Assembly: GCA_027064425.1 (NCBI GenBank)
Contig: JAMOPO010000027.1
Span: 124,001 to 188,000 of the forward strand
Length of the DNA stretch: 64,000 bases
Direction of reading: 5' to 3'
Source of the DNA: Methanobacteriota archaeon
GTDB lineage: Archaea; JAADCQ01; Methanopyri; Methanopyrales; Methanopyraceae
Shown: positions 1 to 64,000 of the stretch, one piece after another
Layout of the letters: every line of letters begins with the position of its first letter
How positions within the stretch are numbered: position 1 is the stretch's first letter
The notes under the pieces: model-generated
What the model saw: the letters and a program-made list of their open reading frames with translations, nothing else
Told to the model about the DNA's origin: nothing
The model's database searches: none
Position numbers and translations under genes: made by a program

Positions 1-571
1 GCTCCTGGAGGGGCCCCTCGAGAAGGTACTTCCGCCGGGCGGCTGGGGTGTAGAGCGACTCCAGGTCCGTGGCCGTGAGGTGGACGTACCCGTCCCCCAC
101 GCCTCGAAACGCGACCTGAGCGAACGGAACGGGGGACCCGTGCACGTCCAAGTCCACCGCGTCGAGGTCGAAGCTGGCCAGGACGATCGCCGCGTCGTGA
201 CAGTAGACCTGCGCCTTGAGACCATGCCTTCGCACGTTCATCCGCGCGACGCGGCAGGCGAGCGGGTTCACGTCGGACAGCACGGACTCCTCGACGCCCG
301 CCTCGAGGTGCAGGCGAACGGCCCGCGCCCCCACACCGCAGAACACGTCTCCGAACCGGGAGATCCGATTCACCCGGTGAAACAGCACCAGGATCGACCG
401 GTTCACCGCGGCGTTCGGGGCGAAGGCGATCGGGGAGTCCTTGGAGGGGAGGCCGCCCTCGCAGTACCGGTTAGGGTCGGGGACGTAGAACTCCGACGAT
501 CCCTCCCGGTAAAGGACGAGATCAGCGCCTGCGACCCTCTTCACCCCTCCGTCGGTCCTCACCCTCATCAT
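1..571 (-). CDS. Divergent Trm1-family tRNA methyltransferase paralogue (partial, cut by window edge)
   Basis: This frame is open from the ATG ATG pair at 566-571 to the left edge, giving 190 residues without a stop. It aligns along its whole length with the genuine Trm1 at 27113-28252. It has the N-terminal E-G...V-P...P-S-x-D block, the A-P-N-A-A-V-N-R stretch that replaces Y-N-P-x-M-x-x-x-R-D, the SAM-binding loop DVFCGVGARAV (residues 75-85) and SDVNPLACRVARMNV (99-113). The Trm1 motif D-P-F-G is replaced by D-V-H-G (residues 142-145), so classic m2,2G26 activity is doubtful. The start lies inside the last 50 bases of tgtA, which suggests translational coupling in a tRNA-modification operon. 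The carboxyl end and any zinc domain lie outside the window. Confidence 0.8.
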   Translation of the reverse strand, partial: MMRVRTDGGVKRVAGADLVLYREGSSEFYVPDPNRYCEGGLPSKDSPIAFAPNAAVNRSILVLFHRVNRISRFGDVFCGVGARAVRLHLEAGVEESVLSDVNPLACRVARMNVRRHGLKAQVYCHDAAIVLASFDLDAVDLDVHGSPVPFAQVAFRGVGDGYVHLTATDLESLYTPAARRKYLLEGPLQE

Positions 572-1898
572 CCCCGGGTTCCACGAGCGAGTGGCACGGG
601 TACGTCCACGAAAGTTCTCCGGGGACGATCCCCAGCCACTCGTCGGCGAAGGCCAGCTCCCAGGGCTCCAGCCACTCCACCAGCTCGGCGAAGGGTCTCC
701 TGAGCCCCTTTACGAGCCTTCGCCCCTCGAGTGACCCGAACCGCTCGCGGAGACGGCGCCGGTACAGGTGCAGCTCCGGCCGGCCCTTGGACACGTCGTC
801 AAACACGAAGACGCTGCGCTTCGTCCCGGGCACCCACCGCTCCAGCTCCTCGCCTCGGCGGGACAGCTCCTCCATCCCGCGCCACGCGGCCGGGTGCGTG
901 CGGCAGACCGACTCAGCGAGCTCCCACAGCTCGCCGGAGGCGATCGCCTGCCGGACGGTGCGGACTATCCGGTGGAGCTCGTAGAGGTTGTGCCGGGCGA
1001 GGAGCTCCGTCCGCTCATCTTCGTCCATCTCCCGCAGCTCCTGCGGGTCGTGCTTGGTGCAGACCGGGCAGGAGCACGGGAACTCCCGCAGCTCCTCCAG
1101 CTTGATGGTCCCGAGCGCGGACAGGTACCGGCCGGTCCTCGCGTAGATCGCGTAGGAGGCGGAGTCGAACAGGTCGCACCCCATGCAGACGGCCAGCGGG
1201 ATCGCCAGCGGGTGACCGCAGCCGAAGAGGTGGACCGGTCGGTGGGGCGGTAGGGCGGACTTGGCGGCGAGGACGACCCGGACGACGTCGGCGAACCGGT
1301 AGTCCTCCAGCAGGGGCACCACGCCGCCGATGGGGTACACCGCGGCCGGGAGCTCGGAGAGCCGCTCGGCGCAGGACCGCCGCAGGTCCTCGTAGGTGGA
1401 CCCCTGCACGGTCAGCGCCAGTGGCGGGCGCTCCTCCAGCGAGACGGCCTCACGCGCCCGCTTAACGGTCGTTTCCACGTCCTTTTCAGCCCGTTCCCTG
1501 GGAGCGTCCGGCGGCGTCGGGATGTCAAGGATGGTTCCGACGTCCGATCCGATCCTGGACTGGAACTCCACGATCTCCCGGTTGGTCACGTCCACGTCGC
1601 CGTACTCCGCGAGCTGGAAGGAGCCGGAGTCGGTCATCACGAACCCATCGAACTCCAGCAGCCCGTGCACGCCGCGTTCCAGCGCCTTCTCCCGCAGGTG
1701 CTCGTGCTTCCTGATGATGTAGGAGTTGGTGATCACACCGTCGAAGCCCATCCGCTCGATCTCCTTGGGCGGGACCACCAGGTCGTTGGGGTTAATGACC
1801 GGGAGCAGGGCGGGGGTCTCGAGCCGGCGTCCGTTTACCTCGAACCGGGCGAGCCGGCCGGCGACGTCTCGATCCCTCACCTCGAACCGGACCTCCAA
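522..1898 (-). CDS. tgtA: tRNA-guanine(15) transglycosylase, archaeosine synthesis
   Basis: The enzyme exchanges guanine-15 of archaeal tRNA for preQ0, the first step of archaeosine formation. The 458-residue product shows the N-terminal substrate block NPNDLVV, the MTDSGSFQ motif with its catalytic Asp (about residue 90), the second active-site motif DLFDSASY, and a zinc site of type C-x-C-x-x-C (CSCPVC) followed by a His. The barrel is followed by about 170 residues ending in a GELSWTYPCHS stretch. Archaeal TgtA proteins are usually near 580 residues with a C-terminal PUA domain; none is visible here. The start is TTG with GGTGTGAT upstream. It begins 4 nt after the radical-SAM stop and overlaps the Trm1-like gene. 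Confidence 0.93.
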   Translation of the reverse strand: MEVRFEVRDRDVAGRLARFEVNGRRLETPALLPVINPNDLVVPPKEIERMGFDGVITNSYIIRKHEHLREKALERGVHGLLEFDGFVMTDSGSFQLAEYGDVDVTNREIVEFQSRIGSDVGTILDIPTPPDAPRERAEKDVETTVKRAREAVSLEERPPLALTVQGSTYEDLRRSCAERLSELPAAVYPIGGVVPLLEDYRFADVVRVVLAAKSALPPHRPVHLFGCGHPLAIPLAVCMGCDLFDSASYAIYARTGRYLSALGTIKLEELREFPCSCPVCTKHDPQELREMDEDERTELLARHNLYELHRIVRTVRQAIASGELWELAESVCRTHPAAWRGMEELSRRGEELERWVPGTKRSVFVFDDVSKGRPELHLYRRRLRERFGSLEGRRLVKGLRRPFAELVEWLEPWELAFADEWLGIVPGELSWTYPCHSLVEPGDDEGEDRRRGEEGRRR

Positions 1899-1902
1899 CG
1901 GA

Positions 1903-2574
1903 TCACACCCTCACGAACACCGTGACGGCGACCTCTTCCTCCAGCACGCTCGCGAGCTCGTTCGGGTCGGGTCCGGACTCCTTCCCGTCCTTTCCCACGT
2001 ACCGCTGGACGACGACGTAGTCCGGATCGATCTCTTTGACGGACTCGATCAGCGGCTCACAGTCGTCCGGCAGGTACGGGTGCGCGGTGATTCTAAGCTC
2101 CAGCTCGGCCCGGCCGCGGACGGCCTGGACCGCGCGCCTCAGCTCGGCCGCGTCCATGACATCACCGGTCGCCCTGAGGTAGGCCTCGTCCCGCAGCGGG
2201 GCCTTCAGGTCGAGCGCGACCCGATCGAAGGAGTCCGCCACGCGGTCCAGGCGCTCCGCCGGGTACCCCGAGGTGTCGAGGACGGGGGATAGGTCCATCC
2301 GGCGGATCAGGCGACAGAGCTCTCGGAGCTCGTCGATCGGCTGGGCGAGCGGCTCACCACCCGAGACGATGACGGCGTCCAGGTAGTCCGCGTACCTCTC
2401 GATCTCTCCAGCCACCTCGCTCGGGCCCATGTCGGTGCCGCCGTCCGGCGGGCGCAGCTCGGGGTTGTGGCACCACGGGCACCGCAGCGGGCATCCCTGG
2501 GTCCAGACTACCGAGCACACCTCTCCGGGCAGCCCGTCCGAGCAGCTGATGACTCTGAGTCCGGCGACCTTCAG
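1903..2574 (-). CDS. Radical-SAM activating enzyme (NrdG / PFL-activase-like)
   Basis: The protein carries the radical-SAM cluster motif C-x-x-x-C-x-x-C in GCPLRCPWCHNPEL and the SAM-binding SGGEPL motif, typical of small glycyl-radical activases such as anaerobic ribonucleotide reductase activators. The only conventional in-frame start is a GTG at 2518-2520, but family homology (LKVAGLRVIS...) begins 18 codons upstream. There a CTG at 2572-2574 sits 7 nt after a strong GGAGGGGG, itself just after the rnhB stop in the same frame. I therefore place the start at CTG, giving about 223 residues. It is not a QueE-type enzyme, because the C-H-N-P-E context is that of activases. The target radical enzyme is not in the window. 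Confidence 0.8.
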   Translation of the reverse strand: MKVAGLRVISCSDGLPGEVCSVVWTQGCPLRCPWCHNPELRPPDGGTDMGPSEVAGEIERYADYLDAVIVSGGEPLAQPIDELRELCRLIRRMDLSPVLDTSGYPAERLDRVADSFDRVALDLKAPLRDEAYLRATGDVMDAAELRRAVQAVRGRAELELRITAHPYLPDDCEPLIESVKEIDPDYVVVQRYVGKDGKESGPDPNELASVLEEEVAVTVFVRV

Positions 2575-2589
2575 TGCGCTTCCCCCTCC

Positions 2590-3225
2590 TCACATGAACT
2601 CGTCGAGCGTGGACTGCTTCCGCTCGGAGGCGACGCGATCGTAGGTGCTCCAGGACCTGCGAAAGTAGTCCAGCAGCGGTCCCCGGCGCTCCAGCTCCCG
2701 CCTGAGCGCCTCAATGGTCCTAGGGTCGGATGGGTACCCGGAGCCCACGCTGGCCCCGAACTCCCGCTCCAGCAACCTGACGATCCAGTCCCGGTAGGTT
2801 TTGGCAACGATGGACGCGGCGGACACGATCTCGTAACGCTCGTCCGCCCGGTCCTCCGCGATGACTTTCACGTCTGAGGGCGGTCGAAGCTCCCGCTTCA
2901 CCCGCTCGGGATCGTAGTTCCCCGGCTTGTCGACGAGGACCAGGTCCGGATCGTGCCTGCGAATCAGCGCGCTCATCGCCCGGAAGCCGGCCTCGCTGAC
3001 CCCCTCCTCGTCGATCTCCCAGGGCCAGACGACCTCAACGTCCACCTTCAGCCGCTCATCCCTGAGAAGCTCCAGCAGCTTCCTCCTCCGGGCTCCGGGA
3101 GTCAGCCGCTTGGAGTCCCTGGCGCCCACTCCCAGCTCCTTGTCGGGTCCGAGGACGCCGGCCACTACCATTGGGCCGAACACCGGGCCCCGACCCGCCT
3201 CGTCGATCCCCAGTACCCCGCTCAC
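2590..3225 (-). CDS. rnhB: Ribonuclease HII
   Basis: This endonuclease cleaves RNA in RNA-DNA hybrids and at ribonucleotides embedded in DNA. The 211-residue protein begins with the catalytic D-E motif GIDEAGRGPVFGP (Asp8, Glu9), has a further conserved Asp in LVLVDKPG, and a late SAASIVAKTYRD block typical of RNase HII. The start is GTG at 3223-3225, with CCCCC at 3235-3239 acting as GGGGG on the coding strand 9 nt upstream. It is first in a minus-strand run with the radical-SAM gene and tgtA. The length is normal for archaeal RNase HII. Confidence 0.95.
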   Translation of the reverse strand: MSGVLGIDEAGRGPVFGPMVVAGVLGPDKELGVGARDSKRLTPGARRRKLLELLRDERLKVDVEVVWPWEIDEEGVSEAGFRAMSALIRRHDPDLVLVDKPGNYDPERVKRELRPPSDVKVIAEDRADERYEIVSAASIVAKTYRDWIVRLLEREFGASVGSGYPSDPRTIEALRRELERRGPLLDYFRRSWSTYDRVASERKQSTLDEFM

Positions 3226-3267
3226 CTTTTGTAACCCCCGTCCCGCCGGGTGGCGGCGGGGCTGAGC

Positions 3268-3591
3268 ATGGAGGACCTGGAGGAGGCGCTAGAGACGCTG
3301 GTTCGGTACGGCAGGAAGGAGGAGCTCGAGGAGCTGCCGGGCGATCTCTCCAGCGTGGCCAAGCAGATGCAGAATATCATCAACACGGGGGGCAGGTACG
3401 AGATAGTGGTCGAGGAGGGCGAGGAGGGGGCCAAGGTGACGGTCTATACCTTGCGCCGCTCGCGAAGGCTCGGCACCTCCAAGTACCCGGGCTGGGAGCG
3501 GACGAAGAAGATCGCCGAGCTGGAGCTGAGCGAGGAGGAGGTGGAGGAGGTGATGGAGCTGTCGGAGAAGGTCGCGGAGCGAGTCTCCTAG
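3268..3591 (+). CDS. Hypothetical protein, 107 residues, highly charged
   Basis: I do not recognise a family. The product is acidic at both ends, with a helical N-terminus rich in Glu, a central Q-N-I-I-N-T-G-G-R-Y-E-I-V-V strand region and a C-terminal E-L-S-E-E-E-V-E-E helix. The ATG at 3268 lies 6 nt after GGGG and is preferred over an in-frame GTG at 3250. The gene is divergent from rnhB, and its stop codon overlaps the stop of the ArfB-like gene by 4 bases. There are no membrane segments or cysteines. Confidence 0.6.
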   Translation: MEDLEEALETLVRYGRKEELEELPGDLSSVAKQMQNIINTGGRYEIVVEEGEEGAKVTVYTLRRSRRLGTSKYPGWERTKKIAELELSEEEVEEVMELSEKVAERVS

Positions 3592-4262
3592 CCCCTCTCT
3601 CGCAGCTCCTCCACGATCTCCGAGACCCGCCGCACCACCTCCCGGAATATCCTCCTTCCCTTCTCGCGGTCCGCCGGCCTGGGGTCACCCTTCACGCCCG
3701 TCTCCGAGATCTCGTGGTAATCCGGGTACTCCCACACCTCCGTCCTACGACCGTCCTTGACCAGCTCGTCCTCGCGGACCAGCTCAGGGTACAGGTACAT
3801 CATCACCGAGGTCTCCAGCTCGTCCGCGTGCCCGCCCCAGTCGGTCTCCAGCACGTCCGTGGGCGCCAGCCTCCACCAGCTGACCCAGTAAAACCGCTCC
3901 TCTTCCTCCGCGACGGTTCCCAGCGCGGGCTCGTTGCCACCGTGCCCGTTGATCGCCAGCGTGGCCGCGGCCCCGTGGTGCAGGAACGACCGATGGATGT
4001 CCCGCAGCAGCCTCACCATGGTCTCCGTCCGCAGGGACACGGTCCCGGGGAACCCCATGTGATGCCGGGAGACGCCGTAGGGCACCGCCGGGTACCAGGG
4101 CGCCCCGGTCCTGCGCGACACCTCCCGGCAGATCGCGGTCGCGATGAGGTGGTCCGTGCCCAGCGGTAGGTGCGGCCCGTGCTGCTCCGTGCTCCCCACG
4201 GGCAGCAGCACGACCTCGCCCTCCAGGTCCACCTCCGGGTGCGGAAGCTTCCGAGCCTCCAC
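3588..4262 (-). CDS. arfB: Creatininase-family amidohydrolase, ArfB-like formamide hydrolase
   Basis: Members of this family in methanogens include ArfB, which removes the formyl group from a pyrimidine intermediate shared by the riboflavin and F420 pathways. The 224-residue protein has the metal-site motif LLPVGSTEQHGPHLPLGTD near the N-terminus, the ING-HGGN motif (NGHGGN) in the middle, and D-x-x-G-G-H-A-D-E-x-E-T-S-x-M further on, all expected for a dinuclear metal centre. The start is GTG at 4260-4262, directly after the cbiO stop. The ArfB assignment is by lineage and family; another amidohydrolase role is possible. Confidence 0.75.
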   Translation of the reverse strand: MEARKLPHPEVDLEGEVVLLPVGSTEQHGPHLPLGTDHLIATAICREVSRRTGAPWYPAVPYGVSRHHMGFPGTVSLRTETMVRLLRDIHRSFLHHGAAATLAINGHGGNEPALGTVAEEEERFYWVSWWRLAPTDVLETDWGGHADELETSVMMYLYPELVREDELVKDGRRTEVWEYPDYHEISETGVKGDPRPADREKGRRIFREVVRRVSEIVEELRERG

Positions 4263-5069
4263 CTAGGCCTCCCCCAGCATCTCCTTGAGCAGCTCCTTCG
4301 CCTCGCCCAGATCCAGCGGGGGCTCGTCCACGCCGAGCTCCCGGAGCAGCTCCACGTGCTCGGGCGGCTTCAGCCCCGCGGACCGCATCAGGTCCACGTC
4401 GGTGAGCACCTCCTCCGGGGTACCGTCGGCGATCACGTCTCCCCGCTTGATCACCACCACTCGGTCCGCCAGCTCCGCCGCCACGTCCACGTCGAACGTC
4501 GTGAGCACCAGGGTGAACCCCATCCGCTCCTTCAGCTCGGAGATCAGCCGCACGAACCTCCTCGTCGCCCGGTAGTCCAGCCCGGAGGTCGGCTCGTCGA
4601 GGATCAGCAGGTCGGGCTCCGTGACCACGGCGCCCGCGAGCGCCACGAGCTTCTTCTGTCCCTCGCTGAGAAACTGCGGCGGGCGGTCCTTCAGGTGCTC
4701 GATGCCCAGATCCCTCAGCACCCTCTCCGCCCGCTCGAACGCCTCCTCCCGAGGCACGCCGCGGTTCACCAGGCCGAAGGCCACGTCCTCCAGGACGCTG
4801 GGCATGATCAGCTGGTCGTCCACGTTCTGGAACACGACTCCCAGCCGCTCCCTAACCCGCGCCGACTCCTCCGGCAGCTCGTGCCCCAGCACCTTGATGC
4901 GACCGTCCTTGGGTTTCAAAAGGCCCAACATGTGGTTCAGCAGCGTCGTCTTGCCCGACCCGTTGGGCCCGAGGACGACCACCGACTCCCTCTCCCGGAT
5001 CTTCAGCGTCAGGCCGCACACGGACCGGGTACCGTCCGGGTACTCGTGCTCCAGGCACTCGATCTTCAC
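4263..5069 (-). CDS. cbiO: Cobalt ECF transporter, ATP-binding subunit CbiO
   Basis: This is the ABC ATPase of an energy-coupling-factor cobalt importer. Visible motifs are Walker A GPNGSGKTTLL, the Q-loop FQNVDDQL, the signature LSEGQKK, Walker B LLILDEPTSGLD and the switch region LTTFDVD. The reading frame is open further upstream, but homology and the GTG at 5067-5069 (V-K-I-E-C) fit a 268-residue protein. It ends directly at the arfB start and begins 8 nt after the end of cbiQ, in the order cbiM-cbiQ-cbiO. Cobalt is needed for the corrinoid of methyltransferases in methanogens. Confidence 0.92.
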   Translation of the reverse strand: MKIECLEHEYPDGTRSVCGLTLKIRERESVVVLGPNGSGKTTLLNHMLGLLKPKDGRIKVLGHELPEESARVRERLGVVFQNVDDQLIMPSVLEDVAFGLVNRGVPREEAFERAERVLRDLGIEHLKDRPPQFLSEGQKKLVALAGAVVTEPDLLILDEPTSGLDYRATRRFVRLISELKERMGFTLVLTTFDVDVAAELADRVVVIKRGDVIADGTPEEVLTDVDLMRSAGLKPPEHVELLRELGVDEPPLDLGEAKELLKEMLGEA

Positions 5070-5077
5070 CGCGTAAC

Positions 5078-5783
5078 CTATCCCGGCCCACCCCCCAGGA
5101 GGAGCGCGCAGGTGACGGAGAGCAGCGTGAGCGTCGCCCACGCGGCGTCCGCCGCGGACAGGCTCGGGGGTCGCAGCGGCCGCACCCTGCCGCGGACCCC
5201 GCGGACCTCTATACTGGCCCTCAACCGCCGCGCGGAGGCGTAACCCCGGGCGACCAGCGACGCCACGATCACCCCGAGCAGCCGGGGTCGGATCCTCGCG
5301 CCGCGCACGCGTGCCGACCTGATGATGCCCTCAAGGTCGCGCATCAGCCCGTAGAAGGACCGGTGAAACAGCAGGGCCATCTCCGCGAGAGGACCGGGCA
5401 TCAATCGCGCCAGCGAGGACCACAAGGCGTTGAAAGGGGGTGGTCAGGGTCACGAGCAGCGTCGCCAGCAGGGCGGTGAAGCCGCGGGCCGCGTAGAGCG
5501 CGACGTCCCTCGCGGGGACGCCAGTGGGTAGCATCAGTACCAGAATCGCCCCTAGGAAGCCCGCGGGGAGGGCCGCGAGCCTCAGCAGCACGCGCCACGG
5601 AATCCGGGCCGCCAGCGCCCCCGCCAGGTAGGGGAGGGAGGGGATCAGGGCGCTCCAGGGGTCTCGCACGACGAGCAGGGCGACAAGGGTCATCGCGAGG
5701 CAGCCCAGCTTGGTCACCGGGTCGACCCGGTGAAGGACGGTGTCCGCCGCCAGCGACCACTCCAGCACTTCCTCCACGGTCAA
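5078..5783 (-). pseudogene. cbiQ: Cobalt ECF transporter, transmembrane subunit CbiQ, with a frameshift
   Basis: CbiQ is the energy-coupling membrane protein linking CbiM to the CbiO ATPase. The N-terminal part (5783 down to about 5441) has several hydrophobic segments and reads to TLTTPF. The family sequence then continues in another frame as N-A-L-W-S-S-L-A-R-L-M, followed by the coupling region with S-A-R-V-R-G-A and a last membrane helix ending at 5078. The switch needs one base fewer (or two more) near the plus-strand run GAAAGGGGGTGG at 5432-5443. Joined, the two parts give about 235 residues, a normal CbiQ length. A sequencing error in the G run, a real mutation, or slippage on the run are all possible. 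Confidence 0.8.
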
Positions 5784-5786
5784 CGG

Positions 5787-6365
5787 CTAGCGCACCCATT
5801 CCGGCATCATCCTCTCCAGCGCCACCACGGCGTGGGGCGTGATCAGCGCCTCGAGCACCGCCACAAGGACCCAGTTCGGCGTCAGCGTGACCAAGAAGTA
5901 GGTTGCGGAACGGCCGGTGGCCCAGGCGACGACGAACGCCGTGACGAACGCCGTGATCGTCAGGACGACGAAGGTGGCGATCCCCGCCGACACCAGCGGG
6001 CTCAGTACCGCTCTCAGCCCCCGGTACAGCGCCCACACTCCCGCGCACTCGGACCAGTTCAGCAGCGTGTTGAGGCCGACGATGGTGATCCCGCCGTGCC
6101 CCAGCAGCGCGCACGCCAGGTTCACCAGGAAGACCACCGGGGCCGACGCCCAGGGGCCCAGGAGTATTCCTATCAATCCCACCAGGCTAACGTGCGCGTG
6201 GAGCAGCGGGATCTGCATCGCGGCGAACGATAAGCCGGCCAGGATGCCGGCCGGGACGACCTTCTCCCGGGGCGTCCTGTAGGCGCCCAGGGCGACGAGC
6301 GCTCCCGCCGCGGCGTAGAGGACCGCGCACCACTTAATCGGGATCACGCCGTCGGGCAGGTGGAC
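5787..6365 (-). CDS. cbiM: Cobalt ECF transporter, substrate-binding membrane protein CbiM
   Basis: CbiM binds the metal through its extreme N-terminus (Met-His) and later histidines. Six or so hydrophobic segments are visible, with LLHAHVSLVGL and LLGHGGITIVGLN as conserved histidine-bearing blocks. The first standard start is GTG at 6347, but the essential N-terminal motif H-L-P-D-G-V-I-P is encoded just upstream. No ATG, GTG or TTG lies between it and an in-frame TAA about 60 bases upstream. The codon aligned with the family initiator Met is GTC at 6363-6365; a TTA at 6372-6374 lies 7 nt after GGGGGG. I extend the gene to 6365. Loss of the cbiN partner from the immediate neighbourhood is also apparent. 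Confidence 0.85.
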   Translation of the reverse strand, partial: VHLPDGVIPIKWCAVLYAAAGALVALGAYRTPREKVVPAGILAGLSFAAMQIPLLHAHVSLVGLIGILLGPWASAPVVFLVNLACALLGHGGITIVGLNTLLNWSECAGVWALYRGLRAVLSPLVSAGIATFVVLTITAFVTAFVVAWATGRSATYFLVTLTPNWVLVAVLEALITPHAVVALERMMPEWVR

Positions 6366-6431
6366 GTGCGCTAACCCGACTCCCCCCGAACGCGCTAGAT
6401 GAGGACCATCAAAGCTGCTAATACCGTCCGC

Positions 6432-6441
6432 GTATTAAATT
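6432..6441. promoter_or_regulatory. Bidirectional TATA-like box between cbiM and vhuG
   Basis: The sequence GTATTAAATT is the only AT-rich element in this divergent gap. Read on the plus strand it is a TATA box about 38 nt before the vhuG ATG, implying a leader near 13 nt. Read on the minus strand as AATTTAATAC it could serve cbiM with a leader of about 40 nt. This is inferred from spacing only. Confidence 0.5.
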
Positions 6442-6474
6442 CAACGCGCCGGACCGCCCGGGGACGCGCTCTCC

Positions 6475-7386
6475 ATGGGAAAGGCAACCGTGGCGACCGC
6501 GCAGCTGTCGTCCTGCGTGGGCTGTCACGTATCGCTGCTGGACCTGCACGAGCGGCTGCTTGACCTGGTGGAGGACGCCATCGACATCAAGTACTGCTAC
6601 GTGCTGGTGGACCAAAAGGAGATCCCAGAGGAGGTCGACGTGGCGCTCATTGAGGGCAGCATTCGGAACGAGGAGGACCTGGAGGTGGCGGAGGAGCTCC
6701 GGGAGGCGGCGGAGGTCGTGGTGGCGGTGGGCACGTGCGCCTGCTTCGGCGGCGTGCACGGGCTGGCCAACCTCTTCGACCGCGAGGAGCTGCTCAAGTG
6801 GGTGTACGAGGAGTCTCACAGCACGGACGACGAGGGCGAGACGCCCAGCGAGATCGTCCCGGAGCTCTTCGAGCGCGTGAGGCCGCTCGGCGAGGTCATC
6901 GACGTCGACTACACGGTCCCGGGGTGCCCGCCTAAGCCGGACGCCATCGCGGAGGTGGTCACGGCCATCCTGGAGGACCGGGAGCCGGAGCTTCCGAGAA
7001 CCAACCTCTGCGAGGAGTGCCCGAGGGAGAAGGAGAACAAGCCCATCGAGGAGCTGAAGCTCCGGACCGGGCAGGGTAAGCCGGACCCGGACAAGTGCCT
7101 GCTGGAGCAGGGATACCCGTGCATGGGCCCGGCCACGGTGGCCGGCTGCGGGGCGGCGTGCCCGTCGCGGGGACTGCCGTGCCGAGGCTGCAACGGGCCG
7201 ACGCGGGAGGCGGCCGACCAGGGCGCCGCGTTCCTGGACGCGATCGCCTCCGTGTCCTTCGAGGCGGACGTGGACGTGGAGGAGCTCCTGGACGACCTCG
7301 TGGACCTGCCCGGACGACTCTACATGTTCTCCATGGCCGCCTCGCTCCTGAAGGGACGCCGGGACGTGATCGGCGGGGGGAGGTAG
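6475..7386 (+). CDS. vhuG: F420-non-reducing hydrogenase, small subunit
   Basis: This is the iron-sulfur small subunit of the cytoplasmic [NiFe] hydrogenase that works with heterodisulfide reductase. The 303-residue protein has the proximal cluster ligands S-C-V-G-C-H (Cys14, Cys17), GTCACFGG and the VPGCPPKPD motif. A cysteine-rich C-terminal part (C-x-x-C, C-M-G-P, C-G-A-A-C, C-R-G-C) is expected to hold the medial and distal clusters. No Tat signal is present, as for cytoplasmic enzymes. It is followed after 1 nt by vhuA and then vhuU. Confidence 0.93.
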   Translation: MGKATVATAQLSSCVGCHVSLLDLHERLLDLVEDAIDIKYCYVLVDQKEIPEEVDVALIEGSIRNEEDLEVAEELREAAEVVVAVGTCACFGGVHGLANLFDREELLKWVYEESHSTDDEGETPSEIVPELFERVRPLGEVIDVDYTVPGCPPKPDAIAEVVTAILEDREPELPRTNLCEECPREKENKPIEELKLRTGQGKPDPDKCLLEQGYPCMGPATVAGCGAACPSRGLPCRGCNGPTREAADQGAAFLDAIASVSFEADVDVEELLDDLVDLPGRLYMFSMAASLLKGRRDVIGGGR

Positions 7387-7387
7387 G

Positions 7388-8695
7388 GTGGCGGAGATTA
7401 AGATCCACCCGCTGACGAGGGTGGAGGGTCACGGAGAGGTCGTCATCGAGGTTGAGGACGGCGAGATCAAGGACGTCAAGTTCGCCATCCTGGCCGTCCG
7501 CGGCTTCGAGAAGTTCATCCAGGGTCGACCGGCGGAGGACGTCCCGTACATCGTGTCCCGGATCTGCGGCATCTGCCAGACCGCGCACCACCTGGCGGCC
7601 TGCAAGGCGGTGGACGGGTGCTTCGGCGTCGAGCCGCCCGAGGGAGGCCACAAGATCCGCTGGCTGATGCACCTGGGTAACATGATCCACAGCCACGCCC
7701 TGCACTTCTACTTCCTGGCCGCTCCGGACTACGTGATCGGCCCGGACGCCGATCCGCTGCAGCGGAACGTGATCCAGCTGGTGAAGGAGAACCCGGAGCT
7801 GGGCAAGCTGGCGATCGAGCTCCGCAAGTTCGGCCAGGACATCGTTGAGGCGACGGGAGGCAAGGCGATCCATCCGGTGTCCGGCGTCCCGGGAGGCGTT
7901 TCCGCGCCGGTGGACGAGGAGGACCGGGACGAGCTGCTCGACCGCGCGGAGGAGATGGTGGAGAAGGCCTACGAGGGTGCCAAGGCCGGGATCGAGGCCA
8001 TCAAGGAGACGCTGGATGAGTACAAGGAGAAGCACGACCTCGACCTGCTGGAGACGCTGGGCAACATCGAGACGTACCACATGGGCCTCGTGGCGGACGG
8101 GAACAGGCACGAGTTTTACGACGGTGAGGTCCGCGTCGTGGACCCGGAGGGCAACGAGTTCACGAAGTTCAAGCCGGAGGAGTACCTGGACGTGATCGCC
8201 GAGCGGTCCATCGAGTACTCGTACGTCAAGCACCCGTACCTGAAGGAGGTCGGGTACCCGGACGGCATCTACCGCGTCGGGCCGGGCGCCCGGCTGAACG
8301 TGTGCGAGGAGATGAAGACGGACCGGGCGCAGGAGCTCTACGAGGAGTACGTCGACGAGTTCGGCGAGTGCGTGAACTACTCGCTCACGATCAACTGGGC
8401 CCGGCTGATCGAGCTCGTGGCGGCGTGCGAGGAGGCCAAGCAGCTGCTCGAGGACGACGTGATCACCGAGGAGGATGAGTGCAAGGAGGACTACGAGCCG
8501 CAGGAGGGTGAGGGCGTCGGCATCGTCGAGGCCCCGCGAGGCACGCTGATCCACCACTACAAGACGGACGAGGAGGGCCGGATCACCGAGGCCAACATGA
8601 TCGTCGCCACGACCCACAACGTGCCCGCGATCGAGATGGCGCTGCGCGACGCCGCGAAGAAGCTTGAGGACGAGATCGTCAAACTGGCCGAATAG
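7388..8695 (+). CDS. vhuA: F420-non-reducing hydrogenase, large subunit (truncated form that pairs with VhuU)
   Basis: This is the nickel-iron large subunit. The first metal-ligand motif RICGIC (Cys60, Cys63) is intact. The second motif, normally D-P-C-x-x-C-x-x-H at the carboxyl end, is absent: the protein stops after 435 residues at ...DEIVKLAE. That missing piece is encoded separately by vhuU, 9 nt downstream, as in the split selenium hydrogenases of methanococci. The start is GTG at 7388, preceded by GGGGGGAGG. Confidence 0.95.
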   Translation: MAEIKIHPLTRVEGHGEVVIEVEDGEIKDVKFAILAVRGFEKFIQGRPAEDVPYIVSRICGICQTAHHLAACKAVDGCFGVEPPEGGHKIRWLMHLGNMIHSHALHFYFLAAPDYVIGPDADPLQRNVIQLVKENPELGKLAIELRKFGQDIVEATGGKAIHPVSGVPGGVSAPVDEEDRDELLDRAEEMVEKAYEGAKAGIEAIKETLDEYKEKHDLDLLETLGNIETYHMGLVADGNRHEFYDGEVRVVDPEGNEFTKFKPEEYLDVIAERSIEYSYVKHPYLKEVGYPDGIYRVGPGARLNVCEEMKTDRAQELYEEYVDEFGECVNYSLTINWARLIELVAACEEAKQLLEDDVITEEDECKEDYEPQEGEGVGIVEAPRGTLIHHYKTDEEGRITEANMIVATTHNVPAIEMALRDAAKKLEDEIVKLAE

Positions 8696-8704
8696 GTCGA
8701 CTGA

Positions 8705-8848
8705 ATGGGGGATCGGGTCCCGATGGCCGAGAAGAAGGACGTGCTGAACTACCTCGAGATGATCATCCGGAGCTACGACATCTGACTGTCGTGCGCGGCC
8801 CACGCGCTGGAGAAGGTCAGGATCCGGGTCAAGAAGCGCGGAGACTAA
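8705..8848 (+). CDS. vhuU: F420-non-reducing hydrogenase, selenocysteine subunit (47 residues, in-frame UGA)
   Basis: The frame from ATG 8705 to TAA 8848 is interrupted only by TGA at 8783-8785 (codon 27). Read as selenocysteine, it gives D-I-U-L-S-C-A-A-H, the second nickel-ligand motif (Sec-x-x-Cys-x-x-His) missing from VhuA. A second ATG at codon 7 (8723) is an alternative start. A SECIS hairpin lies 18 nt after the stop, and selB is at 32234. Ordinary gene calling would miss it, because both halves are shorter than typical cut-offs. Function: VhuU completes the active site of the VhuGAU hydrogenase. Confidence 0.93.
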
Positions 8849-8865
8849 CGCCCCCGGCCGATGAG

Positions 8866-8897
8866 GGCCCGGGGGAACCCTAACGGGACCCCGGGCC
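8866..8897 (+). promoter_or_regulatory. SECIS element in the vhuU 3' untranslated region
   Basis: The RNA folds into a 9-bp stem (GGCCCGGGG with CCCCGGGCC), an asymmetric internal loop with GAA (8875-8877) on the 5' side and a single A (8888) on the 3' side, then a 3-bp CCC/GGG stem closed by UAAC. This matches the archaeal SECIS consensus exactly. Its position 18 nt after the vhuU stop is the usual archaeal arrangement. The upper part overlaps the stop codon of the convergent membrane-protein gene. Confidence 0.92.
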
Positions 8898-9152
8898 GGA
8901 TGGTCCGGGCCTCCCCCACCTCCACGCTATCCCGTACGCGAGCAGCGCGACCAGCGTCTCCAGCGGGAGTCGGTACAGACCCACCTTCTCGATCATGACC
9001 GCGTCCACGGTGGCCGAGCCGAGCACACCGGGCAGGATGGTCAGCACCCGGAACCACCGGGGAAGCCCATACCGGAGTGAGAACCAGGTGAAGGCCGCGA
9101 ACCCGGCGACCGCGAGCGCGTTCAGCACGCAGATTCTAGCGAAGACGTCCAA
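8880..9152 (-). CDS. Small predicted membrane protein
   Basis: I do not recognise the family. The product of about 90 residues shows three hydrophobic segments (around ICVLNALAVAGFAAF, RVLTILPGVLGSATV and LETLVALLAYGIAW) and a basic, Pro/Gly-rich tail. The start is TTG at 9150-9152, 5 nt after GAGGGGTG; ATGs at 9167 and 9182 are alternatives without a good ribosome site. It lies between tRNA-Gln and the SECIS. Its stop codon (8880-8882) falls within the SECIS tip, so the two are convergent and overlapping. It could be spurious, but the hydrophobic pattern is regular. Confidence 0.5.
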   Translation of the reverse strand: MDVFARICVLNALAVAGFAAFTWFSLRYGLPRWFRVLTILPGVLGSATVDAVMIEKVGLYRLPLETLVALLAYGIAWRWGRPGPSGPGSR

Positions 9153-9194
9153 CCGGACACCCCTCATCGTTACGAATTTCATAACGATTGCCGG

Positions 9195-9270
9195 TGGTAG
9201 GGCCGCCCGGATTTGAACCGGGGTCGCGGGGTCCAAAGCCCCGCAGGATAGACCGCTACCCCACGGCCCT
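9195..9270 (-). tRNA. tRNA-Gln (anticodon UUG), CCA encoded
   Basis: The minus strand folds as a 73-nt cloverleaf: acceptor AGGGCCG with CGGCCCT, T8, D stem GGGT/TCCT (with one weak pair), anticodon stem CGGGG/CCCCG with loop CTTTGGA (anticodon TTG), a 4-nt variable loop, and T arm CCCGG-TTCAAAT-CCGGG. The discriminator is A73, followed by an encoded CCA. U8 is encoded directly as T. No glutaminyl-tRNA synthetase is in the window, but gatE is, so this tRNA is presumably charged by transamidation. Confidence 0.95.
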
Positions 9271-9299
9271 GCCTCCTCCATGCGTGCCACGGCGCCCGG

Positions 9300-9311
9300 T
9301 GATATTTAACG
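9300..9311 (-). promoter_or_regulatory. TATA box for tRNA-Gln
   Basis: On the minus strand CGTTAAATATCA is centred about 35 nt before the tRNA 5' end, which allows a short leader of about 10 nt. It is the only AT-rich stretch upstream of the tRNA. Confidence 0.6.
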
Positions 9312-9343
9312 ATTTCGGGCGTGGGTGCGGCCTGGGTCCAAAA

Positions 9344-9354
9344 CCTTTAACTAG
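9344..9354 (+). promoter_or_regulatory. TATA-like box for the 41-residue protein gene
   Basis: CCTTTAACTAG with A-rich sequence just upstream (CCAAAA) resembles an archaeal BRE/TATA pair. It lies about 60 nt before the TTG at 9408. Confidence 0.4.
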
Positions 9355-9407
9355 GTGAAGGTTGCCGCTAGTTCTCTAATGAGAGTTGAAAGGGGGTGAG
9401 CTCAACC

Positions 9408-9533
9408 TTGATCGAGAAGAAGGCCAAGCACGAGGGAGAGATCCCACGGGACTACCGGATGTCCAGCCGGGACCCGTTCGAGCACTACTTCGTCTTCAGG
9501 CGGGGGAAGGCGGCCAAGAAGTCTCGACGGTAG
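9408..9533 (+). CDS. Small basic protein, 41 residues
   Basis: This short frame has a TTG start 8 nt after GGGGGTGA, an excellent match to the ribosome-binding sequence, and its own TATA-like element. The product is strongly basic, with a Lys/Glu-rich start (K-K-A-K-H-E-G-E-I-P), a central R-D-P-F-E-H-Y-F-V-F-R-R-G-K and a K-K-S-R-R tail. That composition would suit an RNA- or ribosome-associated peptide, but I recognise no family. An in-frame GTG at 9396 is an alternative start. The last 38 bases overlap the end of the convergent gene. Confidence 0.5.
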   Translation: MIEKKAKHEGEIPRDYRMSSRDPFEHYFVFRRGKAAKKSRR

Positions 9534-10113
9534 CCCCGGCCGCATCGAACGCGACGGCCGTGACGTAGTTCAACAGCGTGAACCGGCCCACGCGGACGTC
9601 GAACCCCTTGACGTCCGAGCACCGCTTTATCAGTCCAGCCTCGGCGCACTCCGGCAGCAGCCGCGAGATCGTTGACACGACTCTCCCCACCCACAGCCCC
9701 TCCTCCACGTCCTCAGGTGGTTCTCCCACGTAGGCCGCCCCGTCGCGCGCGTCGTCGGTCATTATGTCAAGCTTAAGCCCGTCCAGCCGGTCCAGCTCGC
9801 ACCCCTGGTACATGAACTCCTCCGGTTCGAACTCGTGCTTGACGCCCTCGATCACGTCGAACGCGCTGAACACGACCTTCGGGACCTCCTCCAGCTCCAC
9901 CCGGTGCATGCGCTCGAGCTCGCTCTCGTAGAACTCGCGCGCCTCCTCCACCGTACGGATCTCTTCGCCGTAGTACTCCTTCACGATCGGGAGCGGGCGC
10001 AGGTCCACCTCCTCCGTCCCGTGGTCCTCCGCGAGCTCGATCTTAATCCGGACGAGGGAGCGGAGCTTCTTCAGCCCCTGCTTGAGCGTCCGCCTCCTGA
10101 CCTCCAGCGTCAT
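9496..10113 (-). CDS. Hypothetical protein, 205 residues
   Basis: I recognise no family. The protein is acidic with a basic N-terminus and contains no obvious catalytic motif, cysteine pair cluster or membrane segment. Isolated cysteines occur in M-Y-Q-G-C-E-L and L-L-P-E-C-A. The start ATG overlaps the stop of the MntR-like regulator (ATGA), so the two are co-translated; the gene may therefore belong to a metal-responsive operon. Its carboxyl end overlaps the small basic protein gene on the other strand. Confidence 0.7.
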   Translation of the reverse strand: MTLEVRRRTLKQGLKKLRSLVRIKIELAEDHGTEEVDLRPLPIVKEYYGEEIRTVEEAREFYESELERMHRVELEEVPKVVFSAFDVIEGVKHEFEPEEFMYQGCELDRLDGLKLDIMTDDARDGAAYVGEPPEDVEEGLWVGRVVSTISRLLPECAEAGLIKRCSDVKGFDVRVGRFTLLNYVTAVAFDAAGATVETSWPPSPA

Positions 10114-10544
10114 GACTCGCGAACCTCCTCGATGATGCTCCGGACGTCCTCGCTTTCCCTGTACCGCTCCTTCAGCAGCTTAAAGAGCTTGACCAGGCGG
10201 CGGAAGGACTGCTCGTCCAGGAAGTGCTCCATGGAGCAGGCGTCGCGCTCGGCGGTCTCGGGGTCGACGCCGAGGAACCGGAGGAACTCGGTGATGACGA
10301 CGTGCCGGTTCCACACGCTGCGCCCGATCTTTCGCCCCTTCTTCCTGAGCCGGATGGAGCCGCGGGAGTACTCGACGAGGCCGCGGTCCTCCATCTTGCG
10401 GATCATCTCGAGGGCGGTAGGCTTGGAGACTCCGAGGTACTCGCTGAGCTCGGAGATGCGGACGTCTCCGTCCTTAGACTCGGAGAGCACGTAAATGGCC
10501 TCGAGGTAGTCCTCCATCCGCGGCGAGAGCTCGTTGCCGGTCAT
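10110..10544 (-). CDS. DtxR/MntR-family metal-dependent transcriptional regulator
   Basis: The N-terminal winged helix starts with LSPRMEDYLEAIYVLSE, the usual beginning of this family, and includes the recognition segment VSKPTALEMIRKMEDRG. The metal-binding and dimerisation domain follows, with the D-A-C-S-M-E-H-F motif whose Cys, Glu and His are metal ligands in the family. There is no SH3-like third domain, so it resembles MntR more than DtxR. The frame extends to an ATG at 10622 overlapping the DUF434 stop, but the 26 extra residues look non-conserved; the ATG at 10542-10544 fits homology. The regulated genes may be its operon partners, or transporters elsewhere. Confidence 0.82.
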   Translation of the reverse strand: MTGNELSPRMEDYLEAIYVLSESKDGDVRISELSEYLGVSKPTALEMIRKMEDRGLVEYSRGSIRLRKKGRKIGRSVWNRHVVITEFLRFLGVDPETAERDACSMEHFLDEQSFRRLVKLFKLLKERYRESEDVRSIIEEVRES

Positions 10545-10618
10545 TCCCGGGTGTACCCCGATCAGGTGTGGCCGCTTCTTCTCATCGGCCGGAGGCCTCG
10601 ATCCCGGTCCCGTGATCA

Positions 10619-11326
10619 TCATCCTTCCGGCACGGGGGCCTTGACGAACCCCGTTTCGGGCAGGCTGGGCGGGTGCCAGACCTCCTTCTCGCGCAGCACG
10701 GCGACCTCCCGGACCGCGTCGTGGAAGGCGGGAACGCGGTCGATCACCCCGGAGTCAGACGTCACCGGGACCCCGGGGAAATTTACCAGTTTCTCGTCCA
10801 CCCCCTTGACCGCCGCGGCCTTCACGGGCACGTCCAGCTCCTCGCTGAGGTGCCGCTCCACGGTGGCCGCGAGCTCCCCGCTGCCGCTGACGGGCGCGTC
10901 GAACAGGACCTTGACCGAGGAGGGTTGCACGTGCTCCAGGTACTCGACCAGGAGCTCCAGCGCCGTATCCACCTCGTCCTCCTCGATCTTGGGAGACATG
11001 CGCAGGTCCCGGACGACGCCGTCGTCGCAGATCACCGCCTCGCCCTGCTCGAGGGCCGCGAGGCCGACGAGCACGTTGTAGCCGTCGATGATCAGGTCGT
11101 GTCCCTGGAGGAGCTCGGTGGGCGCCCGCTTGCCTGCGCGGGCCAGCGCCTCCATCCGGGGCCAGACGATCCGGTAGATCGCCTGCACCTCCTGGTTGCT
11201 GAGTCCCCAGGTCCGCTGGGCGGCCTTCAGCGCTCGTCGCTTGGGGATCCCGGAGTCGACCATCCTGCGCACGACCAAAAGGTATTTTTCGATAGACTCT
11301 AGGAGCAGCTTGAACTCCACCCTCAC
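10619..11326 (-). CDS. DUF434 family protein with PIN/NYN-like C-terminal domain
   Basis: The N-terminal 60 residues are an Arg-rich helical region of DUF434 type. The rest begins with DLIIDGYNVLVG, a hydrophobic strand ending in conserved acidic residues, and continues through V-K-V-L-F-D-A-P-V-S-G-S-G-E. This is suggestive of a PIN or NYN nuclease fold (DUF5616 type). Nuclease activity is an inference. It heads the minus-strand operon with the MntR-like gene and the 205-residue unknown, linked by an ATGA overlap. Confidence 0.72.
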   Translation of the reverse strand: MRVEFKLLLESIEKYLLVVRRMVDSGIPKRRALKAAQRTWGLSNQEVQAIYRIVWPRMEALARAGKRAPTELLQGHDLIIDGYNVLVGLAALEQGEAVICDDGVVRDLRMSPKIEEDEVDTALELLVEYLEHVQPSSVKVLFDAPVSGSGELAATVERHLSEELDVPVKAAAVKGVDEKLVNFPGVPVTSDSGVIDRVPAFHDAVREVAVLREKEVWHPPSLPETGFVKAPVPEG

Positions 11327-11402
11327 CCGCCCCTGTCGATGACGAGGCTACCCCACGCCGAGTTCCCCGATGAGGAGGAATCGGGGTGAGGGCGGAGACG
11401 CG

Positions 11403-12221
11403 TTGACCGTCGCCCGCCGGGTTATTCCGTGCCTGGACGTCAAGGATGGGCGCGTGGTTAAGGGAGTAAAGTTCCGCGGGCTGCGGGACGCGGGCGACCC
11501 GGCGGAGCTCGCCGAGCATTACTACCGGGAGGGTGCCGACGAGATCGTGTTCCTGGACATCTCCGCCTCGCCCGAGGGCCGCAAGTTGATGGTGGACGTC
11601 GTCAGGCGGACGGCGGAGTCCGTGTTCATCCCCATGACCGTTGGTGGAGGCATCTCGAAGCTCGAGCACTTCCGGGAGGCGCTGTCGGCGGGCGCGGACA
11701 AGGTCTCCGTGAACACGGCCGCGGTCGAGAACCCCGAGCTCGTTTCCGAGGCGGCGGACGTGTTCGGCAGCCAGTGCGTGGTCGTGGCGATCGACGCCAA
11801 GCGGGAGCCTTTAACCCCTGAGAACGAGCACCTCGCGGACTACGTGTTCCGGGACGGGGACCGCGAGTACTGGTTCCGGGTCTACGTGCGCGGGGGCCGG
11901 GAGCCGACGGACCTGGACGCGATCACCTGGGCCAAGAAGGTAGAGGAGCTGGGTGCGGGCGAGATCCTGCTCACGAGCATCGACGCGGACGGCACGAAGG
12001 AGGGGTACGACCTGGAGCTGACCCGGGCCGTCTGCCGCGCGGTGAGCATCCCCGTTATCGCCTCGGGCGGCTGCGGGCACCCCAGGCACATGCTGGAGGT
12101 CTTCGAGGAAGCGGACGCGGACGCGGCGCTGGCGGCCTCGATTTTCCACTACGGTGAGTACTCCATCCGGGAGGTAAAGGAGTTCCTGGCGAGCCGGGGA
12201 GTGCGCGTACGCCCGTGCTGA
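11403..12221 (+). CDS. hisF: Imidazole glycerol phosphate synthase, cyclase subunit
   Basis: HisF uses ammonia from HisH to form imidazole glycerol phosphate and AICAR in histidine synthesis. The TTG at 11403 starts [13 protein letters not shown], the normal HisF N-terminus with the catalytic Asp ([13 protein letters not shown]). The second phosphate site and catalytic Asp region is [15 protein letters not shown], and IASGGCGHP is also clear. The length is 272 residues, slightly longer than usual because of an insertion around residues 125-145. A GGCGGAG lies 5 nt before the start. Confidence 0.95.
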
Positions 12222-12856
12222 GGGTCCTCCTCCTGTACCCGGAGCGCGAGCGGTGCAAGGTGCTGACGGCGTTCGAGGAGCTGCCGGAGGACCTGAAGCC
12301 CGACACCAGGATCACCCTGGTCAGCTGCCGGGGTCGCCCCGAGGGACCCAAGACCGTCGTCTCCGGCGGCACCGCGGTGGTCACGCTCCCGGCCCGGGGC
12401 GACCTGACCCAGGTGAAGCTGTCCCTGGCGCACGAGCTGGCGCACGTGCTCCAGGCCGAGCGCGGGGTGCTGCCGGGGGACCGCGTGCCACCGCTCCGCG
12501 CCCTCTCCCTTCCGATCGAGTCCGGGGCGGAGGAGCTGGTACTCAAGACCATACCCGGGTCGATCGACCGGAGGATCGAGATGGGGTTGGAGCTGGTTCG
12601 CAGGATGTCACCGCGGGACTTCCTCACGGACCTCGAGCGATCCTTGGTGCTGGAGCCCGTGCGCATGGCGGCGGAGCGGCTGGGCGTGCGGGCGGAGGTG
12701 CCCGAGGTGGAACCCGTGCGCCGGAGCGCGCGCCGGGTTAAGGAGGAGCTGGTGCGCGCGGCGGAGGAGGTGGACCCGTGGGACCCGCTGGCCGTGCGCC
12801 GGTACGTTGAGGACGCGCTGGCGGCCGTTAACTCAGCTCTTCGGCGAGTTTCCTGA
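12215..12856 (+). CDS. Putative zinc metallopeptidase-like protein (HExxH)
   Basis: The 213-residue product contains H-E-L-A-H in [16 protein letters not shown] (about residues 72-80), the zincin active-site motif, followed by a Glu-rich helical region with E-S-G-A-E-E-L that could supply a third ligand. There is no signal peptide. I do not recognise the family, and proteolysis is inferred only from the motif. The GTG start overlaps the hisF stop, so it is probably co-translated with hisF. The last 29 bases overlap the end of htpX on the other strand. Confidence 0.68.
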
Positions 12857-13790
12857 GCCGCTCGATGCGCTTCTCCGTGGGCGGGTGCGTGCTGAACAGG
12901 CGCGCCAGCCGGCCGCTGAACGGGTTCCGGATCCACAGGTGAGCGGTGGACGCGTCCGCCGCGGTCTCCGCGGGGATCGAGACGCCGCGCACGGCCTCCT
13001 CGATCTTAGCCAGCGCGTTCGCGAGGCCGAGCGGGTCACCGGTCAGCCGGGCGCTGCCCTCGTCCGCCAGGTACTCCCGGGTGCGACTGATGGCGGCCGT
13101 GATCAGGGTCACGATCAGGGACACGACGATTCCCAGCCCGATCAGCGTCAGCCAGTCTTCCTCGGAGTCGGTGGCGATGTTAATGAACGGGTCCAGGGCG
13201 TAGGACAGCGTCGTCCCGATCGCGGCGGCGAGCGTCATGATCAGCGTGTCGCGGTTTCGGATGTGCGAGACCTCGTGTCCGAGTACGCCGCGGATTTCCC
13301 GGTCGTTCAGCAGCTTCAGTAGGCCCTCCGTAACGCCCACGACCGGGCTGGACCGCCGCCCCACCGCGAAGGCGTTGGGCAGGGCTCCGAGCCCGGTCTC
13401 CTCGGGAACGACCACGAGCTTGGGCTCCCGAATGCCGGCCTTGGAGGCCAGCTCGGAGACGATCTGGCGGACCCTGTCCAGCCGGTCGGATAGCTCCGGC
13501 CTCAGCGCCCGGAACTCCTCCTCCCTGACGGCACCCATGCTCACGAGGACCATCTTGGGTCCGAGGAGGTACGAGACCGCCGCCCAGGCCAGCCCGATGA
13601 CCGCCCCTACGACCACGCTCTTCGTAAGGAGGGCCGTGACTCCCGCGAGCACCGAGAACAGGAGGCCCAGCAGCCCGACGGTCCTCAGCACGATGAACGT
13701 GCTCCGATCGCTCAGTCTGCCGATTGCGAGCAGGGCCAGCGAGGCGGCCGCCATCGGCGCGAGGACTTTGAGCGCCAGTTCCGCGCTCAT
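12828..13790 (-). CDS. htpX: HtpX-like M48 membrane zinc protease
   Basis: The protein begins with two pairs of hydrophobic segments (residues 5-75), then a cytoplasmic zinc-protease domain with GHEVSHIRNRD (HExxH), two more membrane segments and the downstream zinc ligand in SRTREYLADEGSARL. The ending [13 protein letters not shown] is the HtpX family signature. ATG at 13788-13790, 6 nt after GGTGGGG, is chosen over the GTG at 13802. HtpX degrades damaged membrane proteins. Its C-terminus overlaps the convergent HExxH gene. Confidence 0.92.
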   Translation of the reverse strand: MSAELALKVLAPMAAASLALLAIGRLSDRSTFIVLRTVGLLGLLFSVLAGVTALLTKSVVVGAVIGLAWAAVSYLLGPKMVLVSMGAVREEEFRALRPELSDRLDRVRQIVSELASKAGIREPKLVVVPEETGLGALPNAFAVGRRSSPVVGVTEGLLKLLNDREIRGVLGHEVSHIRNRDTLIMTLAAAIGTTLSYALDPFINIATDSEEDWLTLIGLGIVVSLIVTLITAAISRTREYLADEGSARLTGDPLGLANALAKIEEAVRGVSIPAETAADASTAHLWIRNPFSGRLARLFSTHPPTEKRIERLRKLAEELS

Positions 13791-13802
13791 CGCGTACCCC
13801 AC

Positions 13803-14948
13803 CTAGAACTCCCTCTCGTACACGATCCGGCCGGGTAGCTTCCCGGCTCTCGTCACGTAAACTACGTCGTACCGCTCATAGCTTTTCCGCAGCCGGGCGA
13901 CGTCCCGGCGGTTCAGCCGCACCCCGATCGAGCGCACGGTCGGCGGCCCCTCCCCCTCCTCACCCACCTTGACCACCCGGACCACGTGATCGGGCGGGTC
14001 CTCCGGCGGTTCCCCGGTCGTGGCGAGCAGGGACTCGCTCCCAGGAACCAGCGTTGGGTACGCATCCAGCTCCTCCGCTAAAGTCGTTGATAACCTGGCC
14101 TTGCGCACGGCCGGGTCCTGCTCGATGACGTAGCTGACCCGGTTCGGCCTCGGGGCATCCTTCGGGACCTCGGGCGTCCCCTCCAAGACGGCGTAAGTCT
14201 CGGAGACCACCGCGGCCGCCCCATCCGTCAGGTTCGTCCAGCAGACCGCGCGCACCTCCCGCGCCCGGCTGAACACCACGGTCCCCGGCCTCGTTTCGGT
14301 CGCCGGCGGCACCTCGATCAGGTGGGGGAGGTCGGAGAGGATCTCTCGCAGCCGCGTCGCGGGTGGGCGCGTCTCCTGGGGGCGGCGGGCACCGCGCCGG
14401 CTCGGATCCGCGTGGGCGACGTCGGCGTCGCCGGTCGGCGGCTCTCGGATCGCGTCGGCCTCCAGCACGCGGACCTCGCCCTGGGCGTGGAGGCGGGCGT
14501 TCACGCGCAGGGCGCGGGCGCGGGACCCGTCCCGCTCGACGGAGTGCACGGAGTAGTGCTCGGACAGCGCGAGCGAGTCACCGCCGATCCCGGCGCAGAG
14601 ATCGAGGCACTCGCGACCGCCCGCGCGGTCCCTGAGGAAGCGGGCCTTGGCGCGCGCCACCGCCTCCCCGGTGAGCTCCTCGGCCGCGCGCGTGTCCGGG
14701 CACGCGAGCGGGGCCCAGTCCTCGACCTTCTCGGCCACCTTGGTGTGGATGGTGACCAGGACGGTGACCAGCGGGTCGGTGCCGACGTTGGGGTCCCGCC
14801 GGAGCCTCTCGAGCGGGTCGGTGCAGTCGGTGTAGGGGAGGGCGACGGCGGCCTCCCGGGGCTCGAGGCGTCGGACGACGTCCTCGGGGTTCCTCGTCTC
14901 CTCGAGCACGGACTTGATCCTCTCCCAGTCTAGGTCGAGCGTCCTCAC
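13803..14948 (-). CDS. SAM-dependent methyltransferase with THUMP-like C-terminal domain
   Basis: The 381-residue protein has a Rossmann methyltransferase core with ECLDLCAGIGGDSLALSE (SAM loop), V-H-S-V-E-R-D and the unusual motif H-A-D-P-S-R-R-G-A-R-R in the position of a catalytic N-P-P-Y. The C-terminal part (VRSIGVRLNRRDVARLRK...) resembles the THUMP-like domain attached to such enzymes in bacteria. The likely substrate is RNA, but which one is unknown. The start GTG overlaps the PHP gene's stop, so the two are co-transcribed. Confidence 0.75.
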   Translation of the reverse strand: MRTLDLDWERIKSVLEETRNPEDVVRRLEPREAAVALPYTDCTDPLERLRRDPNVGTDPLVTVLVTIHTKVAEKVEDWAPLACPDTRAAEELTGEAVARAKARFLRDRAGGRECLDLCAGIGGDSLALSEHYSVHSVERDGSRARALRVNARLHAQGEVRVLEADAIREPPTGDADVAHADPSRRGARRPQETRPPATRLREILSDLPHLIEVPPATETRPGTVVFSRAREVRAVCWTNLTDGAAAVVSETYAVLEGTPEVPKDAPRPNRVSYVIEQDPAVRKARLSTTLAEELDAYPTLVPGSESLLATTGEPPEDPPDHVVRVVKVGEEGEGPPTVRSIGVRLNRRDVARLRKSYERYDVVYVTRAGKLPGRIVYEREF

Positions 14949-15655
14949 AGGATGCCCAGCTCCCTTGGATCCGTCTCGCTGGGTTCCACGCCGAGCTTCC
15001 TCGCGACCTTAATCAGCGGCTTGAACCGGCCGACCTCCTCGGGCGCGTGAGCGTCGGAGCCGAAGGTGATGGGGGCGCCCACGCGCACGGCGATCTGGTA
15101 CAGGGTGAAGTCGCGCGGCAGGTGGCGGGCGTTGAGCTCCAGGCCGACGTTGTGGTCGGCCGCGGCCCGGGCGATCTCCTCGGCTTCCTGCGCGGTGATG
15201 CGGCAGTTCAGCTCCTCTAGTATCCACACGGGGTGGGCGATGATGTGAACCTCGCCGCGCTCGATGCAGCGGAGGGTGGCCTGAACGATGGCCCGGCGCG
15301 TTTCCTCCGTTGGCGTCGCGCTGGGAACTAGAAGGTGCGGGTGGTGGACGGCGCCGAGGACCAGGTCAGCCTGTTCCAGCATTCCCGGGGTCGCGTCGAT
15401 CTCGCCCGTGGGTGAAACGATGTTGGCCTCCACGCCGGCGTAGACCTTCACCGACAGCTGGCGCTCCGCCTCGCGGGCCTCGGCGACCAGGCGTCGGAAG
15501 GAGCGGTCGCTGAGTCCCTCGGGTGAGGCGGGACCGTGGTCGGTCAGCGCCACCGCCTCGAGGCCTCTCTCCTCGGCGGCGGCCGCGTTCTCGAACGGCG
15601 TTCCGAGCCCGTCGGAGTAGATGGTGTGGGTGTGCAGATCGTACCGCAGCCTCAA
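14945..15655 (-). CDS. PHP-domain phosphoesterase
   Basis: The protein has the four PHP motifs: DLHTHTIYSDG at the N-terminus, LTDHGP, a Glu/His stretch in Y-A-G-V-E-A-N, and I-I-A-H-P followed by ITFGSDAHAPEEVG. Together they form a trinuclear metal site. The 236-residue size matches stand-alone YcdX-type or histidinol-phosphatase-like PHP enzymes. A role in histidine synthesis is possible given hisF 3 kb away but is not shown. The start is TTG; the stop overlaps the methyltransferase start. Confidence 0.85.
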   Translation of the reverse strand: MRLRYDLHTHTIYSDGLGTPFENAAAAEERGLEAVALTDHGPASPEGLSDRSFRRLVAEAREAERQLSVKVYAGVEANIVSPTGEIDATPGMLEQADLVLGAVHHPHLLVPSATPTEETRRAIVQATLRCIERGEVHIIAHPVWILEELNCRITAQEAEEIARAAADHNVGLELNARHLPRDFTLYQIAVRVGAPITFGSDAHAPEEVGRFKPLIKVARKLGVEPSETDPRELGIL

Positions 15656-15668
15656 AGCGGGGGTCCCG

Positions 15669-16853
15669 TCACTTCAGCGCTCTTAGCCGCACCTCCGGCT
15701 CCAGCGTCCTCGGCTCGGCCGCCACGATCGCCGCGCCCTTGGCGACCACCGTCATCGGGTCGTCGGCCAACTCGGCGGGGATGTCCGTTTCCTCCTCGAT
15801 GCGAGCCTGCAGTCCCGGCATCAGGGACGTGCCGCCGACCAGGACGGTGTTGTCGTACACGCCCGGGACCAGCTCCGCCGGTAGCCGGTCCAGGATCCGG
15901 CGGATGGCGCGGATGATCTCCTGCACGACGGGCTCGGCGGCCTTGGCCACCAGCTCCGAGTCGATCGTGATCTCCTTGGGCTTGTTCGTCTCGACGTCCT
16001 TCCCCACGACCTCGATCTCCTTGTCCTCGAGGTCCTCGGTCTCCGTGAACACCCTGCCCACCTCGATCTTGGCCCGCTCGGCCTCGTGAATGCCTATTCG
16101 AACGCCGTACTCCTCCTCGACCAGCTCGACGATGTTCTGGTCGATGTCGTCGCCGCCGACGCGCATGGTCTCCTGGTCCGTGATGCCGCCCAGGGAGATG
16201 ACCGCGATGTCGGTGGAACCCGCGCCGATGTCGATCACCATCGTGCCCGTCGGCTCGGCGATGGGGAGGCCGGCGCCGATGGCCGCCGCCAGGGCCTCCT
16301 GGATGACGATCACGTTGCTCTCGTCGATCCCAACCTCAACGGTCGCCTCCTTGATCGCGCGGCGCTCCACCTCGGAGGCGTCGCCCGGGACGCCAACGGC
16401 GACCCGCTCGACCTCGTCCGGGTTGTTGTCGGAGCCGACCTCGATCGCGTACTGGACGATGAACTTGGCGTACTCCATCGACTCGATAACTCCGTGCCGG
16501 AGGGGTCGGACGGCCACGATGTCCTCCGGGGTGCGTCCGAGCATCTTGCGGGCTTCCTCACCGATGGCGAGGACCTTGTCGGTCCCCTTCTTCACGGCCA
16601 CCACGGACGGGAACTGCTTAACGTGGAACTCCTCCTCGGAGGGCCGCGCCACGACGGTGTTCATGGTGCCCAGGTCGATGCCTAAGGCGGCGTAGTCCCC
16701 GTAGATCTCGACCTCCTCCGCCTTGGCCTCCTCGCTCTCCAGCTCCTCGGTAATGGACTTGCGCTCCTCCTCTTCCTCCTCCTGCTCCTCGGCCCGCTCC
16801 TCCTTCTCTCCTGCCTCCTCCTCTTCCTTCCTCCTCCGCTTCCAAAGCGGCAA
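15669..16853 (-). CDS. Actin/MreB-like ATPase with a charged N-terminal extension
   Basis: After a 50-residue stretch made almost entirely of Lys, Arg and Glu, the protein has the sugar-kinase/Hsp70/actin fold: phosphate-1 ALGIDLGTMNTVVA, phosphate-2 TMVIDIGAGSTDIAV, connect and adenosine motif NTVLVGGTSLMPGL. Spacing and the VGVPGDA block resemble MreB more than DnaK, and the 394-residue length minus the tail fits MreB. It is last of five genes headed by a small GTPase, which suggests a cytoskeletal or membrane-associated module. The start is TTG at 16851-16853, 9 nt after GGGG. Confidence 0.85.
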   Translation of the reverse strand: MPLWKRRRKEEEEAGEKEERAEEQEEEEEERKSITEELESEEAKAEEVEIYGDYAALGIDLGTMNTVVARPSEEEFHVKQFPSVVAVKKGTDKVLAIGEEARKMLGRTPEDIVAVRPLRHGVIESMEYAKFIVQYAIEVGSDNNPDEVERVAVGVPGDASEVERRAIKEATVEVGIDESNVIVIQEALAAAIGAGLPIAEPTGTMVIDIGAGSTDIAVISLGGITDQETMRVGGDDIDQNIVELVEEEYGVRIGIHEAERAKIEVGRVFTETEDLEDKEIEVVGKDVETNKPKEITIDSELVAKAAEPVVQEIIRAIRRILDRLPAELVPGVYDNTVLVGGTSLMPGLQARIEEETDIPAELADDPMTVVAKGAAIVAAEPRTLEPEVRLRALK

Positions 16854-16868
16854 GGGGCGGGTTCCCCG

Positions 16869-17489
16869 CTAATCCTCCTCCCCGGTCTTAGGGATCTCGT
16901 AGGCGTAGATACCGCGCTCCTCCACAATGTCTCGGAACCCGTCAGGGTCCTCAACGGACAGGACCATGATGCTGAAAGTCTCCTCCTCCACTCCCAAGAA
17001 CATGCTAATAATGTTCCTGACGGGGCGCGGCATCAAGTCGAAGAGCACCATCGAGGTCTCGATGAACGCAACACCTCTCCTCCTTTTGTTAACCTTGATG
17101 TTCATCCGGCTCCGGGCCCTCGACAGCACGCCCTTGAGCACGGAGTCGGGCCCGGCGACGACGTAGTCCCCATCGCTTTCCCCAAAAACGAGCGATAAGA
17201 GCTCGGACTTGGTGGCTACCCGGCTGATGAGCGAGGTGATCTCCGGGGTAGAGCGGATGAGCGTTACCCCGTACCGCCAGACGATGACCCCATGGCGCGT
17301 TTTGATTACCTCGTTGTCCACGATCTCGAAGTTCGAGAACCGCATCGTCTCGTACAGCGCCTCCTCGATATCCTCCGGGTCTCCCAGGATGAGGCAGTAG
17401 GAGTTCATCTCCTCGTCCATCTCCTCGTACGACACGGCGGCGGACCGCAGCAACTTGACTCTGGTCTCCGGATCATCGGTCACCTTCAA
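16869..17489 (-). CDS. Conserved hypothetical protein of the GTPase-actin operon
   Basis: The 206-residue product has no catalytic motif that I recognise. It contains alternating strand and helix segments (E-E-M-N-S-Y-C-L-I-L-G-D-P-E-D, R-H-G-V-I-V-W-R-Y-G-V) and a basic middle (R-A-R-S-R-M-N-I-K-V-N-K-R-R-R-G). The TTG start overlaps the zinc-ribbon stop as TTGA. Its fixed place between the zinc-ribbon gene and the actin-like gene suggests an adaptor or regulatory role in the same complex, which is inference. Confidence 0.75.
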   Translation of the reverse strand: MKVTDDPETRVKLLRSAAVSYEEMDEEMNSYCLILGDPEDIEEALYETMRFSNFEIVDNEVIKTRHGVIVWRYGVTLIRSTPEITSLISRVATKSELLSLVFGESDGDYVVAGPDSVLKGVLSRARSRMNIKVNKRRRGVAFIETSMVLFDLMPRPVRNIISMFLGVEEETFSIMVLSVEDPDGFRDIVEERGIYAYEIPKTGEED

Positions 17490-17761
17490 CGCTCGCGTCC
17501 CCGCTCGTCCGCGGGTGGGAACAAGATGAAGTACTTTCCAGACTTGTAAACAGTGACGACGTCGTCAATGTTGTTAATGTTAATCCTGTACACTCCGTCG
17601 CGCTCAACGACGATTGTGGCTGGATCAGAGTCGTCATTCTCCGGGATGCGCTCGAACAGCTTACATCCGCAGTTTGGGCAGCCCTTACGGATCAAGTCGT
17701 CGTTCAACTCAGTGAGGATCTCGCCGCAGTTAACGCACCGGTGCGGCATGCCGGCGGTCAC
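17486..17761 (-). CDS. Zinc-ribbon protein, 91 residues
   Basis: Two C-x-x-C knuckles (CVNCGE near residue 9 and CPNCGC near residue 28) form a zinc ribbon. A strand-rich second half follows (V-Y-R-I-N-I-N-N-I-D-D-V-V-T-V-Y-K-S-G-K-Y). The start GTG at 17759-17761 overlaps the DUF2073 stop, and the stop overlaps the next start. Homologues commonly accompany the DUF2073 and Era-like GTPase genes in euryarchaea, so it is probably part of one complex. Confidence 0.8.
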   Translation of the reverse strand: MTAGMPHRCVNCGEILTELNDDLIRKGCPNCGCKLFERIPENDDSDPATIVVERDGVYRININNIDDVVTVYKSGKYFILFPPADERGRER

Positions 17762-18129
17762 CCTAGCTTTAACGTGATAAAGTCCTCGCCCTTCTTCAGG
17801 TCCTTGAGCACGTCCGCCGGGGAGATCACCGTCACTCCCTCCTCCGACCGGCGACCCAGGAGCTTGTCAACGAGGCTGCGCCTGGACCGCTGGGCCTTGG
17901 CCTTGGGAGGAACGACGTAGATGTCAATTCCCGTGAACTCCTCCACGTCCACCTCCTCCATCGTGCGCTGGATGATCTCGGTGAGGAGGTCCGGGTTCAG
18001 CTGTCCCTCGAAGACGATCACCGCGCCGTCCTTCGCCTTCTCGATCACGTAGTCGACGATCTCCGTCCTGGACATCCCCTCGAGCGCCGACTTCGCCATA
18101 ACCTCCACCTTAATCTCCTCGCCCGTCAA
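17758..18129 (-). CDS. DUF2073 family protein
   Basis: The 123-residue protein has a conserved-looking core (S-A-L-E-G-M-S-R-T-E-I-V-D-Y-V-I), a V-I-V-F-E-G-Q-L-N-P-D-L-L-T-E-I-I segment and a basic loop (K-A-Q-R-S-R-R-S-L). I assign it to DUF2073 by this pattern and by its position next to an Era-like GTPase. The TTG start overlaps the GTPase stop as TTGA. No enzymatic role is evident. Confidence 0.72.
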   Translation of the reverse strand: MTGEEIKVEVMAKSALEGMSRTEIVDYVIEKAKDGAVIVFEGQLNPDLLTEIIQRTMEEVDVEEFTGIDIYVVPPKAKAQRSRRSLVDKLLGRRSEEGVTVISPADVLKDLKKGEDFITLKLG

Positions 18130-18755
18130 CTCGTGAACTCCCTGACCATCGCCTTATAGAGGTCCTCCATGTTCTCTCCGGTCTTCGCGGAGACCTTAAC
18201 GATCGGGTAGTCCGAGAAGGCGTCTTCCACGGCGCTCGGGTCCGCCTCTTTTAAGTCTATCTTGTTCGCTACGACGATGAACGGGATCTCGTTCGCCTCC
18301 AGGTTGCCGATCAGCGTCACGTTCACCTGCGTGAGCGGATCCTTCGTGGAGTCGATCACGACCAGCGCTCCATCAATGTTCTTGAGCATCCGGATGGCCT
18401 CGACCACGCCCCGCGTCGCCTCCTTGGCCCGCTGCTTGGCCTCCCTCACGTCCAATCCGTACTTAAGGAACTTCCGATAGTCAACCTTCGTGGCGACGCC
18501 GGGCGTGTCCACGATCTCAAAGTCGACCCGGGACGAGCCGAGCTCTATCCGCACCCGCCTGCGGACGGAGCACCTGGTCTCGTGCGGGATCTCGGAGACC
18601 TCGCCGAACCTCTCCGCGCCCCAGTCCTCGGCGATCCTGTTGGCGAGGGTCGTTTTGCCGACGTTGGGGGCCCCGTAGATCCCGATCCTCACCTCCTCCC
18701 TCGACCGCGATCGAAAGTACCTCAGGAGCCGCTGGATGACGCTCTTAGGCTTCAC
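18126..18755 (-). CDS. Era-like small GTPase
   Basis: The G motifs are complete: G1 GAPNVGKTTLAN, G3 VDTPGVA, G4 VANKIDL and G5 KVSAKTG. A basic N-terminal segment (K-P-K-S-V-I-Q-R-L-L-R-Y-F-R-S-R-S-R) could touch membrane or RNA. No KH domain follows, so it is not Era itself. The GTG at 18753-18755 follows GGGGTGAT. It heads the five-gene operon ending with the actin-like ATPase. Its start is 26 nt from the divergent methyltransferase start. Confidence 0.85.
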   Translation of the reverse strand: MKPKSVIQRLLRYFRSRSREEVRIGIYGAPNVGKTTLANRIAEDWGAERFGEVSEIPHETRCSVRRRVRIELGSSRVDFEIVDTPGVATKVDYRKFLKYGLDVREAKQRAKEATRGVVEAIRMLKNIDGALVVIDSTKDPLTQVNVTLIGNLEANEIPFIVVANKIDLKEADPSAVEDAFSDYPIVKVSAKTGENMEDLYKAMVREFTS

Positions 18756-18781
18756 GTGATCACCCCGTTGGGGGCGGCGAG

Positions 18782-19327
18782 GTGGGGCTGGCACGATTCG
18801 TGAAGAGGGCTATCAGGTGCCCGAGGCGAGTGGGGGCGCCGGCGCCCACGCTCAGGAGGACGGCGAGGTTCATGATCGAGGTCACGGGCGTCGGAAAGGG
18901 AGACGTGATCGTGGACGCGGGCACCGGGACGGGGGTAATCGCCCTCGAGGCCGCGCGGCGCGGCTGCGAGGTGATCGCCGTGGACCTGGACGAGGAGCTG
19001 CTGCGGGTGGCCCGAGCCAGGGCGCGGGAGGAGGGGCTCGACGACCGAATCGAGTTCGTGCGAGCGGACGTCCGGGAGCTGCCCGAGCTCGTGGACCGAG
19101 TCGACGCGGTGATTTCCACGGTCCCCATCAAGACGCTCCCCGATCCAGAGCGAGTCTTTGAGGCCTACGCCGAGGTGATTCGACCCGACGGTAAGATCAC
19201 GCAGCTCACGCACTGGCCGCGCCACTTTCGGCGCGTGATCTCCCGAGCTCCGGTGCGGGTGGAGCGGCGTTACCTCAGGTGGGTTCACCTAATCCCGGGG
19301 TTCATCTTCGTCTGCCGGCGGGAGTGA
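18782..19327 (+). CDS. SAM methyltransferase, PmtA-like (candidate lipid head-group N-methyltransferase)
   Basis: The 181-residue class I methyltransferase has a G-A-P-A-P-T-L-R-R lead-in, the SAM loop IVDAGTGTGVIALEA, VIAVDLDEEL and a C-terminal V-H-L-I-P-G-F-I-F-V-C-R-R. The lead-in and the carboxyl end resemble phospholipid N-methyltransferase PmtA, where an N-x-P-P-A-x-V block occupies that place. The next two genes make archaetidylserine and decarboxylate it to archaetidylethanolamine, the logical substrate. Function is therefore a reasoned guess; an RNA or small-molecule methyltransferase is also possible. Confidence 0.7.
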   Translation: MGLARFVKRAIRCPRRVGAPAPTLRRTARFMIEVTGVGKGDVIVDAGTGTGVIALEAARRGCEVIAVDLDEELLRVARARAREEGLDDRIEFVRADVRELPELVDRVDAVISTVPIKTLPDPERVFEAYAEVIRPDGKITQLTHWPRHFRRVISRAPVRVERRYLRWVHLIPGFIFVCRRE

Positions 19328-19333
19328 CGCGAG

Positions 19334-19999
19334 ATGATGGCCCCAAAGTGGCGGAGGTTCGTCCTCCCGCCCGCCATCCTCGGCGCGCTGGCCGCGCCCG
19401 CGTGCAAGCCCCTCTCCGCGCTGCTCCTGGCCGCCGCCGGCTTCCTGGCGTTCTTCTTCCGCAACCCGGGGCGCGAGCCGCCGAGCGATCCAAACGTGAT
19501 GGTCTCGGCCGCCGACGGCAGGCTCCTGGGCAGGGTCATGCACGTCGGTCCGGGCGATGAGGAGGTGGAGTCCTACCTGGATAATCCCGTGATGGTCTCC
19601 GTGTTCATGTCCCCGCTGGACGTGCACGTGAACCGTGCCCCGTTCGATGGCGTCGTCCGAGAGGTGGAGCGGATCAGGGGCCGGACCGTGCCCGCGTTCA
19701 AGGGCTCCTCGGCCCTGGAGAACCACCGGGCCGTCCTTCTCTTCGAGGGCCGGATCCCGTTCCTCGTGCGGCTCGTCGTCGGGGCGGTCGCGCGGCGAAT
19801 TGATCTGTACGTCGACGAGGGCGACCGAGTGCGCCGCGGACAACCAATAGGAATGATAAGGTTGGGATCCCGGGTGGACGTGGCTGTCCCTCGCTCCCAC
19901 GTTGACAGCGTCTTGGTGTCGGAGGGGGACCGCGTCAAGGCGGGAGAGACGCCGATAATCAGGCTGAAAGAGGGGATACGACGTGAGCGGCGCGAGTGA
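19334..19999 (+). CDS. asd: Archaetidylserine decarboxylase proenzyme (PSD-like)
   Basis: It has one membrane anchor (about residues 13-40) followed by FFFRNPGREPP, the usual beginning of short-type phosphatidylserine decarboxylases. Also visible are MSPLDVHVNRAPFDG and the self-cleavage site GMIRLGSRVDV, where the Ser becomes the pyruvoyl group. In archaea it converts archaetidylserine to archaetidylethanolamine at the membrane. The ATG at 19334 lies about 7 nt after GGGAGTGA. The gene overlaps the synthase gene by 17 bases. Confidence 0.9.
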   Translation: MMAPKWRRFVLPPAILGALAAPACKPLSALLLAAAGFLAFFFRNPGREPPSDPNVMVSAADGRLLGRVMHVGPGDEEVESYLDNPVMVSVFMSPLDVHVNRAPFDGVVREVERIRGRTVPAFKGSSALENHRAVLLFEGRIPFLVRLVVGAVARRIDLYVDEGDRVRRGQPIGMIRLGSRVDVAVPRSHVDSVLVSEGDRVKAGETPIIRLKEGIRRERRE

Positions 20000-20717
20000 G
20001 AGATGGAAGATCACCAACATGATCAACGCTCCGTCGATCGTGTCCATGTTCAACGTCGCCTTCGGGACGGTCTCCATCCTCGCGTCCCTCTCCGGGTGCC
20101 CCGGCATCGCCTCTCGCATGATCCTGCTCTCGTTCATCGCCGACTCCCTCGACGGCTTCGTGGCCCGGAAGAAGCGCGAGACGTCCGAGTTCGGCAAGAA
20201 CCTGGACTCGATCGCGGACGTGGTCTCGTTCGCCGTGGCTCCCGCCGCCCTCGTCATCTCCGCGAAGATGGTCCCACCACCCGTGGTTTACCCGCTGGCC
20301 GTGGCGCTGGTCTGCTGCGGCGCCCTGCGCCTCGCGCGATTCAACACGATGTGCTCCGAGGGTTACACCCCGGACGATTACTACCTCGGCCTCCCCGTCC
20401 CCTGGGTCGGCACCGCCACCGCCTGCCTCTACTTCCTGACGTTCGACCTCCCCTCGCGCCTCTGGCCTCTCGTTAACGCCGGGGTGCTGACGGGAGCGTC
20501 GGCCCTCATGATCTCCACGGTCAAATTCCCGAGCTTCAAGCACCCGCACCCCACCGTGATCGCCCTCGGCGGCATCTCGCTGCTAGCGCTGATCTTCAGC
20601 CCGCTGGTCTGGCCCGGCGGGCTCCGGGAGAAACTGGAAATAGCCTCATCGGGGGCCATCGTGGGCCTCCTCTCGTACTACGTGATCAAGGGGGTGGTGA
20701 GGTGCGTCCGTCGGTGA
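19983..20717 (+). CDS. CDP-archaeol serine transferase (archaetidylserine synthase)
   Basis: The CDP-alcohol phosphotransferase motif D-x-x-D-G-x-x-A-R-x(8)-G-x-x-x-D-x-x-x-D is complete (DSLDGFVARKK ... SEFGKNLDSIAD). About eight hydrophobic segments span the 244 residues. Size and N-terminus (I-T-N-M-I-N-A-P-S-I-V-S) fit the serine-transferring PssA/AsS branch, and the adjacent decarboxylase supports this. The start is GTG, overlapping the end of asd. Confidence 0.9.
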   Translation: MSGASERWKITNMINAPSIVSMFNVAFGTVSILASLSGCPGIASRMILLSFIADSLDGFVARKKRETSEFGKNLDSIADVVSFAVAPAALVISAKMVPPPVVYPLAVALVCCGALRLARFNTMCSEGYTPDDYYLGLPVPWVGTATACLYFLTFDLPSRLWPLVNAGVLTGASALMISTVKFPSFKHPHPTVIALGGISLLALIFSPLVWPGGLREKLEIASSGAIVGLLSYYVIKGVVRCVRR

Positions 20718-21811
20718 TCACCACCACCGCCATCATCGGCCGGGACATTCCGGAGGAGCGCCGGCACGCCATCGTGGGCGCGCTGGTGCTCGGTCTGATC
20801 ATCCTCGGGGCGGCCGTCGGCGCATGGTACTTCCTGTACTACCGACCGTACATGAAGCAGCTGGAGAAGCTCCGTCAGCAGAAGCTGGCTGAACTGAACA
20901 AGTACTTCACAGGGCCGCTGGCTACCTCCCCGGTTCGGGCTAAGCTGCAGCAGCAAATCTTGTCTGCGGAAACGATAGAGCAGCTGCAGGCTATAGACGT
21001 GGTGGGTGCGGCCACGGTTGAATGGCAGAAGTACCAGATTTCCCAAATTAAGCGGAATCAGAAGAACGGTCGGGTGGAGCTGGTCACGCCTCAGGGACCG
21101 CAGCTGATGTCCGTCAAGGACGCGATCGCTAAGGTGAAGTCGATGTCCGTCGACGACCTGATGCGCCTGGTCGTTAAGCGCCCGGAGACGGTGCTAATCG
21201 CCGTTTGGGCCGACCCCAACAAAACGGGTGCCATCCGCGTCGGGGACAGGGTGACGCTCTCGACCGTGAACTGGGTGATCAAAACCGCCCTGCGCAAGCG
21301 CGGAGAGGCCAAGGTCCCGTCGGAGTTGTTGAGAGGCCCTAACCAGATCAGCGGCGGCGTCGTCAGGTACATCTTCCTGGTTCGCGGCGGGCAGCTGAAC
21401 CTCAACACGAAGATCAACCTGCAGTCCGCCGCCAAGGCGGCCGAGCTGTACCGGTCCGGTAGCGTCGACATTGCCGCGAGGAAGATCGTGATCCCGGCGT
21501 CTCTGGTCGGCGCGGCAGCCGGTGGGCCCGGCGCGGGCGGGCCCGGAGCCGGGAGGACCCTCACCGAGCGGGCTAGGGAGCCGATGGTTGGAATCGTTGA
21601 TTTGACCGACTTCGTGAAGGCCATGGCACTGGCCAGGGCGAGGAAGGGTGGCGGATTTATCAAGCAGCTGATGTCGCTGGAGCAGCGGGAGGGTATTCGG
21701 GGATGGGATAAGCTGATCGTGGTCGTCGAGATCCCGAAGGATGCCGTAACGCCGAAGATTCTCATAGCTGCCGCGATCCGCGGTGGCTTCTGGATCATGC
21801 CGGAGCGGTAG
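20702..21811 (+). CDS. DUF515-type membrane-anchored protein
   Basis: A short cytoplasmic N-terminus is followed by one membrane helix (HAIVGALVLGLIILGAAVG, about residues 22-42), then a coiled-coil-like segment (Y-M-K-Q-L-E-K-L-R-Q-Q-K-L-A-E-L). A large extracytoplasmic or membrane-proximal domain with many strands ends at a Gly-rich linker (A-G-G-P-G-A-G-G-P-G-A-G) and a final domain. I assign it to DUF515, a methanogen family of unknown role. It overlaps the archaetidylserine synthase gene by 16 bases and precedes the Gly/Ala-rich protein and sortase, which hints at a cell-surface function. Confidence 0.65.
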   Translation: MRPSVITTTAIIGRDIPEERRHAIVGALVLGLIILGAAVGAWYFLYYRPYMKQLEKLRQQKLAELNKYFTGPLATSPVRAKLQQQILSAETIEQLQAIDVVGAATVEWQKYQISQIKRNQKNGRVELVTPQGPQLMSVKDAIAKVKSMSVDDLMRLVVKRPETVLIAVWADPNKTGAIRVGDRVTLSTVNWVIKTALRKRGEAKVPSELLRGPNQISGGVVRYIFLVRGGQLNLNTKINLQSAAKAAELYRSGSVDIAARKIVIPASLVGAAAGGPGAGGPGAGRTLTERAREPMVGIVDLTDFVKAMALARARKGGGFIKQLMSLEQREGIRGWDKLIVVVEIPKDAVTPKILIAAAIRGGFWIMPER

Positions 21812-21827
21812 CGGCTCTCTCATCGAA

Positions 21828-21839
21828 ACGTCTTAAAGA
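21828..21839 (+). promoter_or_regulatory. Likely promoter of the surface-protein and sortase genes
   Basis: GAAACGTCTTAAAGAA (21825-21840) looks like a BRE plus TATA element about 48 nt before the TTG at 21883, in a 71-nt gap. It would start a separate transcript for the substrate and sortase pair. Confidence 0.45.
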
Positions 21840-21882
21840 ATGCCGGGCTCACTAGCCGAACGCACGGGGAGGGGGATACTCA

Positions 21883-22848
21883 TTGACCCCTCCTAGGTCA
21901 ATGATCGCGCTGCTAATCGCCGGCCTGACGATCGCACTCGGCGCGTGGGTGACCGGAACGTCGTGTCAGGTCAAGCTAGGCCAGACGCCGGCCGAAGCGC
22001 AAGCCGCCGGAGCGCATGCGGCCGGCAGGGCCGCTGCCGGAGCCGCTGCAAAGGCGGCGGGAGCCGCCGCATCTCCGGGCAAGGGGGCCGGCGGTGGCGA
22101 CCCGTTCACCGTTGACAAGGCGGTGATCAAGGTAGAGGCGGCAGGTAAGGGCGCTAAGAAAGTGACGAAGGTCAAAGAGATCCCGAACGCGAAGGTGAAG
22201 GAGTGCAAGGTGTCAAGGAACCGGGCAACCGCCGTCATCGAGGCGCGCGACGTGCCGATCGGCGGGCTGCCGGTGGAGGTGGACCCGGGCTGGCCGTTCG
22301 ACATGGACGAGTGCTGGTACGAGCGGATTCAGGTGACCATGAGGCTGAGAGCGAACACGGACAACGCGGAGGAGACGGACTTCGCGGGAGTCGTGGCACT
22401 GATCAACGGCCGGGTGGTCTCCGCCGACCCGCGCCCGGATCGTGTAGAGGACGGTACCGTGATCTGGCGGGTAGCCATTCGGGACGGCAGGTTCGTGATC
22501 AATGGGAGGGAGGACGGCGCCTTTCCGAGGCTCGAGTACACGCTGGTCTACGGTAGGGGGGCCGGTGGCGGCGGTGGTGGGGTCAGTGGCAGGGGTGGAA
22601 GGGGCGTCGGCGGCGTTGGAGGCGCCGGTGCAGGTGGCGCCGGTGCGGGAGCCGCGGGTGCGGGGCCGGGTGCCGGTGGTCCGGGTGCCGGCGGAGCGGG
22701 GGCGGCTGCGGGTCCAGGGGTCGGAGGGGCCGGTGCCGGAGTACCGGTGGGCAAGTACCGGACCGGTGAGTCCCTGTTCCTGATCACGGCGGCCGTCATC
22801 GGGGCGCTCGTGGGCGCCTACCTCGTGTACAGGGGCCTCAGCAGGTGA
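21883..22848 (+). CDS. Gly/Ala-rich secreted protein with C-terminal sortase-type anchor
   Basis: The TTG start is 6 nt after GGAGGGGGA. The 321-residue protein has a signal-like hydrophobic stretch (residues 7-25) followed by Cys28, an Ala/Gly-rich linker, and a globular strand-rich part (about 100-220). A long Gly/Ala tract follows (about 225-285), then K-Y-R-T-G (291-295), a hydrophobic helix (298-315) and the basic tail Y-R-G-L-S-R. That ending has the layout of a sortase sorting signal: a T-G pentapeptide, a membrane segment and positive residues. The next gene, overlapping by 4 bases, is a sortase. The globular part has no family I recognise. Confidence 0.75.
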   Translation: MTPPRSMIALLIAGLTIALGAWVTGTSCQVKLGQTPAEAQAAGAHAAGRAAAGAAAKAAGAAASPGKGAGGGDPFTVDKAVIKVEAAGKGAKKVTKVKEIPNAKVKECKVSRNRATAVIEARDVPIGGLPVEVDPGWPFDMDECWYERIQVTMRLRANTDNAEETDFAGVVALINGRVVSADPRPDRVEDGTVIWRVAIRDGRFVINGREDGAFPRLEYTLVYGRGAGGGGGGVSGRGGRGVGGVGGAGAGGAGAGAAGAGPGAGGPGAGGAGAAAGPGVGGAGAGVPVGKYRTGESLFLITAAVIGALVGAYLVYRGLSR

Positions 22849-23330
22849 GACCGCGGTACCTGGTGCCGGGGTTGCTCCTGCTGCTTCCGTCCACGGTTTA
22901 TTTGGGACATCTGCTGGCGCGGGAGCTCGCGTATTATCTGTACCATGAGTCCGTGTCCGTTCCCGGATGCGAGCTGATTATTCCGAAGCTGCACCTGCGA
23001 GAGCCCATCAACATGGTCTCTCCCGATTACGGGGTTTACTACGACACCGAGACGCCGGCGCCGGGTGAGCGCGGGGTCACGATCCTGTACGGGCATCGAA
23101 CGCTTTTCGGCTCTCCTTTCCGCAAAATAAATGAGCTCGACAAGGGTGACGTGGTCGTCGTGTACTGGTTCGGTACCAGGTACGTGTACAGGGTGTACGA
23201 GAAGCGCGTGGTGGCACCGGGGATTAAGGTGGACCCGTACTCGGTGCACCGTGACGAGCTTTGGCTGGTCACCTGCACGCCGCTGTGGACGGCGAGCTAC
23301 CGGCTGGTGGTGAAGTGCGTGCGGGTTTAG
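22845..23330 (+). CDS. Sortase (cysteine transpeptidase)
   Basis: The 161-residue protein has an N-terminal membrane helix (residues 6-28), a sortase beta-barrel with catalytic His84 in LYGHRTLFGS, Cys144 in LVTCTPL and Arg153 in SYRLVV. That is the complete sortase triad in canonical order. In pseudomurein-walled methanogens sortases are predicted to attach surface proteins. The GTG start overlaps the stop of the candidate substrate gene. The stop overlaps that of the RecJ-like gene on the other strand. Confidence 0.92.
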   Translation: MRPRYLVPGLLLLLPSTVYLGHLLARELAYYLYHESVSVPGCELIIPKLHLREPINMVSPDYGVYYDTETPAPGERGVTILYGHRTLFGSPFRKINELDKGDVVVVYWFGTRYVYRVYEKRVVAPGIKVDPYSVHRDELWLVTCTPLWTASYRLVVKCVRV

Positions 23331-25603
23331 CCGGTGGCGTCGCGGAGGATCTTGCGGACGAGCTCCTCGAGGACCTTGTTCCGGTGCGCTTCGACGAATG
23401 ATATGGACCCGGCGGTCTCGTGTCCGCCACCCTCCACGGCGGCCTCCGGGAGCTCCTCCTTCAGCTCCTCGACGATCTTGTTGAGGTTGATGTCCAGGTT
23501 CTCGGTGGCGCGGACCACGGCGAAGTCCGGGCCGTAGGCGATGGTGACGACCTTGGCGTCCTCGCCCTCCTCCTCGACCTTGAGGTCGTGGACGAGGCCG
23601 CAGGTCTTGCCGGGACCCGGGTACTCGAACTTGCGAGCGTAGCGCTCGACGTCGACGGTGACCACCTTGACGCCGTTGGACTCGTACTCCTTCACGCCGG
23701 AGAGCACGGCCTGCAGCTGCCGCTCGCAGGCGCGCTTGTGCTGCTCGTACAGGTTCTCGACGAGGCGGCGGTGCCGGACGTCGTTCCCGGTCGTGCCGAG
23801 GACGTCGTTCATGAGGTGGCGGCCCGGGGTGTGGCGGAGCTGGAAGGCCTGGTAGTCCACGCTGGCGGCGATCTTCTTCAGCCACTCCTTGTCGTAGCCG
23901 GCCTCCTCGGCGATCTCGAGGTACTGCTCGGCCTCCTCGGACTCGGCGTGGTCACCGATGCAGGCGACGGCGGGCAGGTGCTTGATGCGGTCCTCAACGT
24001 CGGGGTTGATCAGCCGGGCGATCTCGGTGGCCAGGATGCCCGCGGGGATGTTCTTGCCGTCGCCGCCCGCGGCGTAGGGGTTGATGTGGACGTCCACGTG
24101 GTCGTCGATCGGGAACTTCCTCAGCCCGTCGGCGCTCTCGCCTACGGGCTCGCCCGGGTAGTGGTGGTCGATGACGATGACGTCAATGCCGTAGGAGCGC
24201 ATCTCCTCTATGGCGGGTATGTCCTCCTCGGTGCAGCCGATGTCCAGTAGGACCAGCAGCGGCACCTGGTGGCCGTAGCGGTGGACGTCCTCGAGCGCGT
24301 GGTTGAGGTCCCGGGACGCGTCCTCCATCGTGTAAATCGGGGCCTTGTTCGGGAAGCGCTTGTAGAAGTGGTACTCCGCCTCGGGGTCGGGGTTGTTCTC
24401 TCGCAGGATGGGCAGGATGGCCTCCTCGAGTGCGATGCCGCCGGAGATACCGTCGGCGTCGGCGTGGTGTCGGATGAGCACGGGCCGGCCCTCGAGCACG
24501 GCCCGTTTGATCATCTTGGCCGCCTCTCGGATCCTCGGCCAGAGCCGCTCGAGGATCTCGCTCTCGACCATCGGGCCGACGTCCTCGGGCGGCTCGGCCT
24601 CGCGCTCGATGGCCTCGTCGATCGCGCGCTTGATCTCGACCTTCTCCGTGCCGACGAGCTTCTCCATGTCCAAGATCTCGACCTGGAGCTGGCCGTCGTG
24701 GGTGGTGACCTCACCGACGACCTGGACGTAGTCGCCGGCCTCGATGTCCGGGTAGGCCCGGATGCCCGGGCCCTCGAAGGCGGCCATCCAGATGCTGCCG
24801 GTCTCGTCGCGGAGGGTGAAGACGGTGGGGCCGGGCGTCTGCTGGACGTGGATGATCTTGCCCTTGAGCAGGACGGTCTCGCCGACCTTGGACTCGTCGA
24901 TGTCGCGCACGTAGGTCCGCTCGAGCTCCTTCTCGACGACCTCCTCCTCGTACTTCTCGGGTCGGTGGTCGATGCCCTCGATGGTGAAGTCGATCTCGCC
25001 CTCCTCGGGTCGCACGTCGATGACCTTCACGACGACCTCCTGGTCGATGGAGAAGTCCTGCGGCTCCTTGTCGCCCATGTCGCGCTTGTGGAGCAGTCCG
25101 AGGGTGCGGTCGTTCAGCTGGATGAACACGCCGTACTTCTCCACGCGGGTGACGCGGCCCTTGTACAGCTCGCCCACCTCGACGTCCTCGTACCCGCAGG
25201 CGGGTGACAGGACCTTGACCTTCGGCCGCTTCTTCTTCCGGATCTCCTTGATCTTCTCCCGGCACTCCTCGCACAGGTCCTCCTCAGCGTCCGGGTCCAG
25301 CTCCTTGCCGCACTCCCGACAGACGACGATGTGGCCGGTGCCCTGGCACCGGTCGCACTCCTCGTAGACCGTGATGACGCCCTCTCCCTGGCACTTGGGG
25401 CACGGTACCTCCCGCGAGCCGGCGAGGTCGTACCCCTCGACCGCGTGCTGGGCGGCGCCCTTGAAGTGCTCGCTGATGTCCACGTCTCCCACGTAGCCGG
25501 TGCCGCCGCACTCGGGACACTCCTTCCTGCCGGCCGGGATCTTACCCTTGCCGTCGCACTTCGGGCACTTCTTCTTCGGCAAGAAAAGGGCTCCCCTGAT
25601 CAC
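23327..25603 (-). CDS. RecJ-like DHH phosphoesterase with DnaJ-type zinc fingers, S1 and OB domains
   Basis: Domains run in order. First are four C-x-x-C-x-G-x-G repeats (residues 13-95, DnaJ central-domain type) plus a C-x-x-C...C-x-x-C pair. An S1 domain (about 145-215) and an OB-fold (about 245-325) follow, then a DHH domain with HHADADGISGG, LLDIGCTEED, IDHHYPG and GDHAE. Last is a DHHA1 domain with GGGHETAGS. This is the archaeal RecJ homologue of euryarchaea, a probable exonuclease or nucleic-acid hydrolase tied to replication and repair. The GTG start overlaps the aminotransferase stop. Confidence 0.9.
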   Translation of the reverse strand: MIRGALFLPKKKCPKCDGKGKIPAGRKECPECGGTGYVGDVDISEHFKGAAQHAVEGYDLAGSREVPCPKCQGEGVITVYEECDRCQGTGHIVVCRECGKELDPDAEEDLCEECREKIKEIRKKKRPKVKVLSPACGYEDVEVGELYKGRVTRVEKYGVFIQLNDRTLGLLHKRDMGDKEPQDFSIDQEVVVKVIDVRPEEGEIDFTIEGIDHRPEKYEEEVVEKELERTYVRDIDESKVGETVLLKGKIIHVQQTPGPTVFTLRDETGSIWMAAFEGPGIRAYPDIEAGDYVQVVGEVTTHDGQLQVEILDMEKLVGTEKVEIKRAIDEAIEREAEPPEDVGPMVESEILERLWPRIREAAKMIKRAVLEGRPVLIRHHADADGISGGIALEEAILPILRENNPDPEAEYHFYKRFPNKAPIYTMEDASRDLNHALEDVHRYGHQVPLLVLLDIGCTEEDIPAIEEMRSYGIDVIVIDHHYPGEPVGESADGLRKFPIDDHVDVHINPYAAGGDGKNIPAGILATEIARLINPDVEDRIKHLPAVACIGDHAESEEAEQYLEIAEEAGYDKEWLKKIAASVDYQAFQLRHTPGRHLMNDVLGTTGNDVRHRRLVENLYEQHKRACERQLQAVLSGVKEYESNGVKVVTVDVERYARKFEYPGPGKTCGLVHDLKVEEEGEDAKVVTIAYGPDFAVVRATENLDINLNKIVEELKEELPEAAVEGGGHETAGSISFVEAHRNKVLEELVRKILRDATG

Positions 25604-26787
25604 GTGGAGTAGGCGGAGACGACCTTCTCCACCGCCCTAACGACGTCCTCAAGGTCCTCGCGGGACAGGCCGGGGTGCACGGGGATGGACACGACGGTTC
25701 GGGCCGCGAGCTCGGAGCTGGGCAGGCTCGTGGCGTGGTACCCGCGCTTGCGGTAGACGGGCTGCCGGTGGAGCGGTTTCGGGTAGTGAACGGCGCAGTC
25801 GACGCCTTCGGCCCGGAGGGCCCGCGCGAACTCGTCCCGAGAGCACTCGAGCGCGTCGGGGTCGAGGCGCAGGGTGAACTGGTGGTAAACGTGTTTCGCC
25901 CAGGACTGCTCGCGCGGGAGCCGGATCGCGGGCTCGAGGTCGCTTAGCTCCTTGATGTAGAACTTGGCGTTCTCCCGGCGCCTGCGGTTGAACTCGTCCA
26001 GCTTCTTGAGCTGCTCCAGCCCGATCGCCGCGGCGATGTCGGTCATCCGGTAGTTGTAGCCCAGCTCCACGTGATCGTACCGCTCTCGCTCCCCGTGGGA
26101 GCGGAGCATCGCTGCGGCCTCCGCCAGGTCCTCGTCGTCCGTCGTGATCGCGCCCCCCTCACCCGTCGTTATGTTCTTCGTCGGGTAGAAGCTGAAGCAG
26201 CCCGCGTCGCCGAGGCCCCCCACCCGCTCGCCTCGGTACTCGGCCCCGTGGGCCTGCGCCGCGTCCTCGATCACGATCAGGTCGTGCTCCTCCGCGAGCT
26301 CGAGGATCGGGCGCATGTCCGCGGGGTGGCCGTACAGGTGCACCGGGATCACGGCGATGCGGCGCGGGGTAAGCCGGCGGTCTCGCTCCAGGTCCTTGAG
26401 GAGCTCTTCCAGGGAGGAGGGGTCCATGCAGTAGGTCTCCAGGTCGATGTCGACGAAGGCGACCTCGGCCCCGGCGTGGAGGGCGGCGTTGGCCGTCGCG
26501 ATAAACGTAAAAGCCGGCACGATCACGAGGTCGCCCGCGCCGATTCCGGCCGCCTCCAGCGCGAGATGTAGGGCGGTCGTGCCCGAGCTCGTCGCCACGC
26601 AGTGCTCGGTTCCCACGTACTCGGCGAAGCGCCGCTCAAACTCCTCCACCCGTGGACCCTGCGCCAGCTGTCCGGAGCGCAGCACCTCTTCCACGGCGCG
26701 TATCTCCTCCTCGCCGATCATGGGCTGCGCGATGGGGATCGTGTCCTTCCGTACCGGTTCACCGCCTTCGATGGCCAGCTTAGACAA
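25600..26787 (-). CDS. DegT/DnrJ/EryC1/StrS family sugar aminotransferase
   Basis: This is a PLP-dependent aminotransferase that aminates a nucleotide-linked keto-sugar. It has ATSSGTTALHLALEAA (phosphate binding), VIEDAAQAHGAEY, FSFYPTKNITTGEGGAI with the PLP-binding Lys, and the family ending K-P-L-H-R-Q-P-V-Y. The 395-residue length is normal. The start is TTG at 26785-26787, 7 nt after GGGGG. In this lineage such enzymes serve surface glycan or pseudomurein sugar synthesis; the exact sugar is unknown. Confidence 0.9.
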   Translation of the reverse strand: MSKLAIEGGEPVRKDTIPIAQPMIGEEEIRAVEEVLRSGQLAQGPRVEEFERRFAEYVGTEHCVATSSGTTALHLALEAAGIGAGDLVIVPAFTFIATANAALHAGAEVAFVDIDLETYCMDPSSLEELLKDLERDRRLTPRRIAVIPVHLYGHPADMRPILELAEEHDLIVIEDAAQAHGAEYRGERVGGLGDAGCFSFYPTKNITTGEGGAITTDDEDLAEAAAMLRSHGERERYDHVELGYNYRMTDIAAAIGLEQLKKLDEFNRRRRENAKFYIKELSDLEPAIRLPREQSWAKHVYHQFTLRLDPDALECSRDEFARALRAEGVDCAVHYPKPLHRQPVYRKRGYHATSLPSSELAARTVVSIPVHPGLSREDLEDVVRAVEKVVSAYST

Positions 26788-26813
26788 CCCGCCGCCCCCT
26801 GGGGGTTGACCCG

Positions 26814-27095
26814 ATGGCGGAGGTGAAGGTGAAGCGCGGCGTGATCGTGAACTACCGGATGGGGCGGCACACGCAGGACCCGAGGCAGTGCATAATAGAG
26901 TTTCAGGGTATTAACAGCAAGTCCGAGGCGGCGCAGCTGATCGGCAAGGAGGTGGTCTGGAGGCACCCGAAGACCGGTAAGGAGATCCGGGGTAAGATCG
27001 TGGACACGCACGGCAACAACGGCGCCGTTCGGGCCCGGTTCGAGCGGGGTCTCCCGGGCCAGGCCCTCGGGACGGAGGTCGAGCTGCGCGACTAA
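26814..27095 (+). CDS. rpl35ae: Large-subunit ribosomal protein L35Ae
   Basis: The 93-residue basic protein carries the L35Ae pattern: G-V-I-V-N-Y-R-M-G-R-H-T-Q, then C-I-I-E-F, W-R-H-P-K-T-G-K-E-I-R-G-K-I and V-D-T-H-G-N-N-G-A-V-R-A-R-F, ending L-P-G-Q-A-L-G. The ATG is 8 nt after GGGGG. Its start is 26 nt from the divergent aminotransferase start, leaving no room for two separate promoters. It is followed by trm1. Confidence 0.95.
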   Translation: MAEVKVKRGVIVNYRMGRHTQDPRQCIIEFQGINSKSEAAQLIGKEVVWRHPKTGKEIRGKIVDTHGNNGAVRARFERGLPGQALGTEVELRD

Positions 27096-27112
27096 GGCCT
27101 CCGGGGCCGGCG

Positions 27113-28252
27113 ATGAAGGTCGAGAAGGTCCGGGAAGGACGGACGGTCCTCAAGGTTCCCCGCGTCCGCGGCCAGCCCTCCTCCCGCGACCCCGTGTTCT
27201 ACAACCCTCACATGCGCCTCAGCCGGGACCTAACGGTGGCCTCGGTGGGGCCCGCCAACCCGCGGGTCGTGTGCGACCCGCTGGCGGGCGTGGGAGCCCG
27301 CGGCATTCGGATCGCGGTGGAGCTGGACCCGGACACGGTCGTGCTCAACGACATCAACGAGCGCGCCGTCGAGCTGATCGAAGAGAACGTTCGGCTGAAC
27401 GGCGTCGAGGACGTCTGCCGGATCGAGAACCGGGACGCGAACGCGCTGATGTACGAGGACGAGCTGGCCGGCTCGTTCGACTACGTCGACCTGGACCCGT
27501 TCGGCACCCCCGTACCCTTCCTGGACGCGGCCGTCCGGACCCTGAGGAACCGCGGCCTCGTGGGCGTGTCCGCGACCGACGTCTCCGCCCTCGCGGGCCG
27601 TTACCCCCGGGCGGCGCGCCGCAAGTACTGGGTGGAGGTCGAGCGGGTCGAGTTCTACCAGGAGGTGGCCATCCGGGCCCTGATCTCGTACGTGGTGAGG
27701 ACGTGCGCGAAGTACGACCTGGCGTTCGAGCCGCTGGTCGCGTTCTTCCAGCGTCACCACGTGCGCGTGGTGGGCCGGGTGCGGCGCGGGGCGAAGCGCG
27801 CGGATCGGGCGCTGAGGCGGCTGGGGCACGTGGGCCACTGCCGGGAGTGCGGGTTTACGGACGTGGTCGAGCCGGGCGAGGATGAGTGCCCGGAGTGCGG
27901 GGAGGATCTTACCATCCTGGGTCCGCTCTGGGTGGACGACTTCGCCGATCGGTCCTGGGCTAAGCGGGCCGCGAAGGTGGCGGGCCGGCTGGAGCTCGAG
28001 CGGGCGAGGGAGCTTCTGGAAAGGCTGGCCGAGGAGCCTGGGACGCCGCCCTGGGCCTACGACATTCACCAGTGGGCGTCGCGGCTGGGCCTGGCCCGCG
28101 TCCCAAAGCTGAAAGATGTATTGGAGAGGCTCCGGGACGAGGGGTACCGAGCGCTGCGCCCCCATTACTCGACGAAAGCCGTGGTTAAGACGGACGCCAG
28201 CCCGATCGAGTTCCGGGAGCTGCTGCGCGAGCTGGGGGAGGAATCATGCTGA
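27113..28252 (+). CDS. trm1: tRNA (guanine26-N2)-dimethyltransferase
   Basis: Trm1 methylates G26 of tRNA with two SAM molecules. The 379-residue protein has the N-terminal Y-N-P-x-M-R-L-S-R-D block, the SAM loop CDPLAGVGARGIRIA, VLNDINERAVELI and the catalytic motif DLDPFGTPVPF. A zinc ribbon follows (CRECGF ... CPECGE, about residues 244-264), as in the archaeal enzyme. The ATG is 6 nt after GGGG. It serves as the intact reference for the degenerate paralogue at the left edge of the window. Confidence 0.96.
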   Translation: MKVEKVREGRTVLKVPRVRGQPSSRDPVFYNPHMRLSRDLTVASVGPANPRVVCDPLAGVGARGIRIAVELDPDTVVLNDINERAVELIEENVRLNGVEDVCRIENRDANALMYEDELAGSFDYVDLDPFGTPVPFLDAAVRTLRNRGLVGVSATDVSALAGRYPRAARRKYWVEVERVEFYQEVAIRALISYVVRTCAKYDLAFEPLVAFFQRHHVRVVGRVRRGAKRADRALRRLGHVGHCRECGFTDVVEPGEDECPECGEDLTILGPLWVDDFADRSWAKRAAKVAGRLELERARELLERLAEEPGTPPWAYDIHQWASRLGLARVPKLKDVLERLRDEGYRALRPHYSTKAVVKTDASPIEFRELLRELGEESC

Positions 28253-29229
28253 CGCAGGTGGCCCTGGACGTTACCTCGCTCTCTCGAGCGGTCGAGATCG
28301 CGGAGGAGTGCGCCGAGGCCGGCGTTCACCTCCTCGAGGCCGGCACCCCGCTCATCAAGTCCTGCGGCGTCCGAGCGGTGGAGGTCCTCGTCGAGCGCTT
28401 CCCGGAGCGCCCGGTGGTGGCGGACACGAAGACGATGGATACCGGAGCGTTGGAGGCGGAGCTCGTGGCGTCCCGTGGGGCCGGGGTCGGGTGCGTGCTG
28501 GGGGCGGCCCCGGAGGAGACGATCGAGTCGTTCGTGTCCAGGGTCCACGAGATGGGCGCGGGTGCGATGGTGGACACGATCGGGGTGCCCCCGGACACCG
28601 TGCTGGAGAAGCTGGAGCGCGTGTCGGCGTCGCCCGACTACCTGCTGGTTCACGCCGCCGTGGACGAGTCCACCACCGGTGAGCGGCTGCTAGAGGAGGC
28701 GGGGTTGGAGGACTGCCCGTACCGCACGGCCGTCGCCGGCGGCCTCACGCCCGAGAAGGTGGAGGGGCTGGACGGCGTCGACGCGGTGGTGGTGGGCGGG
28801 TACATCACGTCGTCCAGCGATCCGGGCCGCGCCGCGGAGGAGATCCTGGAGTCCGCGGGGGCCGAGCCGTACGACTTCCGACCGGACGAGCGGCAGCGCG
28901 AGGCCCTGCTGGGGATTCGGCGCAAGGAGCGCGTCGGGATCGTCGTGAGGGACCCGGACCGCGTGTCCGAGGTGCTCCGCGCGGCGGTGCGCTCGCTCCG
29001 GTGGGTTCGGCGGGAGGCGGACGTAGGCATCGTCGGGGACGACGAGCTCGGGCTCCTGCCGGAGGTCGTGGAGGGCGATGGTCGCGACCTGCTGATCGTC
29101 ATGAATGCCGAGGAGTTCGAGGGAGAGGAGCTCGAGCGGCTAACGCGCGACAGCCGGCGAGTCGTGCTGGTCTCCGAGGAGCACGTCCTGAAGGTCTACG
29201 GGGTGGCGGAGGAGGTCTACGAGGTGTAG
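28246..29229 (+). CDS. HUMPS-family protein (hexulose-6-phosphate synthase-like) with extra C-terminal domain
   Basis: Residues 1-210 form an OMP-decarboxylase/hexulose-phosphate-synthase barrel with ADTKTMDTG (the D-x-K-x-x-D active site), L-V-H-A-A-V-D and A-G-G-L-T-P-E-K. Archaea use the hexulose-phosphate synthase reaction in reverse to make ribulose 5-phosphate. Residues 215-327 are an additional domain ([16 protein letters not shown] type strands and helices) that I do not recognise and that normal synthases lack. The ATG overlaps the trm1 stop. It precedes glyS. Confidence 0.8.
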
Positions 29230-29240
29230 GGGGGCTCGCG

Positions 29241-30974
29241 TTGAGCGAGAAGGAGCGGGAGGACCGGGACCTGTACGAGCAGGTGATGGAGGTGGCCCGC
29301 CGGAGAGGGTTCATCCTGCCGGCCTTCCGCATCTACGGTGGGGCTCGAGGCTTCTACGACTACGGTCCGCTGGGCACGCTGCTGAAGCGGAAGATCGAGG
29401 AGAAGTGGCGCGAGTATTACGTGCACAAGGAGGGCTTCATGGAGATTGAGGCGCCCACGCTCCTCATCGGCGAGGTGTTCGAGGCGTCGGGCCACGTGGA
29501 GCACTTCATCGATCCGATGACGTACTGCAAGGAGTGCGGCGAGTTCTTCCGGGCGGACCACCTGGTGGAGGAGGAGCTGGGCATCGACGCGGAGGGACTG
29601 TCGGTCAAGGAGCTGGCGCGGCTGATCGAGGAGCACGAGCTGCGCTGCCCGGAGTGCGGCGGCGAGCTGGGCGAGGTGACGGAGTTCAACCTGATGTTCC
29701 GGACGAACATCGGGCCGAAGGAGGGCCGGGACGGGTACCTTCGGCCGGAGACGGCCCAGGCCATTTTCATCCAGTTCAAGGACCTGTACCGGTGGGCCCG
29801 GCAGAAGCTGCCGTTCGGCGTCGTGCAGATCGGTCGGGCGTACCGGAACGAGATCAGCCCGAGGCAGGGCGTGATCCGGCTCCGCGAGTTCACGCAGGCC
29901 GAGGCGGAGGTGTTCCTGGACCCGGAGGACAAGCGCTACCCGGGCAACGGGGACTACGAGCGGGAGAGGCTGCTCTTCTACCCGATCGAGGAGCAGCGGA
30001 AGGATGACGGCGAGATGCTCGAGATGCGCGTGGAGGAGGCGATCGAGGAGGGCATCGTCAGCCAGCCCATCGGCTACTTCCTGGGCCTCACGAAGCGGAT
30101 GCTGGTGGAGTTCGGTATCGACGAGGACGCGATTCGCGCGCGGCAGCACCTGCCGGAGGAGCGGGCGCACTACGCCAAGGACTGCTGGGACGTGGAGGTC
30201 AAGCTGGACCGGTTCGGGTGGGTGGAGGTCGTCGGCATCGCGGACCGTACGGACTACGACCTGCGGCACCACGCGGAGCACAGCGGTGAGGACCTCCGGG
30301 CGTTCGAGGAGCTGGACGAGCCCAAGCTGGTCTACCGCCCGGAGCCGATCATGGAGAAGCTGGGCCCGAAGTTCAAGTCGGACGCCCCGAAGATCGCGGA
30401 GGAGCTGAGGAAGATTAAGGCGGAGTCGAGGGAGGAGTTGGAGGGCGGTCTGACGGTCGAGGTGGACGGTGAGGAGGTCGAGGTGCCGCCGGACTGCTAC
30501 GAGATCGTGGAGGAGAAGATCACCGGGCGCCGGTTCTACCCGCACGTCGTCGAGCCCTCGTACGGTATCGACAGGATCCTGTACTGCGTGCTCGAGCACA
30601 ACTTCGACCCGGAGGAAGGAATGTTCCGGTTCCCCGCCTGGCTGGCGCCGATCGAGGTGGGCGTGTTCCCGCTGCTCAAGCGGGACGACATGGTGGAGTA
30701 CGCGAAGCGGGTCGCGCGGGAGCTGCGCGAGGAGGGGTTCACGGTGGAGTACGACGATTCGGGCTCGATCGGGCGGCGGTACGCCCGGGCCGACGAGATC
30801 GGTGTGCCGTACTGCGTGACCATCGACCACGACACGCTCGAGGACGACACGGTGACGATCCGGGACCGGGACACGACCGAGCAGGTCCGAGTGCACGTGG
30901 ATGAGCTGCCGGAGGTGCTCCGGAAACTCATCGACGGCGAGATCGAGTTCGAGGAGGCCGGCGAGCCCGTTTGA
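29241..30974 (+). CDS. glyS: Glycyl-tRNA synthetase, archaeal/eukaryotic type
   Basis: This class II synthetase charges tRNA-Gly. The TTG at 29241 is 6 nt after GGGGGG and gives 577 residues. Motif 1 lies in [18 protein letters not shown], motif 2 in [15 protein letters not shown] and motif 3 in [15 protein letters not shown]. An inserted region has C-K-E-C and C-P-E-C pairs (zinc). The C-terminal anticodon-binding domain begins around [10 protein letters not shown]. The end overlaps trmO on the other strand by 47 bases. Confidence 0.96.
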
Positions 30975-31368
30975 GCCACCCCGGGAGGCGGACCTCCCCC
31001 TCCGGTCCGTCGCAGTCGGGGATGTAGGGTTTCAGATCGATCACGGGGGATCCCTCCCGCGCGTCGATCCCTTCCACCTCCACCCTGCCCCGCTCGGCGT
31101 CCACGTCAACCAGCCGGCACAGCGTGAGGAGGACGGGGTTGGGCCGGTCGGGGCTGCGGCTGGCGAACACGCCCACGATCACGGGCGCCTCGCCGTGCAG
31201 CGGCCGCACCCGCGTCACCGACCGGTCGGACTCGTGCCCCCACCAGATCACCCAAACGTGGGAGAAGTCCTCTAGCCCCTCCAGGCACTCCCTATACTTT
31301 TCGTAAATCATCAGGACGGCCCGGTCTCCCCCGACCCTCGAGACCTCGCCGACGGGCCTGAGCCGCAC
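30928..31368 (-). CDS. trmO: TrmO-like tRNA (N6-threonylcarbamoyladenosine37) methyltransferase
   Basis: This small SAM-dependent enzyme of the TsaA/UPF0066 beta-barrel family has [26 protein letters not shown] (the SAM-binding signature) and the D-L-K-P-Y-I-P end motif. It is 146 residues long. Family members methylate t6A37 in tRNA, which fits a window rich in tRNA-modification genes. The GTG start is 7 nt after GGGGG, 26 nt from the divergent marker-8 gene. The 3' 47 bases lie inside glyS. Confidence 0.88.
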
Positions 31369-31394
31369 CCGATTACCCCCTGGGGAGTGGAGCG

Positions 31395-32219
31395 GTGGCC
31401 CGGTACACGCACGTGATGGAGTGCCTGGGGCGAGTGCCGGTCCGGGTGGTCTGGGAGGACGGTGAGATCCGGGCCGAGGCGCGAGGCGACCCCATCATCG
31501 AGGAGTGCCCGCTGATGAGATCCCGGGAGGGGGTCGATCGGCTCACCCCGGAGGCGGCCGAGCGGCACGTCCTGCGCAAGGCCCGGGAGATCGGGATGTT
31601 CACGCCGGAGCGCCGACTGCGGTCGTGCCGACGGTACACGCCCTTCGGCGTCTCCGAGACCCTGATGGTGTGCCTGAGGTACGGGCTCGTCAACGCGGCG
31701 GTGGTGGTGTCGGACTGCCTGGGTACCGTGGTGACCGACCGGCCCTCCGTGGTGCAGGGGCTCGGGGGCGAGGTCTCCGGGATCGTGGAGACGGACCCGA
31801 TCCCGGAGGTGGTGGAGCGGGCGGAGCGGCTCGGGTGCACGGTGCTGGAGCGGATCGACCAGGTCGAGGGCGTGGAGGCGGCCCTCGAGGAGTTCGAGCC
31901 GCCCGTCGCCGTGACGGTGGCGGACCCGGATGAGGCGGTGCGGATTCGGGAGGAGTTCGGCCGGGACGTGCTCATCGCGGCCGTGCACACCTCGGGTCTC
32001 GACGAGCGGGACGCGGATCGGCTGCTGGACGCCTGCGACATCGTCACGGGCTGTCCCGCCGGGGCCGTTAAGGAGGCGTGCGACCGGTCCTTCCTGGTCA
32101 AGTCGGGCCGCAGCATCCCGGTCTACGGCGTGACCCCGATGGGCGCCGAGGCGCTGCTGCTCAACGCCCGGGAGCTGTCCGGTGAGGAGCCGATCCGCAT
32201 CCTGCGCGGGCGGGGGTGA
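31395..32219 (+). CDS. Methanogenesis marker protein 8 (DUF2099)
   Basis: The 274-residue protein has E-C-P-L-M near residue 38, a cysteine-bearing R-S-C-R-R-Y-T-P-F-G region and D-I-V-T-G-C-P-A-G-A. I match it to marker protein 8, found in essentially all methanogens, with unknown biochemical role. The GTG is 7 nt after GGGGAG. It is followed at once by selB, which makes a two-gene unit of methanogenesis-related and selenium functions. Confidence 0.78.
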   Translation: MARYTHVMECLGRVPVRVVWEDGEIRAEARGDPIIEECPLMRSREGVDRLTPEAAERHVLRKAREIGMFTPERRLRSCRRYTPFGVSETLMVCLRYGLVNAAVVVSDCLGTVVTDRPSVVQGLGGEVSGIVETDPIPEVVERAERLGCTVLERIDQVEGVEAALEEFEPPVAVTVADPDEAVRIREEFGRDVLIAAVHTSGLDERDADRLLDACDIVTGCPAGAVKEACDRSFLVKSGRSIPVYGVTPMGAEALLLNARELSGEEPIRILRGRG

Positions 32220-32233
32220 GGAGGTTGCCCGAG

Positions 32234-33610
32234 ATGGTGCACGTGGGCCTGTTCGGTCACATCGACCACGGCAAGACCGCGCTGGCCGCGCAGCTCACGG
32301 AGAAGGCCTCGACCGCGGCGCTCGATAAGCACCCGGAGGAGCAGGAGCGCGGGATCACGATCGATCTGGGATTCTCCTCGTTCCGGCTGGGCGATTACGA
32401 GGTCACGCTGGTGGACGCCCCGGGGCACGCGGACCTGATCCGGACGGTCGTGGCGGGGGCGGAGATCATCGACGCGGCCATCCTGGTCGTGGCGGCGGAC
32501 GAGGGGCCGCAGGTGCAGACGGGCGAGCACCTGGTCGTGTTGGACTACCTCGGCGTGGACCGCGGGGTCGTGGCGCTCAACAAGATCGACCTGGTCGATG
32601 AGAGCACGGTGGAGCGGCGCATCGAGGAGGTTCGGAACGTTCTACGAGGCACCTCCCTGGAGGACGCCCCGATCGTCCCGGTGTCGGCGAAGACGGGGGA
32701 GGGCATCGACGAGCTGCGTGAGGCGCTGCTGGAGGTGCTGGAGCCGCCGGAGCGGGAGGTGGACGCGCCGTTCCGGATGCCGATCGACCACGCGTTTCAC
32801 GTGAAGGGGGCGGGCACGGTCGTCACGGGCACGGTCCTGTCCGGCGAGGTGGAGGTGGGTGAGGAGGTGATGCTCTACCCGTCCGGTAAGGTCGTGGAGG
32901 TGAAGTCGATCCAGTGCTTCGGCCGGGACCTCGACGCCGCGCGGGCGGGCGACCGGGTGGGGATGGCGCTGCGGGGGGTGAAGGAGGAGGAGATCGAGCG
33001 CGGGTTCCAGCTGGCGGAGCCCGACTCGCTGACGGTCACGAAGTACCTGGACTTGGCCGAGGTGGAGATCCACCCGCTGTTCCCGCAGTCGCTCCGGAAG
33101 CGAACCATGGTGCACGTTCACGTCGGCCTGCGCTCCGTGCCCGGGCACGTGGTCCCGCACGAGGACGGGTTCTTGAGGGAGGAGCTGGGCCCGGGCGAGT
33201 CCAGCGAGCTGTACGTGAAGCTCAACGAGCCGGTGGCGGTGCGGGAGGGTGACCCGGTCATCCTCATGAAGATGGACCTCCCGCCCACGAAGCTGCGGAT
33301 CGCGGGCGCGGGCCGAGTGGCGGGCACGGAGCGTCGGGAGACGTTCAAGCGCGTATCCGAGCGGCGGGGGCGGGTCACGGACCCGAACCACATGGGGAAG
33401 GGGCTGGCGGTGGTGGACGGCCTCGCGTTCAACAAGGAGCACGCGGAGAAGCTGGTCGGCGAGGAGGTGGAGACGGAGAGCGGGGTGAGGGGCCGGATCG
33501 TGGACACGCACGGGACGCGCGGTGCCGTGCTGGTCGAGTTCGAGGGGGACGTGAAGTCCGGGGAGAAGGTGCTGCTGAAGCGGGTGCGAGAGATCAAGGT
33601 GGACCTCTAG
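32234..33610 (+). CDS. selB: Selenocysteine-specific elongation factor SelB
   Basis: This translational GTPase delivers Sec-tRNA to UGA codons. It has G1 GLFGHIDHGKTAL, a G2 region R-G-I-T-I-D-L-G-F, G3 DAPGHADLI, G4 NKIDLV and G5 VSAKTG. Two beta-barrel domains follow (H-A-F-H-V-K-G-A-G-T-V-V-T-G-T-V), then a fourth domain ending in I-V-D-T-H-G-T-R-G-A-V-L-V-E-F. R-G-I-T-I-D-L-G-F in switch I is typical of SelB as opposed to EF1A or aIF2-gamma. I choose the ATG at 32234, 9 nt after GGAGG; the frame also has GTG 32216, which overlaps the previous stop. Confidence 0.93.
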   Translation: MVHVGLFGHIDHGKTALAAQLTEKASTAALDKHPEEQERGITIDLGFSSFRLGDYEVTLVDAPGHADLIRTVVAGAEIIDAAILVVAADEGPQVQTGEHLVVLDYLGVDRGVVALNKIDLVDESTVERRIEEVRNVLRGTSLEDAPIVPVSAKTGEGIDELREALLEVLEPPEREVDAPFRMPIDHAFHVKGAGTVVTGTVLSGEVEVGEEVMLYPSGKVVEVKSIQCFGRDLDAARAGDRVGMALRGVKEEEIERGFQLAEPDSLTVTKYLDLAEVEIHPLFPQSLRKRTMVHVHVGLRSVPGHVVPHEDGFLREELGPGESSELYVKLNEPVAVREGDPVILMKMDLPPTKLRIAGAGRVAGTERRETFKRVSERRGRVTDPNHMGKGLAVVDGLAFNKEHAEKLVGEEVETESGVRGRIVDTHGTRGAVLVEFEGDVKSGEKVLLKRVREIKVDL

Positions 33611-33655
33611 TCAGCGCTGGAACGTCTCTTCACGGCTCCGCTCCCGAGGGGCTCA

Positions 33656-34408
33656 TCATCTGAAGTGCTCCTTGGCGATTGGCAGGGTCTCGTTCGCCTC
33701 GTCCCGGGAGGTGATCCCGACCGCGACCGCGTCGGCGTACTGGGCGGCGTAGGGGATCCCTTCCTCCGGGGGGATGGAGCCCGCGGCGAGGACCTTCTTA
33801 GCGATGATCGTCCGGTCCGTGTCCTCCAGGATCTCCTCGACCCGCTTCCGGTCGCCCATGAAGGCCCCTTCAGGGTTCAGGGGTACCATGTACACGTCCA
33901 CGCCCTCGCGCGACTCCCAGCGGGGTAGGGTGGCGTCCGGCCGGTGCGTGGCGATGCCGACGGGGACCTCGAACCGGTCGCGGAGCTCGCGCAGCAGGGG
34001 GAGCACGTCGTCCGGGTCCCGCCCGTCCACTAGGCTGGCGTGCAGGAGAACCGCCCGCAGGTTCATCCCGTCGATCGTTCGCACGTCCTCGCGGAGCGGG
34101 CCGAGACCGACGACGGCGACAACTTCAAGGTCGTGCTCGACCTCCCGGAGCGCCTGGACTATCACGGGGTCCGCGAGGGCCTGGACTCCGCGGACGCCGT
34201 GCCTCTTCGCGCAGTACTCGACGAGGCGCGTGATGTTGCGCGGCTGCTCGTAGAACTTCTCCCGGTAGGTGATCGCCCTGGGACCGAATTGTCCCGCGCC
34301 CAGGAACGGTGAGGTACCTATCATAACCTTGGGGATCAGGGGTGCTTCCCCCGGCGGGGGTCGGTAGCGCGGACCCTCCTCACCGATCAGCCCGTGGTCC
34401 GTCGTCAT
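33656..34408 (-). CDS. Predicted TIM-barrel protein of unknown function
   Basis: The 250-residue product reads as a barrel: KVMIGTSPFLGAGQFGPRA near the start, alternating strands such as L-E-V-V-A-V-V-G-L-G-P and L-R-A-V-L-L-H-A-S-L-V-D-G-R, and late T-I-I-A-K-K-V-L-A-A-G-S-I-P with a conserved Lys. It recalls phosphate-binding aldolase-like barrels, but I cannot name the family or reaction. The ATG abuts GGGGG directly, so the true start is uncertain; the conserved part may begin near M-I-G-T-S. It is divergent from tmcA. Confidence 0.7.
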   Translation of the reverse strand: MTTDHGLIGEEGPRYRPPPGEAPLIPKVMIGTSPFLGAGQFGPRAITYREKFYEQPRNITRLVEYCAKRHGVRGVQALADPVIVQALREVEHDLEVVAVVGLGPLREDVRTIDGMNLRAVLLHASLVDGRDPDDVLPLLRELRDRFEVPVGIATHRPDATLPRWESREGVDVYMVPLNPEGAFMGDRKRVEEILEDTDRTIIAKKVLAAGSIPPEEGIPYAAQYADAVAVGITSRDEANETLPIAKEHFR

Positions 34409-34430
34409 CCCCCGCCAGGGGGCTGTGGGT

Positions 34431-37001
34431 ATGAGCGAGAAGGTTGAAGTGTGCTTCGATGAGGCCCTGCTGGACTACGCGGACGTGGACGAGATCGTGC
34501 TCGACGTCGGGGAGGAGGCGCTGGCCGAGGCCCTGGCCAACCGGCACCGGCAGATGGTGGTATTTCAGGGTGACGAGCTGAAGGCCGCCGCCGCGGGCGT
34601 GGTGGCCGCCGGGGCCGCGGACGTCCTGGTCGAGGTTAGGGACCGGCCCGTCTCCGTGCTCTACGTGACCGACAGCCTGAAGGAGGACACGTACGCGCGG
34701 GAGCGGTACGAGGAGTTCCGGGACGTGTTCGAGGGTTTCCTGGAGGAGGTCGGCGTGGACTACGAGCTGGAGGCGCTCACGTTCGGCGGCTCGAAGCGCG
34801 TCCTGGGCACGACCTGGGACATCCTGGTCATGGACCTGTCCTACGAGCTCGACCCGGACGCGATCGGTCGCCTGATTGAGACCGTGCGCGGCGGCGGACT
34901 GATCCTCATGCTCACGCCTCCCTTCGACCGGTGGAGGCGGATGTGGACGGCCTTCCACAAGAGCCTGGTCACGCCCCCGTACACCCTGGATCACGTGGGT
35001 AAGCGGTTCAACCGACGGTTCATCCGGAAGCTGGAGGAGCATGACGGGATCTGGATCGTGGACACGGACGAGTGGGAGGCGGACCCGGAGCCGAGCGAGG
35101 ATCCCGAGCTGGAGGTGAAGGTGAAGCGCCGGGAGCCCCCGGACGTCGAGCCCCCGAGGCGCGCGCTGCTGCCCGAGGAGCTCTACGAGATGTGCGCGAC
35201 GGAGGACCAGTTCAAGGCCCTGGCCAAGTTCGAGGAGCTGCTGCGCGCCCGGAGCAAGACGGCGTTCATCCTCACGGCCGACCGGGGCCGGGGCAAGTCC
35301 GCGCTCCTGGGCATCGCCATCGCCGGCGCCGGGGTGGCCGTCGAGGACATCTACGACGTGGTGGTCACGGCCTCGGAGCCGGAGAACGTGGGCGTTCTGT
35401 TCGAGTTCCTGTTGAAGGCGCTGGACCGGCTCGGGGTGGATTACGAGGTCGAGAAGGACGATGATGGCAACGTCGTCTACGTCGAGACGGACGAGTTCGT
35501 GGTCGAGTACGAGCGCCCATCGGACGCGGCCGAGATCAAGTGTGACCTGATGGTCGTGGACGAGGCGGCCTCGATCCACGTGCCGATTCTGCACCGGATC
35601 CTGGACAACAACGACCTCGTGGTCTACTCGTCCACGATCCACGGCTACGAGGGCGCGGGTCGGGGCTTCTCGGTCCGGTTCCTGCAGAGCGTGGAAAAGC
35701 GGGACGACGTGCGGCTGATCAAGTTCAAGATGCACGAGCCGATCCGGTACGACGCGGACGACCCCATCGAGCGATGGCTGTTCGACACGCTGCTGCTCGA
35801 CGCGGAGCCGGCCAAGCTGGAGAAGGAGGACATCGAGTGCGTGAAGAGTAAGCGGGTCGAGCTCGAGAAGCCGGACCTCCGGTTCTGGTTCGAGGACGAG
35901 GAGGGCGAGGAGGAGCTGCGCCAGTTCATCGGAATCTACGTGATGGCGCACTACCGGAACCGACCCAGCGACGTGATGGTGCTGGCGGACGCACCGCACC
36001 ACGAGGCGTTCGCGCTCAAGACGGAGACGGGCAAGATCGTGACCGCCCTGCAGGTGGCGCGGGAGGGCTCGATCCCGCGCGACGTGATCGTCAAGATGCG
36101 GAAGGGGTACCGGCCGCCGGGCAACGTGATCCCGGACCTGATGGTCCAGCACCACGACGCGCTGGAGTTCCCGCGGATGAAGGGGTACCGGATAGTCCGG
36201 ATCGCGACCCACCCGGACGTCATGCGGCACGGCCTGGGCTCGAAGGCGCTCGAGGAGCTGGCCAAGGTGTGCGAGGAGAAGGACTTCGACTGGATCGGCA
36301 CGGGCTTCGGCGCGAACGAGGAGCTGACGAAGTTTTGGATCAAGAACGACTTCGTGCCCGTCCACATCAGCCCGAACCGGAACCCGGTGAGCGGCGAGTA
36401 CTCCGTGGCCGTCATCCGGCCCATCTCGGACGAGGCGAAGGAGATCATCCAGCGGGCTAACTTCGAGTTCCGGCTCAAGCTGGTCGACTGGCTCGGTGAG
36501 ACGCACCGCGATCTGGAGCCCGAGGTGGCCCGGCTCCTGCTGACCCCGATGTCGCCCAGCCGGTACCAGCCCAGCATGACGGACGGCCAACTTCGCCGAC
36601 TCAAGAAGTACGTGGACATGGTGCACACGTACGAGATCGCCGCCGACGCCGTCCGGGAGCTCGTCAAGACGTACTTCCTGGACACCGAGGACCGGCTGGA
36701 GCTGTCGAAGAAGGAGGAGCTCCTGCTGGTCACCAAGTGCCTGCAGCGCTGGGAGTGGGAAAAGGTCGCCGACTTCCTGGGCGAGGAGGTGCCCGACCTC
36801 ATGCGGACGCTGCGCGACCTGGTCGGGCTGCTGTACGAGGAGTACGAGGAGGACATCAAGCGCCGCTCCGCGCTGGAGAGCGTTAACAAGGCCGTGGAGG
36901 GGCTCGCGGAGAAGGGGCACTCCGGCGAGGTCATCGTGAGGGTGGACGAGGGCGAGCCGAAGGAGGTCGTGGTCAGACGGGAGGAGCGCTTCGAGCTCTA
37001 A
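34431..37001 (+). CDS. tmcA: tRNA(Met) cytidine acetyltransferase
   Basis: TmcA forms N4-acetylcytidine in tRNA (and rRNA in thermophiles) using acetyl-CoA and ATP. The 856-residue protein has an N-terminal DUF1726-type domain, a helicase-like P-loop TADRGRGKSALLG (about residue 282), D-E-A-A-S-I-H-V-P as Walker B, a GNAT acetyltransferase domain with R-I-A-T-H-P-D-V-M-R-H-G-L-G-S, and a C-terminal tRNA-binding tail. The ATG is 8 nt after GGGGG. Its 3' end overlaps the DUF429 gene by 29 bases. Confidence 0.94.
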   Translation: MSEKVEVCFDEALLDYADVDEIVLDVGEEALAEALANRHRQMVVFQGDELKAAAAGVVAAGAADVLVEVRDRPVSVLYVTDSLKEDTYARERYEEFRDVFEGFLEEVGVDYELEALTFGGSKRVLGTTWDILVMDLSYELDPDAIGRLIETVRGGGLILMLTPPFDRWRRMWTAFHKSLVTPPYTLDHVGKRFNRRFIRKLEEHDGIWIVDTDEWEADPEPSEDPELEVKVKRREPPDVEPPRRALLPEELYEMCATEDQFKALAKFEELLRARSKTAFILTADRGRGKSALLGIAIAGAGVAVEDIYDVVVTASEPENVGVLFEFLLKALDRLGVDYEVEKDDDGNVVYVETDEFVVEYERPSDAAEIKCDLMVVDEAASIHVPILHRILDNNDLVVYSSTIHGYEGAGRGFSVRFLQSVEKRDDVRLIKFKMHEPIRYDADDPIERWLFDTLLLDAEPAKLEKEDIECVKSKRVELEKPDLRFWFEDEEGEEELRQFIGIYVMAHYRNRPSDVMVLADAPHHEAFALKTETGKIVTALQVAREGSIPRDVIVKMRKGYRPPGNVIPDLMVQHHDALEFPRMKGYRIVRIATHPDVMRHGLGSKALEELAKVCEEKDFDWIGTGFGANEELTKFWIKNDFVPVHISPNRNPVSGEYSVAVIRPISDEAKEIIQRANFEFRLKLVDWLGETHRDLEPEVARLLLTPMSPSRYQPSMTDGQLRRLKKYVDMVHTYEIAADAVRELVKTYFLDTEDRLELSKKEELLLVTKCLQRWEWEKVADFLGEEVPDLMRTLRDLVGLLYEEYEEDIKRRSALESVNKAVEGLAEKGHSGEVIVRVDEGEPKEVVVRREERFEL

Positions 37002-37491
37002 CGCGCAGCGTCCCCCGGCGGACCGGCAGGGCGGCCCTCGGCTCGCGCCCGAACGTCTCCGCCCACCCCTCCACGATCGCGACCCCGACCCCGCAGCACA
37101 GCGCCGCGTCCCGGGCGTGCTCGTCCGGCGCCTCACCCCGCAGGGAGAGCAGCCGCTCGGCCGCTCGGGGGAACGTCTCGTAGACCCTCACGCCGCGCTC
37201 CAACAGCTCCTCGGCCAGCCTCCTGCCCCGCTCGAGGAGCCTTCGCATCCCGGGCAGCGTCAGGGGCAGGACGGGCGCGAGCTCCCGAAACCGCTCGTCC
37301 CGGCGCCTGAAGGGACCATCCGCCGGCGTCAGCGGGGCATCGATCACGACCACCCGGGCCCGGGAGGCGAGGCTGAGGACGCGCCGGTCATCCGCGGGCT
37401 CGGACCAGCACTCGATCGCCCCGCCCGACCACGCCGCGAAGCCGGTGGGGTTGTCCGGGCTTGCCGCGAGGTCGATCCCGAGGACGTGCAT
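36973..37491 (-). CDS. DUF429 family, predicted RNase H-like nuclease
   Basis: The protein starts V-L-G-I-D-L-A-A-S-P-D-N-P-T-G, the first strand and acidic residue of an RNase H-like fold. V-V-V-I-D-A-P-L-T-P follows, then a late D-E-H-A-R-D-A-A-L-C-C-G-V-G region that would give the third acidic residue. This matches DUF429. The 172 residues are complete, from an ATG 7 nt after GGGG. Nuclease activity is predicted from fold only. It is divergent from the TtcA-like gene and convergent with tmcA. Confidence 0.8.
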   Translation of the reverse strand: MHVLGIDLAASPDNPTGFAAWSGGAIECWSEPADDRRVLSLASRARVVVIDAPLTPADGPFRRRDERFRELAPVLPLTLPGMRRLLERGRRLAEELLERGVRVYETFPRAAERLLSLRGEAPDEHARDAALCCGVGVAIVEGWAETFGREPRAALPVRRGTLRVRARSAPPV

Positions 37492-37508
37492 CGGAGGACC
37501 CCGAGTCG

Positions 37509-38225
37509 GTGGTGAGGCGGAAGGTTCGGGAGTGCCTGGAGCGGTCGGGGCACCCGAGGCCCGGCTCCCGCATTCTCGTGGCCATGTCCGGAGGTAAGGA
37601 CAGTTTCGCGACGGCGTACGGGCTCGCGGAGCTGTCCGACGAGTTCGACTGGGAGGTGGTGGGCGCTCACGTCGTGGTCCGGGTGGACGGGCGCGAGATC
37701 GGGGCGTGGGACGTCGTCCGGGAGCAGGCCGAGCGGCTGGGGATCGAGGTGAAGCGGCTGGAGCCGGAGAAGGATGTGATGGAGGCCAAGGAGGAGATGC
37801 GGGCGCGGAAGGTCTGCTACGCGTGCCGGACGCTGAGGCGGATCGAGCTCGGCAGGCTGGCGGAGGAGCAGGGGTTCGACTACATCGCGCTCGGGCACAC
37901 GCTGGACGACGCGGCGGCCACGGTCCTGCTCTCCCTGCTCTCCGGGTACAAGCGGATCAAGCTCCTCGGCTACGTGGGCTCGTGGCGAGAGGGTCCTAGG
38001 CTGCTCCGGCCGCTCGTCCGCTGCCCGGAGGAGGTTACTAGGTCACTCTACGAGCGGCTCGGCGTCCGGGTGGTGGAGACCGAGAAGGTCTGCCCGTTCG
38101 CCGGGGAGGGGTTGAGGCGAGAGGTCGAGGAGTTCCTCGACGAGGTTGAGCGGCGGATCCCGAACGTGAAGGGGAACGTGGTTGGGACGGCCCTCAGGAC
38201 TCTCTCGGCGGGCGGGAGGCGATAA
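37509..38225 (+). CDS. TtcA/CTU1-family tRNA 2-thiolation ATPase-like protein
   Basis: This is an adenylating sulfur-transfer enzyme of the PP-loop class. It has RILVAMSGGKDSFA (PP-loop), the C-Y-A-C pair and C-P-F-A cysteine in the positions of the catalytic and cluster-binding cysteines, and ALGHTLDDAAATVLLSLL. It is shorter than CTU1/NcsA proteins with N-terminal zinc fingers, so it is closer to TtcA. The start is GTG at 37509 (or 37512); an in-frame TTG at 37461 would run into the divergent DUF429 gene. The target nucleotide is not certain. Confidence 0.82.
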   Translation: MVRRKVRECLERSGHPRPGSRILVAMSGGKDSFATAYGLAELSDEFDWEVVGAHVVVRVDGREIGAWDVVREQAERLGIEVKRLEPEKDVMEAKEEMRARKVCYACRTLRRIELGRLAEEQGFDYIALGHTLDDAAATVLLSLLSGYKRIKLLGYVGSWREGPRLLRPLVRCPEEVTRSLYERLGVRVVETEKVCPFAGEGLRREVEEFLDEVERRIPNVKGNVVGTALRTLSAGGRR

Positions 38226-38302
38226 CCCAATAAAGGGGCCTCCTAGCGCCGCGCGCCGGTGTAAATTCGTGTCGTACAGTGCCCAGGGGTCCGACCGTCC
38301 GG

Positions 38303-39061
38303 ATGATAGGGGATCTCGCGACCCTGACGTACCTCGGGATCGGGAGCCTGGTCGGACTGGTCTCAGGGCTCTTCGGCGTCGGAGGTGGCTTCCTGCTGGT
38401 CCCGCTGCTCAACGCGGTCGGGATGCCGATGCACGTCGCGCTCGGGACCACCCTGCTCGCGGTGAGCCTCGGCGGGTTCACCGGGGCCTACCGGCACTTC
38501 CAGGAGGGCAACGTCCACGTGAGCACGGCGCCGGCGTTCGGGATCAGCGCGGTCCTCGGGGCGCAGGTGGGAGGTTACCTCGCCTGTCAGGCGCCGGAGC
38601 ACGTGCTGAAGCTCGCCCTGGGTGGCGCGTGCATGGCGATGGCGGGGAGGATCGTAACGGACGGTCGGAGGTCGGGCGGCGGGGAGGTCCGAGACAGCCT
38701 GCCGATCGCCTCGCTGGCAGGGTTCGGGGTGGGAGCCTTCAGCGGGTTCACGGGCTCCGGCGGCGGCACCCTGTTCGTGCCCGTCATGACCTCGTTCCTC
38801 AACTTCCCCACGATGATGGCCGTGGGTACCTCCTCAGCGATCGTCCCGATCAGCGCGCTGGCCGGCGCCGCCCAGTACTGGTCGAAGGGGTACGTGGACC
38901 CGTGGGCCGCGGCGACCATCGTGGCGGGAATGCTGGTCTCCTCCTACATCGGCGCCGAGCTGTCCAACCGGCTCGGAGGGCGGAGGGTTAAGCGGGCGTT
39001 CTCGGTGGTGCTAGGGGCCGTCGGGGTCAAGATGCTGCTCAGCGGGCTCAGCGCCGCCTGA
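38303..39061 (+). CDS. TauE/SafE-type sulfite/sulfonate export permease (first copy)
   Basis: Eight or so hydrophobic segments are arranged as two repeats, each with the family signature: GLVSGLFGVGGGFLLVPLL and GAFSGFTGSGGGTLFVPVM, plus H-V-A-L-G-T-T-L and M-A-V-G-T-S-S-A. The length of about 252 residues is normal. The substrate is an organic or inorganic sulfur anion in characterised relatives; coenzyme M metabolism would make sulfonates plausible. The start ATG 38303 is favoured over GTG 38279. It is convergent with the UspA gene. Confidence 0.85.
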   Translation: MIGDLATLTYLGIGSLVGLVSGLFGVGGGFLLVPLLNAVGMPMHVALGTTLLAVSLGGFTGAYRHFQEGNVHVSTAPAFGISAVLGAQVGGYLACQAPEHVLKLALGGACMAMAGRIVTDGRRSGGGEVRDSLPIASLAGFGVGAFSGFTGSGGGTLFVPVMTSFLNFPTMMAVGTSSAIVPISALAGAAQYWSKGYVDPWAAATIVAGMLVSSYIGAELSNRLGGRRVKRAFSVVLGAVGVKMLLSGLSAA

Positions 39062-39536
39062 CGGGAGCCTTTTCAACGCTCTCCTCGATCCTCTCCTCCG
39101 ACCTCACGATCAGCACGTTGACGGGACTGTGCCTGACCACGTTCTCGGCCACGCTGCCCAGCACGGCATGCTCCAGCCCGGTACGCCCGTGAGAGCCCAT
39201 CACGATGAGGTTCACCTCCTCGTCGCTCTCCGCCTCCTTCACGATTTCTCTCCAGGGAACGCCCACGCGGATCTTCTTTTCCAGCTCGACGTCCACGCCC
39301 ATCTCCTCGGCGATTCGCTCGGCCTCCTCCAGCACCTTTTCGCCCTCTCGTCGCAGCTCCTCGACGACCTTCTCCCTCTGAGAGGCGAAACCGGACAGCA
39401 TGTCCACGGAACGCTGGTCCACCACGTAGAGCAGTTTCACGGGGAACCCATGGTCGTGCGCGTCCAGAAGCGCCCATTTCAGGGCGAGCTTGGAGGGGTC
39501 GGACCCGTCGTAGGGCACCAGGATCTTCCTGGACAA
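39048..39536 (-). CDS. Universal stress protein (UspA family)
   Basis: The 162-residue protein shows the USP fold: K-I-L-V-P-Y-D-G-S-D-P-S at the N-terminus and the ATP-binding signature G-S-H-G-R-T-G-L-E-H-A-V-L-G-S-V-A-E-N-V-V. A basic tail (K-A-P-V-R-R-R) ends it. The start is TTG. It lies between two TauE-type permease genes and shares a promoter region with the second one, so co-regulation with transport is likely. Its 3' end overlaps the first permease gene by 14 bases. Confidence 0.92.
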   Translation of the reverse strand: MSRKILVPYDGSDPSKLALKWALLDAHDHGFPVKLLYVVDQRSVDMLSGFASQREKVVEELRREGEKVLEEAERIAEEMGVDVELEKKIRVGVPWREIVKEAESDEEVNLIVMGSHGRTGLEHAVLGSVAENVVRHSPVNVLIVRSEERIEESVEKAPVRRR

Positions 39537-39569
39537 CCCGGGTCCCCGAATCCTTCAAGTAATCTCGAA

Positions 39570-39586
39570 ACATTAAAAAGCTTTTG
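39570..39586. promoter_or_regulatory. Shared bidirectional TATA region between uspA and the second TauE gene
   Basis: ACATTAAAAAGCTTTTG contains the near-palindrome AAAAGCTTTT. TATA-like boxes can be read in both directions: about 38 nt from the uspA TTG and about 37 nt from the permease TTG at 39614. Both would give leaders of about 13-15 nt. Confidence 0.5.
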
Positions 39587-39613
39587 AAGTCGCCGCGGAT
39601 AGGGGGGATGTGG

Positions 39614-40405
39614 TTGCCCGCGGTGACGGCGATCAAGGCGGCCGAGCTGCTGGGGACCGGGTTCATCGCCGGGTACCTCGGAGGCATTATCGGGACGGGC
39701 GGCTGCGTGCTGATGCTCCCCATGCTCGTGTTCCTGATGAGTTACCCGGTGCCTCAGGCCATCGGCACGACCGTGCTGGCGGTCGTGTGGACGGCCACGT
39801 TCGGAGCGCTCTCGCACGCTAAGCTGGGCAACGTGGACTACGAGACGTCGGCCGTGGTGCTGGCCGCGGGCGCCATCGGCTCGCTGGTAGGGTCCATGAT
39901 CTTCGCGGCGATCATGCGGTACACCAGCGTGCTGGAGGTGATTCTGGGGGCGGCCTTCCTGTACGCGGCGGTGCGGATGATCTACGAGTGGATAAAGAAG
40001 ATCCCCGGGGCGGAGGCCGACGAGATCCCGGGCAGTCCGTCGGCCAAGGCCGCCATCGGGTTCTTCATTGGCATCCTTACGGGTATCCTGGGACTGGGAG
40101 GAGGGTACGCGCTGGTGCCATCGTTCATTTACCTGCTGAACGCGCCGGTGCACCTCGCCGTGGGCACCTCCATGATCAGCATGATCCCGATGGCGACCGT
40201 GTCGGCCGCTTACAAGATGGCGCAGGGAGTCACGGACGTTCTCGGTGGCACGATCCTGGGCATCGGCACGATCGCCGGGGTCAAGCTGGGTGCCAAGACC
40301 ACGGAGAAGATCGAGCCGTGGACGATCAAGGGGATCTTCGGGGTCGTGTTCCTGTACGTGTCGCTGAAGTTCGTCCTGAAGGGACTGGGGCTTAAGGTCC
40401 TGTAG
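39614..40405 (+). CDS. TauE/SafE-type permease (second copy)
   Basis: This protein is paralogous to the gene at 38303. It has the doubled signatures G-Y-L-G-G-I-I-G-T-G-G-C-V-L-M-L-P and GILTGILGLGGGYALVPSF, plus A-I-G-T-T-V-L and A-V-G-T-S-M-I-S-M. The central loop is longer and charged (W-I-K-K-I-P-G-A-E-A-D-E-I-P). The TTG at 39614 lies 6 nt after GGGGGG, whereas the ATG at 39608 touches it directly. The substrate is unknown, probably a sulfur-containing anion. Confidence 0.84.
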   Translation: MPAVTAIKAAELLGTGFIAGYLGGIIGTGGCVLMLPMLVFLMSYPVPQAIGTTVLAVVWTATFGALSHAKLGNVDYETSAVVLAAGAIGSLVGSMIFAAIMRYTSVLEVILGAAFLYAAVRMIYEWIKKIPGAEADEIPGSPSAKAAIGFFIGILTGILGLGGGYALVPSFIYLLNAPVHLAVGTSMISMIPMATVSAAYKMAQGVTDVLGGTILGIGTIAGVKLGAKTTEKIEPWTIKGIFGVVFLYVSLKFVLKGLGLKVL

Positions 40406-40410
40406 CCTCG

Positions 40411-41085
40411 TCACAGCGGCGGCTGGAGGTCGTCCAGCTCGACGTCCAGCTCGATTCCCAGTGCATCGGCCAGGGCCTTCCCGTGGTAGTAAGCGGAGAC
40501 GTCCTTGGTCTCGTACTTGCCGATCCTGGGAGCGACGCAGTGGTGGCAGGCGGCCAGCGCGAAGGCGTTGACGGCCTTCCGCCCCGCCTCCATCCCCTCG
40601 ACCCGCTCGGCCGCCACCCAGGTGGCGCCGCACGGGGCGCCCCGGACGACCTCTACGGACTCGATAGTGCCGGAGGAGGCCTCCACCTCAACCTTGGGTC
40701 GACCGAAGCGCTCGGCGAACTCGTCGATCTCGGGCACTCCGGTGTCCGGTTTCAGCGCGCACGGGGTCGGCTCGGCGAAGACGACGGCGTCGTGGCGATC
40801 CTCGATCTGGCGGCGTACGGCGAGCTCCGGCAGCAGAGCGTACAGGATGGGGGCGTCGCACTGCTCGGCCAGGGTCAGCTGAAGGTCAGGGTGCTGTAGG
40901 TAGGAGATCACCAGGTCGAACTCGGAGGGGATGGACGGGAGGAGGCTCTCGGCCGTTTCCTCGTCGAGGAGCACGTTCTCGGGCGGCTCCTTGACGCGCA
41001 GGAACTCGGACTCGTGCTCGGATCGCCCCCGAATGGTCTCCGCGGCACGCTCTCCGTACTTGGAGCCGAGGACCAGGATCTTCAA
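40411..41085 (-). CDS. DUF166 family protein
   Basis: The 224-residue protein starts M-K-I-L-V-L-G-S-K-Y-G-E-R and has a D-L-V-I-S-Y-L-Q-H-P-D motif, E-P-T-P-C-A-L-K and V-R-G-A-P-C-G-A-T-W-V-A, then A-C-H-H-C-V-A-P near the end. This spaced Cys/His set matches the archaeal DUF166 family, once called thymidylate-synthase-like without proof of activity. A metal cluster is conceivable. The start is TTG at 41083-41085. It is last in the comB-traB-DUF166 run. Confidence 0.75.
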   Translation of the reverse strand: MKILVLGSKYGERAAETIRGRSEHESEFLRVKEPPENVLLDEETAESLLPSIPSEFDLVISYLQHPDLQLTLAEQCDAPILYALLPELAVRRQIEDRHDAVVFAEPTPCALKPDTGVPEIDEFAERFGRPKVEVEASSGTIESVEVVRGAPCGATWVAAERVEGMEAGRKAVNAFALAACHHCVAPRIGKYETKDVSAYYHGKALADALGIELDVELDDLQPPL

Positions 41086-41103
41086 CGACGGCCCCGGGAC
41101 CTC

Positions 41104-41847
41104 TCAGTCCGCGGTCTCCTCTTCATCCTTTCCGCTCGCCGTGTCCTCATCATCGAGCTCACGCTCCGCCTCGCGGAGGATGTCCAGGACGCCGTAGTGG
41201 GCCGCACCGATCACGAGCACGGCCCGGGACACGTCGGACCGGTGGAGGTACTCGATCGTGTTCTCCGCGATCACGGTGTTCCTCTCGTCGATCAGGACCC
41301 GGGTCACGTTGGGGAACTTACGCCGCATCCACTCGATCATCTCCCGGACGGCGCGCTCGTCCGTGACCGAGTCGGTCAGCATCTCCCGGGTCTTGGAGGG
41401 GCGGAAGACCGAGCAGAGGGCGTCGAGGAGCGTCAGGACCTGGAACTTGAGCCGCTCGGTGAGGGGGGCCTTGATTCGAATTCGGCGGAGGATGCCGTCG
41501 AGGTCCATGTCAACGGGCACGAGCTCCGCCTCGAGCTCTTCGGCGGCCTCGATCGCCCCGAGCATGTCCTCCCCGAGCTCGCCCCCCACCACGCGGCTGA
41601 CCACGCGCTCCGCCAGCGAGATGATCCGGCCGCTGAGGCGCTGGGGCCCTCTCCCTCCCTCGTCGCTTCCGTGCAGCTCGGCGAGCAGCGTCAGGAGCCG
41701 GCCCTCGCACAGCTCCAGCAGGACGGCCTCGGGCTCCAGCTCGAGGACCTTGTCCCGGACGAGCTCCCGGTCCACGCCCGCGTGGGCCGTTCTGAGCACG
41801 TGGAGCTCGGTGCCCAGGATGTGGAAGGTGTCAACGTGCAGCCGCAA
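41104..41847 (-). CDS. TraB/PrgY-like protein
   Basis: The 247-residue protein has the TraB-domain blocks R-T-A-H-A-G-V near the start, L-E-P-E-A-V-L-L-E-L-C-E-G-R, L-I-D-E-R-N-T-V-I-A-E-N-T and V-L-V-I-G-A-A-H-Y-G. The His and Glu residues are conserved and suggest a metallopeptidase-like active site, although the archaeal role is unknown. The C-terminal membrane segments often seen in the family are missing; the protein ends in an acidic tail. TTG starts directly after the comB stop. Confidence 0.82.
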   Translation of the reverse strand: MRLHVDTFHILGTELHVLRTAHAGVDRELVRDKVLELEPEAVLLELCEGRLLTLLAELHGSDEGGRGPQRLSGRIISLAERVVSRVVGGELGEDMLGAIEAAEELEAELVPVDMDLDGILRRIRIKAPLTERLKFQVLTLLDALCSVFRPSKTREMLTDSVTDERAVREMIEWMRRKFPNVTRVLIDERNTVIAENTIEYLHRSDVSRAVLVIGAAHYGVLDILREAERELDDEDTASGKDEEETAD

Positions 41848-42510
41848 CTACCTCGGCACCACCATTCCGTCCTCGAAGGCCGGGACGACGTCGAACTCGT
41901 CCACCCTTGCGCAGAACTCCACGTCCTCGGACTTGCCGTGCAGCTCCAGCACGTGGCCGGTGCGGGAGCTGCGGAACACGTCGTGCGGGTCGAACGTCCT
42001 GGACATCTCGATCAGGACGCGGGTCCTGCGGTCGGCGGGCTCGCCCCCCGCGAGCCGGGCGATGTACCCGGCCGTGAACGCGTCCTCGATGGCCATGGAG
42101 CCCCGGTGTCCCGCCTCGACGATGCACGCGTCGCGGTTCAGCTCGTCGGCGACGGCGCTGGCGTTGAGGAGGGCGCCGATGAGGACCTCCTCGCAGACCT
42201 CGGCGGTGCGGAGGATGGCCTCGGTGCCGTTGGTCGTGACCATGTACACGGTCTCGCCCTCGATGCCGTCCGGATTCTTCATTAGCTCGGTGGGCGAGTT
42301 CCCGTAGTCCGCGATGTCGAGCTTCCGGCCGTGCCGCTCGCCGATCGTGGGGCCGTCCGCATCCTTGAGCTCCGACGGGTCGGCCAGGGGGACGATGGCC
42401 TCCGCTCCCAGGGCTAGGGCGGTGACGATCGTGGAGCTGGCCCGCAGCGCGTCCACGACGACGCCCGTGTGGTACTCCCCGCTGGGATCCATCGTCGCGA
42501 GGACCCGCAC
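41848..42510 (-). CDS. comB: 2-phosphosulfolactate phosphatase (coenzyme M synthesis)
   Basis: ComB removes phosphate from 2-phosphosulfolactate, an early step of coenzyme M formation. Diagnostic blocks are V-V-V-D-A-L-R-A-S-S-T-I, G-E-R-H-G-R-K-L-D-I-A-D-Y-G-N-S-P, M-V-T-T-N-G-T-E-A-I and E-A-G-H-R-G-S. The 220-residue length is normal. The GTG start is 8 nt after GGGGG, and the gap to the divergent SPOUT gene is 27 nt with a perfect CCCCCGGGGG centre. comA is not in the window. Confidence 0.92.
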   Translation of the reverse strand: MRVLATMDPSGEYHTGVVVDALRASSTIVTALALGAEAIVPLADPSELKDADGPTIGERHGRKLDIADYGNSPTELMKNPDGIEGETVYMVTTNGTEAILRTAEVCEEVLIGALLNASAVADELNRDACIVEAGHRGSMAIEDAFTAGYIARLAGGEPADRRTRVLIEMSRTFDPHDVFRSSRTGHVLELHGKSEDVEFCARVDEFDVVPAFEDGMVVPR

Positions 42511-42537
42511 GCCGGGAACCCCCGGGGGACGCGCGCC

Positions 42538-43305
42538 GTGGTGGCCGTGGCCTTTCCTTGGAGCCTGTTCTCGGAGGAGAACGACCCGAAAATCTACGCG
42601 TATCGGGTCGGCATTCTGGGCCGGGCCCTGGCGATCTACCGGGTGGAGGAGGTGCTGCTGTACGGGGACGGGATCGGGTCACGGCGCAACGCTGAGCGGT
42701 TGAAAAAGCTCTTGGAGTACCTGGAGTGCCCTCAGTACCTCAGGAAGCGGGTGTTCCGGCTGGATAGGGACCTCAGGTACGCGGGAGTGATGCCGCCGCT
42801 GCGCGCTCCGCACCACAAGCGCAACCCACCGCGTGAGGGTGAGGTGCGGGAGGGGTACGTGGTCAGGAGGAGTAAGGAAGGCTGCCTCGTCGACGTGGGT
42901 GCCGAGGAGCTGGCGGTCTCGTACGAGCGGATGAAGCCGCGGCAGCGGGTGACGGTCAGGGTCGTTTCCGAGGATCCGCTGGTGGTGGAGCCCGCCGAGC
43001 CGGAGGACTACTGGGGGTTTGAGGTGCGGATCGTCGACTCGCTGGACGACGTGTTGGAGGAGTTCGGGAAAGGCACCGTCATTGCGTCCAGGTACGGGGA
43101 GGATGTTAGGGAGGTGGAGTTCGGGGAACCGCCGGAGTGCCTGGTGTTTGGGTCGGGCCGGGCCGGCGTGCTGGAGATCAAGCCCGGGCTGGAGGAGGAG
43201 TTCCTTACGGTCAACTTCATCCCGGGCCAAGGCGTGGAGGTCGTGAGGACTGAAGAGGCTGTGCACGCGACGTTGGCCGTGCTGAACTACTTGGGCCTGC
43301 TGTAG
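42538..43305 (+). CDS. SPOUT-family RNA methyltransferase (DUF171/C9orf114 type)
   Basis: The GTG at 42538, 9 nt after GGGGG, starts V-V-A-V-A-F-P-W-S-L-F. The protein of 255 residues has an OB-like inserted domain (G-E-V-R-E-G-Y-V-V-R-R-S-K-E-G-C-L-V-D-V-G) and the knot region A-S-R-Y-G-E-D with C-L-V-F-G-S-G-R-A-G-V and N-F-I-P-G-Q-G. This is the archaeal COG2106 group, predicted to methylate rRNA or tRNA. The frame is open further upstream but would enter comB. Confidence 0.85.
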   Translation: MVAVAFPWSLFSEENDPKIYAYRVGILGRALAIYRVEEVLLYGDGIGSRRNAERLKKLLEYLECPQYLRKRVFRLDRDLRYAGVMPPLRAPHHKRNPPREGEVREGYVVRRSKEGCLVDVGAEELAVSYERMKPRQRVTVRVVSEDPLVVEPAEPEDYWGFEVRIVDSLDDVLEEFGKGTVIASRYGEDVREVEFGEPPECLVFGSGRAGVLEIKPGLEEEFLTVNFIPGQGVEVVRTEEAVHATLAVLNYLGLL

Positions 43306-43332
43306 GCCTCCGCCGGCTCTCCCACATCATGT

Positions 43333-43350
43333 CCCCGGCATCAGCCGGGG
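43333..43350 (+). other. Perfect GC hairpin (CCCCGGC-ATCA-GCCGGGG)
   Basis: A 7-bp perfect stem with an ATCA loop lies 28 nt after the SPOUT stop in a 154-nt gap. It is not followed by a T run, so it is not a classic terminator. It may protect the 3' end of the transcript or be a remnant of a mobile-element end. The remainder of the gap holds only the promoter of the winged-helix gene. Confidence 0.5.
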
Positions 43351-43401
43351 ATTACCTCGTCATCGGCCAGGATTTCAGTACCCCAACGTCTCCCTTACGG
43401 C

Positions 43402-43414
43402 AACATATTTATTG
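43402..43414 (+). promoter_or_regulatory. TATA box of the winged-helix regulator gene
   Basis: AACATATTTATTG is the clearest TATA-like box in the window's plus strand, about 50 nt before the GTG at 43459, giving a leader near 25 nt. Confidence 0.6.
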
Positions 43415-43458
43415 CTCGTCTCTCGGGCTCAGCGGGGAGCAGACGGAGGGGGAACCCG

Positions 43459-43839
43459 GTGATGGTGGAGGTGTCTGAGGAGTTTGAAAGGGATATCGAG
43501 GAGGTCAAGAGAAGGCTCCGGGAAGGGAAATTAACCAACTTGGGGGCGGCGCTCGCGGTCGTGCTGCTGGCCAGTCTTAAGGGTCAGTGGATCAACGTGG
43601 ACGAGATCGTCAGGGTGCTTAAGGAGCTGGGGTACGATGTTAAGACGAACAGTATCAGGAGCGCCCTGTACAAGGTGCGTCAGGAGGGCCTGCTGAAGTC
43701 CAAGCGGTTGGGTCGGAAGACCGCGTACTTCATCCCGGTCGAGGAAGAGGAGGTCCTGGGCGCGATCCTGAGGAGGATTACCGGGGAGGAGATCCGGGAG
43801 AAGATCGTGGAGGAGCTGCTTAAGGAGATCAAGGAGTAA
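43459..43839 (+). CDS. Winged-helix DNA-binding protein
   Basis: The 126-residue protein has an N-terminal charged helix and a helix-turn-helix core (W-I-N-V-D-E-I-V-R-V-L-K-E-L-G-Y, then K-T-N-S-I-R-S-A-L-Y-K-V-R-Q-E-G-L-L). A wing follows (L-G-R-K-T-A-Y-F-I-P), then a C-terminal helical tail probably used for dimerisation. The pattern suits archaeal single-domain regulators; the target is unknown. GTG 43459 lies 6 nt after GGAGGGGG, with ATG 43462 as alternative. Confidence 0.78.
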   Translation: MMVEVSEEFERDIEEVKRRLREGKLTNLGAALAVVLLASLKGQWINVDEIVRVLKELGYDVKTNSIRSALYKVRQEGLLKSKRLGRKTAYFIPVEEEEVLGAILRRITGEEIREKIVEELLKEIKE

Positions 43840-43899
43840 CCTCCCCCGCCTCGCCCGCCGGAATAGTTTCGATGACCGAAACGATTCGGGGGGTTGGGC

Positions 43900-44916
43900 G
43901 TGACGGGAGGGGAGGAGAAGGACAAGGAGAAGGAGCGTCGGCTCCCCTTCGAGCGCGAGCGGGAGATGGTGACCAAGGCCGAGGCCGAAACGGACCCGCG
44001 CTACGGCTGCCCGCCCGAGGAGCGCCCGATGGAAGAGTACATCATGAAGGGGGTCATCAACCTCGACAAGCCCGCGGGACCGACCTCGCACGAGGTGGTC
44101 GCGTGGGTCAAGGAGATCCTGGGGCTGTCCAAGGCGGGTCACGGCGGCACGCTGGACCCGAAGGTCACCGGAGTGCTGCCCATTGCCCTGGAAAAGGCCA
44201 CGAAGATCATCCAGACGCTCCTGCCCGCAGGCAAGGAGTACGTTTGCATCATGCACCTACACGGGGACGTGGACGACGACGAGTTGGAGCGGGTCATCCG
44301 CGAGTTCGAGGGCACGATCCTGCAGCGCCCGCCCCTTCGATCCGCGGTCAAGCGCCGCGTGCGGCCGAAAAAGGTGTACTACATCGATATCATCGAGCGG
44401 GACGGTCGGGACGTCCTCCTGCGGGTCGGCTGCCAGGCGGGCACCTACATCCGGAAGCTCTGCCACGACATCGGCGAGGCGCTGGGCGTCGGCGCGCACA
44501 TGGCGGAGCTGAGGCGGACCAAGACGGGGCCGTTCTCCGAGGAGAACGCCGTGACGCTCCACGACCTGAAGGACGCCTTCGAGTTCTGGAAGGAGGAGGG
44601 CTGGGAGGAGCCGCTAAGGCACGTGATCCGACCGATGGAGGAGGGGCTGAGCCACCTACCCAGGATCGAGATCCGAGACACGGCCGTGGACGCAATCTGC
44701 CACGGCGCCGACCTGGCGGCGCCCGGCATCGTGAGGGTGGAGAAGGGGATCCAGCCGGGCGACCTGGTGGCTATCTTCACGCTGAAGGGCGAGGCGGTGG
44801 CGCTGGGCGTGGCCAAGGCCTCCTGGAAGGAGATGCTCCACGCGGACCGCGGCATCATGGTGGACACGAAGCGGGTGCTGATGGAGCCGGGAACGTACCC
44901 GAAGGCCTGGGGTTAG
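43900..44916 (+). CDS. cbf5: tRNA/rRNA pseudouridine synthase Cbf5 (TruB family)
   Basis: Cbf5 is the catalytic subunit of H/ACA guide ribonucleoproteins and can also act on tRNA U55. The 338-residue protein has G-V-I-N-L-D-K-P-A-G-P-T-S, the catalytic motif GHGGTLDPKVTGVLP, Y-I-R-K-L-C-H-D-I-G and a C-terminal PUA domain (I-C-H-G-A-D-L-A-A-P-G-I). The N-terminal 50 residues are highly charged. GTG 43900 lies 6 nt after GGGGGG; TTG 43894 touches it. The stop overlaps the tfrB stop. Confidence 0.95.
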   Translation: MTGGEEKDKEKERRLPFEREREMVTKAEAETDPRYGCPPEERPMEEYIMKGVINLDKPAGPTSHEVVAWVKEILGLSKAGHGGTLDPKVTGVLPIALEKATKIIQTLLPAGKEYVCIMHLHGDVDDDELERVIREFEGTILQRPPLRSAVKRRVRPKKVYYIDIIERDGRDVLLRVGCQAGTYIRKLCHDIGEALGVGAHMAELRRTKTGPFSEENAVTLHDLKDAFEFWKEEGWEEPLRHVIRPMEEGLSHLPRIEIRDTAVDAICHGADLAAPGIVRVEKGIQPGDLVAIFTLKGEAVALGVAKASWKEMLHADRGIMVDTKRVLMEPGTYPKAWG

Positions 44917-46382
44917 AGGGAGCGAGCCAGCAGCACGGTGAGGTTCAGCACCTCGGCGTCCACCTCACACCGCTCCAGCCCCTCCCTCAGGTTGTACTCG
45001 CAGAACGGGCAGACCGTGGTCAGTAAGTCGGCGCCGACCTCCTCGACCATCCGCGCCTTCACGTCCGCCATCAACCTCGCCAGCTCCGGCAAGCCGGCGC
45101 GAACGCCTCCCCCGGCTCCGCAGCATCGGTCCGGCTCGCGCATCTCCCGGAACTCGATCCCGTCAACCGCCTTCAGCAGGCGGCGGGGCTCACGGTGTAC
45201 CCCCTGACCGCGCCTGAGGTGACACGGATCGTGGTACGTGACCACGACCTCCTCGGAGTGCTTGAACCCCCGCTCGTGCGCCCTGACCTCCCGAACGAGG
45301 AACTCCGTGACGTCCATGACCTCCCACTCGAACCGCTCGCCCAGCAGCTCCGGGTAATCGTTCTTCAGCGTCGCACCGCAGCCCGCGCACACCGTCACGA
45401 TCACGTCCGGGTCAACCCGCTGGAAGGCTTCCAGGTTCCTGAAGGCCAGCCGATCCGCCCGGTCCCGCTGCCCGGTCCTCAACAGGGGTGACCCGCAGCA
45501 GACCTGATCCTCGGGCACCACTAGCCGGAACCCTAGCTCCTCCGCCAAGCTGATCAGGGCCCTCCCGGTCTCGGGCAGCCTGTAGTCGACGAGGCAGCCG
45601 GTGAAGAAGAGCGCCTTGACGTCTCCCGACCCGTACTCGCCCGCGTGCTCCTCTAGGAAGGACGCCTCCTTCTTCTCCACCGAGCGTCCCGTGCGGACGG
45701 CCCGCCTACCCACCTCGCGGTGCTCTTTGAGGGGGCCGAGACCGCGCTCCCGCAGCCTCGCCCGCAGCGTCTCCACGGCCTTCTTCGGGATGTCAATGTC
45801 CCTCGGGCAAACCTCCGCGCAGCGGTGGCACGTCGTGCACGCGTAGACGTCCTCGAGCTCGGGCACTCGGTCCCACTTCTCGGCCTCCTCTGCGGCCTTC
45901 CGGAGCACGGTGGGGCCCGGGTTCCGGGTCGATCCCGCCCGGATCACTGGGCACTCCGCGACGCAGCACAGGCACTCGATGCACGACCGGAGCTCGTGCA
46001 GCCGCTCGCTCTCCTCCCTGTCGAGCCGCCGGAACCAGTCCAGGTTGGACCGCGGGGAGAGGGGCCTCAGTCGCTCCGTCACCTCACGCCAGTCCACGAC
46101 CAGATCCCGGAGGACGGGGAGGTGCCGCAGCGGCTCGACGGTGACCTCCTCCCCCGGCTCGAGCCGGTACTCGCAGGCCAGGCCCGCTCGCCCGTTGATC
46201 AGCACGGCGCAGGTCCCGCACTGCGCGTTCCTGCACGAGTACTGGAACTCCAGGTCGGGCGCCTCGTGCTCCTTGATCCACAGCAGCGCGTCCAGGAGCG
46301 TCATCCCCTCCCGGTAGGGCACCTCGGCCTCAAGCTCCCTGTCCGGGGTCCGGATGCGGACCAGCACGGACTCCTCCGCCAA
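44913..46382 (-). CDS. tfrB: CoM/CoB-fumarate reductase subunit B (thiol:fumarate reductase)
   Basis: TfrB oxidises coenzymes M and B to the heterodisulfide while TfrA reduces fumarate. The 489-residue protein is a fusion. The N-terminus is an SdhB-like [2Fe-2S] domain (C-R-N-A-Q-C-G-T-C), followed by two [4Fe-4S] motifs (C-I-E-C-L-C-C-V-A-E-C-P; C-T-T-C-H-R-C-A-E-V-C-P). Two HdrB-type CCG domains complete it (V-C-C-G-S-P...C-A-G-C and R-C-C-G-A-G...C-P-F-C). The length equals the known methanogen enzyme as I recall it. TfrA is not nearby. The start is TTG. Confidence 0.92.
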   Translation of the reverse strand: MAEESVLVRIRTPDRELEAEVPYREGMTLLDALLWIKEHEAPDLEFQYSCRNAQCGTCAVLINGRAGLACEYRLEPGEEVTVEPLRHLPVLRDLVVDWREVTERLRPLSPRSNLDWFRRLDREESERLHELRSCIECLCCVAECPVIRAGSTRNPGPTVLRKAAEEAEKWDRVPELEDVYACTTCHRCAEVCPRDIDIPKKAVETLRARLRERGLGPLKEHREVGRRAVRTGRSVEKKEASFLEEHAGEYGSGDVKALFFTGCLVDYRLPETGRALISLAEELGFRLVVPEDQVCCGSPLLRTGQRDRADRLAFRNLEAFQRVDPDVIVTVCAGCGATLKNDYPELLGERFEWEVMDVTEFLVREVRAHERGFKHSEEVVVTYHDPCHLRRGQGVHREPRRLLKAVDGIEFREMREPDRCCGAGGGVRAGLPELARLMADVKARMVEEVGADLLTTVCPFCEYNLREGLERCEVDAEVLNLTVLLARSL

Positions 46383-46388
46383 GCCCTC

Positions 46389-46913
46389 TCACCACCTCAT
46401 CTTGGTCAAATCGAGCTCGACGTCGTCCACCTCGCGGGCGAAGGAGGCCGCGATGTCGTACCCCAGCTCCAGCGGGTCGCCATCCCAGCCGAGATCCCGG
46501 AGGGAGGTGGCGGGGACCGGCACGCCCTCGGTGCTCACGTTGATGCCCAGGTGCGCCAGGGCGCCCGGTCCGGCCGGCTTGAACACTGAGACCGTGAGCT
46601 TACGGTCGTCGTGGAGCAGGTCGTCCCCGTCCCGGTCCAGCCTCACGGACAGCCGCTCTTCCAGCACCTCCCGGGCCCTGACGACGAGGAGCCGCTGGAG
46701 CAGGCCGGCCGCTGCGGGCTCGCACCTGGTGGGGTCGTCGAGGATGAGGTGCAGCACGTCGCCGCCGCGGATGGGCTCGTCCAGGTCCTCCGTGTCCACC
46801 GTGCGCTCGCGGGGAACGTCCATCGGGCCTCGGAAGACGAGGATCGCGCGCCCACGCACCCCGTACCGCTCGTGGATGAAGGCGCGGCGGAGCTGGGAGC
46901 CGTCGTACTTCAT
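46389..46913 (-). CDS. DUF366 family protein
   Basis: The ATG at 46911-46913 overlaps the ogt stop (ATGA) and begins M-K-Y-D-G-S-Q-L-R-R, the normal DUF366 start. I therefore prefer it to upstream in-frame codons that would lie inside ogt. Further blocks are I-L-V-F-R-G-P-M-D-V and L-L-Q-R-L-L-V-V-R-A-R-E-V-L-E. The family has a fold related to biotin/lipoate ligases, but its function is unknown. The protein is 174 residues long. Confidence 0.78.
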   Translation of the reverse strand: MKYDGSQLRRAFIHERYGVRGRAILVFRGPMDVPRERTVDTEDLDEPIRGGDVLHLILDDPTRCEPAAAGLLQRLLVVRAREVLEERLSVRLDRDGDDLLHDDRKLTVSVFKPAGPGALAHLGINVSTEGVPVPATSLRDLGWDGDPLELGYDIAASFAREVDDVELDLTKMRW

Positions 46914-47413
46914 CCGCTCCCGCTCGACGACGATCGTCCAGGTCCCGACCCGGTGCGCGCGAGCGCTCCCTCGAGCCTCAGTAGCCTCCTCTTCCATCGC
47001 AACCCCCACCTGAACCCGCCGAGTCCTCGTGCTCCGACGACGCGGTGGCAGGGCACGATGATGGGAGTCTCGTTGCGGGCCAGCGCCTGCCCGACGACGC
47101 GCGGGTGCGTGCCGACGCGCTCGGCCAGCTCCCCGTACGTTTTAACCTCGCCGTACCCCACCCTCCTGACCTCGGAGAGCACGGCCCGGTGGATCGGCGC
47201 GTCCGGGAGCCTGACGGGCACGTCACTGAAGTCCTCGCGCTCGCCCCGGAAGTAGCGCTCCAGCCGCTCTCTCAGCCTTCGGAAATCCTTTTCCGGCAGT
47301 GGAGGAGGTTCGGTCCCGGGCGGGGCGACCCGGAGGACGCGCCGCCCGTCGTGGACCACGTGCCCGCGCCCGTACGGAGTCTCGTAAGTCAGGACGTACC
47401 GGGGTGAGGTCAT
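46910..47413 (-). CDS. ogt: Methylated-DNA-protein-cysteine methyltransferase
   Basis: This suicide enzyme repairs O6-alkylguanine. The 167-residue protein has the helix-turn-helix region Y-G-E-V-K-T-Y-G-E-L-A-E-R-V-G, the Asn hinge (A-L-A-R-N) and the active-site I-V-P-C-H-R-V-V, followed by G-G-F-R-W-G. The C-terminus is an unusual Ser/Gly-rich tail. Its ATG (47411-47413) is only 1 nt from the divergent gatE GTG, so its promoter must lie inside gatE or its start is further in. Confidence 0.93.
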   Translation of the reverse strand: MTSPRYVLTYETPYGRGHVVHDGRRVLRVAPPGTEPPPLPEKDFRRLRERLERYFRGEREDFSDVPVRLPDAPIHRAVLSEVRRVGYGEVKTYGELAERVGTHPRVVGQALARNETPIIVPCHRVVGARGLGGFRWGLRWKRRLLRLEGALARTGSGPGRSSSSGSG

Positions 47414-47414
47414 C

Positions 47415-49349
47415 GTGGTGGAACCCCTGACTGCGGACGAGCTGGACTGGGACGAGCTCGGGCTGAAGGTGGGTCTGGAGATCCACCGTCAGCTGGACAC
47501 GCCCAGGAAGCTGTTCTGCCGGTGTGAGCCGGAGCTCGTGGAGGAGGTGCCGGAGGAGCCCCGGGTGCGCCGTAAGCTGAGGCCGGTGCAGAGTGAGATG
47601 GGCGAGTTCGATCCGGCGGCGCTGGAGGAGTTCAAGCGGGATCGGACGTTCCACTACCTGTCCGACGGGTCGTTCTCCTGCCTGGTTGAGCTGGACGAGG
47701 AGCCCCCGCACGAGCCGTGTGAGGAGGCCCTGGACATCGCGATCAAGGTCACGCTCCTGCTCGGTGGCGAGGTGGTCGACGAGGTCCACGTCATGCGCAA
47801 GATGGTCATCGACGGCTCGAACACGACCGGCTTCCAGCGGACGATGCTGGTGGGGATCGGTGGGGAGGTCCCCACGTCCGAGGGCACCGTTCGGATCAGC
47901 ACGATCTGCCTGGAGGAGGACGCCGCGCGGAAGGTGAAGGGCTGGGACCAGGAGCTGCAGGTCGAGTACTGCCTGGACCGGCTGGGCATTCCACTGATCG
48001 AGGTGTCCACGGAGCCGGACATTCGGACGCCCGAGCAGGCGCGGGAGGCGGCGGAGAACATCGGCGAGGCGATCAAGGCGGTGGGCGGGGTCAAGTCCGG
48101 CATCGGCACGGTGCGGCAGGACGTGAACATCTCGATCGAGGGCGGCGCGGTGCAGGAGATCAAGGGCGTGCAGGACCTGAACCTGATCCCGAAGGTGGTG
48201 AGGTTCGAGGCGCTGCGCCAGGCCAACCTGCTGCGGTTGAGGGACGAGCTGCGGGAGCGGGGCGTGAAGGAGACGGACGTGGTGGAGTGTCGGCCGGTGG
48301 ACGTGACCGAGGTGTTCGAGGGGACGGAGTCGGAGGTGATTCGGCGCGAGCTCGAGCGGGGCGGCGTCGTCTACGCGCTGAAGCTGCCCGGGTTCGACGG
48401 GCTGCTGGGCTTTGAGCTCTGCCCGGGTCGCCGGTTCGGCACGGAGCTGGCCGACTACGCGAAGCGCCGGGGTGTTTCGGGGCTCTTCCACTCGGACGAG
48501 CTGCCCGGGTACGGGATCTCGGAGCGGGAGGTGGAGGAGGTCGAGCGGCGGCTTAAGGTGGGGGATGAGGACGCGTTCGTGCTCATTGCGGGCCCGGAGG
48601 ACCGGGTCAAGTCGGCGATGGAGGCGGTGAAGGACCGGGCGGTGATGGCGTTGGACGGCGTTCCGGCCGAGACGCGGCGGGCGCTGAAGGACGGTACGAC
48701 GGAGTACATGCGGCCGCGACCGGGCGCCGCGCGGATGTACCCGGAGACGGACATCCCGCCGGTCGTGATCAGCCGGAAGCGGGTGGAGCGACTGCGACGC
48801 GAGCTGCCGGAGCGGCCGTGGGAGCGGCGTGAGAAGCTGCTGAAGGAGTACGGGCTGAACGAGGAGCTGGTGGAGCAGCTGTTCGAGCACGGGCGGGTGG
48901 AGGAGTTCGAGCGCCTGGTGGAGCGCACGGGCGCGGACCCGAAGGTGGTGGCCACGACCCTGGTGAACGTGCTGCCCAGGCTGAAGAAGGACGGTTACCC
49001 GGTGGAGGAGCTCAAGGAGTCGCACCTGGAGGAGGTGCTGCGGCTGCACGCGGAGGGTAAGATCGCGAAGTCGGCGATCGAGGAGCTGCTGGGGGCGCTC
49101 GCGGCGGACCCGGACGCGGACGCGGAGGAGCTGGCGGAGGAGCTTGGCCTGATCATGGCGTCACGGGAGGAGATCGAGCGCGTGGTGAGGAAGGTGGTGG
49201 AGCGGCACAGGGATGAGATCGAGGAGCGCGGGATGCGGGCGATGGGCAAGGTGATGGGTGAGGTGATGGAGGTGCTTCGAGGGCGCGCGGACGGCAAGCT
49301 GGTCAGCGAGATCGTGCGGGAACACATCAAGAGGATCGCCGGAGAGTGA
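47415..49349 (+). CDS. gatE: Glu-tRNA(Gln) amidotransferase subunit E
   Basis: GatE with GatD converts misacylated Glu-tRNA(Gln) to Gln-tRNA(Gln) in archaea. The 644-residue protein has a GatB-type cradle (G-L-K-V-G-L-E-I-H-R-Q-L-D-T with D-G-S-N-T-T-G-F-Q-R-T and R-Q-D-V-N-I-S-I-E-G-G) and the AspRS-like insertion that separates GatE from GatB (about residues 280-400). A helical and YqeY tail ends in S-E-I-V-R-E-H-I-K. The GTG start is 4 nt after GGGGTGAGGT. tRNA-Gln is at 9195-9270. Confidence 0.95.
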   Translation: MVEPLTADELDWDELGLKVGLEIHRQLDTPRKLFCRCEPELVEEVPEEPRVRRKLRPVQSEMGEFDPAALEEFKRDRTFHYLSDGSFSCLVELDEEPPHEPCEEALDIAIKVTLLLGGEVVDEVHVMRKMVIDGSNTTGFQRTMLVGIGGEVPTSEGTVRISTICLEEDAARKVKGWDQELQVEYCLDRLGIPLIEVSTEPDIRTPEQAREAAENIGEAIKAVGGVKSGIGTVRQDVNISIEGGAVQEIKGVQDLNLIPKVVRFEALRQANLLRLRDELRERGVKETDVVECRPVDVTEVFEGTESEVIRRELERGGVVYALKLPGFDGLLGFELCPGRRFGTELADYAKRRGVSGLFHSDELPGYGISEREVEEVERRLKVGDEDAFVLIAGPEDRVKSAMEAVKDRAVMALDGVPAETRRALKDGTTEYMRPRPGAARMYPETDIPPVVISRKRVERLRRELPERPWERREKLLKEYGLNEELVEQLFEHGRVEEFERLVERTGADPKVVATTLVNVLPRLKKDGYPVEELKESHLEEVLRLHAEGKIAKSAIEELLGALAADPDADAEELAEELGLIMASREEIERVVRKVVERHRDEIEERGMRAMGKVMGEVMEVLRGRADGKLVSEIVREHIKRIAGE

Positions 49350-49354
49350 TCGAG

Positions 49355-50407
49355 TTGAACGTGGAGCGGCGGGTGGTGCGGCTACTCAAGGAGTACATCT
49401 CCATCCCGAGCGTCAGCGGTGAGGAGCGGGAGTTCGCGGAGCGGTACGCCTCGGACCTGGAACGGGCCGGGCTGGAGGTGGAGGTGGACGAGCTGGGGAA
49501 CGTGATCGCTCGCCGCGGTGACCCCCGGGTGTGCCTGACCTCTCACCTGGACACGGTGCCGCCGGACGGGATGGAGGACCCGTTCGAGCCTCGGGTCAGG
49601 GACGGTAGGATCTACGGCCGGGGCGCGTGCGACGCGAAGGCCAACCTTGCCGTCTACGTGGTCGTGGCCGAGCTGTGGGACGGGCCGCTGGAGATCATCG
49701 GCGTGGTCCGCGAGGAGACGGACTCCGCGGGCGTCAAGCGGGTGCTGGAGGAGGGCAAGATGGTCTCCGACAACGTCATCAACGGCGAGCCGACGGGACT
49801 GCGCCCCGTCATCGGGCACAAGTCGCGGGCGGAGGTCCGGCTCCGAATCCGGGGGAAACCGCGGCACGCGAGCTCGGACCATCCGGACAACCCGATCGTG
49901 CGGTTCTGTCGCGTGCTGGAGCGGTTGAGGGAGCGCGCTCGGCAGTACGAGGACGAGCTCGGCCGCCCGACCGTGGTTCCCACCCGGGTCGTGTCCGAGT
50001 CTCGGGCGACGAACGTGACCCCGGGGGAGCTGGAGGCGGTGCTGGACGTCCGCCTGAACACGGAGCTGTCCCTGGACGAGCTGCGGGAGATGCTGGAGGA
50101 GGAGTGCGAGCGGGTGGAGGTGAGGGCGGGCGCCCCACCGTTCAAGCTCCGGGGGGACGAGGCCGTTGTCCGCGCGCTGGAGCGGGCTCTGGACAAGTTC
50201 GGCCTGCCCACGGAGCCGGTCGTCTGGCCGGCGAGCACCGACGCCGGGTACATCCGGCACCTCGGCGGGAAGGACGTCGTCGTGTTCGGGCCGGGATCCA
50301 TAAAATACGCTCACACGCCGAAAGAGCACGTACCGATCCCCGAGCTCGTCACGGCCGTGCACGTGCTGCGAGAGGTCGTGAACGAGCTGTCCCAAGGGTG
50401 TGCTTAA
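49355..50407 (+). CDS. M20-family metallopeptidase (LysK/ArgE/DapE-like)
   Basis: The protein has [19 protein letters not shown] (first metal His/Asp), [11 protein letters not shown] (bridging Asp), [11 protein letters not shown] (catalytic Glu) and A-S-T-D-A-G-Y. The protein is 350 residues long. Size and motifs fit N-acetyl-lysine/ornithine deacetylase LysK, but the substrate is not decided by sequence alone. TTG 49355 is chosen after GGAGAGTGAT; GTG 49346, overlapping the gatE stop, is an alternative. Confidence 0.82.
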
Positions 50408-50408
50408 C

Positions 50409-52253
50409 GTGTGCGGGATCGTCGGATACGTGGGTGAGCGAGACGCCGCCCCGATCATCGTGGAGTCGTTGGTGAGGTTGGAGTACCGGGGGTACGACTC
50501 GGCCGGCGTCGCGACCATTCATGACGGTAAGCTCCACGTGGAGAAGGACGCCGGAAAGCTGACGGAGGGTGGGGAGCCCACGGAGCTCCAGCGCCGCCTG
50601 AAGTCCCTGCCCGGTAAGATCGGAGTGGGTCACACTCGGTGGGCCACGCACGGTGACCCGACGCGGGAGAACGCTCACCCGCACACGGACTGCGAGGGTC
50701 GGATCGCGGTCGTCCACAACGGCATCATCGAGAACTTCAGCGAGCTGCGCAAGGAGCTCGAGGAGCGCGGTCACAAGTTCGACTCGGAGACGGACACGGA
50801 GGTCGTCCCGCACCTGATCGAGGAGTTCATGGAGGAGGGCAAGTCGTTCTTCGACGCGTTCGTCGAGGCGGTCAGGCGGCTGGAGGGATCGTACGCGATC
50901 GCCGCGATCTGCGTGGACGAGCCGGGCGTGATCCTCGCGGCCCGGAAGGAGAGCCCCCTGGTCGTGGGGTTGGGCGACGACGGGAACTTCCTGGCCTCGG
51001 ACATCCCGGCGATCCTCCCGGAGACGAACGAGGTGATTCCCATCGACGACGGCGAGATCGTGGCGGTGAAGCGGGACGAGGTGAAGATCCTGGACGCGGA
51101 GACGCTGGAGGACGTGACGGACGAGAAGGAGGTGCAGGTCGTCGAGGAGGACCCGCACAAGCTGGAGCGGCACGGTTACCCGCACTTCATGCTGAAGGAG
51201 ATCCACGAGCAGCCGGAGGCCGTGCGCAACACGCTGACCATCGAGCGCGACCGGCTGGTGGAGATGGCCGAGAGGCTGGCGCGGGGCGACTACCGGAAGC
51301 TGTACATCGTCGCGTGCGGCACCTCGTACCACGCTGGGCTGGGCGCCAAGTACGCGATGGAGATGCTGGCCAAGTTCCCCGTGGACGTGGTCATCGCGTC
51401 CGAGTTCCGGTACGTGACGAAGGAGCTGGTGGACGAGGAGACGCTGGTGCTGGCGATCTCGCAGTCGGGTGAGACGGCGGACACGCTCGCGGCCGTGCGG
51501 GAGGCGAACGAGCGGGGCGCGACGACGATCGCGCTCACGAACGTCGTTGGGAGCACCATCACCCGCGAGGTCGACCACGTGATGTACACGCACGCGGGCT
51601 TCGAGAAGGCGGTGGCGGCGACGAAGACGTACACCGCTCAGCTGGCGGCGATGTACACGCTCGCCGTGGAGCTGGCCCGGCGGCTGGGTGAGATCACGGA
51701 CAAGGAGGCGAAGGAGTACCACGAGGAGCTGAGCCGGGTGCCGGAGATGCTGGAGGAGATCCTGAGCTGGGAGCGCGAGCGCGAGATCGCCGTGCTGGGC
51801 GGGCGGTACAAGGAGAAGCCGAACTGGTTCTTCATCGGTCGGGGTCCGGGCTACCCGACGGCGATGGAGGGCGCGCTGAAGCTGAAGGAGATCACGTACC
51901 AGCACGCGGAGGCGTACCCGGCGGGTGAGCTGAAGCACGGTCCGCTGGCGCTGATCGAGGAGGGCGTGCCGGTGGTCGCGGTGGCGCAGCCGGGCGGCGT
52001 GTACGAGAAGATGCTGGCCAACATCGAGGAGGTGAAGGCGCGCGGCGCGACGGTGATCACGGTCGCGGAGGAGGGTGACGAGAACGTGGAGGAGCACTCT
52101 GACCACGTGATCCGGGTGCCGAAGATCAGCGAGGTGTTCTCGCCGATCGTGTACACGGTCCCGCTGCAGCTGCTGGCGTACTACATGAGCGTGGCCCGAG
52201 GCATCGACCCGGACTACCCGCGGAACCTGGCGAAGAGCGTCACGGTGGAGTAG
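50409..52253 (+). CDS. glmS: Glutamine-fructose-6-phosphate aminotransferase (isomerizing)
   Basis: GlmS makes glucosamine 6-phosphate for UDP-GlcNAc and the pseudomurein and glycan precursors. GTG 50409 gives M-C-G-I-V-G-Y, with the catalytic N-terminal Cys that must be exposed; an upstream GTG at 50400 would add three residues and block it. Further motifs are G-H-T-R-W-A-T-H-G, two SIS domains (C-G-T-S-Y-H-A-G and S-Q-S-G-E-T-A-D) and a C-terminal L-A-K-S-V-T-V-E. The protein is 614 residues long. Confidence 0.96.
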
Positions 52254-52259
52254 GCCGGC

Positions 52260-53717
52260 TCAGTCCCCCTCCTCCTCTTCCTCGATCCCTATCACCTCGA
52301 AGATGCGCTTCCGGACCGCCTCCTCCACGAGCTCCAGCACCTCATCCTTCTGCACGTCCTTGAAGATCCCCAGCGGGATCTCGGCCGCGGCCGCCTTCGA
52401 GTGACCTCCCGCGGAACCGACGTCCCCGAACGCCTCCTTCATCACCTCGCCGAGGTTCAGGCGGATGTCGTCCGTCCTGGCGGAGATCTTGATCTTCCCG
52501 TCCACCACCCCGAAGACGATCACCGTGTGAACGCCCTCCAGGTTCAGCAGGTAGTCCGCGGCCTGAGGCAGCGCGTCCTCGTTCTTGACGAAGCCCACGT
52601 TGGAGAACAGGTAGCTCCGGACCACGGTGCGGTTCCGGATGGCCTCCCCCAGCACGTCCAGCGTCTCCGGGGAGATGTCGGGGGACTCGATCTTCGCGAG
52701 CACCTCGTGATCGGCCCGCGGGTACAGGTAGGCGGCCGCCTTCAAATCCTCCGGGGACACGTTGCGGGTGAAGTTGAGGGTGTCCGTCCGGATGCCGTAG
52801 AGCAGCGCCGTGGCGATGCGCTTGTCCACGTCCCGCCCCAGCGTCTTCAGGTACTGGGTCAGGATGGTCGAGGTGGCGCCCACCTCGGGGCGGTGGTCCG
52901 TGAACTCGGCCAGCTCGAGCGCGTTGAGGGAGGAGCCCTCGCTGACGCTCATCATGCCGCCGTTGGACGAGTCGTGGTGGTCAATGACCGCGAGGATGCG
53001 GCCGTCCAGGTCGTCTCCGAGCTCCTCCTCCAGCACCTTGGGCACGACCGGCGTGTCGACGATGGCGAAGGCATCGTACTCGTCCAGGTCCACCTCGGAC
53101 GCGCGGATCATCTCGATGTCGAGCATGTTGACCAGGGCCTTGTTCTCCTGGTGACCGATCTCGCCCCCGTACACGATGTCAACGTGCACGTCCTTCATGG
53201 AGGCGAGCTCCTGCAGGGCGACCGCGCTCGCGATGGAGTCCGGGTCAGGGTTGTTGTGGGGGACGATCGCGACGGAGTCGACGCGCTCGAACCCGGCCAG
53301 GAGCTCCTGAGCCTTCTGTCGGTTGCGCACGTTGTCGATGTTGTAGAGGAGCTTCTCCACCAGAAGCTGGTTGGGGGATAGGACCTCGTCGGCGCCCAGC
53401 TCCTTGAACTCCTCCACCCGCTCCTCATCCGCCACGCGGACGACCACGTACGCGCCCTCGTTCAGCTCGCGAATCAGCTCGACGGCCCGCGCGTTCACGT
53501 CGTCGTCCGGGGTGAGGACGTAAACGGTTACGGCCTCCTCAACGCCCGCCTCCTTCAGGACCCGCTGCTCCGTCACGTCCCCTATGACGACGTCAAAACC
53601 CTGCTCCTTCAGCACCTCCGCCCGGTTCTCGTCGCAGTCAACGATCACGACATCCTCGCCGCGGTCCCGGAGAGCGTCCGCGACCACGTGACCCACGGAT
53701 CCAGCACCCAGTATCAC
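52260..53717 (-). CDS. TrkA-N (RCK) domain fused to DHH phosphoesterase
   Basis: Residues 1-125 form a Rossmann TrkA-N domain (L-G-A-G-S-V-G-H-V-V, V-I-V-D-C-D-E-N). The rest is a DHH-DHHA1 unit with V-P-H-N-N-P-D-P-D-S-I-A-S-A, I-V-D-T-P, V-I-D-H-H-D-S-S and S-A-G-G-H-S-K-A-A-A-A. The combination suggests nucleotide sensing coupled to phosphodiester hydrolysis, possibly cyclic dinucleotide turnover, but this is inference. The GTG at 53717 truncates the first strand: I-P-L-H-V is encoded just upstream and an ATT at 53727-53729 lies 8 nt after GGGGG. Confidence 0.85.
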   Translation of the reverse strand: MILGAGSVGHVVADALRDRGEDVVIVDCDENRAEVLKEQGFDVVIGDVTEQRVLKEAGVEEAVTVYVLTPDDDVNARAVELIRELNEGAYVVVRVADEERVEEFKELGADEVLSPNQLLVEKLLYNIDNVRNRQKAQELLAGFERVDSVAIVPHNNPDPDSIASAVALQELASMKDVHVDIVYGGEIGHQENKALVNMLDIEMIRASEVDLDEYDAFAIVDTPVVPKVLEEELGDDLDGRILAVIDHHDSSNGGMMSVSEGSSLNALELAEFTDHRPEVGATSTILTQYLKTLGRDVDKRIATALLYGIRTDTLNFTRNVSPEDLKAAAYLYPRADHEVLAKIESPDISPETLDVLGEAIRNRTVVRSYLFSNVGFVKNEDALPQAADYLLNLEGVHTVIVFGVVDGKIKISARTDDIRLNLGEVMKEAFGDVGSAGGHSKAAAAEIPLGIFKDVQKDEVLELVEEAVRKRIFEVIGIEEEEEGD

Positions 53718-53785
53718 GTGCAGGGGAATCTTCGATGCCCCCGGTTAAGATGAGATAAGCCTCTAACTCGTGCACCGCTGGCGGA

Positions 53786-53825
53786 CGCGCCTTATACCCC
53801 TGGCATATAAGCATGTCTAGGCGCG
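53786..53825. promoter_or_regulatory. Nested inverted repeats with TATA-like boxes in the 157-nt gap
   Basis: An outer pair CGCGCCT / AGGCGCG (53786-53792, 53819-53825) encloses an inner pair TTATA / TATAA (53792-53796, 53806-53810). On the minus strand GCTTATATGCC and GGTATAAGG are both good TATA boxes for the TrkA-N/DHH gene, with a 50-65 nt leader. The symmetry could also bind a dimeric regulator. Confidence 0.45.
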
Positions 53826-53854
53826 AGCCGAACTCGGTTTCAGAAGTAGCCGAA

Positions 53855-53874
53855 ATGGGGAGGGAAAAAGAAGA
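53855..53874 (-). terminator. Oligo-T transcription termination signal after S26e
   Basis: Directly after the S26e stop the coding strand reads TCTTCTTTTTCCC, the longest T-rich run among intergenic regions here. Archaeal RNA polymerase terminates at such tracts. Confidence 0.55.
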
Positions 53875-54141
53875 CTAACCGCGGCGCTTAGGCTTGCGGA
53901 TGCCCAGGAACCGGGCGCACTTGGGGCAGTAGTAGACCTTCCTGGAGAACGTGTGCACGTACCGGTCGTCGACAGCCTGCTTGACGACGGGGTCCGTGAT
54001 CCGGAAACCCTGCGTGGCCGGGATGGCCTTGTGCCGCGGAACCTTGCCGCCGCAGCACTCACACGTCACGAACGAGGGTTTTCCTCGGGACTTCGACTGC
54101 TTCCAACCATCCCGGCCCTTTCTCCTTGGATTCCGCGCCAT
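53875..54141 (-). CDS. rps26e: Small-subunit ribosomal protein S26e-like
   Basis: The 88-residue basic protein has C-E-C-C-G-G-K-V-P-R-H-K-A-I and, 40 residues later, Y-Y-C-P-K-C-A-R-F-L-G-I. This is the zinc-binding C-x-x-C / C-x-x-C layout and V-P-x-x-K-A-I core of S26e, with a Lys/Arg-rich start and end. GGGAGGGA lies 7 nt before the ATG. S26e is best known from Crenarchaeota, Thaumarchaeota and eukaryotes, so its presence in a methanogen is notable. It follows the DUF2148 gene by 17 nt. Confidence 0.75.
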   Translation of the reverse strand: MARNPRRKGRDGWKQSKSRGKPSFVTCECCGGKVPRHKAIPATQGFRITDPVVKQAVDDRYVHTFSRKVYYCPKCARFLGIRKPKRRG

Positions 54142-54158
54142 CGGTCGCTCCCTCCCGG

Positions 54159-54692
54159 CTACTCGCCCCTGTCGAAGTATATATTCTTCCCGGTTGCGGA
54201 TAGTGGAATACCGATCACGACGTCCGCGTCCACCAGTCCCAGGGCTCGGACGGCGACGCCGACGGTGTACATCAGCCGGTTGTCGACGACCAGGTCGTTA
54301 GCGATCTTGGCGGCCGAGCCCAGCGCGATTCCCAGGTCGATCAGCTTGAAGCCGCAGATCGGGCCGGCGAACTCCCGGTCCACCTCCCGCTCCTCGAGCT
54401 CGTCGCAGGTCGAGCCGCACATTCCGCAGTTGAGGCCGCAGGGACCGCTGGACTTGACGCCGATCACCACGAGGCACTCGGACTTCCGCAGGCACTCCGC
54501 GTCTCGGCGGAAGAAGTCGGCGCCCTTCTCCTCGGCGATCTCCTCCATCTTGTCCGCGATCTCGTTCAGCCGCTCCTCGTCCTCGATGATCTTCACCACG
54601 ATGTCGTCGATTCCGCGCGTCTTGGGCGCCGTCCGGGCGGCGACGGCCATCAACCGGGCGGCCTGACGGACGCCCTCCGCCTCGGGCTTCAC
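54159..54692 (-). CDS. DUF2148 ferredoxin-domain protein
   Basis: The 177-residue protein begins A-A-R-L-M-A-V-A-A-R-T-A-P-K-T-R-G-I-D-D-I. It has a cysteine cluster G-P-C-G-L-N-C-G-M-C-G-S-T-C plus an upstream Cys and the later G-P-I-C-G-F-K, enough for an iron-sulfur cluster, and ends D-V-V-I-G-I-P-L-S-A-T-G-K-N. This matches DUF2148. The GTG at 54690-54692 overlaps the preceding gene's stop (GTGA); longer open frames upstream are antisense noise. Its redox role is unknown. Confidence 0.82.
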   Translation of the reverse strand: MKPEAEGVRQAARLMAVAARTAPKTRGIDDIVVKIIEDEERLNEIADKMEEIAEEKGADFFRRDAECLRKSECLVVIGVKSSGPCGLNCGMCGSTCDELEEREVDREFAGPICGFKLIDLGIALGSAAKIANDLVVDNRLMYTVGVAVRALGLVDADVVIGIPLSATGKNIYFDRGE

Positions 54693-55276
54693 CGGGGTCC
54701 ACCCCCGACCGTGGGTGGGCGCTCCGCGAGGAGCATGTCGACCAGGCTGTCGCACAGGGCCGCGGCCATTCGAGCGTCCTTGTCCGCGGCGGCCGGGGGA
54801 GCCATCCCCTCGGGGTCGTCCGTGATCGCGCAGATCATGCCGTCCTTGGTGCGGCACATCATCCCGGGGCGGGCCGGGATCCACTCCTTGTCGCGCGGGT
54901 CGTAGACCTTCTTCACGGGCTTCCCCTCGAACGCCTCGGCGGAGGTGATCGGGAGCCGGGGTAAGGCCTTGTTGACGGCCTCGGTCCCCCGGCCCGGGAA
55001 GAAGGCGTCCATCAGCGCCTTGCCGAGCGCGGTGAACGTTCCGGTGGCGAGATACTTTTTACTCTGGAGATCCGGAGCCGTGCGCGCGTTGTAGATCCGG
55101 ACCTTGACGCGGTACATCCCGGTCACGGGCTTGACGAGGCGCTCCACGATCTCCTCCACCCTCTCGCTCCCGGGCACCTCAACCTCGGTCTTCAGCCCGG
55201 AGCCGGGGCGGACGGTGACGCGCACGTGCGTGATGACACCCTTTGTCACCGCCTCCCCCAGGGCTCGCCCGGTCAC
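54689..55276 (-). CDS. Conserved-looking hypothetical protein, 195 residues
   Basis: I do not recognise the family. GTG 55276 lies 6 nt after GGGGAGG and starts M-T-G-R-A-L-G-E-A-V-T-K-G-V-I-T-H-V. The first half is strand-rich with a basic R-V-K-V-R-I-Y-N-A-R; the second has Y-D-P-R-D-K-E-W-I-P-A-R-P-G-M-M-C-R-T-K-D-G. The open frame continues far upstream only as the antisense of glyA. It is co-translated with the DUF2148 gene and precedes S26e, so a redox or translation-linked role is possible. Confidence 0.72.
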   Translation of the reverse strand: MTGRALGEAVTKGVITHVRVTVRPGSGLKTEVEVPGSERVEEIVERLVKPVTGMYRVKVRIYNARTAPDLQSKKYLATGTFTALGKALMDAFFPGRGTEAVNKALPRLPITSAEAFEGKPVKKVYDPRDKEWIPARPGMMCRTKDGMICAITDDPEGMAPPAAADKDARMAAALCDSLVDMLLAERPPTVGGGPR

Positions 55277-55303
55277 GCGCACCCTCCCCTTGGGGGGCTT
55301 CCG

Positions 55304-56578
55304 TTGGACGAGGTGCGGGAGATCGTGGAGGCGGTGGAGCGACACCACCGGTGGCTCAGCGAGTGCCTTCCCATGATCGCGAGCGAGAACGTCACAAGCC
55401 CCGCGGTCCGTGAGATGCTGGTCACGGACTTCGGTCACCGGTACGCGGAGGGGCAGCCCGGGGAGCGGCTGTACGAGGGGTGCGAGTACATCGACGAGGT
55501 CGAGCTCAAGTGCGTGGAGCTGGCCAAAGATCTCTTCGGGGCGGAGCACGCGAACGTTCAGCCGGTGTCCGGCGTGGTGGCCAACCTGGCCGCGCTGACG
55601 GCCCTGACCGAGCCGGGAGACGTGGTGATGGGACTCCGGATCTCGCACGGCGGACACATCAGCCACCACGAGATCAGCGCGCCGGGCGTTCGCGGGCTCA
55701 AGGTCGAGTTCCTGCCCTTCGACGAGGAGGACATGAACGTGGACGTGGACGCGGCGGTGAGGCGGATCGAGGAGGTCGAGCCTCGGGTGGTCATGCTCGG
55801 GGCGAGCCTGTTCCTCTTCCCCCACCCCGTGGAGGAGCTCGTAGACGCGGTGGAGGCGGTCGGCGGGTACCTGGTGTACGACGGTGCGCACGTGCTGGGG
55901 CTGATCGCGGGCGGGGAGTTCCAGGACCCGATCGAGGAGGGCGCGCACGTGGTGACGGGCAGCACGCACAAGACCCTGCCGGGCCCGCAGGGCGGGATCA
56001 TCCTCTGCGAGCGCGAGCTGAGTGACGCGATCGACGAGGCCGTGTTCCCCGGACTGGTTAGCAACCACCATCTACACCACGTGGCGGCCCTCGCGGTCGC
56101 GCTGGCCGAGTTCAAGAAGTACGGTCGGAAGTACGCGCGGGCGACGGTGAGGAACGCCCAGGTGCTCGCCGAATCCCTGCACTCCGAGGGCCTGAACGTC
56201 CTGTGCGAGCACCTGGGCTTCACGCGATCTCATCAGGTCGCGGTGGACGTGAGCGAGCACGGGGGCGGGGCCGAGGTCGCCCGGCGGCTGGAGGCGGCGA
56301 ACATCCTGTGCAACAAGAACCTGCTGCCGTGGGACGACGAGTCCGAGGCGGATGATCCCAGCGGGATCCGGCTCGGGGTGCAGGAGCTGACGAGGCTGGG
56401 CATGGGTCCCTCGGAGATGGAGTACGTGGCGGAGCTGATCGCGGACGTGGTGCTGAGGCGGCGGAGCGTGGACGAGGTGCGGGAGGACGTGGTCGAGCTC
56501 CGTCGGGAGTTCCAGGAGGTTAAGTACGGTTTTGGGGACGGTGTGGGTGCGCACGAATGGCCTCGGTTCGCGGACTAG
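55304..56578 (+). CDS. glyA: Serine hydroxymethyltransferase (tetrahydromethanopterin-dependent type)
   Basis: GlyA converts serine to glycine, passing the C1 unit to tetrahydromethanopterin in methanogens. TTG 55304 lies 6 nt after GGGGGG and yields 424 residues. Motifs are M-I-A-S-E-N-V-T-S, H-R-Y-A-E-G-Q-P-G, Y-D-G-A-H-V-L-G-L-I and the PLP-lysine stretch V-V-T-G-S-T-H-K-T-L-P-G-P-Q-G-G. The following serB overlaps it by 22 bases, linking serine formation with use. Confidence 0.95.
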   Translation: MDEVREIVEAVERHHRWLSECLPMIASENVTSPAVREMLVTDFGHRYAEGQPGERLYEGCEYIDEVELKCVELAKDLFGAEHANVQPVSGVVANLAALTALTEPGDVVMGLRISHGGHISHHEISAPGVRGLKVEFLPFDEEDMNVDVDAAVRRIEEVEPRVVMLGASLFLFPHPVEELVDAVEAVGGYLVYDGAHVLGLIAGGEFQDPIEEGAHVVTGSTHKTLPGPQGGIILCERELSDAIDEAVFPGLVSNHHLHHVAALAVALAEFKKYGRKYARATVRNAQVLAESLHSEGLNVLCEHLGFTRSHQVAVDVSEHGGGAEVARRLEAANILCNKNLLPWDDESEADDPSGIRLGVQELTRLGMGPSEMEYVAELIADVVLRRRSVDEVREDVVELRREFQEVKYGFGDGVGAHEWPRFAD

Positions 56579-57207
56579 TCGTGATGGACTTCGACGGGAC
56601 GCTGGTCGACGGTGAGACGATCGACGTGATGGCCGAGCTGGCGGGCGTGGGCCGGGAGGTCGAGGAGATCACGCGCCGCGCCATGGAGGGGGAGCTCGAG
56701 TTCGGGGAGGCGCTGCGCGAGCGGGTGCGGCTGCTCGCGGGCGCCCCCGCCTCGATCCTGGACGAGGCCGCCTCGCGCCTGAGGCTTAACCCGGGCGTCC
56801 GGGAGTTCGTGGCCGCGGTCCGCCGGGCGGGCGCGGCGGTGGCGGTCATCAGCGGCGGGTTCACGGAGGTGGTGCGCCGATTCGCCCGTGAGCTGGGGCT
56901 GGACGCGGTCGTCGCGAACGAGCTGGAGGTCCGCAACGGGGTCCTCACCGGCCGAGTCTACGGGCCGGTGATGAGCGGGAAGGCGAAGGGTCGGATACTG
57001 CTCCAGCTGTGCAGAAGGTTCGGGGTGAGCCCCGAGGAAACGGTGGCGGTGGGTGACGGTGCCAACGACGCATCAATGTTAAATCGCGTCGGACTCCCGC
57101 TGGGCTTCCGGCCCAAGGGGGTCATCCGGGACCTCGTGCGCAGCTCCCTGTCCGACTTCCGCGAGGCTATCCCGCTGGTAATGCGGTTCTGGGGCGTCCG
57201 TGCCTGA
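56557..57207 (+). CDS. serB: Phosphoserine phosphatase (HAD family)
   Basis: SerB performs the last step of serine synthesis. The 216-residue protein has the HAD motifs D-F-D-G-T-L-V-D-G-E, V-I-S-G-G-F-T-E and V-G-D-G-A-N-D-A-S-M-L, with the conserved Lys in S-G-K-A-K-G-R. There is no ACT domain. The ATG is 8 nt after GGGTG inside glyA. It is followed with a 1-base overlap by the coiled-coil protein. Confidence 0.92.
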   Translation: MASVRGLVVMDFDGTLVDGETIDVMAELAGVGREVEEITRRAMEGELEFGEALRERVRLLAGAPASILDEAASRLRLNPGVREFVAAVRRAGAAVAVISGGFTEVVRRFARELGLDAVVANELEVRNGVLTGRVYGPVMSGKAKGRILLQLCRRFGVSPEETVAVGDGANDASMLNRVGLPLGFRPKGVIRDLVRSSLSDFREAIPLVMRFWGVRA

Positions 57208-58157
57208 TGGTTTTCTCCGAAAAAAAGCTGCAGGAGCTCAAGCGTCTCGAGAAGGAACTGTCCGAGGTGCGGCGCGAGATCGACGAGTTGGAGGAGGAGC
57301 GGGACCGGGTGGAGCGCGAGATCGAGGAGCTTGAGCGGAAGATCGACAGGCTGAGGGAGAAGGCCGAGCGCTACCGCGAGAAGCGGGACCGACTGAACGA
57401 GCGGGTGCGCGAGCTGCGCGAGCTGGCGGAGGAGCATCGCGAGCGCCGGGACGAGCTCAACGAGGAGGTTCAAACGTACAAGAAAAAGCGCGATAGGCTG
57501 AACGAGGAGGCCACCCAGATCGCTCGGAAGGCGAAGGAGCACGTGGAGAAGGCGAAGGCTCTCCGGGCCAAGGTTGAGCGTCCCATCGGGGAGATCCGCC
57601 GCGAGATCGAGCGGCTGGAGCGCGAGATCGAGACCCGCTCCCTCTCCCCCGAGCGCGAGGAGCGGATCGCGGAGCGGCTTGAGAAGCTCCGAGAGCAGCT
57701 CGAGTACTGGAAGCGCGCCGAGAAGCATTCCCGGGAGGCGGACCGCCTCTTCTCCCGCGCGGACGAGCTGCGGGAGCAGGCGAACAAGTACCACGAGCTG
57801 GTGCTGAAGACCGCGGAGAAGGCGAACAAGCACCACGAGAAGATGCTGGAGTACTACGAGCAGGCGGACAAGATCAGGGAGAAGGCGGATGGGTATCACC
57901 GGAAGTACGAGGAGCTACGGTTCAAGATCCGCAGTCTGCAGGACAGGGTCCGCAAGCTTCGGTCCAAGGCCGAGGAGCTCGAGCAGAAGATCATGGAGAA
58001 GCGGGCGGAGGAGAAGGCGCTGGAGGTTCGTATTAGGGACCTGGAGAAGGCGGCCGTCGATCGGGAGAAGATCGAGGAGATCAAGGAGAAGCTGGAGCGC
58101 GGGGAGAAGGTCAGCTGGGAGGAGCTTCAGCTGCTGCAGCAGTACGGCGAGATGTAG
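57207..58157 (+). CDS. Archaeal long coiled-coil protein (COG1340 type)
   Basis: Nearly all of the 316 residues follow a heptad pattern rich in Glu, Arg, Lys and Leu (for example V-R-R-E-I-D-E-L-E-E-E-R-D-R), with a break around 130-145 (E-T-R-S-L-S-P-E-R). The last 20 residues form a non-coiled end (K-V-S-W-E-E-L-Q-L-L). Such proteins often sit next to serB in archaea and have been mis-annotated as phosphatases. There is no ATPase head, so it is not SMC or Rad50. Confidence 0.85.
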   Translation: MVFSEKKLQELKRLEKELSEVRREIDELEEERDRVEREIEELERKIDRLREKAERYREKRDRLNERVRELRELAEEHRERRDELNEEVQTYKKKRDRLNEEATQIARKAKEHVEKAKALRAKVERPIGEIRREIERLEREIETRSLSPEREERIAERLEKLREQLEYWKRAEKHSREADRLFSRADELREQANKYHELVLKTAEKANKHHEKMLEYYEQADKIREKADGYHRKYEELRFKIRSLQDRVRKLRSKAEELEQKIMEKRAEEKALEVRIRDLEKAAVDREKIEEIKEKLERGEKVSWEELQLLQQYGEM

Positions 58158-58169
58158 AGGTGTCCGGGC

Positions 58170-58661
58170 ATGCGGGTCCCGCTCCTCGAGGTCATCTTAC
58201 ACACGGACGGCTCCGTCACCCGCATCCTGCGTCGCTTCTTCGAGCGCGTGGAGATCCGACCCCTCGAGACCAAGAAGGTGCACGTGCGCGGTCGGGAGGC
58301 CGAGCTACTGGGCCTGCCGGACGGGGACGTGGCCTACCTGAGGCGCGTCGTGATCGAACTCGACGGTCGACCGGGCATCCTGGCCACGTCCTACGCCCGC
58401 CCGGACAACCTTCCCGGGCGCATGAGGCGGCTGGTCCTCCAGTCTCGTAAGCCTCTCGGCGCGATGATCGAGGAGCTGGAGCTCGAGACCCGGCGGGAGA
58501 TCGTGAGAGTGGGCACGACCAGGCTGTCGGGTGAGGAGCGCCGACTGCTCGAGACCGAGGCCCGGGAGGTTCCCTGGCGGGAGTACGTGGTTTACCACAA
58601 CAGGACGCCGATGCTGCTGATTCGAGAGAAGTTCAGCGCGGAGGTGTTTCGGAGGGATTAG
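58170..58661 (+). CDS. DUF98 / chorismate-lyase-like protein
   Basis: The 163-residue protein has L-L-E-V-I-L-H-T-D-G-S-V-T, Y-L-R-R-V-V-I-E-L-D-G-R-P-G-I-L-A-T-S-Y-A and R-E-Y-V-V-Y-H-N-R-T-P-M-L-L-I-R-E-K-F, the pattern of UbiC-like DUF98 proteins. In methanogens such an enzyme could make 4-hydroxybenzoate from chorismate for methanopterin. aroE two genes downstream fits a shikimate-pathway context. The reaction is inferred. Confidence 0.75.
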   Translation: MRVPLLEVILHTDGSVTRILRRFFERVEIRPLETKKVHVRGREAELLGLPDGDVAYLRRVVIELDGRPGILATSYARPDNLPGRMRRLVLQSRKPLGAMIEELELETRREIVRVGTTRLSGEERRLLETEAREVPWREYVVYHNRTPMLLIREKFSAEVFRRD

Positions 58662-58662
58662 G

Positions 58663-59514
58663 GTGGTTCAGAGGACGCTGGACGAGGTGCTGGAGGGGCG
58701 CCACGAGCTCAGCGCCGAGAGGATCCTGGTCGCCTCCGACGTGCACGTGGGTGACCGGTACCAGGGTCACGAGCCCGAGCTTCTGGAGCTGGCCCTGGAG
58801 CTCGCCCGGGATCAGGACCTCGTGGTCCTCGACGGGGACCTGGCGGACCCCAGGGCCGGGGATGAGGAGGTGAAGGGGTTCGTCGAGGAGCTCCGAGACC
58901 TGGCCTCGGAGGTCGAGGTGGTGGTCGTCCCCGGGAACCACGACACGGTCCGGCTGGTGAGACGGCTCGAGCGGGCTGGGGTCACCGTGCTGGCCCGGAA
59001 GTACGAGGAGCGTCGGGGCCGCGGTTGTCCGCCGGGGCACGAGGGCCCCTCGCTCGGTGGCCCGAAGCGGCTGGAGGTGGAGGGTCTGAAGTTCCTGATC
59101 GCGCACGGGCACGAGCCGTGCGGGGAGCTGGGGCTGGAGCCGCAGGAGCCGGGGAATCCGGTCGCCGAGGAGTCCCCGATGCCGAAGCGCGACCAGCTGC
59201 TGGACAACTACACGTGCCGGGAGCACGAGATGCCGGCCCGGCTGGAGGAGATCGCCCGGGCGAGCGACGCGGACGTCGTGATCACGGGCCACACGCACTG
59301 CAGGTTCCTGGGCAGCTTCGGCTCGACGCTGGTCGTCAACGTTGGAACCACGGCGTGCCCGGCCACGTGCGCCACGTGTCGGGACCCTCTTAACGTCGGT
59401 AACGTGTGCCTGATCCGGCTGTCCGGGTCGAGGGTCCGAGCCAAGCTGTTCAACCTCCGGGAGGCGCGGGTGGTGGAACGTGAGCGTGTCCGTGTCGATC
59501 GACGCGGAGACTAA
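58663..59514 (+). CDS. Calcineurin-like metallophosphoesterase with cysteine-rich C-terminus
   Basis: The five metal motifs are present: V-A-S-D-V-H-V-G-D, V-L-D-G-D-L-A-D, V-V-P-G-N-H-D, I-A-H-G-H-E and I-T-G-H-T-H. Near the end C-P-A-T-C-A-T-C contains three closely spaced cysteines, and earlier C-P-P-G-H and C-R-E-H occur, which is unusual for the family and may bind a metal. The substrate is unknown. The GTG start is 4 nt after GGAGGGAT. The last 35 bases overlap aroE. Confidence 0.82.
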   Translation: MVQRTLDEVLEGRHELSAERILVASDVHVGDRYQGHEPELLELALELARDQDLVVLDGDLADPRAGDEEVKGFVEELRDLASEVEVVVVPGNHDTVRLVRRLERAGVTVLARKYEERRGRGCPPGHEGPSLGGPKRLEVEGLKFLIAHGHEPCGELGLEPQEPGNPVAEESPMPKRDQLLDNYTCREHEMPARLEEIARASDADVVITGHTHCRFLGSFGSTLVVNVGTTACPATCATCRDPLNVGNVCLIRLSGSRVRAKLFNLREARVVERERVRVDRRGD

Positions 59515-60349
59515 GCTCGTGGGCCTCATCGGTCACCCGGTGGAGCACTCCCTGTCGCCGCCCATGCACAACGCGGCGTTCCGGGAGCTGGGGCTGAACT
59601 ACGTCTACGTGGCGTTCGACGTGCCGGAGGAGGAGCTGGAGGACGCCATCCGGGGCGCGTTGGGGCTCGGGATCGTCGGGCTGAACGTGACCATCCCTCA
59701 CAAGGAGCGGGCGCTGGAGCTCTGCGACACCGTCGATAAGGACGCAGAGCTGATCGGTGCGGTGAACACGCTGCGGTTCAGGAAGGGCGAGGTCGAGGGG
59801 TACAACACGGACGGTGAGGGGTTCCTGCGGGCGCTGAGGGAGGAGGTCGACTTCGATCCCAAGGGCGTGAAGGCGGTGATCCTGGGCGCCGGTGGGGCGG
59901 CGCGGGCGGTCACGTTCAAGCTGGCCACGGAGGGTGCGGACGAGCTGGTGATCGCGAACCGGACGTACGAGCGCGGGGAGCGGCTGGCGAGGGAGCTGGA
60001 GGAGAAGACGGGCGTGAGAGCCCGGGCGGTGGAGCTCGACCGGGAGGTGCTGCGGGAGGAGCTCCGGGACGCGGAGCTGCTCGTGGACGCTACCCCGGTG
60101 GGCATGCACCCCAACGAGGACGAGCCGCCGCTGGTCACGGCCCGGGAGATGCACGAGGACCTCATCGTGAACGACCTGGTGTACAACCCACCGAAGACCC
60201 GGCTGCTCGAGGAGGCGGAGCGGGCGGGGGCGACCCCGGTCGACGGCGTGGGGATGCTCGTGCACCAGGGTGCGCTGGCCTTCGAGCTCTGGACGGGTGA
60301 GAAGGCGCCGGTGGACGTCATGCGTGAGGCTGTGCTGGAACACCTCTGA
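59480..60349 (+). CDS. aroE: Shikimate dehydrogenase
   Basis: AroE reduces 3-dehydroshikimate with NADPH in aromatic amino acid synthesis. Motifs are L-I-G-H-P-V-E-H-S-L-S-P-P-M-H-N-A-A-F, G-L-N-V-T-I-P-H-K-E (catalytic Lys), N-T-L-R-F, the Rossmann loop I-L-G-A-G-G-A-A-R-A and D-A-T-P-V-G-M. There are 289 residues from GTG 59480; GTGs at 59486 and 59492 are possible alternatives. It overlaps the metallophosphoesterase gene. Confidence 0.95.
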   Translation: MSVSVSIDAETKLVGLIGHPVEHSLSPPMHNAAFRELGLNYVYVAFDVPEEELEDAIRGALGLGIVGLNVTIPHKERALELCDTVDKDAELIGAVNTLRFRKGEVEGYNTDGEGFLRALREEVDFDPKGVKAVILGAGGAARAVTFKLATEGADELVIANRTYERGERLARELEEKTGVRARAVELDREVLREELRDAELLVDATPVGMHPNEDEPPLVTAREMHEDLIVNDLVYNPPKTRLLEEAERAGATPVDGVGMLVHQGALAFELWTGEKAPVDVMREAVLEHL

Positions 60350-60360
60350 GGAATCGTTGC

Positions 60361-60370
60361 GGATTTAAGG
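60361..60370 (+). promoter_or_regulatory. TATA box of ftr
   Basis: GGATTTAAGG is centred about 38 nt before the ftr ATG, implying a start of transcription near 60391 and a leader of about 12-13 nt that holds little more than the GGGGGTG ribosome site. Confidence 0.6.
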
Positions 60371-60403
60371 TGAGCAGGCCGGCGTCCGCCGGGGGTGCCG
60401 GGG

Positions 60404-61294
60404 ATGAAGATCAACGGGGTCGAGATCGAGGACACGTTCGCCGAGGCGTTCGAGGCCAAGATGGCTCGAATTCTGATCACCGCCGCGACCCACCGGTGGG
60501 CCAAGATCACGGCGCGGGAGACCGTGGGCTTCGGAACCTCCGTGATCATGTGCCCGGCGGAGGCGGGCGTCGACGTGGGGTACGTGAGGCCCGAAGAGAC
60601 CCCGGACGGGCGCCCCGGAGTCATCGTGATGATCGGCCACAACGATGAGGACGAGCTGAAGGAGCAGCTGCTGGACCGGATCGGTCAGTGCGTCATGACC
60701 GCCCCGACCGCGTCCGCCTTCGACGCGATGCCGGAGGACGAGAAGGAGGACGAGGATCGGGTAGGTTACAAGCTGAGCTTCTTCGGGGACGGTCACCAGG
60801 AGGAGGACGAGGTGGACGGTCGGAAGGTCTGGAGGGTGCCCATCGTGGAGGGTGAGTTCATCGTCGAGGACACGTTCGGCATCACGACGGGCGTCGCCGG
60901 CGGGAACTTCTACATCATGGCGGAGAGCCAGGCGGCCGGCCTGCAGGCGGCCGAGGCGGCCGTCGACGCGATCAAGCGCGTAGAGGGCGTGTACACGCCC
61001 TTCCCGGGCGGGATCGTAGCGTCCGCGTCCAAACCGGGGGCCAAGGAGTACGACTTCCTGCCGGCGTCCACGAACGACGCCTACTGCCCAACGGTGGAGG
61101 ACAACGAGCTGCCGGAGGGCGTCAAGTGCGTGTACGAGATAGTCATCAACGGGCTCAACGAGGAGGCCGTGAAGGAGGCGATGCGGGTGGGCATCGAGGC
61201 CGCCTGCCAGCAGCCGGGCGTCGTGAAGATCAGCGCCGGTAACTTCGGCGGGGAGCTGGGGCAGTACGAGCTACACCTGCACGACCTGTTCTAG
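60404..61294 (+). CDS. ftr: Formylmethanofuran:tetrahydromethanopterin formyltransferase
   Basis: Ftr transfers the formyl group from methanofuran to tetrahydromethanopterin, the second step of CO2 reduction to methane. The ATG at 60404 gives M-K-I-N-G-V-E-I-E-D-T-F-A-E-A-F, and the 296-residue sequence is recognisable throughout (F-G-T-S-V-I-M-C-P-A-E-A, G-G-N-F-Y-I-M-A-E-S, S-A-G-N-F-G-G). The very acidic composition fits the salt-dependent Methanopyrus enzyme. It has its own promoter and stands alone. Confidence 0.96.
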   Translation: MKINGVEIEDTFAEAFEAKMARILITAATHRWAKITARETVGFGTSVIMCPAEAGVDVGYVRPEETPDGRPGVIVMIGHNDEDELKEQLLDRIGQCVMTAPTASAFDAMPEDEKEDEDRVGYKLSFFGDGHQEEDEVDGRKVWRVPIVEGEFIVEDTFGITTGVAGGNFYIMAESQAAGLQAAEAAVDAIKRVEGVYTPFPGGIVASASKPGAKEYDFLPASTNDAYCPTVEDNELPEGVKCVYEIVINGLNEEAVKEAMRVGIEAACQQPGVVKISAGNFGGELGQYELHLHDLF

Positions 61295-61347
61295 GGTCAG
61301 CGAGGGTGACAGTCATCACCGGCAGGCCTCGGCACGGGCCTCTCTCT

Positions 61348-62478
61348 TCATCCCACCGCATCCACCCTCGGTGGTTCCTCAGGTATATTACCCACCCGGC
61401 GCTCGTCCACCGCCAGCTCCGCGGCCCCGGTCACGCGCACCCGAACCACCGGGACCCCCAGGTCATCCCGCGTCAGGTCGGCCGCGATCACCCGACCCAA
61501 ACCGCTCTCCCGGACCCGGTCCACCAGCTCCTTGAGGAGTTTATCCAGCGAGCGCGTCGCGAGCTCGTTCTCCAGGTCGTCCAGCTCGACCTCACCCCCG
61601 CTCCGGAACCAGTGGCGGTTGATCCGCTTCAGCCGCTTCGGGGTCAGCTTACCACCCATCGGGCCAACGCGCCGCGCGCCCTCAAACCCCTCCCGGGCCA
61701 TGAACACCCCCTGCGCCACCTCAAGCAGGGCTCGCAGCGCCGCCATCTCCGGGTTCGGGCTGCACCCGAACCCGAGCACCATTTCTCGAACGGAGGGGGC
61801 CTCCGCCACCGCACCCACCGCGTAAACTCCCGGGACGCGGGACGGCAGCAACCGCAGGTGGATCTCGCCGCCCACGTCCTCACCGATCGCCAGTCGGAGC
61901 CGCTCCAACCGGCCGTGCAATCGCAGCTCGGGCGCGGGCTCCCGGTGGTACTCGAACACGCTCCAGGCGTCCCGCTCCAGGACCTCCAGCAGCCCCTGAA
62001 CGATCGCCTCCTCCCGCGTGCGGCCCGCGGCCAGCCCGTTCGTGTGCGAGGGCAGCTCATCCTCGGGCCAGGGATGCAGCACCTCGTTCGCCGGGATGTG
62101 CACCGTGCCCCCTTCCGTTAGGTCCTCCGCAGGCATCCAACCGCGCGGCTCGGTCCGGTACCACGGGGGAACCCAGACGTTTCCGGGCCCGGGGTCACGC
62201 AGGGCGTCGTGATGGTCGGGCTCCGCGGAGGCTCTCTCCACGGACTCCATGATCCCGGAGACGGCCGACTGTTCCTCCGTCGTGCCCTTCCCAGCGTGCA
62301 CCTGCCGGCCGGCGGAGGCGGGGCGGAGGTAGACCCGAACCGGCACTCCTCCCACCTCACCGCTCGCCGCCCGTTTCAGACCGAGCCGGTCGGGGATGGA
62401 GCGCTCCCGCAGCCATTCCAGCGTGGCCGCGGGCTCCTTGGTCCGGAACCCCTCCACCTCGTAGACTATTTCTCCCAT
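61348..62478 (-). CDS. YcaO-domain protein, methanogenesis marker 1 (McrA glycine thioamidation)
   Basis: The 376-residue YcaO protein shows the ATP-binding blocks S-G-I-M-E-S-V-E-R, G-L-A-A-G-R-T-R-E-E-A-I-V-Q-G-L-L-E-V-L-E-R-D and S-P-N-P-E-M-A-A-L-R-A-L-L-E-V-A-Q, with D-L-T-R-D-D-L-G-V-P-V-V-R-V near the end. In methanogens this protein with TfuA forms the thioglycine in methyl-coenzyme M reductase. TfuA is not adjacent. The ATG is 6 nt after GGGGGGTGA. It is divergent, 25 nt, from the ATP-grasp gene. Confidence 0.88.
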   Translation of the reverse strand: MGEIVYEVEGFRTKEPAATLEWLRERSIPDRLGLKRAASGEVGGVPVRVYLRPASAGRQVHAGKGTTEEQSAVSGIMESVERASAEPDHHDALRDPGPGNVWVPPWYRTEPRGWMPAEDLTEGGTVHIPANEVLHPWPEDELPSHTNGLAAGRTREEAIVQGLLEVLERDAWSVFEYHREPAPELRLHGRLERLRLAIGEDVGGEIHLRLLPSRVPGVYAVGAVAEAPSVREMVLGFGCSPNPEMAALRALLEVAQGVFMAREGFEGARRVGPMGGKLTPKRLKRINRHWFRSGGEVELDDLENELATRSLDKLLKELVDRVRESGLGRVIAADLTRDDLGVPVVRVRVTGAAELAVDERRVGNIPEEPPRVDAVG

Positions 62479-62503
62479 CCCTCGTCACCCCCCGGGGATG
62501 CGC

Positions 62504-63433
62504 ATGCCGGACCGGGTGCTGGTATACGAGTACGCGGTGGCGGAGGGCGTGCGCGACCTGGTGGGCGAGGGAAAGGCGATGTTGGAGGCGCTACTGCTGG
62601 CGCTCCGGGAGGCAGGCGTCGAGACGGTCGCGGTCGCCGGCGAGGACGTGGGCGTGCGCTGGGCCGATCTAGTGGTGCGCCGGGAGTCGGAGGCGCTGGA
62701 GCTCGCGGACGCGGCGGTGGTGATAGCACCAGAGTCGGGCGGGGTGCTCCGAGATAAAATAAGGGACTTTAAACGCCGGCTCCGCGTGCTCGGTCCCTCT
62801 CCGGAGGCCGTGGAGGTGGCGGGGGACAAGCTCCAGACCCTGGAGGCGTTGGAGGGGGCCTCGTCGTTCCGGGTCCCCGCGCGGGGCGGCGAGGTCACCG
62901 TGGGGAAGCCCGCGGACGGGGTGGGCGCTGAGGGCGTGCGCGTCGGTGAAGGGGAGCTGGAGGTGGAGTTCGTACCGGGGTCGCACCACAGCCTCCTCTG
63001 CGTGACCGACGGGGAGTCGGTCGAGGTCGTGGGGGTCAACGACCAGTTCATCGCCCTCGCCGGAGAGGAGTTTGTGTACCTGGGGGGTAGGACGCCTTCG
63101 AGGTCGAGGAAGGTGCGAGAGGTTGCCCTGGACGTGGCCGAGGAGGTGGTGGAGCGCATCAGCGGCCTGTCGGGCATGTTCGGGGTTGACCTCGTCCTGA
63201 GCGGGGACGTGCCTTACGTCATCGAGGTGAACCCTCGGCCGACGACCCCCGTGGTCGGCGCCGCCATGGAGGATCCGGAGAGGCTGGCGGAGGCGCTGCT
63301 GGAGGGCCCGTCCCACGGGACCTGGTCTTACTCGAACGAGTACGTGTTCGTGAAAGTAGGTGCGGAGGCTCTGGTGCCGAACGGGTTCAGTAGGGTGGAA
63401 AGGCTGGGTGACATTCTAGTCTACCGGGGGTAG
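62504..63433 (+). CDS. mfnD: ATP-grasp ligase, MfnD-like (tyramine-L-glutamate ligase)
   Basis: MfnD joins glutamate to tyramine in methanofuran synthesis. The protein has V-L-V-Y-E-Y-A-V-A-E-G at the start, V-A-G-D-K-L-Q-T-L-E-A-L in the middle and the metal-binding F-G-V-D-L-V-L-S-G-D-V-P-Y-V-I-E-V-N-P-R of ATP-grasp enzymes. ATG 62504 is 6 nt after GGGG; ATG 62498 touches it. The next gene is mfnF-like, which supports the assignment, since both act in the same pathway. Confidence 0.82.
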   Translation: MPDRVLVYEYAVAEGVRDLVGEGKAMLEALLLALREAGVETVAVAGEDVGVRWADLVVRRESEALELADAAVVIAPESGGVLRDKIRDFKRRLRVLGPSPEAVEVAGDKLQTLEALEGASSFRVPARGGEVTVGKPADGVGAEGVRVGEGELEVEFVPGSHHSLLCVTDGESVEVVGVNDQFIALAGEEFVYLGGRTPSRSRKVREVALDVAEEVVERISGLSGMFGVDLVLSGDVPYVIEVNPRPTTPVVGAAMEDPERLAEALLEGPSHGTWSYSNEYVFVKVGAEALVPNGFSRVERLGDILVYRG

Positions 63434-63438
63434 GCGTC

Positions 63439-64000
63439 CTGCGCGTGCTCGGGCTGGACGTCGGTGGTGCTCACACCGACGTGGCGCTGGTGAGGGTGGA
63501 GGGGAGCGAGCTGGAGGTGGTGATGACCAAGCGGAAGTACATCCCGCTGTGGAAGCGTCGGGGCAGGAGGCGCCTGCAGCGGTTCGTGAGGCGTGTGCTC
63601 TTCCGGTCCCGCCCGGAGCTTGTCGGGCTCACGATGTCCGGAGAGCTGGCGGACGCCTTTGAGACGCGGCGGGAGGGCGTGGAGTACATCGTGAGGACCG
63701 TGACGTCCGCCTCCCGCGCGCCGGTGCGCGTGGTGACGGCGTCGGGGGACACGATCGAGCCTGGGGAGTGCTCGGAGGCCTGGCGGGAGGTGGCCTCGGC
63801 CAACTGGCGGGCCACGGCGGAGCTGCTGGCCGAGCTGTACCCGGGCTCCTATCTGTTCTCGGACCTGGGTTCGACCACGCTTGACCTGATCCCGATCGTG
63901 GACGGGGAGGTGCGGGCCAAGGGCCGGACGGACCTGGAGCGGTTGAAGTCGGGCGAGCTCGTGTACCTCGGGGCCCTGCGGACGCCGATCGGGTTCCTGC
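63439..64000 (+). CDS. mfnF: MfnF-like methanofuran synthesis protein (partial, runs off right edge)
   Basis: The frame is open to the window end (187 codons). It reads V-L-G-L-D-V-G-G-A-H-T-D-V-A-L, an actin-fold/hydantoinase-type first phosphate motif, and later L-F-S-D-L-G-S-T-T-L-D-L-I-P-I. This is the H4MPT-linked C1 pathway protein family that includes MfnF, which couples the furan and tyramine-glutamate parts. A CTG at 63439-63441 lies 8 nt after GGGGG and gives the better N-terminus M-R-V-L-G-L-D; the first standard start is GTG 63445. Confidence 0.82.
   Translation, partial: MRVLGLDVGGAHTDVALVRVEGSELEVVMTKRKYIPLWKRRGRRRLQRFVRRVLFRSRPELVGLTMSGELADAFETRREGVEYIVRTVTSASRAPVRVVTASGDTIEPGECSEAWREVASANWRATAELLAELYPGSYLFSDLGSTTLDLIPIVDGEVRAKGRTDLERLKSGELVYLGALRTPIGFL

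Follow-up and report, generated by a model that had tools for sequence, protein, structure and literature searches.

A predicted selenoprotein subunit gene, vhuU, behind a truncated hydrogenase large-subunit gene in Methanopyrus

From where does a hydrogenase large subunit that ends before its C-terminal nickel-ligand motif obtain that motif? The question is posed by a locus within a 64,000-nucleotide stretch of a Methanopyrus genome (all of it analysed here, and referred to below as the window), in which a small-subunit gene, vhuG (6475-7386, plus strand; PF01058, E 3.3e-35; NF045875 VhuG, 323.6 bits against a curated cut-off of 450), is followed by a large-subunit gene, vhuA (7388-8695, plus strand; PF00374, E 4.1e-38; NF041785, E 3.7e-170 and 566 bits against a curated 800). 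For both products the Vhu families are the best matches, with scores under the curated cut-offs. Whilst vhuA runs to a TAG stop at 8693-8695, the alignment of its product to solved MvhA/VhuA chains ends at about residue 416-424 of 473, before the C-terminal D-x-C-x-x-C-x-x-H.

A small gene behind vhuA

Directly 3' of vhuA, and separate from it, lies a small plus-strand frame (8705-8848) that is closed by TAA at 8846-8848 and whose sole interruption is a TGA at 8783-8785. Read as selenocysteine (Sec), this TGA yields YDI-U-LS-C-AA-H, the C-terminal nickel-ligand motif without which VhuA ends, and the small frame picks up the solved chain at residues 425-450 (5odc chain F 427-450 against DVLNYLEMIIRSYDIULSCAAHAL). 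The initial annotation had described a frame directly after vhuA broken by this one TGA, and had proposed that the Sec reading supplies the U-x-x-C-x-x-H absent from the truncated VhuA; our reading of the open frames bears out the former, and the alignment to solved chains the latter. With Sec entered as Cys, the small frame by far best matches the VhuU family, NCBIfam NF041786 (E 5.6e-18; score 64.5 bits, curated cut-off 70), by which the small gene is assigned as vhuU, encoding the selenoprotein subunit of F420-non-reducing hydrogenase.

We consider it almost certain that the locus is the vhuGAU of a Methanopyrus species and, jointly with this, that the best explanation is a UGA at 8783-8785 recoded as Sec, with VhuU predicted to complete VhuA. 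VhuU would then be the separately encoded C-terminal piece of a [NiFeSe] hydrogenase large subunit, its Sec21 (8783-8785, plus strand) and Cys24 (8792-8794, plus strand; the second ligand of U-x-x-C-x-x-H, invariant in the VhuU alignment) together completing the Ni-Fe site of VhuA. The matches of VhuU, VhuA and VhuG under the curated cut-offs of their models, along with that of the PSTK-like kinase described below, are points against this explanation.

The size of the subunit differs from that first given. The open frame of 47 residues stands as the initial annotation had it, but its start does not: ATG 8705, considered as the likely start, has no counterpart start codon in the four other Methanopyrus genomes, whereas the position matching 8723 is a start in all four (ATG, with TTG in one). 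We favour ATG 8723 as most likely, because it is conserved in relatives, unlike 8705, and because GGGGGATC stands immediately 5' of it; vhuU would thus span 8723-8848 on the plus strand (41 codons and TAA), encoding 41 residues rather than 47. The predicted precursor, MAEKKDVLNYLEMIIRSYDIULSCAAHALEKVRIRVKKRGD, has a computed mass of 4.83 kDa. In PDB 9sfi, which also contains a VhuA homologue chain, chain M is 27 residues long, its residue opposite Sec is given as unknown, and position 26 of the chain aligns with the query His. By analogy with this chain, mature Methanopyrus VhuU probably ends at His27, such that the fast-evolving tail behind it (8804-8845, plus strand) would be cleaved off on maturation, as homology would predict, to leave a form with a computed mass of 3.18 kDa; the Sec peptide of about 5 kDa anticipated in the initial annotation is accordingly replaced by these two masses.

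The enzyme of this family in Methanococcus passes electrons from H2 to heterodisulfide reductase, and we would expect the Methanopyrus enzyme to carry them along the same route. Without vhuU, the selenium hydrogenase of this genome would look catalytically dead; with it, the annotation of an energy-converting hydrogenase in a Methanopyrus genome is completed.

Comparison with known systems places the subunit firmly among its kind. In Methanococcus and Methanocaldococcus (NF041786; PDB 9sfi chain M), as here, VhuU is a tiny separate subunit encoded right after a truncated vhuA, and an LN-LE-R-YD-x-U-x-SCAAH core, a 3'-UTR SECIS and a tail behind the His are common to both; alignment with a methanococcal-type VhuU, which had been put forward as a check, recovers this core. 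The Methanopyrus protein differs from the methanococcal-type copy compared (L026) in having DI-U for DP-U and a shorter tail. The operon also differs, in that M. maripaludis carries vhuDGAUB in one operon whereas neither vhuD nor a further vhuB adjoins the Methanopyrus locus, vhuD lying on another contig. The VLNY-EM-IR-YD-x-C-LSCA-H C-terminus of MvhA/VhcA (e.g. 5odc chain F) aligns residue by residue with VhuU, but is fused to the large subunit and carries Cys for Sec. FruA, the Sec-containing F420-reducing large subunit of the same genome, has a YDIUASCAAH motif and a SECIS, like vhuU, and is 50% identical to VhuU over the motif, but it is unsplit and belongs to the F420-reducing branch.

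One protein of the MvhA/VhcA type is encoded in the window's genome, as an unsplit, Cys-containing large-subunit paralogue beside hdrA on contig C49. Methanococcus possesses a selenium-independent isoenzyme set (PMC11097638), and the position of the paralogue beside hdrA fits the arrangement expected of such a set; we would expect it to stand in for the Sec enzyme when selenium is short.

Both the use of Sec by Methanopyrus and the status of VhuU as a selenoprotein in nearly all archaea that use Sec have been published (PMC11227280; PMC13188914). No VhuU is apparent among the seven M. kandleri selenoproteins of a 2005 read-through scan (PMC1242214). The term ‘hidden’ in the initial annotation, which held that gene callers would drop or split vhuU, is fair in the light of that scan; equally apt was its remark that split selenium hydrogenases were already known, VhuU being a textbook subunit of selenium-using methanogens. 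Methanopyrus VhuU is a further case of a known selenoprotein subunit, and not a new kind.

SECIS element and selenocysteine machinery

Behind vhuU, a search of both strands of the whole window places a match to Rfam RF01737 (flpD RNA) at 8858-8903 on the plus strand (42 bits against a cut-off of 40, E 1.3e-6), with an outer helix extending to about 8852-8909. The element has a GAA/A asymmetric internal loop, forming a kink-turn-like core, between G-C clamped stems, and a GAA/A kink-turn-like motif is the defining feature of methanogen SECIS elements (PMC11881835). Consensus structure and GAA/A core are common to this element and to RF01737 and the methanogen SECIS; relative to the consensus, the Methanopyrus stems are nearly all G-C, as expected for a G+C-rich hyperthermophile genus, and the outermost pair is imperfect in the window's genome. 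The Rfam match starts 75 nt, and the GAA core lies 92 nt, 3' of the Sec UGA. Archaeal SECIS elements occur in the 3'-UTR, some 80-1,300 nt away from the codon for Sec (PMC2933860), and that of vhuU sits at the short end of this range. From these features, we infer that the 3'-UTR element acts as the SECIS directing Sec incorporation at the vhuU UGA.

In the four relatives, too, RF01737 is matched immediately behind vhuU; the scores are 55.8, 53.1, 42.0 and 37.3 bits, of which 37.3 falls slightly short of the cut-off of 40. When the 62 nt of the window's genome are folded at 37 C, the minimum-energy fold is not the SECIS, which is a point against the Sec reading, and the centroid is the SECIS; folding at 70 or 95 C makes the SECIS the minimum. 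Covariation sought within the SECIS of the five Methanopyrus sequences gave little information, the sequences being too alike.

Decoding of the UGA as Sec would involve SelB and Sec-tRNA-Sec along with the SECIS. The Sec-specific elongation factor gene, selB, is within the window (32216-33610, plus strand; TIGR00475, 335.7 bits against a cut-off of 242.25), 23 kb from vhuU, whilst a tRNA-Sec with anticodon TCA lies on the same contig about 6 kb before the window (69.5 bits against a cut-off of 47). The genome also has a SepSecS gene, a SelD with its own in-frame UGA and a gene for a PSTK-like kinase (full-length match to TIGR03574 at E 1.5e-75, scoring 253.2 bits where the curated cut-off is 290.5). 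All the parts that the initial annotation had listed as a full set (an early-ending VhuA, VhuU, SECIS and selB) were thus found, selB being real if 23 kb distant. Further Sec-containing proteins of the genome are FruA, VhuD, HdrA and FwuB, together with a formate dehydrogenase having one in-frame TGA. Other selenoprotein genes of this genome carry the same type of SECIS. As a separate observation, archaeal C/D-box sRNA families are matched weakly, each time under the curated cut-off, at 520-575, 34360-34411, 41101-41157 (minus strand) and 33609-33663, this last at the 3' end of selB.

Could the UGA be read through with some other amino acid, Cys or Trp for example, by near-cognate suppression? 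Partial substitution of this kind is conceivable under low selenium. However, the Sec pathway is complete and has a dedicated tRNA-Sec (the PSTK-like match falling under its curated cut-off), a separate Cys isoenzyme is present, and elsewhere in the window UGA is the most frequent stop, ending 29 of 57 likely genes as picked by a crude acidic-residue rule; we therefore regard this alternative as very unlikely.

Conservation in five Methanopyrus genomes

Five Methanopyrus genomes, some of them closed, were compared (G000-G004, G000 being the window's genome). The UGA, the SCAAH, the SECIS and the same gene arrangement are present in all five, so that conservation of VhuU and its SECIS across the genomes compared is shown; the combination that the initial annotation had named as evidence to the contrary, a Cys codon in close relatives with no SECIS, failed to appear. 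Together with the E-values of the VhuU family and SECIS matches, the shared arrangement speaks against a frame arisen by chance. Pairwise codon differences between the five fall into three regimes: 53 synonymous and 12 nonsynonymous before the UGA, 10 and 0 from the UGA to the His, and 22 and 63 over the tail that follows it. Such a pattern would be expected if a translated motif preceded a propeptide that is later discarded. A profile search of genome contigs with the VhuU alignment, using patterns built with Cys, gave among the matches listed mostly bacterial Cys-containing hydrogenases and no Methanopyrus, and was thus uninformative.

These data bear upon a second alternative, in which translation really terminates at the UGA: the small frame would be either what decay has left of a fused subunit or the source of a peptide of 20 residues, and the function would fall to the unsplit Cys paralogue. 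That the same genome has a full-length Cys paralogue speaks for it; against this, the codons from the UGA to the His differ across the five genomes only synonymously (10 to 0), a SECIS lies directly downstream in each of the five, and VhuA itself is intact. We judge a true stop to be extremely improbable, and a pseudogene reading of vhuU was rejected on the five-genome codon pattern which, taken with the conserved UGA, makes it very unlikely. The same evidence excludes the reading that the subunit is split but selenium-free and that its TGA is a misread or misassembled TGC (Cys). The window's genome, a 57-contig draft, might leave room for such an error, but this reading is refuted by the same TGA and SECIS in five independent genomes, closed ones included, and is left with a vanishingly small probability.

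UGA as selenocysteine codon and as stop

Of the 28 selenoprotein genes examined in Methanopyrus, which are homologous across the five species and hence not independent, 13 also have UGA as their terminal stop. The 28 comprise 5 vhuU, 5 fruA, 4 vhuD, 5 selD, 5 fwuB and 4 hdrA, one SECIS-less fwuB among these 5 having been left out of the count of UGA stops; those ending in UGA are vhuU in G001, G002 and G004 (L128, L129, L130), fruA in G000, G003 and G004 (L124-L126), vhuD in G001 and G002 (L135, L137), and selD in all five genomes (L141-L145). The proportion is close to the background of UGA stops given above for the window (29/57). Between most species, the frame behind the terminal UGA has neither the same length nor the same sequence, and the terminal UGA therefore reads as a stop. 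Within these genes, terminal UGAs lie 13-36 nt upstream of the GAA core, abutting the SECIS stem in the selD of five genomes and the fruA of two, whereas no Sec UGA comes closer to the core than 92 nt.

We propose, at even odds, that in Methanopyrus the distance to the SECIS decides how a UGA within a selenoprotein mRNA is read, as Sec at 92 nt or more and as stop at 13-36 nt, with the corollary that Cys codons far upstream can become UGA and stay decodable, as in HdrA (CHUG) and FwuB (CPFUGTLC). UGA stops overlapping the SECIS were noted earlier in Lokiarchaeia (PMC11227280), and given these overlaps and the known range of SECIS distances (PMC2933860), the dual use described here extends earlier observations and is not the first of its kind; a literature search on dual-use UGA found nothing. 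For the question of how archaea discriminate, within one message, between a UGA for Sec and a UGA for termination, these side results supply a naturally occurring data set.

The two proteins named in the corollary each have an extra in-frame TGA in the window's genome: FVCHUGVNI in HdrA (L162, G000:C27:217154-219121) and CPFUGTLCDD in FwuB (L151, G000:C15). Both positions are Cys (TGC or TGT) in all other Methanopyrus copies seen, and in each gene the usual Sec and a SECIS are present besides. Two independent TGAs at conserved Cys codons of SECIS-bearing genes suggest candidate recent Cys-to-Sec replacements, specific to this genome.

Sec content varies elsewhere in the genus. VhuD has two Sec codons (CCYEU, AGUKKGEC) in G000, G001 and G002 (L138, G000:C26:954-1322), whilst in G004 (L136, G004:C1:15373-15741) the first is retained and the second position is Cys. 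The formate dehydrogenase alpha gene of G004 (L175, G004:C90:4109-6073), unlike those of the other four Methanopyrus genomes, has no in-frame TGA and presumably encodes a Cys form. In G001, a second fwuB/fwdB copy (L154, G001:C1:553203-554471, minus strand) has a Sec TGA (VUHGPS) with no SECIS found behind it, and G002 has no TGA at the matching site; the G001 copy looks like a gene conversion of the Cys locus. The Cys-type VhuD and HdrA of G001 are each broken into two frames.
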